Source: Puniceicoccaceae bacterium Marseille-Q1082
GTDB taxonomy: Bacteria; Verrucomicrobiota; Verrucomicrobiia; Opitutales; Intestinicryptomonadaceae
NCBI GenBank assembly: GCA_904424815.1
Contig: CAJGBI010000002.1
Location: forward strand, 124,001-188,000
DNA length: 64,000 nucleotides
Direction of reading: 5' to 3'
The position numbers and the translations under genes were made by a program. This document shows positions 1 through 64,000 of this stretch, piece by piece. Positions within the stretch are counted from its first letter, which is position 1; each line of letters opens with the position of its first letter. The notes under the pieces were generated by a model. It did no database searches and had not been told where the DNA came from. It saw only the letters and a program-made list of their open reading frames with translations.

Positions 1-1047
1 TTTTCCGCTCCCTCCGGAAGTCATAGAGCCCGACGACCCTCCGGAATTTCCGCCCGAAGATGAAGTCCCCGCCGTTCCGGACGAGGACGAATTAGTGCGC
101 GAGCCGTCCGAGCCTCCGGAACTCCCCGACGAAGTTTCGGTTCCGTAAAACGCCACTATCTTGTATTCCGCGATTCCCCGCCGCGCCGTCACCTCTATTT
201 TAAGCAGGCTGGCCGACGCCGCAGCCATGGCGCGCGGGACAAACCTCGCGCCCCTGTTCTCGATGTCCGAAAGGCTTTCGACCCAATACTTGCCGTCGTC
301 CACGGTTCCGATTTCCCCGCGTATGGCGCGGTAAAGATCGGGGTCGTAGTCCTCGGATTCGAGCTCGCACAATATGGCGAGCGTTTCCTCAGACGCGGAA
401 TTGAGATTGACTTTGGAAAAGTTTTCGAGGGAAAAGTTCTCGGAAAGAATCCTGTAAAAATCCGTCGGACTTCCGTCGGCGTCGAAAAATATCTCGTTAG
501 CGTTTTTAACGAAGGCGAGCTCCGAAAACGACTTGAACGCCCTGTTGGGCGGGCGCGCCGCGCCCCTGTCGTAGTCGTCGTACTCCGCCCCGAACACGCC
601 GCGCGCGTCGTCGGAATCGCACCAATCGACTATGCAGTCGGCCGCCTGCTGCGCGGACGCCGACGACATCCCCCATTCTTCAAATATCTTTACGAACTTC
701 TCGGCGTCCATTGAGGAAATCGGTATTTTGCCGCTCTCGTCGGAGATTTTCACGTCCGCCTCGCAGCCGTCGAATTCGACGCGCCCGTCTGCGAGGGGTT
801 TTCCCCAGCCCTGGCTCTCGGCGTAGAGCCCCCCGTCGATTTCTGCGTACTCGCGCAGGACGGCGACGGCGGCGTTCAGCGCGCTCTCCGCGTCGAGCTT
901 CAATTCGGCCTCGAGCGCGGCGGACGCGCGCGGCTTCAGCCTCAGGGCGGCGAACTCCACAATCCCGGCGGCCACCGCCGAGGTTATTGCAATCAGCCCT
1001 AGCGTGAAAATCAGCGCCGCCGCCCCGCGAAATCTGCCGAACGTCAT
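1..1047 (-). CDS. gspK: Type II secretion minor pseudopilin GspK, C-terminus beyond the window
   Basis: Last gene of a gspGHIJK run; 349 codons are visible and the frame is still open at base 1. The N-terminus has a short basic leader, a Gly at residue 8 and then a hydrophobic helix (about residues 9-29), as in GspK, which lacks the Glu+5 of the other pseudopilins. The body carries T2SSK-family landmarks: DESGKI, then DWCDSDD, a GAEYDDYD segment and PNRAFKSFSELAFV, which match the helical insertion domain. GspK caps the pseudopilus tip with GspI and GspJ in the inner membrane and periplasm. The ATG overlaps the gspJ stop in an ATGA, implying translational coupling. The visible C-terminal ~45 residues are a Ser/Gly-rich low-complexity tail, not typical of GspK. 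Function is firm; the tail is unexplained. Confidence 0.85.
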   Translation of the reverse strand, partial: MTFGRFRGAAALIFTLGLIAITSAVAAGIVEFAALRLKPRASAALEAELKLDAESALNAAVAVLREYAEIDGGLYAESQGWGKPLADGRVEFDGCEADVKISDESGKIPISSMDAEKFVKIFEEWGMSSASAQQAADCIVDWCDSDDARGVFGAEYDDYDRGAARPPNRAFKSFSELAFVKNANEIFFDADGSPTDFYRILSENFSLENFSKVNLNSASEETLAILCELESEDYDPDLYRAIRGEIGTVDDGKYWVESLSDIENRGARFVPRAMAAASASLLKIEVTARRGIAEYKIVAFYGTETSSGSSGGSDGSRTNSSSSGTAGTSSSGGNSGGSSGSMTSGGSGK

Positions 1048-1709
1048 TTTATCCCCCCGTCGGTAAAATTGTTCAGGCGCACTATGCGCTCCACGGTCTC
1101 GCCGCCGTCCTTGAAAATTATTTTCAGGTATTCGGGCATTGTGGAGCCGGTGGAAGTTTCGCGCAGGGCTGGTTCCGCCTTCCAGCCGCCGACGTCGTCG
1201 TAATAAAGATACTCGAGCCCCGCGACACGGCGCGAGACCTCGCTCCTGTACAGCGCGCAATCCTGCCCGTACTCCTCGGCGTTCACGAACTTCCAGACTA
1301 TGTAAAGCGCTCCGTCGGAGTGCTCGAGCCAGCAGAGCTTTTCGGGAGAAAAACCCGTGGGGGAGACGTAAAACGGGTGGTCGTGCGCGCACCCGAAGGC
1401 GAGCAGCCAGTCGCCCGCGCCCATGCTCTCGGGCTTTTTGGCGACAAACACGGTCTTGTCGGAGTTCGACGCGAATGTCTCGCCAAGCTTAGAGCTGTCG
1501 GAAATCGCCGACGACGAAAACGACGAGCGCAGAAAACTCTCCACCCCGTCTGCGTGGGATTTCAATCCCCCTCCCCTCTCGAGGCTCTCGGACAGGCGCG
1601 ACATGTCGAAGAGCAGCGCGGCCCCGCCGAACATCAACAGCGCGGATATGGAAATCGCGAGCACGCACTCGACAAGCGTAAAGGCGGGTCTCGGGCGGGC
1701 GGGCGTCAT
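1044..1709 (-). CDS. gspJ: Type II secretion pseudopilin GspJ
   Basis: A 221-residue prepilin-like protein. Residues 1-9 form a short leader ending in Pro-Ala, followed by FTLVE at 10-14 (Glu14 is the +5 residue) and a hydrophobic helix to about residue 33. The predicted prepilin-peptidase cut is Ala9/Phe10, with Ala rather than Gly at -1. Only the N-terminal methylation motif is strongly family-specific; the assignment to J rests on its position fourth in a G-H-I-J-K order and on its size. It overlaps gspI upstream and gspK downstream by ATGA. GspJ is a minor pseudopilin of the tip complex. Naming is moderate to high confidence because of synteny. Confidence 0.8.
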   Translation of the reverse strand: MTPARPRPAFTLVECVLAISISALLMFGGAALLFDMSRLSESLERGGGLKSHADGVESFLRSSFSSSAISDSSKLGETFASNSDKTVFVAKKPESMGAGDWLLAFGCAHDHPFYVSPTGFSPEKLCWLEHSDGALYIVWKFVNAEEYGQDCALYRSEVSRRVAGLEYLYYDDVGGWKAEPALRETSTGSTMPEYLKIIFKDGGETVERIVRLNNFTDGGIK

Positions 1710-2218
1710 CTCGCAGCCTCCATGCGCAGATCCTCGAGATAATCGGTTCTGTCGGTTATTATGTCGTCCCTCTCGGTCGAGATTTCGTACCAGCCCGGGC
1801 GCACGACAAACACCGTCCTCTTGCGCTCGAACGACCTCCCGCGCACGGTTATGTCGAGCCTGAAAAGGTCGGCGATTTCCGTCGGCTCCGCCTCGCCGCT
1901 GGCCTTCAAAATTTCGCCGTCAAACCCGTCGACGTCTATTTCGTCGGAGAGCGAGTCGTAGTCGTCCACTCCCAAAACGGCCTCCACCCCCCTGCGGAAG
2001 TCGGCCTCCCTCGCGGGGTCGGAATCCGCCATCGAGAGCGGATAGACGCAGTTGTAGCAAATCTGCGACACCGCAAACGCCGACGCCGCAAAAAGCGCGA
2101 GCGCAAGCACCGCCTCGGCGAGAGAAAATCCCCCGCGGCGCCGAAAAGAAACGGGATTCCCGCGGAGCGCAAAACCCCGCCGCGCCGCGCCGCCGCTTTC
2201 TCCGCCTCCCGTTATCAT
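1706..2218 (-). CDS. gspI: Type II secretion pseudopilin GspI
   Basis: A 170-residue protein with the prepilin motif RRGG/FSLAE at residues 27-35, cleavage predicted at Gly30/Phe31, Glu35 at +5, and a hydrophobic helix behind it. The ATG used overlaps the gspH stop (ATGA) and is the only ATG before the motif. It gives an unusually long 30-residue leader, so a non-ATG internal start is possible. Third in the gspGHIJK order, hence GspI, the minor pseudopilin that nucleates the tip complex with J and K. Confidence 0.78.
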   Translation of the reverse strand: MITGGGESGGAARRGFALRGNPVSFRRRGGFSLAEAVLALALFAASAFAVSQICYNCVYPLSMADSDPAREADFRRGVEAVLGVDDYDSLSDEIDVDGFDGEILKASGEAEPTEIADLFRLDITVRGRSFERKRTVFVVRPGWYEISTERDDIITDRTDYLEDLRMEAAR

Positions 2219-2817
2219 TCTCCGTCCCCCTTCGCCAAAGAATCGTCCTCGTCGCCGGAGAACGGGTCAAAAAACACGGTGCGCGCGAAGTCGGAAAACG
2301 ACAGCACCGCGTAAAACGGCGTCATCGCTGAATCGGGCGAAAAGCGCACCTCGCGGATTTCTCCGTCCGGAAACTCCACCCCCGGGTTTTCCACGATCTC
2401 GGGGTCGCGCGCAAAAAACGATATTTTCACGAAGCTTTCGCGGGGCTCGCCGCCGCTCTCCGCGCTTTCTTCGGATCCGCTCTCCGCGGCTTTGGCGGCG
2501 CGCTCGTCGGCCTTGCGCAGGTACAGGCGCGCGATTTCCCGCCGCGTCTTGAAGTCGGAAATCAAAAAGAATCCGCGGGGGTCAAAGTGCAGCACGGTCT
2601 GCTCGCCGAGGCGCGCGGACTCCGCGCGGGCCCGGATCACCGCGGTCTTCAAAACGGACTCCGGCGGCCTGTCCCCGACCGCCGCCGCATCGGGCAGCCA
2701 CATGGACGCCGTCAGGGCGGAAACCGCCGCAACAATGGCTATTGCAAGGATTATCTCCGCGAGCGTAAACGCGCGCGAAACTCCCCGAATCGCCGAATGG
2801 CAGCCGGCCGAAAGCAT
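2215..2817 (-). CDS. gspH: Type II secretion pseudopilin GspH
   Basis: A 200-residue protein with a 16-residue leader, then FTLAE (17-21, Glu21 at +5) and a hydrophobic helix. Cleavage is predicted at Ala16/Phe17. The region after the helix fits the GspH/FimT type: it has a short stretch before VLHFDPRGFFLI and a charged, Glu/Ser-rich loop near residue 115. It begins three bases after the gspG stop and overlaps gspI by ATGA, so the cluster is very likely one transcript. GspH is a minor pseudopilin linking the GspG shaft to the tip. Confidence 0.78.
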   Translation of the reverse strand: MLSAGCHSAIRGVSRAFTLAEIILAIAIVAAVSALTASMWLPDAAAVGDRPPESVLKTAVIRARAESARLGEQTVLHFDPRGFFLISDFKTRREIARLYLRKADERAAKAAESGSEESAESGGEPRESFVKISFFARDPEIVENPGVEFPDGEIREVRFSPDSAMTPFYAVLSFSDFARTVFFDPFSGDEDDSLAKGDGE

Positions 2818-2820
2818 GGC

Positions 2821-3267
2821 CTACCAGTTGCCTATGTCGTCCTCGGTGCCGTTCTTGCCGTCGGGGCCCATAGACCACACGTCGTAGCCGTCCTTGCTCT
2901 TCGCCGCGGGCTGGCGGTACTGGTAGGCGTTGCCCCACGGGTCGAGCGGAATGTTGCGCACATACGGCCCCTTCCACCTGTCGGACACGGCTTCGGGAGC
3001 CTCCAAGAGCGCCTTCAAGCCCTCCTCGGTCGTGGGGTACCTCCCCACGGCGAGCTTGAAAGTCATAAGCGGCGTCTGGAGCGAGCCGTTTACGAAAGAC
3101 TCCGTAATCTTCGTCTGGCTCTCGGACATCGTCTTGTCGAGGTTAACCACCACGATAAACGCGAGCATCGAAATCATCGCTATCGCAAGCAGCACTTCCA
3201 TCAGCGTGAACGCAGCCCGCCCAAACCGGCGCGCGGGCGCCCCCTTTCCGTTTCTTAAAATTTTCAT
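2821..3267 (-). CDS. gspG: Type II secretion major pseudopilin GspG
   Basis: A 148-residue protein with the full GspG signature. The prepilin motif is AA/FTLME (cleavage Ala19/Phe20, Glu24 at +5), then a hydrophobic helix. The globular part carries GRYPTTEEGLKAL, a GPYV segment, DPWGNAYQY and the C-terminal DGKNGTEDDIGNW loop, which in the family binds calcium. GspG polymerises into the pseudopilus that pushes folded exoproteins through the outer-membrane secretin. It is the first gene of the visible minus-strand run, with an AGGAC Shine-Dalgarno-like stretch a few bases before the ATG. The secretin (GspD), ATPase (GspE) and GspF are not in the window. Confidence 0.95.
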   Translation of the reverse strand: MKILRNGKGAPARRFGRAAFTLMEVLLAIAMISMLAFIVVVNLDKTMSESQTKITESFVNGSLQTPLMTFKLAVGRYPTTEEGLKALLEAPEAVSDRWKGPYVRNIPLDPWGNAYQYRQPAAKSKDGYDVWSMGPDGKNGTEDDIGNW

Positions 3268-3593
3268 AAACGTCCTGTCTTTATAATTGCAACGCCAAAA
3301 AACGCCGTTTGTTTCACAATGCGGGCGGAGCGCGCAAGCGCAAACGCGGCGGATTTTCTAAAAAAATATCCTAATATCCGGCTTTGCAAACTGTCAACAA
3401 ATAAGGGCGCGTTCCCACCCGAAAACCGGCGAGTCCGGCGCGCGGCAAAAAAATCGCCCGCGGCGTAAAAATGGTTGCCAATTTTTCAAACGCCCTTTTT
3501 GATTTTTTCTTAAAGAAGTTTTCAAAAGGGGGCTTTTTCCCGCAAAACCCCAAATAAAGCGGGGGGCCGCGCCGATATAATTTTTACCGCACA
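3268..3593. other. Divergent intergenic region between gspG and ispH
   Basis: A 326-bp spacer between two divergently transcribed genes, so it must hold both promoters. It is A+T-rich relative to the flanks, with poly-A/T runs around 3357-3370 and 3470-3520. A TATAAT lies near the ispH start. On the gspG side, an ATTATAAAG stretch (complement of about 3284-3292) is a -10 candidate. No coding frame here is convincing. Confidence 0.5.
3576..3581 (+). promoter_or_regulatory. Candidate -10 box for ispH
   Basis: A perfect TATAAT lies 12 bases before the ispH ATG at 3594. No good -35 is visible at 17 bp. If used, transcription would start only about 5-6 bases before the ATG, giving a nearly leaderless mRNA, which fits the lack of any Shine-Dalgarno sequence there. 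Confidence 0.35.
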
Positions 3594-4466
3594 ATGAAAG
3601 TCATCAGAGCAAAGAGCGCCGGATTTTGCTTCGGAGTGGAGCGCGCCATAGGCATAGCCATAGGCTGCACCGACGGCGGCAGGTGCAAGGTGTACACCGA
3701 CGGCCCCCTCATCCACAACAGGCAGATGATGGAGCGGTTGCAAAACGACGGAATCCTCGAAATAGGCGACTACAAGAGCGAAAAGCCCATAGAGGGCGAA
3801 ATAAACGGCTCCGACAAAAACAGCATACTCGTATTCCGCGCCCACGGGGTGTCGCCCGAGCGCAGGGAATACCTGAAATCCCTCGGAATGCCATGCAAGG
3901 ACGCCACCTGCCCCGACGTTGGTAAGATAGCAGGCATCATAAAAATGCACTCCAACAAGGGATATACGATAGTCATAGTCGGCGACCCCAACCACCCCGA
4001 AGTCATAGGCCTGCTGGGGTACGCCGGAGGCCGCGGGGTTGTGGTGAAATCGCGCGAGGACATAGACGGGCTCGACGGCATAGACGGCGAAATATGCATG
4101 GTCTCGCAGTCAACAATGTTCACCGACGACTACCGCGAACTCTCCGAATATTTCAAGGCGCGCTTCCCGAACACCAAGGTTATAGACACCATCTGCGGGG
4201 CCACAAAAGAGCGCCAGAAGGACGTCCGCCTGCTCGCGCAGGAGGGGGCGGAGGCGATAATAGTAATCGGCGGCAAGCACTCGGCCAACACCGTAAAGCT
4301 CGCGATAATGGCGCGGAGGACGGGGCTGCCCTGCTACCACATCGAAACGCTGAGGGAGCTCGACCTCGACGCCGTAAAAAAGTATTCCGCCATAGGCGTC
4401 ACCGCCGGAGCCTCTACCCCTGACTTCCTGATAGACGAAGTCTGCAAAAAGCTCGAAAGCCTTTGA
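3594..4466 (+). CDS. ispH: 4-hydroxy-3-methylbut-2-enyl diphosphate reductase IspH
   Basis: Last enzyme of the methylerythritol phosphate isoprenoid pathway: it reduces HMBPP to IPP and DMAPP using a [4Fe-4S] cluster. The 290 residues match the family's usual length. The three cluster cysteines are visible: Cys12 in AGFCFGVERA, Cys106 in DATCPDV and Cys201 in DTICGATKERQ. Substrate-binding histidines sit in GPLIHNRQ (His41) and RAHGVSP (His84), the catalytic Glu region is NHPEVIG, and the C-terminal GASTPDFLI motif is present. It is divergent from gspG and followed 42 bp later by a lipoprotein gene on the same strand. The start is the first ATG, without a Shine-Dalgarno. Confidence 0.97.
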   Translation: MKVIRAKSAGFCFGVERAIGIAIGCTDGGRCKVYTDGPLIHNRQMMERLQNDGILEIGDYKSEKPIEGEINGSDKNSILVFRAHGVSPERREYLKSLGMPCKDATCPDVGKIAGIIKMHSNKGYTIVIVGDPNHPEVIGLLGYAGGRGVVVKSREDIDGLDGIDGEICMVSQSTMFTDDYRELSEYFKARFPNTKVIDTICGATKERQKDVRLLAQEGAEAIIVIGGKHSANTVKLAIMARRTGLPCYHIETLRELDLDAVKKYSAIGVTAGASTPDFLIDEVCKKLESL

Positions 4467-4508
4467 TTTTTTTACCAACCCCATATTCCCATATCCCAGG
4501 AAACCAAT

Positions 4509-6821
4509 ATGCAAATTCTCAGAATTTTAAAAATATCCATGTTGATAGCCGCGGCGCTCTCCATAACCGCATGCGGCAAGAAGCAGGAGCCCAGGCAGCC
4601 CCGCGAACAGCCGACGGTTCAAAAAACGAAGGCAAAGAAAAAGAAGAAGGCAAAGCCCGCGAAAAAGGCGGAAGCAAAGCCCGCCGAGGAAAACCGCGAC
4701 CCCAACCGCGACGAGCGCTTCATATCCTTCGACATAGACGCCGAAAACGCCCACTCCGGCGGGGCGTTCGCCGGCAGCATCGACATAAAAGCCCCCTTCA
4801 AAAATCCCTTCGACACTTCGGACATCGCCGTCGAGCTGTCCCTTAACGGAGTGTCGAACGGCGTGTCGGTGAACGTGCCAATGCACTACGAGCGCGGGAA
4901 CTCCGACAAGTCCACATGGTCGTTTTCGACGATAATCCCCAAATCCGGCGAATACCGCTACTCGATTTCCGTCAGGGCCTCCGGCCAGAACTTTTTCTCG
5001 CCCGAATTTCCGCTGAAAGCCGTCAAAGGCTCGGGGCTTGGGATATACAGGCTATCCAAAAAGGAGCCCTCGCACTTTTATTTGAAAGGTTCCGAAAACA
5101 TCCGCGGCATAGGCGTCAACTTCCCCGCACTGCTCTCGGGAGAGGCGAGGGAAAAGGCGCTCGACGCCCTCGCCGAAGCGGGGGCGAACATGCTGCGCGT
5201 AAACCTCTGCGCGCCGACGTCGCTGATAGTTCCGTCCGGCCCGCACGCCGGCAAATACAACCAGCCGATGCTCAAAAATTTCGGCGACCTGCTCGCCTCC
5301 GCCCAAAAGCGCGGCATGGGCGTCATCGTCACCTTCGCCGACGCCTCCGACTTCGGGACGCCCTACGCGAACTCGTACTTCGCCAGGAGCGGGCTCGCCA
5401 AGACGCCCGACGAATTCTTCTCGTCCCAGGACGCCGCGCGCGTGTACAACGACCTCGTAAAATACGTCGTCAACAGGTTCGGCTCCAACAAGGCGATCGT
5501 GATGTGGGAGCCTTTCTCCGGAATCGACGCTTTCGACCCTGCCAAGCTCGACGAGCGCGCCGCGTGGCTTAACGCCGCCACCTCCGCCGCGCGCGACGCC
5601 GACGCCACGGCAAGGCGCCCGATAATGCTGACCGCCGCCACCTCGGGAGAGCTCGAATACTTGTGGGGCGGCGACGCGTGCGCGTTCCTCGGCTTCGGGC
5701 TCAATGGATTAAAAGACTTTTCGCAGGGCGCGTGGGAGCACTCCGAATTCTTTTCCAAACGCTACAAAAAGCCCGCCGGCGCGATCTCCGCAAATCCGGA
5801 AGTCGGCGCGCCCTCCGACCCGTCGTTCTCGCACATCAGAAACTCGATGTGGGCGGGGCTGATGACGGATTCCCCCGTGGTGCCGATGGCCGACTACGGC
5901 AAAGTCGCCGCGCGCGCCGCGGCAAACGAAGCCGTCGCCGAAATATCCGCCTTCGAAAAGCATTTCAAGACTGCCGAAGCCGACCTTGAGACCCTGCGAC
6001 TGCCTGAAAAAATCGTGCAGACCTCCCCGTCCGCCGAGGAAAATACGACTATCGCATATCCGGCGTTTGCGGAAACTTTCCCCGAAAGGGAGTCCTCCAA
6101 CGACATCGCGAAGCTGGACATAGACCTCTCGACGGGCGCGATTTCCGCGAACACGCTTCCGAGCGTATGGAAGTCGGAAGCCATGATAGCGGTAAACGCC
6201 GAAAACGTCCCGACCGACAAAAATTCGCTCGACATAGAGATAGAGAGCGTGCCGGCAGAAGCGGCTTTCGACCTCGTATGCCTATCCAACGACGCCGAGG
6301 TTTTCAGGGCGAAAATCTCTCCCGAGGGCGCCAAGAGCGTGCGCGAGCGCAACGGAAAGAAATTTGCCGAAATAAACCGCAAAGTCTCCGTCCCGCTCGC
6401 CAAAGGCGACAACGCGCTGGCCTTCAAGCTCGAGGGCGCCAACGCCTCCATGCGCGTCGGCAGGCTCGAATTCCCCAAGACCGGCTCCATGCGCGGCGTG
6501 TCTTCCGTAAAGCCCTTCGCCGCCAAGGACAAAAAAACGGGAACCGTCTACATGTGGATCCGCAGGGCCGGAGCGGAATCGTCGACGATCGCCAAATACA
6601 AGCTCTACGCGCGCGGGATTCCGGAAATCAGGCCGTTTGAGTATTCCCTCAAAATGGAAGACGCTCCCTCCGCGCGCTTCAAGGTGACGTGGTGGGACAC
6701 CCGCGGCAAAAAGCCGATAGCTTCCGGCGTCCTCAAAACCGACGCGGAATCGGTGCTGAAACTGCGAACCCCGCCTTTCAAGAGCGACGTCGCCTGCGTC
6801 ATAGAGCGCGAATCCCAATAG
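4509..6821 (+). CDS. Large lipoprotein with DUF5060-like and GH5-like TIM-barrel domains
   Basis: A 770-residue protein with a lipoprotein signal (hydrophobic 8-20, lipobox SITAC, lipidated Cys22), then a Lys/Ala/Pro-rich linker to about residue 60. Residues ~70-180 look like an N-terminal beta-sandwich of the DUF5060 type. From ~190 (GIGVNFPA) to ~480 there is a TIM-barrel glycosidase-like region with ALAEAGANMLRVNL and a strand ending VMWEPFSG near residue 333, where GH5-type enzymes have Asn-Glu. Here the residue before Glu is Trp, so activity is uncertain. Residues ~500-770 look like further beta-sandwiches. A good Shine-Dalgarno (AGGAAA) precedes the ATG. A role in glycan breakdown at the cell surface is inferred; the substrate is unknown. 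Confidence 0.6.
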   Translation: MQILRILKISMLIAAALSITACGKKQEPRQPREQPTVQKTKAKKKKKAKPAKKAEAKPAEENRDPNRDERFISFDIDAENAHSGGAFAGSIDIKAPFKNPFDTSDIAVELSLNGVSNGVSVNVPMHYERGNSDKSTWSFSTIIPKSGEYRYSISVRASGQNFFSPEFPLKAVKGSGLGIYRLSKKEPSHFYLKGSENIRGIGVNFPALLSGEAREKALDALAEAGANMLRVNLCAPTSLIVPSGPHAGKYNQPMLKNFGDLLASAQKRGMGVIVTFADASDFGTPYANSYFARSGLAKTPDEFFSSQDAARVYNDLVKYVVNRFGSNKAIVMWEPFSGIDAFDPAKLDERAAWLNAATSAARDADATARRPIMLTAATSGELEYLWGGDACAFLGFGLNGLKDFSQGAWEHSEFFSKRYKKPAGAISANPEVGAPSDPSFSHIRNSMWAGLMTDSPVVPMADYGKVAARAAANEAVAEISAFEKHFKTAEADLETLRLPEKIVQTSPSAEENTTIAYPAFAETFPERESSNDIAKLDIDLSTGAISANTLPSVWKSEAMIAVNAENVPTDKNSLDIEIESVPAEAAFDLVCLSNDAEVFRAKISPEGAKSVRERNGKKFAEINRKVSVPLAKGDNALAFKLEGANASMRVGRLEFPKTGSMRGVSSVKPFAAKDKKTGTVYMWIRRAGAESSTIAKYKLYARGIPEIRPFEYSLKMEDAPSARFKVTWWDTRGKKPIASGVLKTDAESVLKLRTPPFKSDVACVIERESQ

Positions 6822-6855
6822 AAGCCCCGCGCAAGGCAAAACCGCGCAAAAGCAA

Positions 6856-6889
6856 AACGTGCGCCCCGACCCGGGCGCACGTTTTTTTT
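6856..6889 (+). terminator. Intrinsic terminator after the DUF5060/GH5-like lipoprotein gene
   Basis: An 11-bp G+C-rich stem (6856-6866 with 6873-6883) with a 6-base loop, followed directly by a run of eight T. It lies 34 bp after the stop at 6821, in the right orientation to end the ispH-lipoprotein transcript. Confidence 0.9.
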
Positions 6890-7137
6890 ATTTTGCATTG
6901 TTCCTCCCGCCCCTTCCCCCAAATATGCCCCTATCCTCGCGCGCGGATTCGCCGAGGTTCAACAAAGAAAAAACCCGCAATGTTTTCTTTCTTTAAAATA
7001 GGAACTTTGGAACCGAATTGAAATCCAACAGCCGCGCAAATCCCAGGAAATTTTCAATAATTTCCGCATTTCAAGAAAGATTTGGCGAAACAAAGCGAAA
7101 TAATAATTAAGCAAAATAAAACAAAGCGAAAGGGAAA
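6890..7137. other. A+T-rich leader region before the first Sel1 gene
   Basis: A spacer after the terminator in which the base composition shifts to A+T-rich. It contains many AAAG/AAAT runs and a TAATAATTAAG stretch about 40 bp before the Sel1 ATG that could hold a -10. An AAAGGGA Shine-Dalgarno lies just before 7138. No coding frame is supported. Confidence 0.4.
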
Positions 7138-8202
7138 ATGAAAAATCTAACAGCGCTCATAATTCTCGCGATATGCCCGGCAATGTTTGCGGCAAACGCT
7201 TCTCCGGAACAGAATTACAAACAAGCTGAAAAATTTCAGAAAAGCGAAAAAAATGAAGAGGCATTCGAATATTTTTTAAAAGCCGCCAAGCAGGGAGATG
7301 CAGAAGCCCAATATAACCTTGGGGTTTGCTATCGCAAAGGCTATGGAGTAGAAAAAAATCTCACAGAAGCCGTTAAATGGTTGCGCAAAGCTGCCGATCA
7401 GGGATTCCCAATGGCGCAATATATCCTTGGGAAGTGCTATGGTGATGGCATCGACGTAAAAAAAGATCTCTCGGAAGCTGTTAAATGGTATCTCAAAGCC
7501 GCTGTTCAGGGACTTGCAGAGGCTCAATTTGACCTTGGAAATTGTTATCTCGCCGGCTATGGCGTAAAAAAAGATCTCTCGGAAGCCGTTAAATGGTACC
7601 GTAAAGCCGCCGATCAGGGATTCCCAATGGCGCAATATGCACTTGGGAGTTGTTATGCCAACGGTGAGGGAGTAGAAAAAGATCTCACAGAAGCCGTTAT
7701 ATGGTACCGTAAAGCTGCCGATCAGGGACTTGCGGAGGCGCAATTTAACCTTGGGGTTTGTTATTACAACGGTTATGGTGTAGAAAAAAATCCAGCAGAA
7801 GCCGTTAAATGGTATCGCAAAGCTGTCGATCAGGGATTTGCACAGGCACAATGCAACCTTGGAATTTGCTACTTCAACGGCGATAGCGTAGAAAAAGATT
7901 ACAAACAAGCCGTTATATGGTTCCGTAAAGCTGCCCATCAGGGAGATGCACAGGCGCAATGTATGCTTGGGTTTTGCTATGAAAATGGCTATGGCATAGA
8001 AAAAGACTATAAACAAGCTACTATATACTATCATAAAGCTGCCAATCAAGGACTTGTGGAAGCTCAATTTAACCTTGGGATTTGTTATTACAACGGCTAT
8101 GGTGTAGAAAAAAATCCAGCAGAAGCCGTTAAATGGTTTCGTAAAGCCGCCAATCAGGGAGATGCGCAGGCACAAGCCATACTTGAAGATTTGTCAAAAT
8201 AA
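7138..8202 (+). CDS. Exported Sel1-repeat (SLR) protein A
   Basis: A 354-residue protein with a Sec signal peptide (about residues 1-19, ending MFAANA). A TPR-like helix pair follows, then eight consecutive ~36-residue Sel1 repeats and a partial ninth. Each repeat has the pattern AxAQxxLGxCYxxGxGVEKDxxEAVKWYRKAADQG. Sel1 repeats form alpha-alpha superhelices that scaffold protein-protein contacts; the partner cannot be read from sequence. The repeats are also closely similar at DNA level (108-bp units). The gene is visibly more A+T-rich than its neighbours and its paralogue follows 210 bp downstream. A strong AAAGGGA precedes the ATG. It is likely periplasmic. The specific function is unknown. 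Confidence 0.9.
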   Translation: MKNLTALIILAICPAMFAANASPEQNYKQAEKFQKSEKNEEAFEYFLKAAKQGDAEAQYNLGVCYRKGYGVEKNLTEAVKWLRKAADQGFPMAQYILGKCYGDGIDVKKDLSEAVKWYLKAAVQGLAEAQFDLGNCYLAGYGVKKDLSEAVKWYRKAADQGFPMAQYALGSCYANGEGVEKDLTEAVIWYRKAADQGLAEAQFNLGVCYYNGYGVEKNPAEAVKWYRKAVDQGFAQAQCNLGICYFNGDSVEKDYKQAVIWFRKAAHQGDAQAQCMLGFCYENGYGIEKDYKQATIYYHKAANQGLVEAQFNLGICYYNGYGVEKNPAEAVKWFRKAANQGDAQAQAILEDLSK

Positions 8203-8412
8203 GCAAGCGGACAACGACTTTACGCAGAAAAACCTTATTAAAAAAATCTTTACCTCGCGACTACATAAACAAAACACAAGTATACCAATTCCATGCAAAT
8301 AAATTTTTACTCCACCTATGCAAACGCAAATTACTTTTCTGAAAAATCAGCAAAAGCACGACGCCGTTAAAGACTTCAACACAATCAACAACCTAATTAA
8401 AGTTGAGCAAAA

Positions 8413-9378
8413 ATGAATAATATAAGAAATACATTAACAACAATAACAGTTGCGATATGTATTGCTCTATTTGCGGCAGGTTGTTCTCCGGAATACTATT
8501 ATGAAAAGGGAAAAGAACTTTCAAAAAACGGAGAATACGATAAGGCTTTTGAGTATTACCAGAAAGCTGCTGAAAAGGGATATGCGCAGGCGCAATTTGC
8601 ACTTGGGATTTTCTATTACAGCGGCAACGGTGTAAATAAAGATTACAAACAAGCCGTTATATGGTTGCACAAAGCTGCTGAACAGGAACTTGCAGAAGCT
8701 CAATATATCCTTGGGGGTTGTTATTACACTGGGAAAGGCGTGGTAAAAGATTATGAACAAGCTGTTAAATGGAATCAAAAAGCCGCTGAACAAGGACATG
8801 CGCAGGCTCAATTTGCACTTGGGTGTTGTTATTTCGCCGGTAATGGCGTAGAAAAAGATTTCGCAGAAGCTGTCAAATGGTACCGCAAAGCTGCTGATCA
8901 AGGAGATGCGCAGGCTCAATTTAACCTTGGTTTTTACTATTATAACGGCTATGGTGTAGAAAAAGATCTTACAGAAGCCGTCAAATGGTACCGCAAAGCT
9001 GCCGATCAAGGACTTGCGTGGGCGCAACTCAGCCTTGCGGGTTGCTATGACATGGGCGATGGCGTAGAAAAAGACCTATCAAAAGCCATCAAATGGTTAC
9101 GCAAAGCTGCTGAACAAGGATATGATCAAGCGCAATTTACACTTGGGCTTTTCTATGCCGGAGGCTATGGTGTAGAAAAAGATCTTGCAGAAGCCGTCAA
9201 ATGGTACCGCAAAGCTGCCGATCAGGGATTTGCGGAGGCGCAATATAACCTTGCGCTTTGTTATCACAACGGCGATGGTGTAGAAAAAGATCTTGCAGAA
9301 GCCGTTATATGGTTGCGTAAAGCTGCTGATCAGGGAAATGCACAGGCGCAAAATGCGCTTAGAAAATTGCCCAGATAA
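8413..9378 (+). CDS. Sel1-repeat lipoprotein B
   Basis: A 321-residue paralogue of the preceding gene. It has a lipoprotein signal with lipobox FAAGC (Cys24), a GEYDKAFEYYQKAAEKG TPR-like start, then seven full Sel1 repeats and a partial one. The pattern and codon choice match gene A, so the pair probably arose by tandem duplication with repeat-number change. One copy is soluble or exported and this one is lipid-anchored. It is likely on the periplasmic face of a membrane, as a scaffold of unknown partner. Like gene A it is A+T-richer than the surrounding chromosome. No clear Shine-Dalgarno is seen before the ATG. Confidence 0.9.
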   Translation: MNNIRNTLTTITVAICIALFAAGCSPEYYYEKGKELSKNGEYDKAFEYYQKAAEKGYAQAQFALGIFYYSGNGVNKDYKQAVIWLHKAAEQELAEAQYILGGCYYTGKGVVKDYEQAVKWNQKAAEQGHAQAQFALGCCYFAGNGVEKDFAEAVKWYRKAADQGDAQAQFNLGFYYYNGYGVEKDLTEAVKWYRKAADQGLAWAQLSLAGCYDMGDGVEKDLSKAIKWLRKAAEQGYDQAQFTLGLFYAGGYGVEKDLAEAVKWYRKAADQGFAEAQYNLALCYHNGDGVEKDLAEAVIWLRKAADQGNAQAQNALRKLPR

Positions 9379-9437
9379 AATTATGTAGGGATATCTTATT
9401 TTAAAAATTTCTATTCTTTCAAACTGCAAAACTTATC

Positions 9438-9462
9438 GCGCGGGCGGGTTTACCGCCCGCGC
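9438..9462 (+). terminator. Hairpin downstream of the Sel1 pair, possible terminator
   Basis: A perfect 10-bp stem (9438-9447 with 9453-9462) with a 5-base loop, followed by TTCATTT rather than a clean T tract. Position 60 bp after the Sel1 B stop suggests a terminator; the weak T run lowers confidence. Confidence 0.5.
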
Positions 9463-9788
9463 TTCATTTGGGGAGAGCAAATTTTTCCGCCATTTGTTTT
9501 GGCGCGCCAAATGCGCGGAATTTCAGGCGGAGAAGTTTTCACGCCTTTGCGCTTGCCCGCAAATTCAGCTTTGCGAAAGCGGTTTATGGAAACGCAAACC
9601 TCGCCGCTTCATTTCAAGGCGCCGCAAGTTTAAATCGCGGGAATCGGGGCTGCGGCAATAAACTTGCCGATTCATTTAAAAAGTCCGCAACTTTAATTTG
9701 CGAAGAAAGCCTGCAAAAGGCGCGAAGCTCCCCCGCGCATATTCCGCGGCACGGCAAATGCGGCGTCCCGAACGCGGATTGAGCCCGC

Positions 9789-9836
9789 AAAAAAGCCGCG
9801 GCGCACCTGCCGGCGACGCGCGGCTTCAAATTTGTC
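9789..9836 (-). terminator. Terminator for the GH106-like gene
   Basis: Outer stem 9793-9800 with 9829-9836 and an imperfect G+C-rich inner stem. On the minus strand it is followed by six T. It lies 15 bp beyond the GH106-like stop at 9851. Confidence 0.7.
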
Positions 9837-9850
9837 CGGCGGGCGTCGGG

Positions 9851-12800
9851 CTATTTTACGACCGAGTGCAAAATCAGCGGCATTCCACCGTATATGCCCG
9901 CCGGTATCGGCCCTTGCGTCCACGTTCCCTTTTGCCCGCTTCCGGCTTCGGGATAGTGGAACCACATGGCGTTGCCCCACGTTATGCGCTTTTCCGGCGG
10001 AAGGGTTGCGTCGTAGAGGCACCGATTCGCCCAGACGTTGCCGACCTCCGCCTCGATTTTATTCCTGCCGGGCTTTAAGAGCTTCGTGATCTCGAGCCTG
10101 TACGGGCTCTTCCACACGCTTCCGGCGAGCTTTCCGTTCACCCACACGCGCGCGACGTCGCCGACTTTCGCAAAGTCTATGTACGCCTTCTTGTCGGCGC
10201 CGAGCTTCCCGGGCGCGACGTCCGCGAACATCGAGTATTTCGCGACTCCCGAATAGTGCTTTATGCGCGGGTCGGAACTTTCCGTCCAAGACTCCGCCGC
10301 ATTGAACTTCGCGCGCTCGGGCCCGCCGAGCTTTTCGTCGAACTCGACTTCATAGGGCGGCCTTATCTCCGTGGGCTCCGGCACGTCGCCGGCGGAAATT
10401 TCAAGCTTCGACCCGTCCGCGAGCTCGGCGTCGATCTTTCCGTTCCTGAAAAATTCAGCGCGTATCCTGCCGTCCTCCGAGACGAACGGCACGGGTTCGA
10501 TGTCGGAGATTTCCCTCTTCCCGACCGAGGCGCCGGCGGCGTCGGAAGCGGCCTCGGCGTCGCCGAACGGCTTGTCCGAGACAAAAACCGAATCGACGTA
10601 TCCCGAAAATCCGCGCCCCGCCTCCCGCGACGGATGCGGTATGCGCGGCGACTTCAACCCCGATTTGGCGAATTTGCCGTTCAGGTAGAGGTTCGGCACG
10701 CCGTCGCGGTAGACGACCGCAACGCGCGTGTTGTCGGCGATAGGCGCATTGTGCACCAAAACCGCGTTCCTGTAATTCGCCCCGTGCTCGATTACCGCAA
10801 CGCCGTTTTTGCCGGCGAGCGCGCCCACGCCCGTGTGCCCGTCGCCGAGCGAGAGGTGCATTCCCTGCGCGGGAATGGCGTCGACGTCCCATCCGGGGCT
10901 TATGATGCCGCCGTTTTGCTCTTTGAGCTCCGGCAGATCCGCCTTCGGCGATACGGTGAACGCCAGCGAAAAATTGTCAGCCGCCGCATCGCCCGAAGCG
11001 TCGGAAACCTCCGGGAAGCGCTGCGCGCCGCTTATCGAATAGCTCTTTATGCGCGGATTCTTTTTGGAGTTTTCAAAAACCACAAAGGCGTTGGAATGCG
11101 CCGGAAGCGTCAGCGGAACGGAAGTGTACCCGCCGGCTTCGGAAACCGCCGCGGGGACGTACCTCTCTCCGGTCTCGGGATTCCATACGCTCGCGTCCAT
11201 GCCCGCAACGTCGAACGACGCGACTATCCTGCGGGTCCGGGGCGTCGCGTTCAGCACCCAGTACCACACGGTTCCGTCCCTGTGCAGCCGCTTTGCCCAA
11301 AGTATCTGAGAGCCCCACGCCTTCGCCGAGCTCTCTATCTTCCCGCCGGAATCGCGGCAGATGAAAGAGGGCTTGATACCCATCGCCTCCGCCGCCTCCC
11401 TTGTGGAATAGTTGGCGTAAACCGTCCCCTTGCCGATTTTGCGGACGGACTTTTCGGGGCCGCCAAACAGCTCTTTGTTGAGCGCCTTCCATTCGCGCTC
11501 CGCCTTCTTGCCGCCGACGAGCGTATCGTATCTGCCGCCGTAGAAATACCCCGCTATCGACGCTCCTGCCTCGACGTACTCCTTCAACTTTTTCAGGGTG
11601 TCGAGGCGCAGGAACCTGTCCTTGTTTATGGACATAAAGTCGTACTCCATGCGGCCGGGGCTGACGAATTTGCCGTTCTCCACGCGCAGATAATTGCGAA
11701 CGCCGTCGCCGTTTACCATGTCGATTTCCACGTTTTCTGGGGCGTCTATCGCTCCGTTTTCGACCGGAACCCTGTCGGACACGAAATTGAGTATGCGCGA
11801 GCCCGCCTTGCCCTTTTGCGTCATGTACTGTATGCGCGCCAGATAGTCGAAGAACGGTCTGGAAAGCTTAAACCACGGCATCTTGCGGTTGATGACCGAC
11901 CCCCACGGCTCCATCTGCCAGCCCGGGACGCGCTCGTCGGGCTGGTGGGTGTAAGAGTGGAACACCATCACGTTGTACCCCGAGAGCACTATGGTGTCGG
12001 AAGTTCCTTTGAGGGACGCCGGACAGTCCGTCCAGTTTCCGTCGCTCTGCGAAAGCGACTCGCACGTCGTAAGCTCCTTGCCGTAGAAGTGCGCCGCGCT
12101 CGGGACGTTGCACCACCTGCCGGGCCCCTCCGTCGCGAAGCGCGCGCCGTCTACGCCGTTTATGCGCCTCGAATTCTGCCATATCTCGTGCTGCGGAATG
12201 TCGGAGACTTTGAAGCCGTACATCGGGTCGTTCATAAACGCCTCCGCCGCGGGCTCGCTCTCGTACAGCAGCCCCGCGCCCCTTATGCGCTCGCCGAGCC
12301 TGCCGTAAAAGTTTTCCATCACAAGCTTTGAAGTCAGCGCGCGCAGGTCGGAGCCGAACGCCTCCGTCTGCTCCTTGCCGTCCACGCAGTCGCCGACAAA
12401 AGTCGGGGCGAATTTTAGCATGTCGTAGCCGTTTTCCTTTTTGAAGAGCTTGTCGAGCCCCTCCGTCCAGCTCTGGTTGCCGCATTCCCACGAGTCCGTC
12501 TCGACGTACTTGAACACTTTGCCCGCGCCGTCTCCGGCGGCGTCTATCATCTTTTTTATGTAAGAGTCGAAATGCGCGTCCACGGCTTTTGAGCTCATCT
12601 TGTCGATTTCGAGCCCCGCGCCCCCCTTGGTTGCGGGGTGTACGCGCCTGCCGTTCGTGGTGTATCCGAGGCGCATTACATTCCAGCGGCCCGCGGGAAA
12701 ATTCCACTTGAAACTTCCGTCCGCCCCGAGGGCGTTTTTGAATACGCGGACGTCCTTGCGGTCTATCACCGCCTTTTCGGGAACCTCCAAATCGTCGTAT

Positions 12801-13906
12801 GGCAGCGGCATTGAGGTCGAGGAGCGGTGGGGGATTATGTTGACTTTTGCCAGCTGCGCCTGAACGAGCGGCATTTTGGAGGGAACCCCGCCCTCCGGAA
12901 CGAGCTCGAGCGCGCGTATCCCGATGGTGTCGGCGTTGTTCTCCCAATCGCGCGTGTTATCAGTCCGCACGAGCCTCCAATATTTCGCCTTCGCCGCGGG
13001 AAACTTGACGAGCGCCTCGGCTGTCTTGAATTTGACGTCGGCAATCTTCCTGAAATTTTTGCCGTCGTCGGAGACTTCAAGAACCAGAGGCTTTGGCAAG
13101 CTCCAGTGCCTTTTGACTTCAAGCGCAAGCATTCCCGCCTCAAACGGCTCTCCAAATTCCATCAGGAAGCCGAAAGACTTGAAATTCTTTTTGTCGGCCC
13201 TGACTTCAAACGCCCTGCCGTCCCAGCCTTTTATCGGCTCAAAGGCGGCCGTCTCGGGAGTGGCGGGGCGGATGCTTTCGAGGGCGGAGAGCATGGGCGC
13301 GGCGTCGGGGCGCACGTTCGGCCACGCGACAACCGCGATGTCGTTGTAAAAGCCCATGTTAGCGTGCGGTTTCGGAAGCTTCAATTCGCGCGCGCCGCCG
13401 CCGTCAACCTTCAAGACCGTCCACGAGAGCGTCTTCATCGAGTTTTCCGGCGTTATCCACGGCCCGCCCGCCTCCGACCATCCGTCGCAGTTGTGTATGC
13501 CTATGTCCACCCCGTATTCCGAACCCTTTTGGACGGCGTATTTGAAAGTCTCAAACCACTCGGGAGAATTGAAAACGAGAGGCCCGGGGGCGGTCTTGCT
13601 GCGCATCCGGTTGCTGCAATTCGCGCCGATGTTGAATATTATGGCGGCTCCGTACCCGTTTTCAGACATGGCCTTCAAGTCGGCGTCTATGCCCTCCTTG
13701 GAGACATTGCCCTCTATCCAGTGCCACCACGTCTGCGGGCGCGACTTTCCGGAGGGGTTCAGAAAGTCTTCATATTTCGGCGCGCTCGACGGCGCGTCTG
13801 GATTGTAGTTGGTATACTTGTAGAACTCGGCGTCGGAAACGCCGGCGAATGCCGACAAAACACCCGATGCGGCGAAGAATGCGGATACAAATAATCTTTT
13901 GGCCAT
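9851..13906 (-). CDS. Exported GH106-like alpha-L-rhamnosidase, multidomain
   Basis: A 1351-residue protein. The start at 13906 was chosen because it opens a clean Sec signal peptide (MAKRLFVSAFFAASGVLSAFA) and has AAAGGAAT upstream; a longer frame to 14080 lacks these. Residues ~55-75 hold TWWHWIEGNVSKEGIDADL, the GH106 N-terminal signature. Near 470 is ETDSWECGNQSW, matching the acidic active-site segment of the family. Residues ~1020-1130 look like a concanavalin/LamG-like domain (ALAGKNGVAVIEHG, NLYLNGKFA). The C-terminus (~1230-1340) resembles a GH2-type sugar-binding sandwich (VWVNGKLAG, LKPGRNKIE). GH106 enzymes remove alpha-L-rhamnose from pectic glycans, so that is the inferred role. 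A monocistronic unit, divergent from mutA. Confidence 0.85.
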   Translation of the reverse strand: MAKRLFVSAFFAASGVLSAFAGVSDAEFYKYTNYNPDAPSSAPKYEDFLNPSGKSRPQTWWHWIEGNVSKEGIDADLKAMSENGYGAAIIFNIGANCSNRMRSKTAPGPLVFNSPEWFETFKYAVQKGSEYGVDIGIHNCDGWSEAGGPWITPENSMKTLSWTVLKVDGGGARELKLPKPHANMGFYNDIAVVAWPNVRPDAAPMLSALESIRPATPETAAFEPIKGWDGRAFEVRADKKNFKSFGFLMEFGEPFEAGMLALEVKRHWSLPKPLVLEVSDDGKNFRKIADVKFKTAEALVKFPAAKAKYWRLVRTDNTRDWENNADTIGIRALELVPEGGVPSKMPLVQAQLAKVNIIPHRSSTSMPLPYDDLEVPEKAVIDRKDVRVFKNALGADGSFKWNFPAGRWNVMRLGYTTNGRRVHPATKGGAGLEIDKMSSKAVDAHFDSYIKKMIDAAGDGAGKVFKYVETDSWECGNQSWTEGLDKLFKKENGYDMLKFAPTFVGDCVDGKEQTEAFGSDLRALTSKLVMENFYGRLGERIRGAGLLYESEPAAEAFMNDPMYGFKVSDIPQHEIWQNSRRINGVDGARFATEGPGRWCNVPSAAHFYGKELTTCESLSQSDGNWTDCPASLKGTSDTIVLSGYNVMVFHSYTHQPDERVPGWQMEPWGSVINRKMPWFKLSRPFFDYLARIQYMTQKGKAGSRILNFVSDRVPVENGAIDAPENVEIDMVNGDGVRNYLRVENGKFVSPGRMEYDFMSINKDRFLRLDTLKKLKEYVEAGASIAGYFYGGRYDTLVGGKKAEREWKALNKELFGGPEKSVRKIGKGTVYANYSTREAAEAMGIKPSFICRDSGGKIESSAKAWGSQILWAKRLHRDGTVWYWVLNATPRTRRIVASFDVAGMDASVWNPETGERYVPAAVSEAGGYTSVPLTLPAHSNAFVVFENSKKNPRIKSYSISGAQRFPEVSDASGDAAADNFSLAFTVSPKADLPELKEQNGGIISPGWDVDAIPAQGMHLSLGDGHTGVGALAGKNGVAVIEHGANYRNAVLVHNAPIADNTRVAVVYRDGVPNLYLNGKFAKSGLKSPRIPHPSREAGRGFSGYVDSVFVSDKPFGDAEAASDAAGASVGKREISDIEPVPFVSEDGRIRAEFFRNGKIDAELADGSKLEISAGDVPEPTEIRPPYEVEFDEKLGGPERAKFNAAESWTESSDPRIKHYSGVAKYSMFADVAPGKLGADKKAYIDFAKVGDVARVWVNGKLAGSVWKSPYRLEITKLLKPGRNKIEAEVGNVWANRCLYDATLPPEKRITWGNAMWFHYPEAGSGQKGTWTQGPIPAGIYGGMPLILHSVVK

Positions 13907-14255
13907 ATACGATATTCCTTTTATATAAATGAATTTCCTCCGTTTCGCTCCCGTGGAGCGCAAAATGTTTTTCTGACAAACCCTTAACGCGCTTAAAAAA
14001 CGATTGCAAGAACTTTCTAACAAATACAAATAAAATCCCAAATTTCTAAAAAATACCGGCTCAAAAGTCTTGACTGCCAATTCAGAATTCTAAAATAAAA
14101 ATAAAAGGCCCGAGTGTCAAAGGGCTGATTTTGAGCCGAAATTCGCAAAATCCCCGCCGCAAGTCGGGGGATTTTGGCGTTGCCCTCAAAATGCGCGAAG
14201 AAACAATGCCGGGCGCCCGCGCGGGCCGACATTTTAACACATAAAACAACGAGCA
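13907..14255. other. Divergent intergenic region between GH106-like gene and mutA
   Basis: A 349-bp A+T-rich spacer that must contain two promoters. Towards mutA, a TTGACT at 14070-14075 with TAAAAT at 14091-14096 (15-bp spacing) is a weak promoter candidate. It would give a ~150-base leader containing a hairpin at 14147-14175 (AAAATCCCC paired with GGGGATTTT). I looked for a cobalamin riboswitch box here, as would suit mutAB, and saw none. Confidence 0.4.
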
Positions 14256-16340
14256 ATGAAAAACGAAGAAAATCTGTTCGCAGAATTCAAACCGTCTACT
14301 TACGAAGAGTGGAAAGAGGAGTCGGTAAAGCTCCTCAAAGGAGCGCCCTTCGACAAGAAGATGTACTCGAAAACTCCGGAGGGGATAGTCCTCAAACCCA
14401 TATACAATAAGGAGGACGTAAATTTTGAGGTCTCCCTGCCCGGCTACGACGACTATGTAAGGGGCGTGTCTGCGGAAGGCAACAAGGGCTCCCCGTGGAA
14501 AATCGACCAGCAGATTTACGCCTCCACTCCGAGAGAGTTCAACAAACTGGCGCTCGACGCCCTCAACAAGGGGCAGACGGCCCTCGAAATACGCCTCGAC
14601 TGCCCGAGCTCCCGCGGCGTCGACGCCGACGAATCCGAAGCCGGAAGGGTCGGCAAATGCGGCCTTTCGGTATCCGTCAAAAAGGATTTTGACGAAGCCT
14701 TGAAGGGCATTGAAACCGACTGCGTGGAAATCAACATCTCCACCGCATCGCGCGCGGCGGGCGTTGCGGCGATCCTCTACGCCTCCCAAAAGGGCAAGAA
14801 GCTCTCCGGCGGGATAAGGTTCGACCCGATAGGAATCCTCGCCGAGCGCGGAAAGCTCGACCGCAAGCTCGAATGCGCGTTCGACGAAATGTTCGCTTTG
14901 GCCTCCTACAACGCAAAGAACATGCCGTCTTTCGGGGCGATAGGCGTGGACGCCATGCCCTACTCCTCCGCGGGCGCGAGCGCCGTCGAAGAGCTTGGGG
15001 CCGCGATGGCGACCGCCGCCGCCTACCTGCGCGAAATGCTCGCGCGCGGCATGTCCATAGACGAAACCGCCCCCCTCGTGAGGTTCAGGCTCAGCCTCGA
15101 CTCCAACTTCTTCATGACGGTCGCAAAGCTCAGGGCCGCGCGCGTGCTGTGGGCGAAGATCGTCGAGGCCTTCGGGGGTTCGGAAGAGTCCCGCAAAATC
15201 CGCGTCAACGCCAAGACTTCCGTCTACAACAAGACTGTCTACGACCCGTACGTCAACATGCTGCGCACGGCGACCGAGGCGTTCTCGGGCGTAATCGGCG
15301 GCTGCGACTCCATGACGGTGTCGCCGTTTGACGAAATCATGCGCAAGCCCGACGAATTCTCGACGAGAATCGCGCGCAACCAGCAGATAATTTTGCAGGA
15401 AGAGTGCAACCTCGCCGACGTCATCGACCCCGCGGGCGGTTCGTACTTCGTCGAAACGCTCACAAAGGAGCTCGCCGGCAAGGCGTGGGAATTCTTCGTA
15501 AAAATCGAGGCCGCCGGCGGAATCGTAAAGGCGCTCGAATCTGGAATGGTCCAGGACGCCGTCGCCGCGACGGCCGCGGGCAAAAAGAAGCTCATCGACA
15601 CGCGCAGAAGCTCGGTGGTTGGCACCAACAACTACGCCAACCTCGGAGAAAAGCTCCTCGAAAAGCCCGCATGCGAATGCGAAAAAATCTTCAAGGAACG
15701 CGCGGCGGAAGTGTCCGCCGCCAAGTCCGGCGCGAAAGTCGACCTCGGTTCCGCAAAGGGCGCCGGGGCGATTGAAAAGCTCGTCGAGGCCGCGTGCGAG
15801 GGCGCGGGCATTTCCGCCCTCTCCAAGGCCCTCTGCCATTGCGGAAGCGCGGAAACTTCCGTAAAGCCCCTCGAAATCCGCAGGGCGGTCGAGCACTTCG
15901 AAGCCCTGCGCAAGGCGAGCGCCGACTTCAAGGAAAAGACGGGCTCCGGCCCCAAGATCTTCCTTGCGACCATGGGGCCGCTCGTCCAGCACAAGATAAG
16001 GGCGGACTTCATTCGCGGCTTCTTCCAGGTCGGAGGCTTCGACGTGATCTATCCCAACGGATTCCAGACCCCCGAGGACGCCGCAAAGGCGTTCGCCGAA
16101 AGCGGCGCGAAATACGCCGTCATCTGCTCCACCGACGACACTTATCCGGAGCTCGTCCCGCCCGTGGCCAAGGCTATAAAGGCGGCGAAGGCCGGCTCGG
16201 TCGTGCTGCTTGCGGGCATACCCAATCCCGACTTCGAGCAGTCCTACAAAGACGCCGGACTCGACGGCAGCATAAGCATAAAGAGCAACAACTACGAGAC
16301 GCTCAAATCGATGCTCGAAACCCTCGGCGTACTCAAATAA
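14256..16340 (+). CDS. mutA: Methylmalonyl-CoA mutase small (beta) subunit MutA
   Basis: A 694-residue subunit of the B12-dependent mutase that interconverts succinyl-CoA and (R)-methylmalonyl-CoA. The TIM-barrel part aligns with the large subunit (for example SRIARNQQIILQEE and DPAGGSYFVETLT). The C-terminal Rossmann domain (from about residue 565, KIFLATMGP) lacks the DxHxxG cobalt-ligand motif, as expected for the non-catalytic subunit. mutB follows 24 bp later. In a fermenter this enzyme feeds the succinate-to-propionate route; it fits with fumarase at 45616 and the carboxyltransferase at 54392. No Shine-Dalgarno is obvious before the ATG. Confidence 0.95.
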   Translation: MKNEENLFAEFKPSTYEEWKEESVKLLKGAPFDKKMYSKTPEGIVLKPIYNKEDVNFEVSLPGYDDYVRGVSAEGNKGSPWKIDQQIYASTPREFNKLALDALNKGQTALEIRLDCPSSRGVDADESEAGRVGKCGLSVSVKKDFDEALKGIETDCVEINISTASRAAGVAAILYASQKGKKLSGGIRFDPIGILAERGKLDRKLECAFDEMFALASYNAKNMPSFGAIGVDAMPYSSAGASAVEELGAAMATAAAYLREMLARGMSIDETAPLVRFRLSLDSNFFMTVAKLRAARVLWAKIVEAFGGSEESRKIRVNAKTSVYNKTVYDPYVNMLRTATEAFSGVIGGCDSMTVSPFDEIMRKPDEFSTRIARNQQIILQEECNLADVIDPAGGSYFVETLTKELAGKAWEFFVKIEAAGGIVKALESGMVQDAVAATAAGKKKLIDTRRSSVVGTNNYANLGEKLLEKPACECEKIFKERAAEVSAAKSGAKVDLGSAKGAGAIEKLVEAACEGAGISALSKALCHCGSAETSVKPLEIRRAVEHFEALRKASADFKEKTGSGPKIFLATMGPLVQHKIRADFIRGFFQVGGFDVIYPNGFQTPEDAAKAFAESGAKYAVICSTDDTYPELVPPVAKAIKAAKAGSVVLLAGIPNPDFEQSYKDAGLDGSISIKSNNYETLKSMLETLGVLK

Positions 16341-16364
16341 AGGGAAGAGAAAGGAATTCTTAAA

Positions 16365-18542
<2,178 letters not shown>

Positions 18543-18618
18543 GCGCGGCGCGCCCGCTGCGGCGTGCGGTTCCGCGACAATCCCCGCGGACGCGCCGTAT
18601 CGCGGGGCAAAAAATTTC

Positions 18619-18651
18619 GGCGGACGGGGAAATCCCCGCCCGCCTTTTTTT
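18619..18651 (+). terminator. Terminator after mutAB
   Basis: A 12-bp stem with one mismatch (18619-18630 with 18633-18644) and a two-base AA spacer, followed by seven T. It lies 76 bp after the mutB stop. Confidence 0.85.
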
Positions 18652-18730
18652 GCGTAAAATTTCCGGCGCAAAACGCGGCGCGCCGATTTTCGGCTTGTGT
18701 TGCGCGGCGATTTTTAAAGCATTGTTTCGC

Positions 18731-19222
18731 ATGGAAGACAAACCTCTTGTGAGCATAGTATTGGGAAGCGCCAGCGACTGGGACACGATGCGCCACTGCG
18801 CCGCGACCCTCGAAAAGTTCGGCGTCCCCTACGAGCGCAACATCGCAAGCGCGCACAGGACGCCCGCAAAAGCCGTCGAAATCGCCTCCACCGCGCGCGC
18901 GCGCGGGGTCAAAGCGGTAATCGCCGCGGCGGGCGGCGCCGCGCACCTGGCGGGAGTCCTGGCGGCGCACACGCAGCTGCCCGTAATAGGAGTTCCGATG
19001 AAGGGCTGGGCGACGGACGGAATGGACTCGCTGCTCTCCACCGTGCAGATGCCGCGCGGAATACCGGTTCTGACGGTCGCGATAGGCAAGGCGGGCGCGG
19101 TAAACGCGGCTATCGCCGCCGTCCAGATGCTCGCGCTGTCCGACGAATCCTTTGCCCAAAAGCTATCCGATTTCCGCAAGGCGCAGACCGAGGAGGTTCT
19201 GTCGGCGCAATTCCCCGACTAA
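18731..19222 (+). CDS. purE: N5-carboxyaminoimidazole ribonucleotide mutase PurE
   Basis: A 163-residue class I PurE, which converts N5-CAIR to CAIR in de novo purine synthesis. Visible motifs: GSASDWDTM at the N-terminal phosphate site, SAHRTP, and AAGGAAHLAGVLA. The start at 18731 gives the normal family length; a frame extends upstream to 18650 but that part runs into the mutAB terminator and has no family match. PurK is not adjacent, so the partner must be elsewhere. No clear Shine-Dalgarno. Confidence 0.96.
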   Translation: MEDKPLVSIVLGSASDWDTMRHCAATLEKFGVPYERNIASAHRTPAKAVEIASTARARGVKAVIAAAGGAAHLAGVLAAHTQLPVIGVPMKGWATDGMDSLLSTVQMPRGIPVLTVAIGKAGAVNAAIAAVQMLALSDESFAQKLSDFRKAQTEEVLSAQFPD

Positions 19223-19317
19223 AAAATTTCCCCCGCCGGACGACTCCGCCGCGATTTCCGAAGCTCCGGCGGCGGATTTGCCCGCGCCGGATTGGCGCTT
19301 AGATCCGAAAAAGCAAA

Positions 19318-20220
19318 ATGCAAGAAGAAAACGCTTCCCCAGCCGACGCGGGTTCGGAAAAACTCCCCGAAAAAATCGGCTTTCCGCCGGGCACGCTCTT
19401 TGGGCGCCCCGCAAGGCTCGACGTCCTCGCCGCAAAAAAGGGGGTTTTCGCCGCTTTGAACAAGCCCGCCGACACATTGTTCGAGCCCTACGCGGGCTCT
19501 CCGCAAATACCCTCAAAAGGCAAATCAAACTGCAATCCCGAACAGCTTTCGAGCGTAATTGCCGCCATGAGGAAGCAGGCGGGAAAACCCGAGCTCGAAC
19601 GGCTTGGAATGAGGTCGCCATTCTGCGCCCTCCAATGCGACTTCGAGACCTCTGGCGCGTGCGTCGCCGCATGCGACAAGCCCGCGGCGACCGCCCTGCG
19701 CAACGCCGCAGGGTCGGGATATGTTTTGTTCGAATTCATATTCCTCGCGCGGCGCGCGCCCGACCTCCCCGAAAAGTTTGAGGCCGACCTGCCGATGGTG
19801 AAAAACGAAAACCGGCCCGTATGGGCGGTCTCGCACAGATACGGCAGAAAGAGCAAAACCGTTTTCGAGCTCGTCGAAAACCTGCGCGACTTCCAGCTAT
19901 GGAAGGCCTGCGCCGCAGCCCCTCGCCCGCACCAGATACGGCTGCACGCCGCGGAAAAGGGGCTGAAAATAATCGGGGAGAGCGTGTACTCGCGCGGGGG
20001 GCAGATTTTCATCTCGCAGTTCAAGGGCGACTACAAACTGAAGCGCGGCGAGGAATTTGAACGCCCCATTTACCCCCATCTGTTTTTGCACCTCCAAAAA
20101 ATCTCATTTGACGGTTCGGCATTCGGAATCCCCGAATTAGGCCGCACCGAAATCTTCGCGCCGCTTCCCAAAAATTTTGCGCTCGCGCTGCGCAAATGCG
20201 GCGGCTCTATTGCGCTCTGA
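19318..20220 (+). CDS. RluA-family pseudouridine synthase-like protein with an altered catalytic motif
   Basis: A 300-residue protein with the RluA-family layout: AALNKPADTLFEP (usual NKPaG start of the catalytic domain) around residues 44-56, a catalytic-loop equivalent QCDFETSGACVAA near residue 103, and RPHQIRLHAAEKG near 202. The family's HRLD is here QCD: the Asp is kept but the preceding HRL is lost, while TSG is retained. It therefore may still modify RNA, or may be a diverged paralogue; no S4 domain is seen at the N-terminus, which is a polar, low-complexity stretch. It lies 95 bp after purE on the same strand. The RNA target is unknown. Confidence 0.65.
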   Translation: MQEENASPADAGSEKLPEKIGFPPGTLFGRPARLDVLAAKKGVFAALNKPADTLFEPYAGSPQIPSKGKSNCNPEQLSSVIAAMRKQAGKPELERLGMRSPFCALQCDFETSGACVAACDKPAATALRNAAGSGYVLFEFIFLARRAPDLPEKFEADLPMVKNENRPVWAVSHRYGRKSKTVFELVENLRDFQLWKACAAAPRPHQIRLHAAEKGLKIIGESVYSRGGQIFISQFKGDYKLKRGEEFERPIYPHLFLHLQKISFDGSAFGIPELGRTEIFAPLPKNFALALRKCGGSIAL

Positions 20221-20376
20221 AATTCACCGGCGACCGCGCCGCTTTTAGAGCAAAGGCAAACCGTCCCGCCCGCAAACGCGCCGCCTCCGGAAAAATCCAA
20301 ATTCCGCAATCCGTTTTCCGCCTCCGCAAAAGCGCCCAACATATTGCCGTTCAAGTGTTTTATATGCCAAAAATAC

Positions 20377-20406
20377 TTGACATATTTTGCATTCTAAAAA
20401 TATTTG
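20377..20406 (+). promoter_or_regulatory. Candidate promoter of the PEP-CTERM gene
   Basis: A perfect TTGACA at 20377-20382 followed, after 18 bp, by TATTTG (20401-20406) in an A+T-rich stretch. If used, the transcript would begin at or next to the ATG at 20413, that is, leaderless; no Shine-Dalgarno is present. The -10 is weak, so this is tentative. Confidence 0.35.
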
Positions 20407-20412
20407 GCGTTT

Positions 20413-22047
20413 ATGAAACGCATTTGCCTCACTTTATTTATACAATCTCTCGCATTCTCGGCAATCGCCCAGGAAACCGGATATGTCGATTTGAACTGCA
20501 CAAAGGATTTCGCCACGCAAGGGGTATGGGCCAACAAACCGTACTTTAATTCCGACGCAATATGGCAGACGTCCGACGGAACGCTGCAAGTGCCCGACGC
20601 AAACAGCAACCTTAATGTGGATATAAATACAAACATCGAAACGGGCCTCATTTCCGGATATTCAAACACGCCGATAGTAATCCACGACCTCAACTACAAT
20701 CTGGAGGTCACCACGCGAATCACGTACGACGAGGACAACAATCCGATATACAACACGCCCCAGATTACTCTGATAGGCGCCGCAAATACCGACTTGGACA
20801 TAACCGGCGACCTGAACATAAATCTCAACAAATCCGACACCTATTGGGCCCCCTCCACTTTCAATATAACCGTCGGAGGCGACCTCGTCGGGGGAGGCGG
20901 CGCAAACAACGAAAAGGGCAACACCTACCATGTATACGGCGACATGAACGTCGCAAACAATGCTTCCGGCACCGACATGCATCCTCAGGGTCTCGTCCTG
21001 CAAATCCGCAGCGGCTTTACCTCGCAGAACGAATCCCCGTGGAATACCCTTGCAATTCAGAGAAACTGCACTTTCCAGATAGACGGCAACCTCACGTTCT
21101 CGCAAACCCCCGGATACACCTCCCAGGACGACCTGAACGCGCAGCTCATATCATTCAAAACCGGCATCGAAAATTTCACAGTGGGAGGCGTCGTTGACAT
21201 GACTTCCCACTATTCCAGCAGCGGCAACCACGAATACCTCGCCGAGTGGAATCTGCGCACAAAGCTCGGCACGAAACACTCGACTTTCGACGGCTCCACG
21301 ATGTTCGACTCGAACATAACGATAGGCGGGCTGAAGGGCACCGCGCTGTTGAGCGCGACGGAAGACTACGACGCCGCGAACCATAAAATCAACATGACAT
21401 TCACCAACAAGGTTGACGCCGCCTGGCAGGGGACATTCAAGAACGACGGCGGAACGCAGTTCCACTTGAAGATGGATTCCTCCGCCACCAACACCCAGAC
21501 GATGATATTCTCCGACAAGTCCGCCACAAATTCCGCCACGGGGCTGCTGGTGGACACCGTGAGCGTCTCGGGCGGAACGCTTCTCTTCCAAAACCAGTCG
21601 ACTTTCGGAAACGGGGAACTTGTGTTAGACGGGGGCAAATTCGGCGCGCTCGGCGACGGGGTTTCCTTCGCTTCCGCCGTGTTTAAAAGCGGCGGCCTGC
21701 TGATAGGCAACAAAGACTCTTTATCCGCTGGCATATACGCCCTTAATCTCGGGGCGCTCTCAAAAGAGGGAACCGAAAAAATCGACATAGATTTCGACGG
21801 TTTCGACGCGTCGCTGCTGATAGGCAAGCCTGCATACACGCTGATATTCTGCGAATCGCTCTCCGGATTTTCCGACGACGCCAACGCCGACTTCATAGCG
21901 CAAAACCTGCTCGGGGCAATGGCCAGCTTCGCCTGGGACGGCAATATGCTGACCGTAAGCTTTTCGCAAGTTCCCGAACCCGCGGCAATGGCGGCTATCA
22001 TCGGCGCGCTCGCGCTTTTCGTCGCCGCGCAACGCCGGAGGAAATGA
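20413..22047 (+). CDS. PEP-CTERM sorting domain protein, exported
   Basis: A 544-residue secreted protein. The ATG at 20413 was preferred to a TTG three codons upstream because it starts the Sec signal peptide (MKRICLTLFIQSLAFSAIAQ). The body (about 40-480) is rich in Asn, Asp, Thr, Ser and Gly with repeated DLNINLN/GNLTF/GGTLLF strands, resembling beta-helical or autotransporter-like passenger domains. The C-terminus holds a PEP-CTERM signal: VPEPA, a hydrophobic helix and RRRK at the very end. Such proteins are processed by an exosortase and delivered to the surface or matrix; no exosortase is in the window. Specific function unknown. Confidence 0.88.
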   Translation: MKRICLTLFIQSLAFSAIAQETGYVDLNCTKDFATQGVWANKPYFNSDAIWQTSDGTLQVPDANSNLNVDINTNIETGLISGYSNTPIVIHDLNYNLEVTTRITYDEDNNPIYNTPQITLIGAANTDLDITGDLNINLNKSDTYWAPSTFNITVGGDLVGGGGANNEKGNTYHVYGDMNVANNASGTDMHPQGLVLQIRSGFTSQNESPWNTLAIQRNCTFQIDGNLTFSQTPGYTSQDDLNAQLISFKTGIENFTVGGVVDMTSHYSSSGNHEYLAEWNLRTKLGTKHSTFDGSTMFDSNITIGGLKGTALLSATEDYDAANHKINMTFTNKVDAAWQGTFKNDGGTQFHLKMDSSATNTQTMIFSDKSATNSATGLLVDTVSVSGGTLLFQNQSTFGNGELVLDGGKFGALGDGVSFASAVFKSGGLLIGNKDSLSAGIYALNLGALSKEGTEKIDIDFDGFDASLLIGKPAYTLIFCESLSGFSDDANADFIAQNLLGAMASFAWDGNMLTVSFSQVPEPAAMAAIIGALALFVAAQRRRK

Positions 22048-22052
22048 TTTTA

Positions 22053-22200
22053 TATGAAGGGGGCGGCAGGGCCGCTCCCATTGAAGGGGGCGGCGGGGCC
22101 GCCTGCCGTTGAAGGGGCTGGCGCCCCTTACGGGCGCAAGGTGCGCCAGCCATTGAAGGGCTGCGCCCTTACGAAGATTGGCTTCGCCAATGCTTCTATC
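22053..22200. repeat. Tandem REP-like units beginning TTGAAGGG
   Basis: Four head-to-tail units start at about 22053 (ATGAAGGGG variant), 22081, 22109 and 22153. Each begins with (T/A)TGAAGGG and continues into a G+C-rich self-complementary stretch such as GGGGCCGCC or GGCTGGCGCCCC. Related single copies are seen near 47389 (inverted) and 60296. Confidence 0.6.
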
Positions 22201-22217
22201 CCCTCCACGTTCCCCGC

Positions 22218-22248
22218 AAAAAAACGAACCTCTCATAAGAGGTTCGTT
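22218..22248 (-). terminator. Terminator for the glgB run, AACGAACC family
   Basis: Perfect 11-bp stem (22223-22233 with 22238-22248), loop CATA, and on the minus strand a run of seven T. Orientation suits the minus-strand glgB transcript ending at 22636, though it is ~390 bp downstream. Belongs to a recurrent stem family (AACGAACC...GGTTCGTT). Confidence 0.65.
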
Positions 22249-22306
22249 AATACTTCCGGAGTTCGTTCCACAAAACCCCAGCTTCCCCGATTTGGCGCAA
22301 TGAAAA

Positions 22307-22357
22307 CGAAAGCTTATTTTATCCGAAGCGCAGCGAGGCTATAAAATAAGGCTTTCG
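22307..22357. repeat. Long imperfect hairpin
   Basis: Arms 22307-22322 and 22341-22357 pair over 16 bp with one bulged base; the stem is A+T-rich in the inner half and closes an 18-base loop. Purpose unknown; it might be an RNA-stabilising 3' structure or part of a repeat element. Confidence 0.55.
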
Positions 22358-22635
22358 GGAAGGATAAAATGCGTTGGCATTTTATTCGGATATATACAAA
22401 ACTCCATATGCGGAAACTTCGGGGGCAGGCGCATTGGCTTTGCCAATCGCCGCAGGGGGCTTGCCCCCTCTGCGGCAGGCGCGCCCCGCGCCCGCCCAGC
22501 GCAATCCCGCTCGGAATCATATTCCGCGCTACTGAATTGCCGGCGCGCCCGAAAACCGCAAAATTATTTTGCGGAAACATTGCAGCCGGCAGCAATTCAG
22601 CTATCCATATCGCCGAAAAAAACGCGCCGAAAGGG

Positions 22636-24833
<2,198 letters not shown>

Positions 24834-24840
<7 letters not shown>

Positions 24841-25463
24841 GCCGACAGCCTTTCGTCCCGCGGCCTCAGCGCGAGAGGTTTTGAGATTATTTCGGAGAGA
24901 ACGAACGCTTTGCGCAGGTCTTCGCCGCCTTCGAGCCGCACGCCGAACGCGGCGCGGGCTCCGGAATCGTCCCGCCCGAAATCTCCGCCAACTTCAAAGG
25001 ATTCCTCTCCGCCGAAATCCCGCCTCGGCTCCGCAAAATGCGCCGGAACTTTCATCTTGTAGGCGTCGGACTCCTCTACTTCCCTAAGCCTTTCGCGGTA
25101 GTCCGCATAGGGCGCGGAATCGGCGCCGCCGAAACCGCCGGAAGATTCGGAGGGAACCGCGGCATGCGCGCGCGCGGATTCCGCGGGCTCGCCAAATTCC
25201 TCCTCAAAAATTTCGGCTTCCTCCCCGTCGGGGCTTTCGTCGGGCTCGAAAACGAGCGACCCGCCGCCGCCCCGCGCGCGCCTTTTGAGCTCTTCAACCA
25301 TCCGGCGCGCTACGTCGAAATCCTCGTCCTCATTTCCGGAACCCGCGCGCCCGAAATCGCGCGGGTTCGGAGCGGCGTCGTCCTGTTTGGAAGAGCGCAC
25401 GAAATTGACCACCGCTAACAGCAGGAACAGCAGAACCGGCAGGAGCTCGAAAAGCGTGTCCAT
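24834..25463 (-). CDS. Membrane-anchored acidic protein of unknown function
   Basis: A 209-residue protein with an N-terminal membrane segment (about residues 5-22), then a strongly acidic, Gly/Ser/Glu-rich and probably disordered middle (30-160). The conserved-looking C-terminal stretch LRKAFVLSEIISKPLALRP is followed by a short charged tail. I do not recognise a named domain. It starts 6 bp after the floA stop and its stop overlaps glgB by 7 bp, so it is co-transcribed and possibly acts with the flotillin at the membrane. The C-terminal motif next to floA is the most useful handle for finding homologues. Confidence 0.7.
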
Positions 25464-25469
25464 CGGCGG

Positions 25470-26477
25470 CTACTTCCTGGGCTTGTCGGAGGATATGTTT
25501 TCGCGCATGGCGGTGTCGGCCTGAATGTTTTTCATCTTGTAGTAGTCCATGAAGCCCATGTTGCCGCTGCGCAGCGATTCTGCGAGCGCCAGCGGAACCT
25601 GAGCTTCCGCCTCCACGACTTTTGCCCTCATGTCCACGACCTTCGCGCGCATCTCCTGCTCGGCGGCGACCGCCGCCGCCCTGCGGATTTCCGCCTGCGC
25701 CTGCGCCATGTTCTTGTTGGCGATTGCCTGCGCCTCCTGCAACTTGGCGCCGATGTTCTCGCCCACGTCGACGTCGGCGATGTCTATCGAGAGGATTTCG
25801 TACGCGGTGCCGGAGTCCAAGCCGCGCTCGAGGACTACCTTTGAAATTCTGTCGGGATGTTCGAGGACGAACTTGTAGGTGTCCGCCGACCCGATGGTCG
25901 TGACTATGCCCTCGCCGACACGCGCGATGATGGTTTCCTCCTGCGCGCCGCCCACGAACCTTTCGAGGTTTGTGCGCACCGTCACGCGCGCGCGAACCTT
26001 GACCTGTATGCCGTCCTTTGCGACGCCGTCTATGGACTTGCGCCCCGAATTGGGGTTGGGGCAGTCGATGACTTTCGGGTTGATGGAGGTTCTCACCGCC
26101 TCCACCACCGTCTTGCCCGTCCCTTTTGTCGCGAGGTCTATGGCGCACGCCTGCTTCCAGGTCAAGTCCATGCCCGCCTTTTCGGCGGCGATGAGCGCCT
26201 GTATTGTCGGTATCAGGGAACCCTCCGCAAGGTAATGCTCTTCGAGCTGGTTTATCGTGAGATCCAGCCCCGCCTTCACCGCCATTATGCGCGAATCCAC
26301 TATCATTCCGTAGGGGACACCCCGAAGCCGCATTGCGATGAGCGTCAGCATGCTCACGGGCGCCCCCGCAAGCAGGGCTTTAAGCCATGTGTTAATAAAC
26401 GACAACACCACGAAAAACGCGATTATCGCCGCGATTATCACAACTATCATTATTATGGTCATTATGGACATATTCAT
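25470..26477 (-). CDS. floA: Flotillin-like protein FloA
   Basis: A 335-residue FloA-type flotillin. The ATG at 26477 was chosen because its TGA-overlap with the upstream NfeD gene (ATGA) and the immediate N-terminal membrane hairpin ([20 protein letters not shown]) fit the family; a longer frame upstream is only overlap with that gene. The PHB/SPFH body includes [28 protein letters not shown] and [21 protein letters not shown], followed by a long Ala/Glu/Gln-rich coiled coil (about 215-300). FloA organises membrane microdomains and works with NfeD partners; both NfeD genes lie directly upstream, as in the yqeZ-floA arrangement of Bacillus. Confidence 0.95.
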
Positions 26478-26947
26478 AAATCTTTTCGGATTTTTCTGAC
26501 TTTGAGGCCGAACGGCGAGGAAGACGCCACGCAAACTTTTTCGCCAACCTCGCAATGCCCGTCTTCGCACGAGGCGTCGAACAGCCCGCCGCCCACTTCG
26601 ACGACCCCCGACGGACAGAGGGGGGTTTTAGCCAATCCCTCGCGCCCGACGAGCCCCGCGGTGTCGCGCGCGGGAGACTTGCCGCTCTCGGAGGATTTCA
26701 AATAGATTTCGCGCGAAAAGCACGTCTTTGGGATTATCTTTGACCAAAATACCAACGCGAGCGCGCACGACAACAGAAACGCGGCGCCACCGCCCGCCGA
26801 AGCCCACGCGCCGAATTCGAAAACCGCCACGGCCGCAGCCCCCGCAAACGCGAGCGCGCCCGCCGCGAAGAACGCCCCGCACATCGCCAGGGTCTCGGCG
26901 AAAATCAGGAGTACGCCCGCGATTGTCAAAATGGCAATGGCCGTCAT
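26474..26947 (-). CDS. Short NfeD-family membrane protein
   Basis: A 157-residue protein starting at 26947 inside the stop of the larger NfeD gene (ATGA). Three hydrophobic segments (about 4-22, 25-45, 52-75) are followed by a soluble domain with [17 protein letters not shown] and [12 protein letters not shown], the NfeD OB-fold pattern. NfeD proteins interact with flotillins and help membrane-protein quality control. Its own stop overlaps the floA start by ATGA, so the three genes are tightly coupled. A much longer in-frame extension upstream is Arg-rich and overlaps the NfeD1b gene, so it was discarded. Confidence 0.85.
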
Positions 26948-28644
26948 TTGGTTCCAGAATATTTTTTCACCGTTAAATTGAAATCTTTTTTTGATACTAT
27001 TTCGACTTTCACGCCGCGGGCGATCGAGCCGAAATCCGCGCGCACGTCGGCTATAGTCCCGCCGAAGTCCGCCCTGCCCGACGGGGAGAGGTCGGTGAGA
27101 CACACCCCGACGTCGCCGACTTGCAGGGCGCGCATTCCGGAGCGCGCGGAGCCCGCCGCCCCGCGCGAATCGGCGTTGCCGTCGGCGCACGGTTTCAGCA
27201 CGAGCCTCCCGAAGAGCGGAGCCCTTTCAAAATACCTGCCCAATGCCGCGGCGCACAGAGCCGCCACGCACACGCTTATCCCGAGCCGCGTTATCCCCGC
27301 GAAAATGCCCGCGGCGGCGGCCTCCTTCCACTTTTCCCAGCCGACTTCCCCCGAGGGGATTTCCCCGAACATCCAGACGGCGGCGGCCAGAATCGCCGCG
27401 GCCCCCAAAACGGAAGGAATCAAAGCCCCGGGAAAAAACGCGGCTTCGAGCGCGATCAGCGCAGCGCCCGCCGCGAAAATCAAAATGCCCTCGTATCCCG
27501 CAAGCCCCGACATATTCATTCCCAGAAACGCGCAGACCGCTATGCCGAATCCGACCGCCGCCAAAACGCCGATTCCCCCTCCCTTCAAATCCATTACGAC
27601 GAGAAAAATCGCTATCCCGAAGAGCAGCGGCGCAATCGACGACACGAATATCGCGGAGGAATCCGCCCACGTCCTTTCAATTATTTCCATTTCAAACGGC
27701 GCGCCGCCGGAAATTTTTTTCGCCACGGCTTCGAGGGAAGCCTCCGTTCCGTCGGAAAGCAACGGCGCGCCGCCTATTTCCTCCGCCGCCTCCGAAGCCG
27801 TCAGGGTCAGCAGCTCGCCCTTCTTTTTTATAATCCGCCCGCCGATTTCGAGCTCGAAATCGGGGTCGTTCATAGCGCGCTGCACGGCCGCGCGGCGCGG
27901 ATTTCCGGACGGCTCTACGGCGCGCACCTTCGCGCCTATGAAAGACGTCACCTTGCGCTTCATAGACTCCTGGATGTCGCCGCCGCCAGCCCCGACCGCC
28001 TCGGCTGCGCCCATTACGCCCTTGGGGGAAAAGAAAATTTTGTCGCACGCTATGGCGATGAACGAACCCGCGCTTATGGCGTCGGGGTTGACGTAGCAGA
28101 CGGTCAGCCCGCCGAACCCCGAGAGGGTCTCCATGATTTCGAGGGTAGAGCCCAGGTCTCCGCCAGGGGTGTTCATATCCACTATCAGCGCGTCGGCCCC
28201 CTTTGCGGAGGCTGCGGCAGCCGCCCGCGCGACAAACCCCGCCTGCGGCTTCGACACCGCGCCCTCCAATTTGAACGCGCACACCAGATACGCTTTCCCC
28301 GCCGGCTCTCTCCCGCCGCGCTGCCAGCGCGAACCCTTTGAGTCCGGAGGCGCGGAAAAGAATCCGCCCGACTTCGCGCCGCCGGACTTTTCCGCAGCCG
28401 CGCCGTTTCCGCCGCCCGCCTGCCAACGCGACCCTCCGGATTTCGGGGCGGCGGTTTTCGGATTTCGGCGGGCTTCTTCCGCGCCGCCCGCGGCGCCCTG
28501 CGGGGAATTTACCGAATCCGCCCTCTGCCAACGCGAGCCCTCCGAGCCCCGCGGGGCCTCGAACGCCGAAGAAAACGCGCCGCCGGACGCCGCCAGCGCC
28601 GCCGACGCGGCAAAAAACGCCAAAGCTCCCCAAAAATTTCTCAT
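26944..28644 (-). CDS. NfeD1b-type membrane serine protease (ClpP-class)
   Basis: A 566-residue protein with a Sec signal (about 1-19), an unusual low-complexity segment (30-115) with three copies of GSRWQ (36-40, 71-75, 104-108), and then a ClpP/SppA-like protease domain. In that domain are ADALIVDMNTPGGDLGS and, near residue 190, ISAGSFIAIACDKIFFSPKG, where the second Ser of SAGS corresponds to the catalytic Ser. Several membrane segments (about 330-470) and a C-terminal OB-like domain (VGDVGVCLTDLSPSGRADF) follow. It is predicted to cleave membrane or stomatin-type proteins next to FloA. It follows sufD by 66 bp on the same strand. Confidence 0.88.
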   Translation of the reverse strand: MRNFWGALAFFAASAALAASGGAFSSAFEAPRGSEGSRWQRADSVNSPQGAAGGAEEARRNPKTAAPKSGGSRWQAGGGNGAAAEKSGGAKSGGFFSAPPDSKGSRWQRGGREPAGKAYLVCAFKLEGAVSKPQAGFVARAAAAASAKGADALIVDMNTPGGDLGSTLEIMETLSGFGGLTVCYVNPDAISAGSFIAIACDKIFFSPKGVMGAAEAVGAGGGDIQESMKRKVTSFIGAKVRAVEPSGNPRRAAVQRAMNDPDFELEIGGRIIKKKGELLTLTASEAAEEIGGAPLLSDGTEASLEAVAKKISGGAPFEMEIIERTWADSSAIFVSSIAPLLFGIAIFLVVMDLKGGGIGVLAAVGFGIAVCAFLGMNMSGLAGYEGILIFAAGAALIALEAAFFPGALIPSVLGAAAILAAAVWMFGEIPSGEVGWEKWKEAAAAGIFAGITRLGISVCVAALCAAALGRYFERAPLFGRLVLKPCADGNADSRGAAGSARSGMRALQVGDVGVCLTDLSPSGRADFGGTIADVRADFGSIARGVKVEIVSKKDFNLTVKKYSGTK

Positions 28645-28710
28645 GCCGAAATTATACCGACACGCCTACCGAATAAAAGTTTTTTCGGGCGGCGAAAAAC
28701 GGGCGGTCGC

Positions 28711-29901
28711 CTAAGCGAACAGCCTTCCGAGCCACTTTTCAACGAGTTCCATGTCTGAAATCCTTTCAAAGCTCGTCTCCGCAAAGCCGCGCACAATGAG
28801 CGACTCCGCGTCGCCGAGCCCGAGCCCGCGCTGCATCATGTAAAACATCTGCTCGTCCGAAGGCTTCGACACCGTGCAGCCGTGCGAGCACGCGACGTCG
28901 TTGCACGATATTTCGAGTATCGGGGAAGCCTGCGACTTCGCCGTGTCCGAGAGCATCAGCGACCTGCATGACTGGTACGAGCGCGTCTTGACCGCCCTCT
29001 CCCCCACCCTTATCAGCCCCGTGAACGCGAGCCCCGCCAGCCCTCCGAGGGCGGCGCGCACTTCGACATTGCTCTGCGCGCCGCCCTCGGCGTGGATTTG
29101 CGACGTGCGGATGTCGCGGACGGCGTCCGATTCGGCGAGCGCGAATATGCGAGAATCAGCCCGGGCGTTTTGGGCGAGGGCAAAATTGCGCTCCTGGCGC
29201 GAGTGCCCCTCCGCCGCGAGCGCGACGGCGTCCGCAACATCTGCGCCCGCGCCCAAATCGAAATCCTCCCTCTCGTAGCAGAGCGCGTATTTGCTCGAAT
29301 ATTTGAGCGAGGCGAGTTCGAGCTTCGAGCCCTCCGCGAGAAAATAGCCGCATTTGAGAGCCGAAAAGCTCCCGCCGAACGCGAGGTTCGTCTTGCGCAG
29401 CGCGAGCCGCGAGCCCCTGCCGAGCAGAACGCAGACGCCCGCTATCGAAACCGGCAGCTTGGAAATTATTTTGAGGTTCAGCTCCGCCGACTCCCCGTCG
29501 CCCACGCGGATCAAAATGCCCGCGTCGGGGCGCGTGGAATTGAGCGCGTCGAACTTCCCGCCGCGCATCGAGTGGAACTTTTCGACGGCCTCCGGAAATT
29601 TCTCCGCCGCCGCCCCCGCCGAATAAATTTCCGCGCCGCGCGGAACGTCGGCGTCCACAAGCTGCCCGTCGAAAAGCGTCGCGAATCCGCCGCCGCCCCC
29701 CTCGTCAAACTCAAGATCCTCGAACGCCCCGTTGCAGCCCTCCTCGGTAGGCCTGCCCGCAAAATACGGCAGCAGGGAATCTACCGACCACGCCTCGAGG
29801 TCGGCAAACCGCCAATATTCGTCCTTGCGCGACGGAAAGGGAATGTCCTGAAACTTCGCCTTTGCCGCGTCGGAAATTCTTTTCAAAAGCCCTTCGCTCA
29901 T
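28711..29901 (-). CDS. sufD: Fe-S cluster assembly protein SufD
   Basis: A 396-residue SufD scaffold subunit. N-terminal [17 protein letters not shown] is typical (usual form: RkdEaWRyTdl). The SufBD core has [40 protein letters not shown] and [11 protein letters not shown] near the C-terminus, the usual sequence of the beta-helix. It works with SufB and SufC (SufBC2D) to build and transfer [Fe-S] clusters in the cytoplasm. Its ATG overlaps the sufB stop (ATGA). Confidence 0.95.
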
Positions 29902-31316
29902 CCCACCGAGCCCTCCATTTCAAGTTCGATGAGCCGCCTGAGCTCCACGGAGTACTCGAGCGGGAACTCCTTTACGAGGTCGTTGACAAACCCGTTGACC
30001 GACAGGCTGACGGCCTCGGCCTCTCCCAGGCCGCGCTGGCGCATGTAGAAAATCTGCTCCTCGTCGAGCTTTGAGACGCTCGCCTCGTGCTGGACGCTGT
30101 TGGTCGAGCCGGAGCACACTATCGCCGGATACGTGTCTGTGCGCGAGTTTGAATTTATCAGGAGCGCGTCGCACTCCGTCTTGTTGCGGCAGTTCTTCGC
30201 CGAGCCCGACATGTGCACCAGCCCCCTGTACGACGCCCTGCCGTCGGAGACGCTAACAGACTTCGAGAGAATGTTTGAGGTCGTGCCGTCGGCCAGATGT
30301 ATCATTTTGGCGCCCGTGTCCTGGTGCTGCCCCGAATTGGCGAGGGCGATGGAAATGACCTCGCCCCTCGCGCGCTCGCCGCGCAGAACCACCGCGGGGT
30401 ACTTCATGGTGATTCCGCTTCCGATATTGCAGTCGACCCACCTTATCTGCGCGTCCTCCTCCGCCATTCCGCGCTTGGTGACGAGGTTGAAAACGTTGTC
30501 CGACCAGTTCTGAACCGTCACATACTGTATCTTCGCGCCCCTGAGCGCAACGAGCTCCACTACCGCCGAATGTAGCGTGCCGGTCTCGAAGCGCGGGGCG
30601 GTGCAGCCTTCCATATACATGAGCTCCGCGCCCTCGTCGGCTATTATCAGGGTGCGCTCGAACTGCCCGAAACTCTCGGCGTTGATTCTGAAATACGCCT
30701 GCAACGGCTGTTTGACCTTGACGCCCTTCGGGACGTAGATGAAGCTCCCGCCCGAAAACACCGCGGAGTTGAGCGCGCTGTACTTGTTGTCGGTAATCGG
30801 GATTATCTTTCCGAAATACTTTCTGAAAATCTCGGGGTATTTCTTCAGCCCCTCGGTGGAGTCGACAAAAATCACGCCGTCCTTTTCGAGGTGCGCCTTC
30901 ATGTTGGAATACGCCGACTCCGAATCAAACTGCGCCTCCACCCCCGCCAGAAACGCCCTCTCCTGTTCCGGCACTCCGAGCCGCTCGAAAGTCATCTTGA
31001 CGTCCTCGGGGACTTCGTCCCACGACTTGCGCCGCTTTTCGCCCTTGGCGAGGTAGTACCTGATTTTTGAAAAGTCGAGCTCGTCGAGCTTCTTCGACGC
31101 CCAGTGCGTCGGATTTTTCATCTTTTCAAACTGTTCGAGGGCTTTCAGGCGAAATTCGAGAAGCCACGGCTCCTCGCCCTTGACTTTCGAAATGTAGCGC
31201 ACCACGTCGGCGTTCAGGCCCACGCCCGCGTCGTACGCGTAGTCCTCGGCGTAATGGAAGTCTCCGGAAGACCTGTCTAGGTTCAGGTCCCCGCGGTTTG
31301 CCGCGCCACCGCTCAT
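29898..31316 (-). CDS. sufB: Fe-S cluster assembly protein SufB
   Basis: A 472-residue SufB. Family features: [20 protein letters not shown]-type N-terminal region, [33 protein letters not shown], and the C-terminal [18 protein letters not shown] and [19 protein letters not shown]. The length matches SufB. Its start overlaps the sufC stop (ATGA). As the only Suf scaffold pair in the window it would need SufS/SufE-like sulfur supply encoded elsewhere. Confidence 0.97.
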
Positions 31317-32062
31317 CGCCCGAGCCCCTTGATCCAGTCGTACCCTTTTTGCTCGAGCTCCACGGCGAGCTCCGGCCCGCCGCTGCGCACTATCTTCCCG
31401 CCGCTCATGACGTGCACGGCGTCGGGCTTTATGTATTCGAGCAACCGGTGGTAGTGGGTGATAAGCAGCATTCCGCGCTCCGGCGAGCGCGCGGAATTAA
31501 CGCCTTCGGAGACTATTTTCAGCGCGTCGATGTCGAGCCCGCTGTCGGTTTCGTCGAGTATGGCAAACTTGGGCTCGAGCATCAGCATCTGGAGGATGTC
31601 GCACCTCTTTTTCTCGCCGCCGCTGAATCCGTCGTTGACGCTGCGCGTCGTAAATCCCCTGTCCATTTTGAGCTCGTCCATCTTGGCGTGCAGCCGCTTG
31701 TAGTACTCGACCGGATTGAGGGTCTCGCCCTCGGGCAGGCGCGCCGAAAGGCAGGCGCGGATGAAGTTCGCTATGCTGACCCCGGGGATTTCCACGGGGT
31801 ATTGGAAGCCCAGAAAAAAGCCCTTGCGGGCGATTTCGTCGGGCGGAAGCCCGACGATGTTTTCGCCGTCGAGCAAAACCTCCCCCTCCGTTATCCTGTA
31901 TTCGGGATGGCCGGCGACCGCCTTGGAAAGGCTGCTCTTGCCCGTCCCGTTGGGGCCCATTATCGCGTGGACTTCGCCGGAAGGCACCGACAGGCTCATG
32001 CCGTCCACAACCCTCTTTCCGGCGACTTCTACCGTGAGATTTTTTATTTCCAATCCGCGCAT
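31313..32062 (-). CDS. sufC: Fe-S cluster assembly ATPase SufC
   Basis: A 249-residue ABC-type ATPase. The start at 32062 was chosen because AAGGAAA lies just upstream and the residues [13 protein letters not shown] are the standard SufC N-terminus. Walker A is GPNGTGKS (36-43), the signature is [10 protein letters not shown], Walker B is [13 protein letters not shown] and the switch His is in [13 protein letters not shown]. It drives conformational change of SufBD. It begins one base after the stop of the small Minf_1886-like gene and overlaps sufB, so these are one operon. Confidence 0.97.
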
Positions 32063-32063
32063 G

Positions 32064-32462
32064 TCAAATTTTCCTTTTTTGCGGCAAAAACGGCGCCGCG
32101 AAAGCCTCTTTGAAATCGTACCCGTCGGCGAAATCCTCGAGCCTGTCTTCATCCGTCTTGGTGAGCGCCCGCGCGTCAACGAGATTGAATACTATCTGCC
32201 CGAAGTCGAGGCACGAGCGCACCCCCCACTCCTCGAAGAGCGGCAGCGCCATCGGCCCGAACGTCTCGAGCGCGAACAGCCTTATGCCCTCCAAAAGCTC
32301 CTTTGAGGACACGTGCCTTTCCTTGCGCGACGGGTTCATCGAGCACAGCCGCTTTACGGTGAAGTCGAGCGCCATGCGGACAAACACGTAGGCGCCCGCG
32401 GCGTACCGCGAATCGTCCCTCAAAATCGATTCGAGAGTCTTCTGAAATTTTCTCGCATTCAT
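32064..32462 (-). CDS. Minf_1886-family small protein
   Basis: A 132-residue soluble protein that I recognise as the Minf_1886 type found in Verrucomicrobiota and Planctomycetota. The conserved-looking parts are [23 protein letters not shown], the [21 protein letters not shown] helix and [19 protein letters not shown], near the C-terminus. Its biochemical role is not known to me. It lies one base upstream of sufC, so a link to Fe-S cluster assembly or stress is inferred only from position. It starts 57 bp after the carB stop and may be co-transcribed with it. Confidence 0.8.
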
Positions 32463-32519
32463 TCCGTTAACTTATCGGCGCGGCGGCGGCTCCCGTAAGG
32501 GGGCGCGGCAAAATCCGCG

Positions 32520-35780
<3,261 letters not shown>

Positions 35781-35963
35781 GGTATGCGGAATAGATTTAG
35801 CGGCGTCGCCCGCCGACGGCTATATTTATATAAAAATCCCGAAGACAATAGAAACTTCTCCACCCGACCGCAACTTTTTTCTTACGGGGCGGGGATTTTT
35901 CGCCTGCGCGAGGCGGGCGCGGAACGCACCGGACGCGAAAGGGCTGGCACCGCCGCTTCCGTA

Positions 35964-36038
35964 GAAAAGCCAAACCCCTTGCCGGCGCAAAACGCGCCGG
36001 CAAGGGGCGGGCGCCCATTGAGAATATATTGGCTTTTC
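35964..36038. repeat. Nested palindrome upstream of carB
   Basis: Outer arms 35964-35973 and 36029-36038 are perfect 10-bp complements. Inside, 35975-35988 pairs perfectly with 35994-36007 (14-bp G+C-rich stem, 5-base loop), and an 8-bp palindrome GGGCGCCC follows. It could extrude as a cruciform or fold as RNA on either strand. Function unknown. Confidence 0.7.
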
Positions 36039-36300
36039 CGATACTTCCCTCCCTTCGCTATCCAACAAAAAATAAATCTCCCGCTAAAAGCTTGCCGCAA
36101 CACACGCTAACTTTCGGCGGCGGGGCAACGCCATTGGAATATCCGCAACGGCTTAAAAGACGCGCAAGGCGACGGCTGCGGCAGAATGCCGTCGCCCACG
36201 CGCATCGGTTTATCCGGAACGCGGAAATTTCCCCCTTGCGGCGATTGTCCGCGGGAATTTCCGCATTCCGGAGAAATCGCCGCCCCGCCGACGCGCCGAC

Positions 36301-36329
36301 AAAAAAACGAACCCCGCAAGAGGTTCGTT
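36301..36329 (-). terminator. Terminator for the Gfo/Idh oxidoreductase gene, AACGAACC family
   Basis: Stem 36306-36313 with 36322-36329 and, on the minus strand, a run of seven T. It lies ~80 bp beyond the oxidoreductase stop at 36407. The stem sequence matches those at 22223 and 47308. Confidence 0.7.
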
Positions 36330-36406
36330 TTCGGCAGGCGAAGGCGTGTATTGCCAATATCCGCAAGAAAGCCTTGCCGACCCGATGGAAGCGGATCTGC
36401 CGCCAC

Positions 36407-37705
36407 TTAAACCAGGCGGTACTCGCCGGGGAGCGGAATCGGGTCTATGGGCTTCTTGCCGAATTTCCATTCCCGCGGGGCCCACGACTGCTTCGAACGG
36501 CTGACTATCCACTCGTACTTGAAGTTGCGGCCCGCGTAGGCGCTCTCCCTGCCCGCGATTGCCAGCCTCGTGGACTTCACCATTTCGCGCAGCAGATTTT
36601 GCGGCTTGTTGTTGAGCACGCAGTCTATCAAAACCCTGTGCTCTTCCACCATCGCCTGCGGGTAGTCGCCATCCGCCTTCCACGGCTTCTGGCCGAGTAT
36701 GCGCATGCGGTTGCCGTCGAGATTGGTTTCGAGAACGCCCTTTGTGCCTATGAAGCGCTCGCACACTATGTCGGAAGACTTGTTTTCGCGGCGGCTGTAG
36801 CTCGCGCAGTGCAGGCCTTCGCCGAAGTCGAAATCAACCCCGAAGTGGCTGAAACGGTCGCCGTACTTGGGGAATTCGATATCCCACCTTCTGCCGCCTA
36901 TGCCGCAGACTTCCTTCGGGTCTTTGCCGAGCCCCCAGAGGATGACGTCGAGGTTGTGGACGTGCTGCTCCACGTAGCAGTCGCCCGAAGTCCATCTGAA
37001 AATGAACCAGTTGCGGATCTGGTATTCCATTTCCTCCGGATCGGGATTCTGGAGGCGGAGCACTCCGTTATCCTGAATGAAGAAGCGCGAGTTGAGCCAG
37101 TACGCCTGGGCGCCGAGTATTTCGCCGATCTGCCCGTCCTGCATGCGCTTGATGGCCTCCTGGTAGCCGGGGTGGAAGCGGCGCTGTATGCCCGGGATTA
37201 TCGTCAGGTTCTTCTTGTCCGCCAGATCCGCGATTTCGAGCATCTCGCGGCACTGCACTGGGTCGACGCACGCGGGCTTTTCGACAAACAGGTGCTTGCC
37301 GGCGTTGACAAATTCCCTGATGTGCAGGGGCCTGAACACGGGGGGAGTGGCGTGTATTATTATGTCTATGTCCTCGCCGAGAATCTGCTTGTAGGCGTCC
37401 CAACCCGCGAATCGGCGGCTTTCGGGCACGTCTATGGCGTCCTTGCCGAACTTCTTGGCGTATCTTTCAAAAGCCTTTATCGCAAGGTCGTTTCTGTCGG
37501 CGAACAAATCGGCTATTGCGACGATTTTCACCGCCCCTTTCGCCGCCGTCAGCATGTCCGAAACGGCCCCTATGCCGCGGCCGCTGCATCCGACCAACCC
37601 GACTTTGAGCTGGCTTTTCTTACCCACCTCCGCCGCCGAGAATTTCGGCAGCGCTGCGGCTGCCGAGGCAACCGCGATGGACTTCATTGCGTCTCTTCTA
37701 TCCAT
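36407..37705 (-). CDS. Exported Gfo/Idh/MocA-family oxidoreductase
   Basis: A 432-residue NAD(P)-dependent oxidoreductase with a twin-arginine signal (RRDAMK then a hydrophobic Ala-rich segment to about residue 25). The Rossmann domain begins LKVGLVGCSGRGIG (34-47), with the EKPACVDP motif of the family near residue 143 and a substrate-domain GEGLHCASYSRREN and CERFIGTKGVLETN. Tat export of a folded NAD-bound enzyme to the periplasm is typical for this family in Bacteroidota and Verrucomicrobiota, where related proteins oxidise sugars to keto-sugars. It is the second gene of a pair (20-bp gap) with a Tat-exported TIM-barrel protein. Substrate not deducible. Confidence 0.88.
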   Translation of the reverse strand: MDRRDAMKSIAVASAAAALPKFSAAEVGKKSQLKVGLVGCSGRGIGAVSDMLTAAKGAVKIVAIADLFADRNDLAIKAFERYAKKFGKDAIDVPESRRFAGWDAYKQILGEDIDIIIHATPPVFRPLHIREFVNAGKHLFVEKPACVDPVQCREMLEIADLADKKNLTIIPGIQRRFHPGYQEAIKRMQDGQIGEILGAQAYWLNSRFFIQDNGVLRLQNPDPEEMEYQIRNWFIFRWTSGDCYVEQHVHNLDVILWGLGKDPKEVCGIGGRRWDIEFPKYGDRFSHFGVDFDFGEGLHCASYSRRENKSSDIVCERFIGTKGVLETNLDGNRMRILGQKPWKADGDYPQAMVEEHRVLIDCVLNNKPQNLLREMVKSTRLAIAGRESAYAGRNFKYEWIVSRSKQSWAPREWKFGKKPIDPIPLPGEYRLV

Positions 37706-37725
37706 AATGTTTCCCCTTGTATGCG

Positions 37726-38694
37726 TTAAACTTGCGCGTCGAACGCGCGGTATGTTTTAAGAATTTCGGCGTCCTTTTCGGGCGTCTTGACGGTCTGCCC
37801 GTGCTCGAGCCCTATGAAGCCGCGGTATCCCTTATCCCAAATTTTCTTGAATACGCCCGCGTAGTCGATTTCGCCGGAGCCGGGCTCGTTTCTGCCGGGG
37901 GCGTCGGCGACGTGGAAGGACACTATCGACTTCCAGACGTTCGGGTCGTCGAGCGACGACAGATTGCCCGCCTGCATGTATTCGTGGTAAATGTCGTAGA
38001 GTATGCCGCACGCGGGGCTGTCCACGTCGCGCGCGATCCTCGCGGCGAGCGTGTTGTTGACGCAAAACACCCCGGGGTGGTCCTTGACGGTGTTGAGCGC
38101 CTCGATTTCCATCACAAACCCGCGCTTTTTGCAGATGCCGGCGCAAAACGACATGTTTTCTATCACGTTGTCGTACTGTTTGCGCCAGTCGAGCTTGCGG
38201 TCGAGCGCCCCGGGGCCGATGATCAGAATTTTGGAACCCACGCGCTCGAGAACCCCGAAAGTGGTTTCGAGCTGCCCTTCGAGCATCGCGCGCAGGGCGG
38301 GCTTGTCCTCGACTATGGAGCCGTCCGCGCGCCTGACTTTGTTTGCGGTCATGGTGGGCACGTCCTTCTCGTTCATCGACGAAAGCGAACCCACTTCAAG
38401 CCCGAGCTCGCGCGCCTTTTCGCCGATCTGGATTTGCTTTTCGATTTCCGCGGGCGAAAATTTCTTGGAATGGTTTATCGGGCAGACGCCCTCGACCGCA
38501 AGCAGGCCGCAACCCTTGAAATACTCCATCAATTTTATCGGGTCCCTGCCGGCAGTGGGGACTCCGAAGGAAAATCCGAGCCTCGGGGAGAATTTCATTT
38601 TAAATTTTTTCGCATCCGCTCCGAATGAGGGCGCGGCGAAAAAGCCGGCGCACGCGGCGGCGGAAAGGGCCTTTATGAAGTCGCGTCTATGCAT
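37726..38694 (-). CDS. Tat-exported TIM-barrel sugar isomerase/hydroxypyruvate isomerase-like protein
   Basis: A 322-residue AP-endonuclease-2-fold (xylose-isomerase-like TIM barrel) protein. A canonical Tat signal RRDFIK is at residues 3-8. The four expected metal ligands are visible: Glu in VMEIEALN, Asp in ILYDIYHEYMQ, His in SFHVADAPGRNEPG and Glu in IGLEHG. The pattern GRNEPGSGEIDY is typical of hydroxypyruvate-isomerase-like proteins. It lies 20 bp upstream of the Gfo/Idh gene and is a paralogue of the gene at 53174. Role: isomerisation, epimerisation or lyase action on an oxidised sugar in the periplasm is inferred. A 12-bp palindrome is present ~45 bp upstream of its start. Confidence 0.85.
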   Translation of the reverse strand: MHRRDFIKALSAAACAGFFAAPSFGADAKKFKMKFSPRLGFSFGVPTAGRDPIKLMEYFKGCGLLAVEGVCPINHSKKFSPAEIEKQIQIGEKARELGLEVGSLSSMNEKDVPTMTANKVRRADGSIVEDKPALRAMLEGQLETTFGVLERVGSKILIIGPGALDRKLDWRKQYDNVIENMSFCAGICKKRGFVMEIEALNTVKDHPGVFCVNNTLAARIARDVDSPACGILYDIYHEYMQAGNLSSLDDPNVWKSIVSFHVADAPGRNEPGSGEIDYAGVFKKIWDKGYRGFIGLEHGQTVKTPEKDAEILKTYRAFDAQV

Positions 38695-39003
38695 GTCGGT
38701 TTTAAATTTGAAAAAAAGGAGGGCGAAACGCGCCGTCTCAAACGTTTGACTTGAATTTGAATGACAAATTCGGGCGTGTCAAACACAAATTCGCAAAAAA
38801 GCTTCTGCGCTGGCGTTGCGTTTTGTGATACCGCCGGAATTTGCCGGAGCGTTCAAACTCCGCCGCAAATATTTTCGGCGCGCCAAATTGCGCGGGCGGC
38901 GGGCGCGGCGCGGGCAGGGAAAGTTTCGCGCGGAAACGGGGGAAGCCGCCTCCGGAAAAATCGCTTGCGAAACTTCCGGCGGCCGGTAGCGTTTAACTCC
39001 GCA
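38695..39003. other. Divergent intergenic region before the exported TIM-barrel gene
   Basis: A 309-bp spacer between the minus-strand isomerase-like gene and the plus-strand small lipoprotein gene. It contains a perfect 12-bp palindrome at 38738-38749, then an A+T-rich part with TTGAATTTGAATGACAAATTC, then G+C-rich sequence. A plus-strand open frame from 38761 reads into the lipoprotein but has no protein character. Confidence 0.45.
38738..38749. promoter_or_regulatory. Candidate LacI-type operator
   Basis: TCAAACGTTTGA, a perfect 12-bp palindrome with the central CG typical of LacI/GalR-family operators, centred ~50 bp upstream of the isomerase-like start at 38694. No cognate regulator gene is nearby. 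Confidence 0.35.
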
Positions 39004-39216
39004 ATGAAGACCGCCATTTCTGCAATACTTGCTTTGTCCGCCGCCGCGCTGCTGTGCTCGTGCGAGAGCATGGGGTTCAGCTGCGGCGCCGTAGGCCCCG
39101 CCCTCACCCCCGACGTCGACGCGACTACAACCGAGAGGACGTGGGAAAAGGCTCCGGACTCCAACCGCGAAATTCCCTCGGAAAGGGAAGCCGAAAACCC
39201 TCCCGCGTACAGATAA
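39004..39216 (+). CDS. Small lipoprotein of unknown function
   Basis: A 70-residue protein with a Sec/lipoprotein signal (MKTAISAILALSAAALLCSC, lipidated Cys20 by the LLCSC lipobox) and a short polar tail rich in Glu, Pro and Thr. The start was chosen because it begins the signal peptide; a longer frame upstream is not protein-like. No family recognised. It stands alone between divergent and downstream genes, 244 bp before the aldo/keto reductase. Confidence 0.6.
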   Translation: MKTAISAILALSAAALLCSCESMGFSCGAVGPALTPDVDATTTERTWEKAPDSNREIPSEREAENPPAYR

Positions 39217-39460
39217 CCGGAGGAAAATTCCGCGCTACCCGCTTTGGCGCCGCCTTTTAAGAGGAGGCGAGGCGGGAAAATGCGCCCCGCACGTCCGCGC
39301 TTGCAACTGGCGGCGAAAAAAAGGCGTTTTGGGGCGCGCCAATGTAAGTTTCTCCCAAAAAAGGCGGGATTGGGCAGATTTTTGAAAGCAATGCATATTT
39401 ACGCGCCGCCGGATTTGCCGTAAAATCGCCTTCGCAAAACCGATTAAAACAAAGGGAAAT

Positions 39461-40465
39461 ATGAAGACGAGAAAATTGCGCGACATTGAAGTTTCCGCCA
39501 TAGGAATGGGCTGCATGGGCTTTACCCACGGCTACGGGGCGGCTCCGTCCGAGGGAGAATCCATAAGGCTGATGCGAAAGGCGTTCGATTTGGGGTGCAC
39601 GCTCTACGACACCGCCGAAGTCTATTCCTCCTACGCCAACGAGGAGCTCGTGGGCAAGGCTCTCAAACCGATAAGGGACAAGGTTGCGCTTTCGAGCAAA
39701 GTCCACCCCGCATTTCTGCCCGGGCAGGAAATTCCCGAGGGCAAATTGAGCCGGAGGGGGATACGGGCGGCGTTGGAAGGCTCGCTGCGCCGCCTGCAAA
39801 CCGATCGGCTCGACCTGTACTACGTGCACCGCATTCCAGCTGGAACCGACATGGAGGCTCTTGCTGAAATCTTCGCGGAGCTCGCAAAAGAGGGGAAAAT
39901 CCTCGCTTGGGGGCTTTCGGAGGCGACGGCGGAGCAGATACGCAAAGCCCACGCGGCCTTCCCGCTCTCGGCGGTCCAAAGCGAATATTCGATGATGGAG
40001 CGCAAGTGGGAGAGGGAGGTCATACCCCTCTGCGGCGAGCTGCGCATAGGGTTTGTGGCGTATTCGCCCGTTGCGGGCGGATTTTTGAGCGGAAAGTACG
40101 GCAGCGACGCCGTGTACGAGGGCGATGACGTGCGCAGGGTGATTTCCCGCTACGCAAAAGAGAACGTAGAGGCCAACGCGCCGCTGCTCGGCCTCCTGAA
40201 AAAGTACGCCGGCGAAAAGAACGCAACCCCCGCGCAAATCGCCCTCGCGTGGATATTGCGCAAGGGCGGCTTCATAGTCCCCATTCCCGGGATGAGGTCC
40301 GACGGGCGCATAGCCGAAAACCTCGGCGCGGCCGGAGTTGAGCTTGGCGATGAAGAGTTCGCCGCCCTCGAATCGGAGCTCGGCAAGATAAAAATCCACG
40401 GGGACCGCAGGGACGAAGACATCGCAAAATTGGGAACGATAGGCGGCAATGCGGGCGGCAAGTAG
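39461..40465 (+). CDS. Aldo/keto reductase
   Basis: A 334-residue AKR-family NADPH-dependent oxidoreductase of the kind that acts on aldehydes and keto-sugars. The catalytic tetrad is visible: Asp and Tyr in LYDTAEVYSSYANEELVG, Lys in ALSSKVHP and His in YYVHRIP. The C-terminal cofactor-site region IPIPGMRSDGRIAENLGA is complete. A good AAGGGA precedes the ATG. The next gene starts ~230 bp downstream on the same strand. Cytoplasmic, as no signal peptide is present. Substrate unknown. Confidence 0.93.
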   Translation: MKTRKLRDIEVSAIGMGCMGFTHGYGAAPSEGESIRLMRKAFDLGCTLYDTAEVYSSYANEELVGKALKPIRDKVALSSKVHPAFLPGQEIPEGKLSRRGIRAALEGSLRRLQTDRLDLYYVHRIPAGTDMEALAEIFAELAKEGKILAWGLSEATAEQIRKAHAAFPLSAVQSEYSMMERKWEREVIPLCGELRIGFVAYSPVAGGFLSGKYGSDAVYEGDDVRRVISRYAKENVEANAPLLGLLKKYAGEKNATPAQIALAWILRKGGFIVPIPGMRSDGRIAENLGAAGVELGDEEFAALESELGKIKIHGDRRDEDIAKLGTIGGNAGGK

Positions 40466-40697
40466 CCCATGCTCCGAAGCGCGGACGCCCGAATGCGCGG
40501 GCGGCGCGCGCGGGCTGGAATCAAGCTCCTGCCGCCCCGCGCGCCCGCGGCGGATTTTTGCGAAAGCGCCCGCGGGCGCGGTTTCGCGAAAGCGCCCGCT
40601 ACCGCGCCAAACCCCAATCTGCCGTACAAATTTCCCGCCCAAAATTGCGGAAAAAAAGTTTGCGCGCCCTCCGAATCTTTGGGAATATCGCCCCGAA

Positions 40698-41576
40698 ATG
40701 GACTGCTTTTTGATAGACGGCTTCAACCTCGGGTTCCGCTGCTTTTACGCGATGCCCGACCTCTCCCGCTCGGACGGCTTCCCGACGGGCGCGCTGCACG
40801 CGTTTTTCCAGAGCCTACTGAGGCTTTCCGCTATGGACGCCCCGCACGCGGGCGCGGTTTTCTTCGACAAGGGGGGGTCTGCAAGGCACCGCGAGATATT
40901 TCCCGAATACAAGGCAAACCGCGAGGAAACTCCGGAGAGCTTCAAGCGGCAGCTGCCCGCCATACGCGACCTGTGCGGGCTGTTCGGGTACGAAACCGTA
41001 TCGCAGGAGGGCGTCGAGGCCGACGACCTGCTCGCCAGCACCGTCGAGAAGCTCAAGCCGCTCGGCGGAACAATAACCGTCGTGAGCGCCGACAAGGATT
41101 TCGCGCAGCTCGTCTGCCCGCGCGTGAGGCAGCTGTTGCCGCCCAATTCGCGCGACAAAAACTGGACACCCCTCGACCCGATAGGGGTGAAGTCGAAATT
41201 CGGCGTCCCGCCCGCGCAGATCCCCGCGTTTTTGGCGATTGTAGGGGACTCGGCGGACAATATCCCGGGAATCCCCGGGGCTGGGCCCAAGACCGCCGCC
41301 AAATGGCTTAAAGACTACGGGGACATCGACGCCATAATCCGCAGGCACGACTGGCTAAAACCCGAAAAATTCAGGGCAGTAATCAGGGAGAGCGAGGCGC
41401 TTCTGCGCAGGAATCTCGAGCTCGTGACGCTGAAAACGGACTTCGAGGTCGAACTGCCCTCGCAGAAGACTCCGGACTTCCCCGAGCTCGTAAAATTTCT
41501 CGAGGAAATGGAGATGAAGAAGTCGCTCGTCAACCTCCGCAAATTCGCAAAAGATTTTTACAAAATCGACCTCTGA
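40698..41576 (+). CDS. Stand-alone 5'-3' exonuclease (Pol I N-terminal domain-like)
   Basis: A 292-residue FEN/PolA-N-type nuclease without a polymerase domain. MDCFLIDGFNLGFRCFYA carries the first metal-binding Asp; further acidic residues are in GVEADDLLAS and VSADKDFAQL, and the helix-hairpin-helix DNA grip is GDSADNIPGIPGAGPKTAAKW. The start at 40698 was chosen because a frame extending upstream to 40449 is Pro/Arg-rich and overlaps the reductase. Such proteins process Okazaki flaps or repair intermediates. Family length for stand-alone forms is similar. Confidence 0.88.
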   Translation: MDCFLIDGFNLGFRCFYAMPDLSRSDGFPTGALHAFFQSLLRLSAMDAPHAGAVFFDKGGSARHREIFPEYKANREETPESFKRQLPAIRDLCGLFGYETVSQEGVEADDLLASTVEKLKPLGGTITVVSADKDFAQLVCPRVRQLLPPNSRDKNWTPLDPIGVKSKFGVPPAQIPAFLAIVGDSADNIPGIPGAGPKTAAKWLKDYGDIDAIIRRHDWLKPEKFRAVIRESEALLRRNLELVTLKTDFEVELPSQKTPDFPELVKFLEEMEMKKSLVNLRKFAKDFYKIDL

Positions 41577-41975
41577 CGGCGCGCCGCGCGCATTTCCGGC
41601 GTTCAAGCTAAATTGCGGCGGGCTTTGAAAAACGCCGCTTGAAAAAATGCGAAACTCCCGCCGCCGCCGGCGGGAGCGAGCGCAAACCGGATCGCCTTCC
41701 ATTGCGGATTCCGCGCCCCGCGCCCGCTATTTATTGCGCGTTTTCGGAGGCGTTCCCGCGATTTCCAAAAGTTCCGCGACCGCCGATTTTGCGCCGCGCG
41801 GCTTTTCATTTTATGGAGAACCTCCAAATTGCCGAAACATTCCGGCCGGCAAATTCAACAAAACGGCGCGGCTCCGCGCGCCGGCGGAACTTTTTGCGGA
41901 AGTTTTAAAGCCGTCGCATTGCCGCAAGGCCACATTCCGCCGGAGCTCCGGCAAAAAATTTTCGGGATTTTCCGG
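41577..41975. other. Convergent intergenic region between the exonuclease gene and nadC
   Basis: A 399-bp spacer between convergent genes. I saw no protein-like frame, RNA gene or clear terminator. It contains several GCCGCCGGCGG-type G+C-rich palindromic words around 41660-41675. Confidence 0.35.
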
Positions 41976-42911
41976 TTACGAGTCGAGGCCTATGTCTATC
42001 CACTTGCTCGAATGCACGGGGGCCGCCGTCGAGACGAAATCCGCGCCGAGCTTCCCGAGCTCCCCGACGCTCTCGAGCGTCACGCCTCCGGAAATCTCCG
42101 TCCACGCCCCGCCGCCGACGAGCCTTACGCCCTCGGCGATGTCGGCGTTTGAAAAGTTGTCGAACATTATGACGTCGGCACCCGCCTCGAGCACGGGCGG
42201 AATCTGGTCGAGCGCGTCTACTTCCACCTCTATCGCAAACCCCGCGTTCTTTTCCCGCGCGATTCTCACGGCGCCGGCGAGTGCGTCGCCCTTCGAGGCG
42301 CCCGCCGCCGCGAGGTGGTTGTCTTTGAGCATCACGCGGTCGAACAGCCCTATCCTGTGGTTGTATCCGCCGCCGCACGCGAAGGCGTATTTTTCGAGAA
42401 CGCGCAGCCCTGGCGTCGTCTTGCGCGTGTCGAGAAGCTTTGTGGGCGAGTCCCCGAGGGCGGCAACATACTTCGCCGTTTCCGTGGCCACCCCCGAGAG
42501 CCTCTGGAGAAAGTTGAGCATCACGCGCTCGGCCTGCAATATCACGCGCGCCGGGCCCTCTATCGTCCCGAGCGTCCCGCCCGCGGGAACCCTGTCGCCG
42601 TCCTTGGCCAGCGCCGTAAGCCTGCACCCGAAGTCGCCGGAGGCTTCCCCGTAGACTTTGAGCGCGATTCTCGCAAGCTCCATTCCGCAGACTGTCATGT
42701 CGCGGCGGGCGCGCAGGCTCGCCTTCGTCCTAATCGACGGGGTGAGCGAGCGCGTCGTGATGTCGGCGGCGATTTTCGGGAGAACGGCGAGCCCCGCCCC
42801 CTCGATGTCCTCGGCGCGCGCCGCCTTTACGAGCCCCTCGACGTATTTTTCGTCGAGGTCTTCCCATTTGAGCCTGCGGACGAGATGGGATTCGTACTGC
42901 GGATTCTTCAT
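41976..42911 (-). CDS. nadC: Nicotinate-nucleotide diphosphorylase (carboxylating), NadC
   Basis: A 311-residue quinolinate phosphoribosyltransferase of NAD biosynthesis. Motifs: LNFLQRLSGVATETAKYV, DTRKTTPGLRVLEKYA, GGGYNHRIGLFDRVMLKDNHL, and EVEVDALDQ, followed by the barrel end VGGGAWTEISGGVTLE. It begins three bases after the stop of the IMPase gene (43679..42915), so both are likely one transcript led by the acyl-activating enzyme. NadA/NadB are not in the window. Confidence 0.97.
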   Translation of the reverse strand: MKNPQYESHLVRRLKWEDLDEKYVEGLVKAARAEDIEGAGLAVLPKIAADITTRSLTPSIRTKASLRARRDMTVCGMELARIALKVYGEASGDFGCRLTALAKDGDRVPAGGTLGTIEGPARVILQAERVMLNFLQRLSGVATETAKYVAALGDSPTKLLDTRKTTPGLRVLEKYAFACGGGYNHRIGLFDRVMLKDNHLAAAGASKGDALAGAVRIAREKNAGFAIEVEVDALDQIPPVLEAGADVIMFDNFSNADIAEGVRLVGGGAWTEISGGVTLESVGELGKLGADFVSTAAPVHSSKWIDIGLDS

Positions 42912-42914
42912 GGC

Positions 42915-43679
42915 CTACTCCGTGAAAAACTCCCTGCCCGCGGCCGCCTGTATCGAGACGCACAGCGGCTTGCCCTCAATTCCCAGAAACTCCAGCTCGC
43001 ACTCGCCGCCGGCGGACTCCATCAAAGAAAGCCCCGCCGCGACGTCCCACAGGTAGAGGCGGCTCTCCTTGTAGGCGTCCGCCCTGCCGGAGGCGACCCA
43101 CGCCATCGCGAGAGCCGCGCTGCCGCACATGCGCACCTTTTTGAATTTTTGGAGCGACATTATGAAATGTCTGAGGTTTTTTTCGGAATAGTCCGTCGCG
43201 CTCGGGAAACCCGTCATGAGAACCGCTTGCGAGATTTCCCGCGCCCACGCCGGCCTTATCTCCGAGCCGTTGAGCGAAAGCGGAAGCCCCGCGCCGCCCG
43301 CGTAGAGTTCGCCGCGGGTGAAGTCGTTTATGGCGCCGACTATCGGCTTGCGCCCCTTCATCAGGGCTACGCTCACGCACACGCCCGGGATTCCGCGCAG
43401 ATAGTTGTACGTGCCGTCGATGGGGTCCACTATCCAGTAGTAGGAGTCCGAAAACGCGAGCGAGGCGTCGCCGCCGTTTTCCTCGCCTATCACCGGAATG
43501 CCGGTGGGCTCGAGCTTCTCGCGTATGAACATTTCGCTCTCGACGTCCTCCTGCAATTTGACGTCGTTGCCCGCGTCGGAGTTGACGCGGCGCTCGCGTA
43601 TTGCCGAGAGCCTGTCGCCTGCGGCCTTCGCCACGGAGGAGGCTATTTTTAAAAATGCGGGTTTTTCCGACGCTTCCAT
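42915..43679 (-). CDS. Inositol-monophosphatase family protein
   Basis: A 254-residue Mg2+/Li+-sensitive phosphatase-family enzyme (SuhB/HisN/CysQ superfamily). The start at 43679 was chosen because AAAGGAAA precedes it. The signature residues are seen: Glu in GEENGGDASLA, then IVDPIDGTYNYLRGIP (DPIDGT), and WDVAAGLSLMESAGG at the second metal site. Which phosphate ester it uses (inositol-1-phosphate, histidinol phosphate or PAP) cannot be told from these motifs. It sits between an acyl-activating enzyme and nadC in one run. Confidence 0.9.
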   Translation of the reverse strand: MEASEKPAFLKIASSVAKAAGDRLSAIRERRVNSDAGNDVKLQEDVESEMFIREKLEPTGIPVIGEENGGDASLAFSDSYYWIVDPIDGTYNYLRGIPGVCVSVALMKGRKPIVGAINDFTRGELYAGGAGLPLSLNGSEIRPAWAREISQAVLMTGFPSATDYSEKNLRHFIMSLQKFKKVRMCGSAALAMAWVASGRADAYKESRLYLWDVAAGLSLMESAGGECELEFLGIEGKPLCVSIQAAAGREFFTE

Positions 43680-43728
43680 ATCGTTTCCTTTCGGCTTGAA
43701 AAAATGGGCGGCGCGCAATCCGGCGCGC

Positions 43729-45399
43729 CTAAACGGAGGATTCCTCCGCGGCGCAGAGTTTCCTGATTTTTCCGAGGTCGAGCTTTCCGGAGCTCAACAG
43801 CGGTATCGAGTCGATTCTCACGAGGTACTTGGGGATCCAGAGGTTCGGGAGCCCCGCCTCGGTAAGCAGCCGCCTGAGCTTGGACATCTCGACGTCGAAA
43901 GTGGAGAGAAGCACGAGCGCCTCCCCTTTAGCCGCGTCGAGGCGTGAACCCACGGCTATAAGCGGAACTTCGGAATCCTGTATGCCGAGCGCCTTGACTA
44001 TCGACTCTTCGACGCTCATGTGCGGCACCATCTCGCCGCCGATTTTCGAGAAGCGCGAAATCCTGCCCTTTATGAATATGAAGCCGTCGTCGTCGAGCAT
44101 GGCCAAATCCCCCGTGTTCAGCCAGCCGTCGCGCAGCTTTTTCCTGTTTTCGTCGGGCTGGTTGAGGTATCCGCCGAATATGCTCGCTCCTTTGAGGCAC
44201 AGCAGGCCCGTCGACCCTATGGGAAGAAATTCGCCCGTCTCGGGGTCGGCGACGGCCGCCATCATTCCAGGGAAGAGCTCGCCCACGGATTCCGGCTTCG
44301 TCCGGCTCGGCTGGGGGCAAAGGCCGCCGCGTTTGAGGTTCGGCGGCAGGTTCACCGCCACCACCGGAGACGCCTCCGTGAGCCCGTAGCCCTCCCAGTA
44401 ATAGACGTCCGGAAATTTCCGCCGCCACATTTCAATGAAGCCCTCCGGAGTCTTTTCCGCGCCGCCTATCACGCCGTGCATTTTCGGGAAATCCTCCGGC
44501 TTGCCCTTTTTGTAGTAAGAGCGCAGGAATGTCGGCGTGCTTATCATTATGGTCGAGCCCCCCTTGCGCGACGCGTCGAGGTTGGCCTGGACTTCAAGCG
44601 GGCTCTGCACCGCCACCGACTGCATTCCGTATACGGAAGTCATCCACACCTGTATCGTCTGTCCGAAGCTGTGGAAAAGCGGCAGATTCGCGTGCAGGCG
44701 CGTGTCGGCGTTTATTATGCCGATGTTCCACATCTGCGTGCAGTTTGCCATTATGTTGCGGTGCGTCAAAACCGCCGCCTTGGGCATTCCCTCGGAGCCG
44801 CTCGTAAATATTATGGAGGCCTCGCGGTCGCCCCCATCGCGCGGAATTTTGTACATGCGCGACAATATCCAAAACGGCAGCAGCCGCACCGCCAGTAGCT
44901 TCATAGCGATGCGCCTCTTCCCGATTTCCTTCAAAATTTTTCCGATGTCGTAAAAATTGTCCGTCCACGGATAGTCGGGCGAGTGCGAGTCCACCTTTTC
45001 GCGGACTTTGTCGGAGCCTATCACCATGCGGACGTCCGCGCGCTCGAGGCACGCCTTTTCCGCCTCCGCGCCCATGGTGAAATTCAGGTTTACGCTGACT
45101 TTGCCCGCCATCTGGACCGCGAGGTTTACGGCGATTCCGGGCAGGCACGACGGCAGGGCGATTCCGATCCTGTCGTACTGCGCGAAGTTTTTTTGTATGT
45201 ACTCTTTGAGGGCGAGCGCCATTGCGAGCATAGTCCCCCTGTCGACCCTCCTGCCGAGCGAATAGTCGTAGACGCATTCGCGGCGCGTGCGGGAGCTGAG
45301 CGTGCGCATCGCGGCGTATCCGAGATTGAGCTTCAATATGCCGAGCCCGTTAAAATTTTCAAAGCCGCTGTCGACAATCCTGGAATCTATAATCTTCAT
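43729..45399 (-). CDS. AMP-forming acyl-CoA/acyl-ACP synthetase, Aas-type
   Basis: A 556-residue member of the ANL superfamily. Visible: the AMP-binding P-loop SIIFTSGSEGMPKAAVLTHRN, the adenylate motif YYWEGYGLTEASPVVAVN, and the hinge LNTGDLAMLDDDGFIFIKGR with the downstream Lys in the C-terminal lid. The overall form matches the acyl-ACP synthetase half of Aas, which activates fatty acids for phospholipid repair. A hydrophobic segment (about 165-185) suggests membrane association. First gene of the synthetase-IMPase-nadC run and divergent from the fumarase gene. Confidence 0.88.
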   Translation of the reverse strand: MKIIDSRIVDSGFENFNGLGILKLNLGYAAMRTLSSRTRRECVYDYSLGRRVDRGTMLAMALALKEYIQKNFAQYDRIGIALPSCLPGIAVNLAVQMAGKVSVNLNFTMGAEAEKACLERADVRMVIGSDKVREKVDSHSPDYPWTDNFYDIGKILKEIGKRRIAMKLLAVRLLPFWILSRMYKIPRDGGDREASIIFTSGSEGMPKAAVLTHRNIMANCTQMWNIGIINADTRLHANLPLFHSFGQTIQVWMTSVYGMQSVAVQSPLEVQANLDASRKGGSTIMISTPTFLRSYYKKGKPEDFPKMHGVIGGAEKTPEGFIEMWRRKFPDVYYWEGYGLTEASPVVAVNLPPNLKRGGLCPQPSRTKPESVGELFPGMMAAVADPETGEFLPIGSTGLLCLKGASIFGGYLNQPDENRKKLRDGWLNTGDLAMLDDDGFIFIKGRISRFSKIGGEMVPHMSVEESIVKALGIQDSEVPLIAVGSRLDAAKGEALVLLSTFDVEMSKLRRLLTEAGLPNLWIPKYLVRIDSIPLLSSGKLDLGKIRKLCAAEESSV

Positions 45400-45615
45400 C
45401 TTCCCGTGGTGGTAAAAATCGCGCCGGTTGTGCGAAACAAACGCGCGCTTAACATGTTTAAAAATTCTCCGCGCGCGTCAAGAAGCGATTTGCCGTTTTT
45501 GCGCCACGCGGGAGGCGTTCGGCGCAAAAAATGCTTGTGCGGCGCGCAAGTTTGGCAAAATATACGCAAATGCGCGCCAATGCGCGAAGCAAAATTTTAA
45601 CAGACTAACACGACC
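45400..45615. promoter_or_regulatory. Divergent promoter region of the acyl-activating gene and fumarase
   Basis: A 216-bp spacer between two outward-reading genes. No strong -35/-10 pair stands out; it is G+C-rich in the middle and A+T-rich at the fumarase end. The fumarase ATG has no Shine-Dalgarno. Confidence 0.3.
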
Positions 45616-47235
45616 ATGGCAGTTCCCCCATTCAAATACCAAAAGATGTTTCCGCTCGGCAAGGACGACACCCAGTACCGCCTGCTGACCAAAGACTACG
45701 TTTCGACCTCCGAATTTGAGGGCCGCAAGATTCTCAAAATCGACCCCGAGGGCCTCGCGGTTCTCGCCAGAAACGCCATGCGCGACGTTTCCTTCATGCT
45801 GAGGCCCGCGCACCTGAAAATGGTCGCCGCCATTCTCGAAGACCCGCAGGCGTCCGACAACGACAAGAGCGTGGCGCTGACAATGCTGCGCAACGCCGAA
45901 GTCGCCGCAAAGGGGAAGCTGCCGTTCTGCCAGGACACCGGAACGGCAACCATAATCGGCAAAAAGGGCCAGTCGGTCTGGACGAACGCCTGCGACGAGG
46001 AATACCTCTCCAAGGGCGTCTACGACTGCTACACACAGGAGAACCTCCGCTACTCGCAAAACGCGCCGCTCAACATGTGGGACGAGGTCAACACGGGCTG
46101 CAACCTCCCCGCGCAGATAGACCTCTACGCCACCGATTCCGACAAGTACGAATTTCTCTTCGTCGCCAAGGGCGGAGGCTCGGCAAACAAAACCTACCTC
46201 TATCAGGAGACGAAAGCCATCATCACCCCCGAAAAGCTGATTCCCTTCATGGTCGAAAAGATGAAGGGCCTGGGGACCGCGGCGTGCCCGCCCTACCACA
46301 TCGCGTGGGTCGTCGGCGGAACGAGCGCGGAAGCCTGCCTGAAAACCGTGAAGCTCGCGTCCGTAAAATATCTCGACGCCCTCCCGACAGAGGGCAACAA
46401 GCTCGGCCACGCCTTCCGCGACGTAGAGCTCGAAAAGCGACTCTTGGAGGAAACCCGCAAGCTCGGGATCGGCGCGCAGTTCGGCGGGGCGAACTTCGCC
46501 CTCGACGTGCGCGTGATCCGCATGCCGCGCCACGGCGCGAGCTGCCCGATAGGCCTCGGCGTATCGTGCTCCGCCGACAGAAACATGAAGGCGAAAATCG
46601 ACGAGAACGGCATTTGGCTCGAACAGCTCGAACCCGACCCGGGCAGGTTCATTCCCGAAAAGTACCGCTCGGTCGACACCGGCGACGGGGCGGTGGACAT
46701 CGACCTCAACCGCCCGATGCCCGAGATCCTCGCGGAGCTCTCAAAATATCCCGTCAAGACGCGCCTGAAACTGCGCGGCACAATCATAGTCGCGCGCGAC
46801 ATCGCCCACGCGAAGCTCGCCGCGCGCCTGAAATCGGGCGAGCCGCTGCCGCAGTATTTCAAGGACCACCCCGTCTACTACGCCGGCCCCGCCAAGACGC
46901 CCGCCGGAATGCCCTCCGGCTCCTTCGGTCCCACGACCGCCGGCCGCATGGATCCCTATGTCGACCTCTTCCAGTCGCACGGCGGCAGCATGGTGATGAT
47001 CGCCAAGGGCAACCGCTCGCAGGCGGTCACCGACTCCTGCAAGAAGCACGGCGGCTTCTATCTCGGCTCCATAGGCGGCCCCGCCGCGATTCTCGCGCAG
47101 GACAACATCAAGAAAGTCGAGCTCGTCGAATATCCCGAACTCGGAATGGAGGCCGTCTGGAAAATAGAAGTGGTAAACTTCCCCGCCTTCATCCTCGTGG
47201 ACGACAAGGGCAACGACTTCTTCAAACAGCTCTGA
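45616..47235 (+). CDS. Class I fumarate hydratase (Fe-S)
   Basis: A 539-residue iron-sulfur fumarase of the FumA/FumB type, interconverting malate and fumarate. The three cluster cysteines fall in [22 protein letters not shown] and [36 protein letters not shown] and the C-terminal domain [20 protein letters not shown] with [11 protein letters not shown] are as in the family. The two domains (alpha and beta) are fused in one chain. An oxygen-sensitive class I enzyme suits an anaerobe, and together with mutAB and the carboxyltransferase it fits a propionate or succinate fermentation. A strong terminator follows. Confidence 0.97.
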
Positions 47236-47301
47236 CGGGCGCGCGGCGATACGCGCCGCAACCCATCTGAGACAATCGGGAAGGCAATCCGCCCGCCCCG
47301 A

Positions 47302-47338
47302 CAAAAAACGAACCCCCTTTTGGGTGTTCGTTTTTTTT
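47302..47338 (+). terminator. Terminator after the fumarase gene, AACGAACC family
   Basis: Stem AACGAAC (47308-47314) with GTTCGTT (47326-47332) plus internal C/G pairs, flanked by six A on the left and eight T on the right; works in both directions. It ends the fumarase transcript and faces the minus-strand tRNA-Cys. Confidence 0.85.
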
Positions 47339-47492
47339 GCTGGGAATGTAGGGACAGGCGCATTGCGAAACGGCCTCCGCAAAAAGGCGCCCTTCAACGG
47401 CCTTGCCCAATGCCTTTTCCGCGCCCCGCTTGGCGAACGGGACCGCCGCTTTGTTCCGCGCGCTGCCGCCAGGCACGCCCGTCGGCAGGATG

Positions 47493-47525
47493 AAAAAGCC
47501 GCAATCCGTCGGGATTGCGGCTTTT
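47493..47525 (-). terminator. Terminator after tRNA-Cys
   Basis: A perfect 14-bp stem (47494-47507 with 47512-47525) with a 4-base loop, followed on the minus strand by five T. It lies directly beyond the 3' end of tRNA-Cys. Confidence 0.85.
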
Positions 47526-47529
47526 ATCC

Positions 47530-47600
<71 letters not shown>

Positions 47601-47758
47601 GTAAATAAAGTTTTATTAAGCGGAAAAATTTTTGCCATTGCAAGCTTTTTTATTCCGCTTCCGGCAAACTGCTGAAACCGCGGCAGCCGGCGCGGAAATA
47701 TTCGCGACATACCGCCGCCGCGGGCCGGCGAAAATCGGCGGGATTTGAAAAGGGCAGG

Positions 47759-48610
47759 CTACTTTGCGCTTTTCGCAAACACCGCAAAGCGCGCGCGCCG
47801 CGAGGCGTCCCGAAAAACTTCCGCGTCCGCGAATCCGGCGTCCGCGCGCATTTCGGCGAGCTTTTCGGCGTGGCCGAGCCCGCATTCGAGCGCGAGAATC
47901 CCGCCTGGCTTCAGCCGGTCCGCCGCGCCGAACAGGATTTTCTTCAAGTCCGCCATTCCGCCGTCGGGCGAAACGAGCGCGCATATTGGGTCGTGCGCGC
48001 GCACTTCGGGCTCCGCCGCGGCGACCTCCTCCTCCGTGAGGTACGGCGGGTTGGAAACTACCAGGTCGTAGCCCTCCCCCGCCCTTTCAAACCAGTCGGA
48101 CTCCGCAAACTCGACGCGCGCGCCGTTCAAAGCCGCGTTTTCGCGTGCGAGGGCGAGGGCGTCCGCGCTCTTGTCCACAGCCTCCACGCGGGCGTTCGGG
48201 TAGCGCAGCGCAAGGGAGACGGCTATCGCGCCGCCGCCCGTCCCGAGGTCGAGAATTTCGAGCGGCGCGGCGCCGTCCGGAAAAAATTTTTCCGATATTA
48301 TTTCGCAAAGCTCCTCGGTTTCGGGGCGCGGAATCAGCGCGCGCGAGTCGCACTTTATCGAGGCTCCGAAAAACTCCTGCGTGCCCAGTATGTGCTGCAA
48401 GGGTTCGCGCCTGCCCCTCCTGCGCACGAGTTCGCGGACTTTCGCCAGCCTATCTTCCGAGAGCGGCTCGTCGAAGCGCAAAAAGAGCTCGAGCCTCTTG
48501 CATTCGAGCGCGTGCGCGAGCAGCAGCTGCGCGTCGGTCTTTGGCGACGGCACGCCCTTTTGGGCGAAAAACGCCTCCGTTTTTGAGAGTATTTCAAGTA
48601 CTGTCTGCAC
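47759..48610 (-). CDS. prmC: Release factor glutamine methyltransferase PrmC
   Basis: A 283-residue SAM-dependent enzyme that methylates the GGQ glutamine of release factors. Motifs: ILDLGTGGGAIAVSLA (SAM site) and VSNPPYLT (NPPY catalytic motif), with the N-terminal helical domain holding LGTQEFFG and LIPRPETEEL. The start is a GTG at 48610, directly after the prfA stop, so the two are translationally coupled. Its substrate gene prfA is immediately upstream, as in many bacteria. Confidence 0.96.
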   Translation of the reverse strand: MQTVLEILSKTEAFFAQKGVPSPKTDAQLLLAHALECKRLELFLRFDEPLSEDRLAKVRELVRRRGRREPLQHILGTQEFFGASIKCDSRALIPRPETEELCEIISEKFFPDGAAPLEILDLGTGGGAIAVSLALRYPNARVEAVDKSADALALARENAALNGARVEFAESDWFERAGEGYDLVVSNPPYLTEEEVAAAEPEVRAHDPICALVSPDGGMADLKKILFGAADRLKPGGILALECGLGHAEKLAEMRADAGFADAEVFRDASRRARFAVFAKSAK

Positions 48611-49699
48611 TTACTTTCCGTCGCCCTCGACAAGCTCGCGAATGCGCTGGGAGTAGTCTGCGTCCTCAAGGGCGCGCACCATCTCCTCGATTTCCCCGTC
48701 CATGAACTGCGGGAGGGAATGGACGGTAAGCCCTATGCGGTGGTCGGTGATTCTGCTCTGCGGATAGTTGTAGGTGCGTATGCGCTCGGAGCGGTCGCCC
48801 GAGCCTATCTGCTGGCGGCGGCTCTGCGCGTACTTTTCGTGCTCCTCCTTCTGCTTGAGCTCGAGCAGGCGGGAGCGCAGCACTTTCAGCGCCTTCGTCT
48901 TGTTTTTGAGCTGCGAGCGCTCGTCGGCGCATTTGACTATCATGCCGGTTGGCTTGTGGAGAATCTGGACGGCGGAATCGGTGGTGTTGACCCCCTGCCC
49001 GCCCGGGCCGCTCGCGCGGGCGATAGAAATCTCTATGTCCTGCGGAGGGATTTGGATGTCGACTTCCTCGGCCTCGGGGAGGACGGCGACGGTCGCCGCG
49101 GACGTGTGGATTCTGCCGCTCGCCTCGGTGACGGGCACGCGCTGCACGCGGTGCGTGCCGCTCTCGTATTTCATCGACCGGTAGACGTCCTCGCCGGAGA
49201 GAAGAAAGCATATTTCCTTGAAGCCGCCCGCGGGGGACTCGCTTGAACTCAAATTTTCGACCTTCCAGCCCTTCGAGTCGGCGTACCTGCAATACATTCT
49301 GTACAGGTCTGCGGCAAACAAAGATGCCTCGTCGCCGCCCGTGCCCGCGCGGATCTCAACCACCGTGTTGCGCGAATCCGTCGGATTCGGCGGAATCATC
49401 ATCCGCAGGATTTCGTTTTTCAGCGGCTCCACGGACGCCGAGAGCGACTCCATGTCCTCGCGCGCCATTTCGGCGAGCTCGGGGTCGGAATTGTCCTCGA
49501 CGATTTTGCGGTTTTCCGCTATTTGGGAAAAAACGTTTTCGAGTTTTTTGTAGGCGTCGCGGAGCTTGGACAGGTGCTGGTGCTCGCGCGACACGGCGCT
49601 CGCGGCGCGCTGGTCGCTGTAAAAATCCGGCTCCCCCATCTTTTTCGTGAGGGTGTCGAGGCGGATCAAAAAGGGTTCTATCGGCGGAATACCTTCCAT
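48611..49699 (-). CDS. prfA: Peptide chain release factor 1 (RF1)
   Basis: A 362-residue RF1 that recognises UAA and UAG. The stop-codon recognition motif is PVT in RVQRVPVTEASGRIHTS, and the catalytic GGQ is in GPGGQGVNTTDSA, followed by SQLKNKTKALKVLRSRLLE. The length matches RF1. It has its modifier prmC directly after and a membrane protein of unknown function 81 bp before. Confidence 0.97.
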   Translation of the reverse strand: MEGIPPIEPFLIRLDTLTKKMGEPDFYSDQRAASAVSREHQHLSKLRDAYKKLENVFSQIAENRKIVEDNSDPELAEMAREDMESLSASVEPLKNEILRMMIPPNPTDSRNTVVEIRAGTGGDEASLFAADLYRMYCRYADSKGWKVENLSSSESPAGGFKEICFLLSGEDVYRSMKYESGTHRVQRVPVTEASGRIHTSAATVAVLPEAEEVDIQIPPQDIEISIARASGPGGQGVNTTDSAVQILHKPTGMIVKCADERSQLKNKTKALKVLRSRLLELKQKEEHEKYAQSRRQQIGSGDRSERIRTYNYPQSRITDHRIGLTVHSLPQFMDGEIEEMVRALEDADYSQRIRELVEGDGK

Positions 49700-49780
49700 T
49701 CGGACAATGATTGGAATAATCCGCTCGTATGCAATTTAAAATTTGCCGCGCCGCCGACAATTTTCCAGGCGGCGCGCACG

Positions 49781-50980
49781 CTACATCGGGAAAAACAGCC
49801 CCCTGTTTACGGACGCGAAGGACACGTCGAGCTCGGCGATTTTCCTGCCGCCCAAAAACACCTCCCGCGTCATCGGGAACTTGTACACGCCGTCCGCGTC
49901 GCCGTAGTCGGAAAAGGCGACCCGCATCTCCGATCCGTTCGCGGGAAAGGAGATTCCCGATAGCAGGCCCGATTCCGCGTCGAAAAAGAAAGTAGTCCTG
50001 TCGCCGCCCTCGAAAACCGCCTCCGCAGCCTCGGCCTTTTTGCCTAAAAATTCTCGGCCGCCGAGAAACTTGAACTCCGGCTTTCCCCTCCCCTCCGAAA
50101 TGTCGGAGGCAAACGCGGACGGGAAGATTGCCTCGTCCCATTCGGTCAGGGCGCGCAAAAGGGCGGCCTTTTCGGAATCGACGGCGGTTTTCCGCCCGCC
50201 GGTTCTGCCCTCTTCAAGCAGGAACGCCCCGCCGCCCGCGGGCAGCAGATAGGTATTTTCTTCGTCTCCGGATCCTATTTTAAGGAATGCTCCGGAATCG
50301 TACCTCTTTATGCAGTAGAAATTTTTCGGCTGGCCGCCGGGCATGGTTATCGAGCCCGTTATGATTATGTCGCGCAAATTTTCCAGCGTGAGCGGGTTCG
50401 ACAATTTGGAATAAAACTTTTTCGCCGCCTCCGTCATTTCGTCGGAGGAAAAGCGCAAAATCATTTCCGCCGATTCGCTCGGGCGGCCGGCGGCGCCCTC
50501 GCGGGAGAAAATCGACACAGCGTAGGGATTGCTCTTGAAGGCGTAGAAAATCCCCACGCACAGCCCCGCAAACACTGCGGCGGCAAGCGCAAACCGAACG
50601 TACTTCGGCGCGTCCGCGCCGCCGGAACGCCTGTCCGCGGCAGGGATTTTCGCCTGAGCCGCGCGCTTGAAGCCCGCGGCTTTTGTGAAAGGCTTCGGCC
50701 TGGGCGGCTTCGCCGCGGGGCGGATTTCCGCGCGCATAGGCGGCGAAGCGGGAACTTCCGATTCGGCTTCGGAGCCGGATTGCCCCGAGCCCGCGGGATC
50801 CTCCTCGACTTCCTCTATGATTTCCTCCTCTATTACAAACCCCGGAGGCGGAGGCGCGAAACGCCCGAACGGCGGCCTTGGCGCGCCGCTCGGCGGAAAC
50901 GGCGGACGGACGATTTCCTCGTACACGATTTCCTCGTCTTGCCCGCCGCCGGATTTGCCGGACTGCGGAGAATCTTTCAT
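49781..50980 (-). CDS. Single-pass membrane protein with Pro/Glu-rich N-terminal region, function unknown
   Basis: A 399-residue protein. The ATG at 50980 was preferred to a TTG at 51010. Residues 1-130 are Pro/Glu/Ala-rich and probably disordered, with acidic EEIVYEEIVRPPFPPSG-type segments. One membrane helix (about 131-150) follows, and then a ~240-residue periplasmic domain (SAEMILRFSSDEMTEAAKKFY ... FFDAESGLLSGISF) of beta-rich character that could be LolA-like. I do not recognise the family with certainty. It is the first gene of the run leading to prfA and prmC, but a functional link is not implied. Confidence 0.65.
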   Translation of the reverse strand: MKDSPQSGKSGGGQDEEIVYEEIVRPPFPPSGAPRPPFGRFAPPPPGFVIEEEIIEEVEEDPAGSGQSGSEAESEVPASPPMRAEIRPAAKPPRPKPFTKAAGFKRAAQAKIPAADRRSGGADAPKYVRFALAAAVFAGLCVGIFYAFKSNPYAVSIFSREGAAGRPSESAEMILRFSSDEMTEAAKKFYSKLSNPLTLENLRDIIITGSITMPGGQPKNFYCIKRYDSGAFLKIGSGDEENTYLLPAGGGAFLLEEGRTGGRKTAVDSEKAALLRALTEWDEAIFPSAFASDISEGRGKPEFKFLGGREFLGKKAEAAEAVFEGGDRTTFFFDAESGLLSGISFPANGSEMRVAFSDYGDADGVYKFPMTREVFLGGRKIAELDVSFASVNRGLFFPM

Positions 50981-51309
50981 ATGCGGTCGAGATATTCTTT
51001 CGACGCCCAAAGAGATGTCAATATATTCCGCAATGCTTTATCGGCGCAAATAAAAATGCATAAATACTAAAAATTTCAACCGGCAAAGGCGCGAAACTCC
51101 GCCGCCGCGAAGCCGGTTCGCAAAGCCGCGCCCTTTCGGGGCGCGGGAGGGAATGGGCCGCCCGTCCGGAGCGGATTGCGTTAAAAAAATTCCGCGCCGG
51201 CGCAAAGGCAAAATCCCCGCAAAAAAAACGAACCCGCCGCGCGGGTCCGCCTTTGTCCGCGCCGGCGGCGCTTTTTACGGCCGGCGCGCCTCGCGCGCAC
51301 CGCCCGGGG
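50981..51309. other. Intergenic region between the membrane-protein gene and the exported TIM-barrel gene
   Basis: A 329-bp spacer. On the minus strand a TTGACA (complement of 51016-51021) may be the -35 of the membrane-protein gene, but its -10 is poor. A terminator for the downstream-reading isomerase-like gene lies at 51221-51249. Between them is A+T-rich and then G+C-rich sequence without a gene. Confidence 0.4.
51221..51249 (-). terminator. Terminator for the exported isomerase-like genes
   Basis: Stem CGAACCCGC with GCGGGTCCG (one mismatch), flanked on the minus strand by eight T. It lies ~60 bp beyond the stop at 51310. It is a weaker member of the AACGAACC family. Confidence 0.6.
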
Positions 51310-52140
51310 TCAATGCGTTCGGAGATAGTCCACGCACGCTTTTATCGTGGGCAGCGGGTCGGAGGGGATATTTTCGTTCTCGAGCGTGAGAAAGCCGTCG
51401 AACCCCTGCCTGTCCAACTCCGCGAGGATGCCCTTCATGTCGAAAGCCCCCGTGCCGAGGACTACGCACTGGTTTTTGGGAACTCCGAATTCCTTCTGGT
51501 CCTTGAAGTGCAGCGACGCGAATTTGCCCTCGAGCTTTTTCAGCGCCCCGATTGGCTCTATGGCGCATAGCGACCAGTGTCCGATGTCGGGGTTGGCGCT
51601 GACGTTTTCATATCCTGCCGAATATTTCGCGAGGGTGTCGGGATCCCAGTACTGGTTGCGGCTCGTCATCGAATGGTGGTGCACGCACATCTTAATGCCG
51701 CGCTTTTTCCCGACCCTGTCCCATATCGGGAAGCGCGCGACGGGATTTTCCGTTAGCACCCTCTCGGCGCCCATCTCTTTGGCGAATTCGCAGACCGCCT
51801 CTATGTCCTTTTCGGTCTTGGTGGAGTCGTTGCCGACGACTCCGAAGGCGACCATTTTCAGACCCGAGTCCGCGAAGAGCTTTTTCATATACTCGCGCGC
51901 CTCCTTTGGCATTCCGGGGCCCACCTTTACGTTCGGGAACTTGTCGCTGAGCGTCTGCCCGGGATAGCACTCCACACCGTCTATGGGAAGCGTTTTGAGC
52001 ATGTCGAGGGTCTTCTCGAGCGTGAAATTGCGGAACGTGTAGGTCTGCACCGCTATTTTGCGGTGTTTTTGCGCCGCCGGCGCGGCGAGCGGCATGGCGA
52101 GCGCAGCCGCTAACGAAAGCAATATGGCAAGTTTTTTCAT
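51310..52140 (-). CDS. Exported sugar isomerase/epimerase-like TIM-barrel protein (copy 1)
   Basis: A 276-residue xylose-isomerase-fold protein with a Sec signal peptide (MKKLAILLSLAAALAMPLAAPA). Metal-site candidates: Glu in RVLTENPVA, Asp in NPDIGHW, His in SLHFKDQKEFG and Glu in FLTLENE. It is clearly paralogous to the upstream neighbour (30-bp gap): both share IWDRVGKK, MCVHHH, LHFKDQKEFG-type and CVxYLRxH segments. It is probably periplasmic and acts on a free or oxidised sugar. Exact reaction unknown; 3-keto-glycoside lyase or epimerase are candidates by analogy with related exported proteins. Confidence 0.85.
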   Translation of the reverse strand: MKKLAILLSLAAALAMPLAAPAAQKHRKIAVQTYTFRNFTLEKTLDMLKTLPIDGVECYPGQTLSDKFPNVKVGPGMPKEAREYMKKLFADSGLKMVAFGVVGNDSTKTEKDIEAVCEFAKEMGAERVLTENPVARFPIWDRVGKKRGIKMCVHHHSMTSRNQYWDPDTLAKYSAGYENVSANPDIGHWSLCAIEPIGALKKLEGKFASLHFKDQKEFGVPKNQCVVLGTGAFDMKGILAELDRQGFDGFLTLENENIPSDPLPTIKACVDYLRTH

Positions 52141-52170
52141 GTCTTTAAAAAGGTTGTATGTTGAAGCCCA

Positions 52171-53004
52171 TCAGTGCGATCGCAGGTATTCGACGCACTT
52201 TTTTATTTGCGGGAGATTGTTGTCCCAGTCGGCCTCGTACTCTATCACGAGGAAGCCGCCGTAACCCTGCCTGTCGAGCTCCGCAAGCATCCTGCCGACC
52301 CCGAGTTTCCCATCGCCGAGCGGCACGCACTGGTTGCGCGGGTTGCCGAACTCCTTCTGGTCTTTGAAGTGGATGGAGCCTATTTCGCCCTCGAGGATTT
52401 TCAGATTCCCGACGGGGTCGATTCCGCAGCGGCTCAAATGCCCGACGTCCGGATTCGCCTTAACGTTGTCGTAGCGCGAGGCGTACCTCTTAACGAGGTC
52501 GGCGTCGTAGTACTGGTTCGCGCTGTCTTTGGCGTGGTGGTGGACGCACATCGTCACCCCGTACTTTTTGCCGACCCTGTCCCATATCTCCCACGAGGCG
52601 ACCGGATCTTCGGTGAGCACGCGGGTTATGCCCAACTCTTTGGCAAATTTGCAGACGGCCTCTATGTTCTTTTCGCTCCCCCCGCCGGTGACGCCAAAGC
52701 TCACGGGCTTTATCCCCGCGTCTTTGAGGATTTGTTTGAGGTACGCCATCTGTTCGGCGTTCAGCGACGGGCCGACCTTGGCGTCCGGATACTTGCCGCC
52801 AAGCTTTTGCCCTGGAAACAGCTCTATGCCGTCGATGCCCGCGCCCTTGAGCTTTTCGAGCGTCTGGACGAGCGTAATCTTGTGCATCGAATACGCCTGA
52901 ACCGCCACGTTGCGGTGTTTGGGGCGCGCGCCGTCGCCGCCCTCCGAAAGCGCGCACCCGCCGAGGGCGAGCGCCGCGAAAACCGATAAAATTATACGCT
53001 TCAT
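52171..53004 (-). CDS. Sugar isomerase/epimerase-like TIM-barrel lipoprotein (copy 2)
   Basis: A 277-residue paralogue of copy 1. The start at 53004 gives a lipoprotein signal with lipobox ALGGC; an ATG at 53013 is an alternative. It shows the same putative metal ligands: Glu in VLTEDPVA, Asp in NPDVGHL, His in IHFKDQKEFG and Glu in LVIEYE. It is the first gene of the pair and divergent from the Tat-exported paralogue at 53174 (169-bp spacer). The two copies differ in anchoring: this one is lipidated, the other soluble. Role as for copy 1, inferred. Confidence 0.85.
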   Translation of the reverse strand: MKRIILSVFAALALGGCALSEGGDGARPKHRNVAVQAYSMHKITLVQTLEKLKGAGIDGIELFPGQKLGGKYPDAKVGPSLNAEQMAYLKQILKDAGIKPVSFGVTGGGSEKNIEAVCKFAKELGITRVLTEDPVASWEIWDRVGKKYGVTMCVHHHAKDSANQYYDADLVKRYASRYDNVKANPDVGHLSRCGIDPVGNLKILEGEIGSIHFKDQKEFGNPRNQCVPLGDGKLGVGRMLAELDRQGYGGFLVIEYEADWDNNLPQIKKCVEYLRSH

Positions 53005-53173
53005 AAAAGACATATATCCGCCGATTCCGCCCCTATGCAAGCAAATTCGCGGGCATTCCCGCCGTCGCCGCCGCCGAAAATCCGCGCGCCGCGTCAAAAA
53101 AAAATTGCATTGCGGGGCAAAATGGGAGATACTCGGATTTTAAACAACCAATCCAAACGCAATTATACATATT

Positions 53174-54115
53174 ATGAACAGAAGAGATTTCACCAAGACC
53201 GCTTTCGCCGCCGTCTGCGGAGCGGCCGCAGCCCCCGCCGCAACCTTCGCCCAATCGGGAGGAAAGGATCCCGCGTTCAAGTGCAAATTCGCCCCGAACC
53301 TCGGGCAAATGCGCGAAACTTGCAAGGGTATGTCGCCCGAAGACAAAATCCGCTATTTCTACGACAGGGGCTTCAGGGCGCTCGAAGACAACGGAATGCC
53401 CGGCCGCCCGCGGGAAGTCCAGGACGCCATCGCCAAGACAATGGAGAAGCTCGGCATGGAGATGGGGGTGTTCGTCGCCCACGCCGAATGGGGCAACGCC
53501 TCAATGACAGGCAACCGCATCGACATGAAAAAGCGCCAGCGCGACCCCCAGGCCTGCCGCGAATACTGGGCCGACAAAATGAAAAACGTCTGCGAGCTCG
53601 CAAAGAGGGTCAACGCAAAGTGGTGCACGGTGGTTCCCGGGCTCGAAGACCCGAGCCTCGAATACGAATACCAGTTCGCCAATGTCGCCGACCACTTGAA
53701 GCGCATCTGCGAAGTTCTCGAAAAGAACAACGGGCCGACGATAGTCCTCGAACCCCTTAACATAAAGAACCACCCGAGCCTCTGGCTGAAACGCATTCCG
53801 CAGGCGTACGCGCTGTGCAAGGCGGTCGGCAGCAAACACTGCAAAATTCTCGACGACCTCTACCACCAGCAGATCACCGAAGGGTGCCTGATTCCCAACA
53901 TAGACGAGGCGTGGGATGAAATAGCGTACTTCCAGGTCGGCGACGTGCCCGGGCGCAACGAGCCCACTACAGGCGAAATCAACTACAAAAACGTATTTAA
54001 ACACATTTGGGACAAGGGATACCGCGGAATAATAGGCATGGAACACGGGCAGAGCGACTGGTCGAAAGCCGGCGACGAAAAGCTCGTGGCCGCCTACCGC
54101 TCCGTAGACCTCTGA
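53174..54115 (+). CDS. Tat-exported TIM-barrel hydroxypyruvate isomerase-like protein (copy 2)
   Basis: A 313-residue paralogue of the 37726 gene. Twin-arginine signal RRDFTK at residues 3-8, then an Ala-rich segment to about 26. It shows the same landmarks: GRNEPTTGEINYKNVF, IWDKGYRGIIGMEHG, and metal-ligand candidates Glu in IVLEPLN, Asp in ILDDLYH, His-position replaced by Gln in YFQVGDVPG, and Glu in MEHG. The His-to-Gln change at the third ligand, compared with SFHVADAPG in the 37726 protein, is notable. It is the outer gene of the left inverted-repeat arm, which begins in its last codons. Confidence 0.82.
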   Translation: MNRRDFTKTAFAAVCGAAAAPAATFAQSGGKDPAFKCKFAPNLGQMRETCKGMSPEDKIRYFYDRGFRALEDNGMPGRPREVQDAIAKTMEKLGMEMGVFVAHAEWGNASMTGNRIDMKKRQRDPQACREYWADKMKNVCELAKRVNAKWCTVVPGLEDPSLEYEYQFANVADHLKRICEVLEKNNGPTIVLEPLNIKNHPSLWLKRIPQAYALCKAVGSKHCKILDDLYHQQITEGCLIPNIDEAWDEIAYFQVGDVPGRNEPTTGEINYKNVFKHIWDKGYRGIIGMEHGQSDWSKAGDEKLVAAYRSVDL

Positions 54116-54370
54116 TTTTGCATGGGCGCGCGGAACTGCCGCCGATGTCCCGTTTAAAAAAGAAGAGTCCGCCGCCGCTCCCGCGGGCGGACTCTTTTTA
54201 ATTCCCGCCCGGGCGGCTAGCCCGCACCGATTCGGTGAACAGTTGTGTTAAGAAATGCCCGCGCGCGCCAACGCGACGCGCGGGGAGTTGCGTCTCTATG
54301 GGATAGCTGGGATAGGCGAATTGCAAGGCAACCGCCGCAGGGAACTTAGCCCGTTCATCGGAAGGCGCGC
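54108..54370 (+). repeat. Left arm of a near-identical inverted repeat
   Basis: 263 bp beginning in the last codons (ACCTCTGA) of the 53174 gene and ending 21 bp before the carboxyltransferase stop. Its reverse complement recurs at 60285-60546 with only a few substitutions and one 1-base indel. It carries a bidirectional terminator at 54161-54199 and a short CACCGATTCGGTG hairpin. No transposase-like frame lies inside; the small frames it does contain are spurious. Confidence 0.92.
54161..54199 (+). terminator. Bidirectional terminator in the left repeat arm
   Basis: Stem AAGAGTCCGCC (54163-54173) with GGCGGACTCTT (54186-54196), A-rich to the left and T-rich to the right. It sits between the convergent 53174 gene and the carboxyltransferase gene and can serve both. 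Confidence 0.85.
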
Positions 54371-54391
54371 CGCCAGCCTGCGCGCGGCAGA

Positions 54392-55861
54392 TTATGCGAA
54401 CTCCACTGAGACGTCTTTTTCCACGCCGTCTATGGTGATGCGCAGCTTCTCGGGGGCTTTCGAAGCGGACGCCTTTTGGATTTTTTCCTCGGGCTTTTTA
54501 AGCTCGAAAGCCGAACGGGGCTTCTTGTAGAGATCTTCGAGCTGCTGGGGGAACATGGCGTAGATTACGCAGTGCTCGTCGTCGTCCTTTATGCCCTTTT
54601 CGCGCAGAGCCTTGCGCAGATCCTCCATGCCGGGCTTTTTGAGGTCTGCGGGGCGGCAGTCGATCGGGTCTTTCTTGGCCTTTTCCTGCGCGAGCTTGCG
54701 GACTTCCGGGTCGACGGGGGCGGGCGTGCGCCCGTAGTAGCCGAGGGCGATGTCCATCGCTTGCGGCGTGAACATCTTCCAGCGCCCGAATTTGACGTTC
54801 ATCATCGCCTGGGTGCCGACGATCTGGGAAGTCGGCGTGACGAGCGGAATCCAGCCGAGCTTTTCGCGCACGTAGGGGACTTCCGCAAACACTTCGTCGA
54901 ACTTGTCCTCCATGTTCTGCTCTTTGAGCTGCACGCGGAAGTTGGAAAGCATTCCGCCGGGCACCTGGTAGACTAGCGCGTCGGTGTCGATTACCTCGTT
55001 TTTGAGCGCGGTGTAGAAGCCGAGCTTGTCGTAGACCCCCTGAAAATACTTGCGCAGTTCGGCGAGCTTTTCGAGGTCGTAGTCGGGGCGGCGCGGGTTG
55101 TTTTCGAGCATCGCCATCATGCGGGCGGTGTCCGGCTGGCCGGTTCCGTTGGCGAACGGGGAAATTGAGGTGTCCACGCAATCTACGCCGGCGTCGATTG
55201 CCATGCAATAGGTGGGCGCGCCCATTCCGGCGGTTTCGTGCGTGTGCAGAATCACGGGAACTTTTATGTTGGACTTCAGCCCCCTGACGATTTCCGCCGC
55301 GATATACGGGGGAATGAGCCCCGCCATATCCTTGATTACGACTGCGGAGCAGCCCATTTCTTCGAGTTCGCAGCCCATGCGGACAAAGCTCTCGACAGTG
55401 TGCACGGGGCTGCGGGTGTAGCAGATTGTCCCGTGCGCCTCCTTGCCGGCGCTCTTGGCCGCGTTGATGGAGCATTCCATGTTGCGGGTGTCGTTGAGCG
55501 CGTCGAAGATTCTAAAAATGTCCATTCCGTGCTTGGCGGAGGCGCGGACGAACGCCTCCACAACGTCGTCCGGAAAGTGCGAGTACGCCACTATGTTCTG
55601 CCCCCTGAACAGCATCATGTGCTTGGTTTTGGGGCACGCCTTTTTGAGGGCGTCGAGCCTGTCGAAGGGAAATTCTCCGAGGAAGCGCAGCCCCGCGTCG
55701 ATGGAAGCCCCTCCCCAGGTCTCGAGTGCGTTGAAGCCCATGCCGTCGAGAATGGGACAGGCGGGGAGCATCATGGAAGTCGGCATGCGGGTCGCCGCGA
55801 GCGACTGGTGGCCGTCGCGCAGGACGGTGTTATTGAAGACTACGGGTTTGTTTGTTGCCAT
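54392..55861 (-). CDS. Carboxyltransferase subunit (transcarboxylase 5S / OadA / PycB-like) without a biotin domain
   Basis: A 489-residue pyruvate/oxaloacetate carboxyltransferase. Active-site residues match the transcarboxylase 5S pattern: Asp16 in LRDGHQS, the carboxylated Lys177 in VIKDMAGL, and His206/His208 in LHTHETAG. The conserved PVC-type segment VPGGMLSNFRVQL and FPQQ near the C-terminus are present. The C-terminus ends after a short linker, with no MKM biotin site, so a separate biotin carrier must exist. With mutAB and fumarase it suits methylmalonyl-CoA:pyruvate transcarboxylase or oxaloacetate decarboxylase function. Divergent from miaB. Confidence 0.9.
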   Translation of the reverse strand: MATNKPVVFNNTVLRDGHQSLAATRMPTSMMLPACPILDGMGFNALETWGGASIDAGLRFLGEFPFDRLDALKKACPKTKHMMLFRGQNIVAYSHFPDDVVEAFVRASAKHGMDIFRIFDALNDTRNMECSINAAKSAGKEAHGTICYTRSPVHTVESFVRMGCELEEMGCSAVVIKDMAGLIPPYIAAEIVRGLKSNIKVPVILHTHETAGMGAPTYCMAIDAGVDCVDTSISPFANGTGQPDTARMMAMLENNPRRPDYDLEKLAELRKYFQGVYDKLGFYTALKNEVIDTDALVYQVPGGMLSNFRVQLKEQNMEDKFDEVFAEVPYVREKLGWIPLVTPTSQIVGTQAMMNVKFGRWKMFTPQAMDIALGYYGRTPAPVDPEVRKLAQEKAKKDPIDCRPADLKKPGMEDLRKALREKGIKDDDEHCVIYAMFPQQLEDLYKKPRSAFELKKPEEKIQKASASKAPEKLRITIDGVEKDVSVEFA

Positions 55862-56044
55862 ATTTCAGTATTCCTTCTTTTGATCCGACCGCAATTCCGG
55901 CGTTCCGAAATAATTTTTTAAAATTCTGCGCGGCTTCGACAAAGCTTGCAAAAGTTTAAAAAACTACCATCGGTTGTATCGGATTAAATTTGCAAGTTGT
56001 AAAATAGGTGTAAAATCGCCCGCGATTTCAAGAAAAAACTGCCG
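55862..56044. promoter_or_regulatory. Divergent promoter region of the carboxyltransferase gene and miaB
   Basis: A 183-bp A+T-rich spacer. Towards miaB, TTGCAA (55990-55995) and TAAAAT (56011-56016) with a 15-bp gap form a weak promoter candidate. Confidence 0.3.
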
Positions 56045-57430
56045 ATGAAAGTCTACCTGCGCACATACGGATGCCAAATGAACGAGCGCGATTCGGAGCA
56101 CATCGCGGCGGATTTCGCCGGCCGCGGATGGGAAATCGCCGACTCTCCCGACGATGCCGACGCGATAATCGTAAACGCATGTTCCGTGCGCGAACAGGCG
56201 GAGCTGAAAGTAGTCGGGCTTTTGGGCAGGCTGGTTTCGGCGCGGCTGGCGCGGCCGCGCGGGGGATTGCCCGCAATAGGCCTCATAGGGTGCATGGCGC
56301 AGAATGTCGGCGCGAAAATCGTGTCCAAATTCCCCGAGATAGACTTTGTGGCGGGCTCCCGCAAAACGGCCGCAGTTGCCGGCATCGCCGAAGAAATCGT
56401 CCGCAGGAGGCTCGCCGGAAGGGGGCACCCGCCTTTGCCCGAGGGAATGGGCAGGCGCACGGCGAAGTTTTCCGACGCCTTTGTGGACGTCTCCGACGAC
56501 CCCTCCGATTTTCTGAAAATCGACAAGCACCTCTCGGCTCCGCCGAGCGCGCTGGTATCGGTAATGCAGGGCTGCCAGATGAACTGCTCGTACTGCATAG
56601 TCCCGAAAGTGCGCGGCGCGCAGCGCTCGCGGCCGATGGCGGACATACTGCGGGAGATCGAGCGCCTCGCGGAGCGCGGCACGCGGGAGGTCACCCTTCT
56701 GGGGCAGGTCGTCAACGCCTACGGGCGGGAATTTCCGCGGGAGGGCGGCATATCCAACTTTGTGAGGCTCCTGCGCGCGGTAAACGAAATCGGTGGAATA
56801 GAGCGCATAAGGTTCACTTCGCCGCACCCGTCGTATTTTTCCGACGAGCTGATAGACTCCTACGGATCTCTCGAAAAGCTTTGCGAATACGTTCACCTGC
56901 CTTTGCAATGGGGCAGCGACGCAATCCTAAAAAAAATGAACCGCCCCTACCGCGCCGGCAGGTTTCTGGACATAGTTTCGCGCCTTAGGAAGCGCGTCCC
57001 GAACATATCCGTGTCAACCGACATAATCGTGGGGTTCCCGGGCGAGACGGAAGAGGATTTCGAGCTCACGCGCTCGGCGTTCCGCGAGGCGGGCTTCGAC
57101 ATGGCTTTCATTTTCAGGTACAGCCCGCGCGCGGGCACGCCGAGCGCCGAAATGCCCGACGACGTTCCGGAGGAGGAAAAGCGGCGGCGCAACGCAGAGC
57201 TGTTGGGCGAGCTCGAAAAGACTTCGCGCGCATACAACGGCTCCCTCGTCGGAAGCGTGCAGGAAGTGCTCGTCGAGGGCCCCGCGCGGCGGGGAGAGGG
57301 CGTCATGATGGGCAGGACGCGCACGCACAGGAAGGCTCTGTTCAAGGCGCCCGAAAGCCTTGCGGGAAGCCTCGCGCGCGTAAGGGTTTTATCGGCAACC
57401 ACAACCGCGCTGGAAGCGGAGTTGGCCTGA
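56045..57430 (+). CDS. miaB: tRNA-2-methylthio-N6-dimethylallyladenosine synthase MiaB
   Basis: A 461-residue radical-SAM methylthiotransferase that modifies A37 of tRNAs reading UNN codons. N-terminal UPF0004 cysteines are Cys10 (YGCQMNE), Cys46 (NACSVRE) and Cys83 (IGCMAQ). The radical-SAM motif CxxxCxxC is in GCQMNCSYC near residue 177. Further family marks are HLPLQWGSDAILKKMNRPY and the TRAM domain at the C-terminus (about 395-455). The length is normal. It lies in the segment bounded by the inverted repeat. Confidence 0.97.
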   Translation: MKVYLRTYGCQMNERDSEHIAADFAGRGWEIADSPDDADAIIVNACSVREQAELKVVGLLGRLVSARLARPRGGLPAIGLIGCMAQNVGAKIVSKFPEIDFVAGSRKTAAVAGIAEEIVRRRLAGRGHPPLPEGMGRRTAKFSDAFVDVSDDPSDFLKIDKHLSAPPSALVSVMQGCQMNCSYCIVPKVRGAQRSRPMADILREIERLAERGTREVTLLGQVVNAYGREFPREGGISNFVRLLRAVNEIGGIERIRFTSPHPSYFSDELIDSYGSLEKLCEYVHLPLQWGSDAILKKMNRPYRAGRFLDIVSRLRKRVPNISVSTDIIVGFPGETEEDFELTRSAFREAGFDMAFIFRYSPRAGTPSAEMPDDVPEEEKRRRNAELLGELEKTSRAYNGSLVGSVQEVLVEGPARRGEGVMMGRTRTHRKALFKAPESLAGSLARVRVLSATTTALEAELA

Positions 57431-57550
57431 GAACCCCCGATTCCTTGCCGGTTTCGGCAGGCTCGGGAAATTTGCGTGTTGAATATTTCCGAAAATCCCC
57501 TAAACTTTTAAATGTTGCACCAAAAAATCTTACTGAAACGGAGGGGTAAA

Positions 57551-59011
57551 ATGAAATCTGTTTTGAAGGCCGTTTGCGCGCTAGCTTCGCTCGCCGCCGC
57601 GCTGAATGCGGGGGAGCCCGAAATAAAGCCCGACGATTTCCGAAACGTCTATGGGATAGCGTGGCGCGGGACTGCCGACGAAAACCTCGACTTCGCCCGC
57701 CAAATGGGCTACACCCACGTATTTTACCAGTGGGGCATGGAGCGCAACCCAAAAGCCAAAGGATTCAAGTTTTTTATAGAGTCGCCCGAATACGCGGTAT
57801 ATCCGCGAGTAATCGACACGACGAAAAAATATTCTCCGGAGCAAATCAAATGGTGGGAAACCAACTGTTCCCTCCTGAGCCTCGACAAGCCGTTCCCGTG
57901 GAATATCGCCCCCGGGTGGAGAAGCGGCAAGGGGTTCACCGCCACGCTCGACCTCCAGCAGAAGAGGGTCATCAGGGAGATAACGGACAAGATAATAGAG
58001 CGGGTGAAGAAAATCGAGGAGCAAACCCCCGGATTTAAGTTCGCGGGGTTCGCGTGGGACGTCCCCCAGCCCGCCGGCGACTTCTGGGACGGAACGAAAG
58101 ACGACTGGTTTGCGAACGGCCGCCAGGTGACGCTCGCGCACTGGACGGGGAAAGATTCGGGCATAAGGCACCCCGACACCGTCCACGACTACCCGACATA
58201 TTCGCAAGGGCACATGGAATTTTACAGGCATCTCTTCGAGCGCGCGCGGGCGGAGCTCAACAAAGACGCAAAATTCATAGTCGAACCCGGCGGCCCCTAC
58301 GAACAGTGGGTGAAATTTTTCGAATCCCCGCCGTACAGTGAAATGAAGCCCGAAGAGCGTAAAAAATATGAGGCCGACCTCGTGGCGGTTGAAGCCGCCA
58401 CCACGGATTTCGTGACGGACAAGCGGCTGTTCGCCAAGGGCACGGTAAAGCCGTCGCAGATGTGCTCGACGACGCCCAACGCTTTTGAGGAGCCCGTCTC
58501 GCGCGAGATTGCGGGGCTTGCGGCGGCCAACGGCGCGTGGACGGCGTTTTTCGGAATGCCCGAGGGCAACGGGCACACGCCCGGGTTCAGGAGCATTTCG
58601 CAGATGCCCGCGCGCCTGAAACTCGTAAAGGCCATACCCGTATGGGAAAACATTCTCAACGTGCCGCTCGAAAAGCGCAAATGGGACGGAAAAACTTACG
58701 AGAGCCCGACGGCGCGGATTTCCTCCGGAGCCTACTCGGGACTCCAGCCCGAGACGGACAAGCTGTTTTTCGTGTTCCTTTCGGCGGACGGAAAGGCGAA
58801 AATTCCGGAGGGGTACGAGGCGGGCCCGATATATCTCGCCGACGGCCTGTTCAGGGAGATACGCCCGCTCTTCGACAACCCAAAGAGCTCGTACCAGCGC
58901 ACTCTCCAGGACGGGCGGACGATGAAAATCGAGAACTCCGAAATAATGCCGACAGCCTCATACATAATAAACAACGGCTATATAATGCACCTGAGAAAGA
59001 AGGCGAAATAG
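57551..59011 (+). CDS. Exported protein of unknown function, possibly TIM-barrel glycosidase-like
   Basis: A 486-residue protein with a Sec signal (MKSVLKAVCALASLAAALNAG). The start at 57551 is preceded by a textbook GGAGG. It contains VYGIAWRGTADENLDFARQMGYTHVF near the N-terminus and KFAGFAWDVPQPAGDFWDG and KFIVEPGGPYEQWV in the middle, a layout like a (beta/alpha) barrel with Asp/Glu at strand ends, but I recognise no named family. Possible roles include glycan or polysaccharide processing, as for neighbouring exported enzymes. No operon partner: miaB is 120 bp upstream on the same strand. Confidence 0.6.
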   Translation: MKSVLKAVCALASLAAALNAGEPEIKPDDFRNVYGIAWRGTADENLDFARQMGYTHVFYQWGMERNPKAKGFKFFIESPEYAVYPRVIDTTKKYSPEQIKWWETNCSLLSLDKPFPWNIAPGWRSGKGFTATLDLQQKRVIREITDKIIERVKKIEEQTPGFKFAGFAWDVPQPAGDFWDGTKDDWFANGRQVTLAHWTGKDSGIRHPDTVHDYPTYSQGHMEFYRHLFERARAELNKDAKFIVEPGGPYEQWVKFFESPPYSEMKPEERKKYEADLVAVEAATTDFVTDKRLFAKGTVKPSQMCSTTPNAFEEPVSREIAGLAAANGAWTAFFGMPEGNGHTPGFRSISQMPARLKLVKAIPVWENILNVPLEKRKWDGKTYESPTARISSGAYSGLQPETDKLFFVFLSADGKAKIPEGYEAGPIYLADGLFREIRPLFDNPKSSYQRTLQDGRTMKIENSEIMPTASYIINNGYIMHLRKKAK

Positions 59012-59163
59012 GCTGCCGTTGAAAAACGGCGCAGCGAAAGACAAAAGCGGAGAACTCCGCCGCATTTTGGAATTGAAGCCTGCTGGGCGACGCATAGCCG
59101 CAGGGGGAGGCGCGCAAATTCGGGCGTATTTCGCCTGTATAACGCATTCAAAAGATGCGGCTG

Positions 59164-59523
59164 CTATCGGGCGGCGGATTTTCTGTTCGCGCTTCCCCAG
59201 TCGCACATCGCGTCCAGCACGGGAATCAGCGACTCGCCTTTTCTTGTGAGCGAATACTCGACTTTCGGCGGTATCTGCGCGTAGGCTTTGCGTTCTACAA
59301 TGCCGTCCGCCTCCAGTTCCCTCAGCGACGCCGCAAGCGTTTTGAAGGAAATCGTGCCGATTTTCCTCTTCAGCTCGTTGAACCTCAATACAGGGCCGGT
59401 TTCGGCAATCCAGAACAGGATTATCATTTTGTATTTTCCGCCTATCGCAGAGAGCGTGTATCCGAAGCCCGTATCCTCCAGCCTGACGCCAGTTTTGCTG
59501 CACAGTTTGCCGGCTTTTCTCAT
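59164..59523 (-). CDS. HxlR-family transcriptional regulator
   Basis: A 119-residue winged-helix regulator. Family pattern: TLSAIGGKYKMIILFWI, then RFNELKRKIGTISFKTLAASLRELEADGIVER and the wing KVEYSLTRKGESLIPVL. A Cys near the N-terminus (Cys8) resembles the redox-sensing Cys of some HxlR members. It is divergent from a flavin-reductase-like gene (59736) and the spacer contains two TACT/AGTA inverted repeats, so it probably represses that gene in response to reactive electrophiles or redox stress. The start at 59523 is the first ATG. Confidence 0.92.
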   Translation of the reverse strand: MRKAGKLCSKTGVRLEDTGFGYTLSAIGGKYKMIILFWIAETGPVLRFNELKRKIGTISFKTLAASLRELEADGIVERKAYAQIPPKVEYSLTRKGESLIPVLDAMCDWGSANRKSAAR

Positions 59524-59735
59524 GCTCTACTTTTGGTTAGTATATAACATATTTGTGCGTACTTTACAAAAAGTAAAAAATCCCGTATGATAAAATCAAT
59601 GAAATTTTCAATTCACAGGCGGCAAAACGCCGGAGGCTAGCCGAAAATCCGAAATTCCGCGGCAGCTCCGCGCGGCGGCGGAGGCAATCCGAACGCCCAA
59701 CGCCATTTACGGCAACTGCAACGAAAGGAAATATC
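59524..59735. promoter_or_regulatory. Divergent promoter region of the HxlR gene and the flavin reductase
   Basis: A 212-bp spacer with an A+T-rich half next to the regulator. TATAAC at 59543-59548 is a -10 candidate lying between two operator-like repeats. Confidence 0.4.
59528..59575. promoter_or_regulatory. Two candidate HxlR operators (TACT-N7/8-AGTA)
   Basis: TACTTTTGGTTAGTA at 59528-59542 and TACTTTACAAAAAGTA at 59560-59575: two imperfect inverted repeats with TACT/AGTA ends, similar in style to known HxlR-family (YodB-type) operators. They flank a TATAAC. Direct regulation by the adjacent HxlR is inferred. Confidence 0.5.
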
Positions 59736-60275
59736 ATGAAAATATTGGCAATCACCGGAAGCCCGCGCAGGCGTGGCAATTCGTCGAGGTTAGCGGACGA
59801 GTTTATCGCCGGCGCCGAGGAATCGGGCTGCGAAGTAATCCGCTTCGACGCGGCTTTCAAAAAAATCCACCCATGCGTAGCATGCGAAAAATGCCATAGC
59901 GGCGACGGCGGATGCGCGTTCAAGGACGACATGCAAGAGCTCAACCCGCATCTCTTGGAGGCGGACGGAGTGGTATTCGCCTCCCCAATATACTACTACG
60001 GAATGAACTCCCAGATAAGGAGCGTAATAGACAGGTTTTACGCCAACGACGCCGCGCTGCATGTCCCGAAAAAGACGGCGCTTCTGCTGTCTTTTGCGGA
60101 CGACACTTTGGAATCAGCGGAGGGCGCAATCGCTTCATACAGGGGCATGGCGAATTTTCTCGGCTGGAAAGACGCGGGGGTTGTCGCCGCAAAAGGCTGC
60201 CACGCCGCAGGCGACGTCGATAACACAGAATACCTGAAAGAAGCGCGCCGCCTTGGAAGAAACTTCGCCAAATAA
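59736..60275 (+). CDS. NADPH-dependent FMN reductase/flavodoxin-fold iron-sulfur-like flavoprotein
   Basis: A 179-residue flavodoxin-fold protein. FMN-binding loop GSPRRRGNSSRLADE near the start and ASPIYYYGMNSQIRSVIDR in the middle. A Cys cluster PCVACEKCHSGDGGC near residue 47-60 suggests an Fe-S site as in iron-sulfur flavoproteins. AAAGGAAA precedes the ATG. It is probably an electron-transfer or detoxifying reductase induced via the divergent HxlR regulator. The right repeat arm begins 10 bp after its stop. Confidence 0.88.
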   Translation: MKILAITGSPRRRGNSSRLADEFIAGAEESGCEVIRFDAAFKKIHPCVACEKCHSGDGGCAFKDDMQELNPHLLEADGVVFASPIYYYGMNSQIRSVIDRFYANDAALHVPKKTALLLSFADDTLESAEGAIASYRGMANFLGWKDAGVVAAKGCHAAGDVDNTEYLKEARRLGRNFAK

Positions 60276-60284
60276 AGGCGCAAA

Positions 60285-60546
60285 GCGCGCCTTCCAATGA
60301 AGGGGCTAAGTCCCTGCGGCGGTTGCCTTGCAATTCGCCTATCCCAGCTATCCCATAGAAACGCAACTCCCCGCGCGTCGCGTTGGCGCGCGCGGGCATT
60401 TCTTAACACAACTGTTCACCGAATCGGTGCGGGCTAGCCGCCCGGGCGGGAATTAAAAAGAGTCCGCCCGCGGGAGCGGCGGCGGACTCTTCTTTTTTAA
60501 ACGGGACATCGGCGGCAGTTCCGCGCGCCCATGCAAAATCAGAGGT
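60285..60546 (-). repeat. Right arm of the near-identical inverted repeat
   Basis: 262 bp, the reverse complement of 54108-54370 apart from a few substitutions and one 1-base indel. Its outer end lies in the last codons (complement of ACCTCTGA) of the aminotransferase gene, and its inner end is 10 bp after the flavin-reductase stop. It includes a copy of the bidirectional terminator. Confidence 0.92.
60455..60498 (-). terminator. Bidirectional terminator in the right repeat arm
   Basis: Stem 60458-60468 with 60481-60491, same sequence as the left-arm copy, with A/T runs on both sides. It sits between the convergent flavin-reductase and aminotransferase genes. Confidence 0.85.
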
Positions 60547-61405
60547 GGACGCCGATTTTCGGCGCTACTTCATTAAAAGCTTCGATTAGGCGCTTTGTGA
60601 TTTCGCCGGGTTTGCCGTCGCCGATTACGCGCTTGTCGAGCTCGACGAGGGGAATGAGCTTGGCGGCGGTGCCGGTCAGGAAACATTCGTCCGCCGTCCA
60701 GATGTCAAAGCGCGTAATGGGGGTTTCGAGAAGCTCTATTCCGAGCTTCTTGGCAAGCTCTATTACGGTGCCGCGGGTCATGCCGCCGAGCGAGCCGCAG
60801 CTGATGGGAGGGGTAATCAGCTTGCCGTCGAAAACGATGAACACGTTGTCCCCGCTGCATTCGGCGACATACCCCTCGTTGTTGAGAAGGAGGCATTCCT
60901 CGTAGCCCGAATTGTGCGCCTCGATTTTCGCGAGAATGTTGTTGAGATAGTTGAGGCTCTTGACCATCGGCGGGAGAGCCGCCTGGGAATTGCGGCGCGT
61001 GGGGACGGTGAGGGCTTTGAGCCCGCATTCGTAGAGCTCTTTGGGGTAGAGCTGGATTTCGTCGGCTATTATGACGAGCTGCGGATCCTCGCAGGAGAAC
61101 GGCGAGAGCCCGAGCTTGCCCCTGCCGCGCGAGACCACGAGGCGGATATAGCCGTCCTGGAGGCCGTTGGTACGGCAGGCGTCGCACACGGCGTCGATTA
61201 TCTGCTGTTTCGACCATGGCATGTCGAGCATTATGGCCTTTGCGGAGCGGAATAGGCGGTCTATGTGCTTGTCGAGCTTGAATACGTTGCCGCTGTAAAG
61301 GCGGATTCCCTCAAAGATTCCGTCGCCGTAAAGAAAACCGTGGTCGAAGACCGACACCTTTGCGTCGTCCTTGTCGTAATACTTTCCGTTGATGTAGACT
61401 TTCAT
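60539..61405 (-). CDS. ilvE: Class IV aminotransferase, probably branched-chain (IlvE-like)
   Basis: A 288-residue PLP enzyme. The start at 61405 was chosen because GGGAA precedes it and MKVYINGKYY is the usual N-terminus. Motifs: DHGFLYGDGIFEGIR, the PLP lysine Lys149 in PPMVKSLNYLNNILAK, AECSGDNVFIV and SCGSLGGMTRGTVIELA. The overall form matches IlvE of the short type; a D-amino-acid or 4-amino-4-deoxychorismate role cannot be excluded. It is followed by the right repeat arm, whose end overlaps its stop. Confidence 0.88.
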   Translation of the reverse strand: MKVYINGKYYDKDDAKVSVFDHGFLYGDGIFEGIRLYSGNVFKLDKHIDRLFRSAKAIMLDMPWSKQQIIDAVCDACRTNGLQDGYIRLVVSRGRGKLGLSPFSCEDPQLVIIADEIQLYPKELYECGLKALTVPTRRNSQAALPPMVKSLNYLNNILAKIEAHNSGYEECLLLNNEGYVAECSGDNVFIVFDGKLITPPISCGSLGGMTRGTVIELAKKLGIELLETPITRFDIWTADECFLTGTAAKLIPLVELDKRVIGDGKPGEITKRLIEAFNEVAPKIGVHL

Positions 61406-61507
61406 ATTTTTCCCATGCATTAAAAATTTCCGCGCGGCGGAAAAATCCGGCTCCGCGGCATCTTATATGCGCAATCTTTTACCCGCCCCGCCGAATCGTC
61501 AAACGAA

Positions 61508-62527
61508 TTATTCGCCGGAGATAAAGAATTTGCCGCCTTTGAGGGCGAAATCCCGAATCGTCAGGGTTTCGTTTTTTGAGTTGGGAGCGTGGTAGGAGAT
61601 TTTCAGCTTGCCGCCGAAAGTTTTAAAAACCATGGCGTGCCCGCCGTCGTCGGAGTTGAGGCATTCCGGATCGTGGATCCATTCGCCGTCGATTCTGCCG
61701 GACGGCGAGCGCGCGACGCCTATGCGGTACTTGCCGCCGGAGAAAGACGACCACGTCATGTAGAGCGAGCCGTCCGGCAGGCGGTTGACGACGGGCGCGT
61801 CGGTGACATGCGTTCCGGATTTCTCCTTAACCCACGGAGCGGAGGATGCTGAAAACAGCGCTTTCGGCTCGCCTAAGGTTTTTTTGAGATCGCGGGAAAT
61901 CCTTTGGGCGATTATCTGACCGTCGCCCACTTGCAGCCACTCGCGGCAGTACACGAGCCACATCGAGCCGTCGGAATCCTCGAAGAGCGCGCCGTCGAGC
62001 GCCATCCAGCCCACGGGCGTTATCGGGGCGTTGGCGAGCGGCTTGAAGCCGCCGTCTGGCCTGTCGGAGACTAAAACCGAACAGCCGCGCATGGGCTCGA
62101 GCCTTCCGCGAACGGTTTTTACCGAAGGCTCACGGGCGCTGAATGTGGCGATAATGTAATATTTGCCGTCCACGAGAAACATGTCGGGCGCCCAGAAGTC
62201 GGACTTTCCCCAAAAATCCGCGGGCGGAACGAACGAAGGGCCGACGAGCCGCCAGTTTTTCAAATCTTTGCTCTCGTAGGCGTACAGGGCGTTCCTCCCC
62301 GCGCCGAAGCGCGCGAGCTGCCCGGGGGAAAGCTTCCCGCCGTTGGCGTGCATGTAGTATTTGCCGCTCTTTTTGTCGGCGAACACGAACGGGTCGCGGA
62401 TTTTAAGCTCGGAGGCGGGAATGTCGCAGGAGGCCTCCGCCGCATCGGGCGACGCAAAACCGCAGAGCCGCGCGCAAAACGCGAACGCGAAGAGCGCGGG
62501 CAGGCGCGGCAAAAACCTACTTGCCAT
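61508..62527 (-). CDS. Exported GH43-like glycosidase
   Basis: A 339-residue protein; the start at 62527 opens a Sec signal peptide (MASRFLPRLPALFAFAFCARL). It has the GH43 five-blade propeller marks: IRDPFVFADKK (general base Asp), SDFWAPDMF, WMALDGALFEDSDG and a region VTDAPVVNRLPDG where many GH43 enzymes have the catalytic Glu (EGP). Here Asp-Ala takes that place, a form seen in some GH43 branches, so activity and specificity are uncertain. The family usually hydrolyses arabinose- or xylose-containing glycans. Its first 11 bases overlap the glnS stop region, so it is coupled to glnS. Confidence 0.8.
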   Translation of the reverse strand: MASRFLPRLPALFAFAFCARLCGFASPDAAEASCDIPASELKIRDPFVFADKKSGKYYMHANGGKLSPGQLARFGAGRNALYAYESKDLKNWRLVGPSFVPPADFWGKSDFWAPDMFLVDGKYYIIATFSAREPSVKTVRGRLEPMRGCSVLVSDRPDGGFKPLANAPITPVGWMALDGALFEDSDGSMWLVYCREWLQVGDGQIIAQRISRDLKKTLGEPKALFSASSAPWVKEKSGTHVTDAPVVNRLPDGSLYMTWSSFSGGKYRIGVARSPSGRIDGEWIHDPECLNSDDGGHAMVFKTFGGKLKISYHAPNSKNETLTIRDFALKGGKFFISGE

Positions 62528-64000
62528 AGGAATCTTTGAGCGCGACAGTGCGGTTGAAGACGGGCGAACCGGGGGCGGAGAGTTTAGAGTCGGGCGTGAA
62601 ATACGCGTTGCGCTCAAATTGTATATGGTCTCCCGCCTTTGCCTCCGCGAGGGCGGGCTCTATGAGGATGTCCCTCTCTTCCAGCGAGCGCGGGTTGAGA
62701 AAATCCTCGAAATCCGCGCCCTCGGGAAGGTCGGACATGTCCGCGCGCGTGAACAGGTTTTCAAAGAGGCGCGCCTTCGCCTTTTTCGCTCCTGCGGCGT
62801 CAACCCAGTGTATGGTGGCCTTGACCCTGCGGCCGTCGGGCGAATTTCCGCCTCGGGAGGCGCGGTCCACGGAACATATCAGGCGGACGACGTTTCCGGA
62901 GGCGTCTTTCACGACTTCGTCGCACCTCATGAAATAGGCGTAGCGCAGGCGCACTTCGGAGCCGGGCGAAAGCCTGAAAAACTTTTTCGGGGGATTTTCC
63001 ATGAAATCGCCCCTCTCTATGTAAATGCGCTTGGAAAACGGTATTTTTCGGGAGCCGGCGGACTCATCCTCGGGGTTGTTAACGGCGTCGAGCCAGTCGG
63101 TTTCCCCCTCGTTCCAGTTGGATATCTCCACTTCGAGCGGGTCGAAAACCGCCATTCTGCGCAGCGAGATTTTGTTCAGATCCTGCCGCACGCAGTGCTC
63201 GAGCAATGCGAGATCGGTCAGGCTGTTGAACTTCGTAACCCCTATCTTTTCGCAAAACTCGCGTATGGCTGCGGGAGTGTACCCCCTGCGGCGCATTCCG
63301 GAAAGCGTAGGCATCCGCGGGTCGTCCCAGCCCTCGACGATTTTCTCGGCCACAAGCTGCTGGAGCTTGCGCTTGCTCATCATCGTGTAGGAGAGGTTGA
63401 GGCGCGCGAACTCGTACTGGCGCGGGCGGATTTTTAGGGTCTTGGAAATGCTCGTATTTTCTATGAACCAGTCGTAGAGCGGGCGGTGAACCTCGAATTC
63501 GAGCGTGCAGAGGGAGTGGGTTATGCCCTCTATGGCGTCGCTGAGGCAGTGGGCGAAATCGTACATCGGATATATGCACCACTTCGAGCCCGTGCGGTGG
63601 TGGGACTCCTTTTTAATCCTGTATATGGCGGGGTCGCGCATGTGCAGGTTGGGGGAGGACATGTCGATTTTCGCGCGGAGGACATACCGCCCCTCCTCAA
63701 ATTCTCCCGCGCGCATCCGGCGGAAGAGATCGAGGCTCTCGGCGGGCGGCCTGTCGCGGTGCGGGCTCGGCTTGCCAGGCTGCCCTGGAACCCCTCGGTA
63801 CTCCTTGAACTCCTCGGGAGAGAGCGTGCAGACGTACGCCTTGCCGTTTTGTATGAGCTCTTCGGCGAACCCGTACAGCCTTTCAAAATAGTCCGAGGCG
63901 TAAAACTCGCGGTCTCCCCAGTCGAAGCCCATCCAGCGGACGTCCTCGCGTATGGAGTCCACAAAACGGGTGTCCTCCTTGTCGGGGTTGGTGTCGTCAA
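62517..64000 (-). CDS. glnS: Glutaminyl-tRNA synthetase, N-terminus beyond the window
   Basis: 494 codons plus two bases are visible; the frame is open at base 64000 and its start lies outside. Class I signature TMMSKRKLQQL corresponds to the KMSKS loop; the DDTNPDKE segment near the right edge is typical of GlnRS. Further match: RAKIDMSSPNLHMRDPAIYRI, MYDFAHCLSDAIEGITHSLCTLEFE and the C-terminal beta-barrel anticodon-binding domains to the stop. A direct GlnRS means Gln-tRNA need not rely on GatCAB. The GH43-like gene overlaps its end. Confidence 0.97.
   Translation of the reverse strand, partial: DDTNPDKEDTRFVDSIREDVRWMGFDWGDREFYASDYFERLYGFAEELIQNGKAYVCTLSPEEFKEYRGVPGQPGKPSPHRDRPPAESLDLFRRMRAGEFEEGRYVLRAKIDMSSPNLHMRDPAIYRIKKESHHRTGSKWCIYPMYDFAHCLSDAIEGITHSLCTLEFEVHRPLYDWFIENTSISKTLKIRPRQYEFARLNLSYTMMSKRKLQQLVAEKIVEGWDDPRMPTLSGMRRRGYTPAAIREFCEKIGVTKFNSLTDLALLEHCVRQDLNKISLRRMAVFDPLEVEISNWNEGETDWLDAVNNPEDESAGSRKIPFSKRIYIERGDFMENPPKKFFRLSPGSEVRLRYAYFMRCDEVVKDASGNVVRLICSVDRASRGGNSPDGRRVKATIHWVDAAGAKKAKARLFENLFTRADMSDLPEGADFEDFLNPRSLEERDILIEPALAEAKAGDHIQFERNAYFTPDSKLSAPGSPVFNRTVALKDSYGK

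Follow-up and report, generated by a model that had tools for sequence, protein, structure and literature searches.

Twin inverted arms around a five-gene segment are most likely a recently copied gene-end repeat rather than a switch

The two arms of a near-identical inverted repeat in an Opitutales genome most likely represent a gene-end repeat that was duplicated or gene-converted recently, and not a switch. The earlier note on the 64-kb stretch of DNA analysed here (the window) had described a near-identical 262/263-bp inverted repeat around a ~5.9-kb segment of five named genes, and both observations hold: the left arm matches the reverse complement of the right arm at 98.5% over 263 columns, and coordinates and Pfam matches place all five genes between them (Table 1). 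In a gapped alignment, alongside a self-BLAST, the arms differ by three mismatches and one one-base gap, at arm positions 187, 236, 246, and 252; the outer 186 nt are 100% alike, and all differences fall within the inner 77 nt, which would happen by chance with a probability of ~0.007 (hand arithmetic) were the four differences evenly spread. No other inverted repeat of 40 nt or longer in the window comes close to identity: the remaining three pairs are 70–83% alike, and the longest of these connects two TIM-barrel paralogues.

Table 1. Arms, repeat modules, hairpins, and genes, with positions in the window
Feature	Position	Strand	Remarks
TIM1, xylose-isomerase-like TIM-barrel protein, left outer gene	53174..54115	+	PF01261, C-terminus comparison; stop codon within arm
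Left arm, 263 nt	54108..54370	+	
Family A in left arm	54122..54228	+	model R1, 81.5 bits; starts 6 nt past TIM1 stop codon
Terminator-like hairpin, left arm	54160..54199	both	A run before, T run after
Family B, inner end of left arm	54305..54371	-	model R2, 73.0 bits
CT, carboxyltransferase subunit	54392..55861	-	PF02436, PF00682; 3′ end toward left arm
MiaB-type radical SAM methylthiotransferase	56045..57430	+	PF04055, PF00919, PF01938; divergent from CT
Protein without Pfam match	57512..59011	+	6 further matches (paralogues) in own genome
HxlR-type regulator	59164..59523	-	PF01638
NADPH-dependent FMN reductase	59736..60275	+	PF03358; 3′ end toward right arm
Right arm, 262 nt	60285..60546	-	98.5% identical to left arm as reverse complement
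Family B, inner end of right arm	60285..60349	+	model R2, 73.6 bits
Family A in right arm	60426..60532	-	model R1, 81.5 bits; starts 6 nt past BCAT stop codon
Hairpin of identical sequence, right arm	60455..60494	both	
BCAT, class IV aminotransferase, right outer gene	60539..61420	-	PF01063, C-terminus comparison; stop codon within arm

Each arm is a composite, with a dispersed repeat (family A) at its outer end and a second (family B) at its inner end in the opposite sense. A genome search found two copies of the full arm, with partial relatives at further loci, and none of 53 relatives carries it; the arm middle (~110–209) returned only weak matches at any other locus of the genome. The likeness of the arms thus exceeds what shared families by themselves account for, and a specific copying event would have to be assumed. 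The suggestion that the repeat might simply be a duplicated intergenic element is borne out insofar as the arms are built from two dispersed families, while the complete arm is not found at many loci; nor are the arms purely intergenic, because the last codons of both outer genes lie inside them (CTC TGA in TIM1 and BCAT alike). We consider it probable that a single composite gene-end repeat, with a role in termination and insulation, is present here in two copies, one recently derived from the other. Family A starts at the outer gene's stop codon and supplies a two-way, intrinsic-terminator-like hairpin, and family B runs in the opposite sense ~75 nt further in, beside the inner gene's 3′ end. 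The arms would be mutually inverted because the orientation of A follows the gene ahead of it and the two outer genes are convergent, and nearly identical because one composite was recently copied onto the other, by what we infer to have been duplication or gene conversion.

Family A is almost restricted to this species; its copies lie on stop codons and sometimes provide the stop themselves. Model R1, built from 13 copies that include the one in the left arm, has at least 61 matches in the genome, or at least 49 places after strands are merged, and these counts are lower bounds because 150 of 2457 first-look candidates were scored; among relatives, 2 of 22 carry the family, with three weak matches. 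A weak R1 match at 2530–2684 of the window (28 bits) lies outside the 49 places. A same-strand open reading frame of at least 250 codons ends between –25 and +30 nt from the start of A at 30 of 46 places, versus 3.6% of random window positions, and such a frame ends on the far side at 1 of 46; the remaining 16 places have no long frame ending before them. The test began at a cut-off of 90 codons, which gave a high background of 15%, and was then raised to 150, 200, and 250, giving 35, 34, 30, and 30 of 46 at the start and 9, 4, 1, and 1 of 46 on the far side. Three of the 49 places (C1:586792, 614728, and 640248) were left out, and several of the 46 share clusters (C1:1336 kb, 605 kb, and 614 kb), so that they are not all independent, as the binomial assumes. 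As candidate terminal inverted repeats, the recent A subfamily carries GATTTGGCG at its start and CGCCAAATC ~155 nt further on, in 12 of 15 copies; the A copies in the arms are degenerate. Twelve aligned copies share a sharp start but form a patchwork of modules at the far end, for which reason no target-site duplication could be read. In its many dispersed, lineage-restricted copies, family A resembles MITE-like intergenic repeats of the ERIC/RU type.

The repeat edge appears, from stop-codon comparison, to have replaced the ends of both outer genes, since their own TGA stops differ from those of relatives. BCAT ends in TAA or TAG in the 15 closest of 34 named loci, as does TIM1 in eight same-genus full-length best matches (L061–L068). 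The TIM1 comparison leaves out L069, which is cut by a contig end, L071, a best match in genome G011 (53%) that ends in TGA and was taken as a paralogue, and L070, from a genome of another family (G021), which also ends in TGA. Lower-ranked TIM1 paralogues (L072–L078) stop with TAG or TAA.

Bidirectional intrinsic terminators between convergent genes are a known class, and the hairpin of family A resembles them in its A run, GC stem, and T run, foldable on both strands; here, however, it is borne by a multicopy dispersed repeat. The stem is stable in each direction (–26.6 kcal/mol, z –5.6 on the plus strand; –24.4 kcal/mol, z –3.9 on the minus strand) and is followed by a T run on each. RNA folding of whole arms is weak (z –1.8 and –0.8), so the arm overall is not a clear structured RNA and the A hairpin alone is. 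For family B, whose model R2 has 17 pairs, folding does not surpass that of shuffled sequence (z +1.5 and –0.4 in the two arms). A simple terminator scan, which scored the arm hairpin on one strand per arm only, found 13 sites in the region against 10.8 in shuffles (sd 3.2), and a promoter scan found three against 2.3, all inside the segment near divergent pairs; near shuffle level, these scans prove nothing by themselves. The single Rfam candidate in 53000–62000 reached 24 bits, below its gathering score of 58.8, and was dismissed. On the basis of the predicted fold, the gene-end repeat probably stops transcription, and hairpin and layout together suggest that the arms' working role is likely the termination and insulation of convergent genes.

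Layout recurs beyond the two arms. Model R2, built from six copies of which the right-arm copy is one, has 91 matches in the genome; among relatives, family B occurs 16 times in genome G003 and once each in G005, G007, and G008, with no R2 match in the other 14. An opposite-sense B lies within 450 nt after A at 18 of 34 scored A places, and B lies before A at 1 of 34. This count uses rows with E < 0.005 and drops eleven weaker ones, two or three of which (L187 and L190; L189 would change sense) would raise it. Inverted pairs of the same repeat material were present in two of three further regions inspected, one spanning 1,022 columns at 98.7% with ~5.2 kb between its arms, the other 537 columns at 86.6%. 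Such pairs would arise at any convergent genes if a repeat always follows genes in one orientation.

All four genes that adjoin the arms point their 3′ ends into them, TIM1 and BCAT from outside the segment, CT and the flavin reductase from within it. Inversion of the segment would therefore change nothing but the pairing of facing 3′ ends; it would re-aim no promoter and alter no coding sequence. As the arms are most likely a gene-end repeat that probably stops transcription, flipping the 6-kb stretch would be unlikely to switch any gene. RecA-type inversion of 5.9 kb is physically possible, and we infer that it would be close to neutral for transcription. Such unregulated inversion at a low rate, yielding a mixed, near-neutral population, is a possibility of some weight, albeit short of an even chance, and is compatible with the composite gene-end repeat. 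The 186 nt of perfect identity within arms 98.5% alike over 263 nt would favor it, as would the gene order in relatives, whose fetched stretches around BCAT, CT, and TIM1 differ from the present genome; A copies lie on both sides of a lost BCAT–thioesterase adjacency. Against it, the one assembly shows one orientation, and none of the 20 relative stretches searched for the flipped order keeps the block, so that they offer no comparison. In genome G001, TIM1 and CT share a contig, 5.7 kb apart with miaB between them, which is not the arrangement expected from inversion between these arms.

The remaining alternatives are weaker. Family A could be an amplifying mobile gene-end, inserting in one orientation at or just before stops, bringing its own last codons and stop together with a terminator, forming inverted pairs around convergent genes, and subsequently promoting chromosome rearrangement; because the orientation of A is slaved to its host gene, it would seed such pairs. 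This joint reading, in which the replacement stop is either a TGA at the edge of A or a short tail ending in TAG, is rather doubtful. Inversion by staggered breaks leaves an inverted duplicate of the breakpoint sequence at both segment ends, and the arms do bound a segment whose outer neighbors differ from those of the compared relatives; but a scar need not respect the natural family A edge at a stop codon or the family B edge within, and no compared relative has the uninverted state, which makes such an origin unlikely. It is quite improbable that the segment moved with its arms as a unit, in the manner of a composite mobile element. CT and BCAT do lie on different contigs in all 11 same-genus relatives having both, many of these assemblies being fragmented, but 8 of 10 CT stretches from relatives have miaB next to CT in divergent orientation, which marks the two as an old pair, and the segment contains no transposase or integrase (one of its five proteins has no Pfam match).

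A regulated inversion switch altering the promoter context of the block or its neighbors, as the earlier note had raised, is very improbable. Invertons, invertible DNA acted on by an invertase, similarly bound a segment with inverted repeats, of 10–40 nt (PMC11892184). Length and identity of the arms might speak for a switch, but at 263/262 nt around five genes they far exceed inverton repeats; moreover, the adjoining genes converge on the arms, the A hairpin is stable on both strands, the arm modules are dispersed in the genome, and a Pfam scan of 16 neighboring proteins (two without any match) found no invertase, integrase, or recombinase. RuvC, a resolvase of general function, is encoded ~11.6 kb to the right of the right arm. 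Least probable of all is an assembly artefact, for although the genome (three contigs, rated 96% complete) is neither closed nor checked, four positions distinguish the arms, and each has unique flanking sequence within a contig of 853 kb.

The composite gene-end repeat can be compared with several known families. REP/REPIN elements are palindromic and extragenic and often lie at the 3′ ends of genes, and family A is like them in these respects. However, family A measures ~110–120 nt, against the 20–40 nt given for REP (PMC3733652), and a REP/RAYT identity was rejected, with no match to the IS200-like RAYT transposase domain Y1_Tnp (PF01797) in the genome and matches in 6 of 14 control genomes. 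ERIC and RU-1/RU-2 are described as MITE-like intergenic repeats of enterobacteria (PMC2229807, PMC2759123), and RU-1 as fused to a gene 3′ end, apparently removing the normal stop and adding residues (PMC2759123). Family A is likewise short, stem-forming, and dispersed in many copies, but it belongs to another lineage, and the ends of its recent subfamily differ from the TA termini given for RU/ERIC; family A also has a fixed polarity behind stop codons and joins family B in mosaics.

Overall, no switch need underlie a conspicuous inverted repeat such as this one. Of greater interest is a by-product, a stop-codon repeat almost restricted to one species and with copies flanking one lost gene adjacency, which makes a link between the repeat and the loss of gene order testable in the genus, and the family could show how bacteria replace gene ends.

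The inverted repeat proposed in the earlier note was borne out in existence and position, with arms at 54108-54370 and 60285-60546 aligning over 263 columns with 3 mismatches and 1 gap. The outer 186 nt of the two arms are identical, and every difference falls within the inner 77 nt. This is the sole near-identical inverted pair within the window, the three other pairs of at least 40 nt being 70-83% alike; the window itself is part of an 853-kb contig in a 2.70-Mb genome of 3 contigs, whose closest named relatives are MAGs of uncultured Opitutales or Verrucomicrobiota. The near-identity of the arms would require a recent copying event between them, and their differences, crowded at the inner end, would match a conversion tract.

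Because the outer genes (TIM1, xylose-isomerase-like; BCAT, a class IV aminotransferase) and the inner genes (CT, a carboxyltransferase subunit; FMN reductase) all run into the arms, each arm divides two convergent genes, and inversion of the segment would therefore swap 3′ partners only. The promoter scan returned 3 promoter-like sites, no excess over shuffles (2.3), all inside the segment and close to the divergent pairs. The suggestion of a switch of promoter context was thus not sustained: the repeat differs from invertons in all three features compared, namely arm length, a nearby recombinase, and a re-aimed promoter. Homologous inversion of the segment is possible, with no predicted consequence. 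Separately, the Pfam-less protein of the segment has six further matches in its own genome, four in one cluster (C1:1618748-1624617), and window 7259-9402 holds a repeat with a 108-bp register, its thirteen copies split into two blocks by a 636-bp step, perhaps a 36-residue protein repeat.

Genes of the segment and its borders, and arms of a second inverted pair
Feature	Coordinates	Strand	Setting
TIM1		+	outside left arm, 3′ end running into it
CT		-	first gene inside left arm, 3′ end running into it
miaB		+	inside segment, after CT
Protein without Pfam match	57512-59011	+	inside segment, after miaB
hxlR		-	inside segment, between Pfam-less protein and FMN reductase
FMN reductase		+	last gene inside segment, 3′ end running into right arm
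BCAT		-	outside right arm, 3′ end running into it
Second pair, arms	L246:3937-4955 and L246:10234-11255		bounding about 5.2 kb

Further copies of the arm were also sought: the complete arm occurs only twice in the genome, and the remaining matches, at additional loci, are partial. No arm match at E 0.001 was found in 53 relatives, one of which (G010) also lacks BCAT, CT and TIM1 matches and may be unreadable. The outer arm part belongs to a dispersed family, A, with at least 61 matches in the genome (49 places after strand merging; model from 13 copies, one from an arm, 150 of 2457 candidates scored) and 3 weak matches elsewhere, in 2 of 22 relatives. The inner part belongs to family B, with at least 91 matches (model from 6 copies, one from an arm, 150 of 736 candidates scored) and further matches in relatives (4 of 18), G003 accounting for 16. 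Copies of A and B lie at the very start of two contigs (C2:1-273, C3:37-251) and the third has an A copy 5 kb short of its end (C1:1765694-1765814), which suggests that these repeats limited the assembly.

The composite layout of the arms, A followed by B in opposite sense, is not unique. Counting B matches with E below 0.005, the nearest B within 450 nt downstream of A was in opposite sense at 18 of 34 scored A places, in the same sense at 4 and absent at 12; B preceded A at 1. Among the other 12 A places, read by hand, the opposite layout was seen in both arms and at L201, L203 and L211, in clusters already counted. Where A copies stood close together (not an unbiased survey), A/B material formed a second, longer inverted pair at C1 about 1462.9-1470.3 kb (1,022 columns, 98.7%), with A copies trailing outer genes that face inward, and another at C1 about 605-615 kb (537 columns, 86.6%), with A copies facing outward; a third region (L247) held just a 127-column pair at 76%. 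Window 22140-22485 carries two B copies in opposite sense plus recent A mosaic pieces (GATTTGGCGCAATG), directly after a gene whose C-terminus, judged by eye, resembles a PEP-CTERM signal.

Family A mostly docks at stop codons. At 30 of 46 places, an ORF (taken stop to stop) of 250 codons or more on the same strand ended -25 to +30 nt from the A start, versus 3.6% of random window positions; some of the ORFs are truncated where the locus ends, and some places share clusters. On the far side, such an ORF end on the opposite strand was seen at 1 of 46. Fifteen copies, nearly identical across about 115 nt, make up a recent subfamily with a sharp start at TTTGGCGAATGC (a single change in one copy); in 11 of them TGA stands before this start. 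In 6 of the 15 (L212, L216, L221, L222, L226, L232) this TGA closes the longest ORF on the same strand, and in 5 (L218, L219, L224, L229, L233) the longest ORF extends into the repeat, whose TAG terminates it. Genome-wide, this subfamily starts exactly at gene ends (TGA, then TTTGGCGAATGC) and continues into long mosaics of further repeat modules.

The ends of BCAT and TIM1 look overwritten. BCAT ends CTC TGA here; of 34 named loci, the 15 closest end it in TAA or TAG, 13 of them with isoleucine directly before the stop. TIM1 ends GAC CTC TGA, and 8 same-genus full-length best matches are one codon longer and end in TAA or TAG, although TGA ends occur in the best matches of G011 (a presumed paralogue at 53% identity) and G021 (another family). 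Given these differences, the ACCTCTGA found unchanged at the edge of each arm is probably part of the repeat or of a copying tract, not of either gene.

Gene order in relatives bears on rearrangement. BCAT is followed by a thioesterase-like gene (of hotdog type, judged by eye) in 9 of 15 named relatives; the sole match to that gene here (C1:1746383-1746754) lies on a different contig from BCAT, 103 nt after another A copy. A copies thus stand on both sides of the lost adjacency, which fits, and does not prove, recombination between them. CT and miaB were divergent neighbours in 8 of 10 CT stretches from relatives; CT and BCAT lay on separate contigs in all 11 same-genus relatives having both, many assemblies being fragmented, and only G001 had its best TIM1 match on the CT contig.

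No match to RAYT was found in the genome, and a 3′ fusion removing a stop codon is already recorded for RU-1 (PMC2759123). On folding, the A hairpin at 54160-54199 scored -26.6 kcal/mol (z -5.6), the other strand -24.4 (z -3.9). Being very stable on both strands, given its composition, and bordered by A and T runs, it is a predicted terminator that should act both ways. The arm repeat, a possible member of a MITE class, behaves like an ERIC-type dispersed repeat that would carry a terminator.
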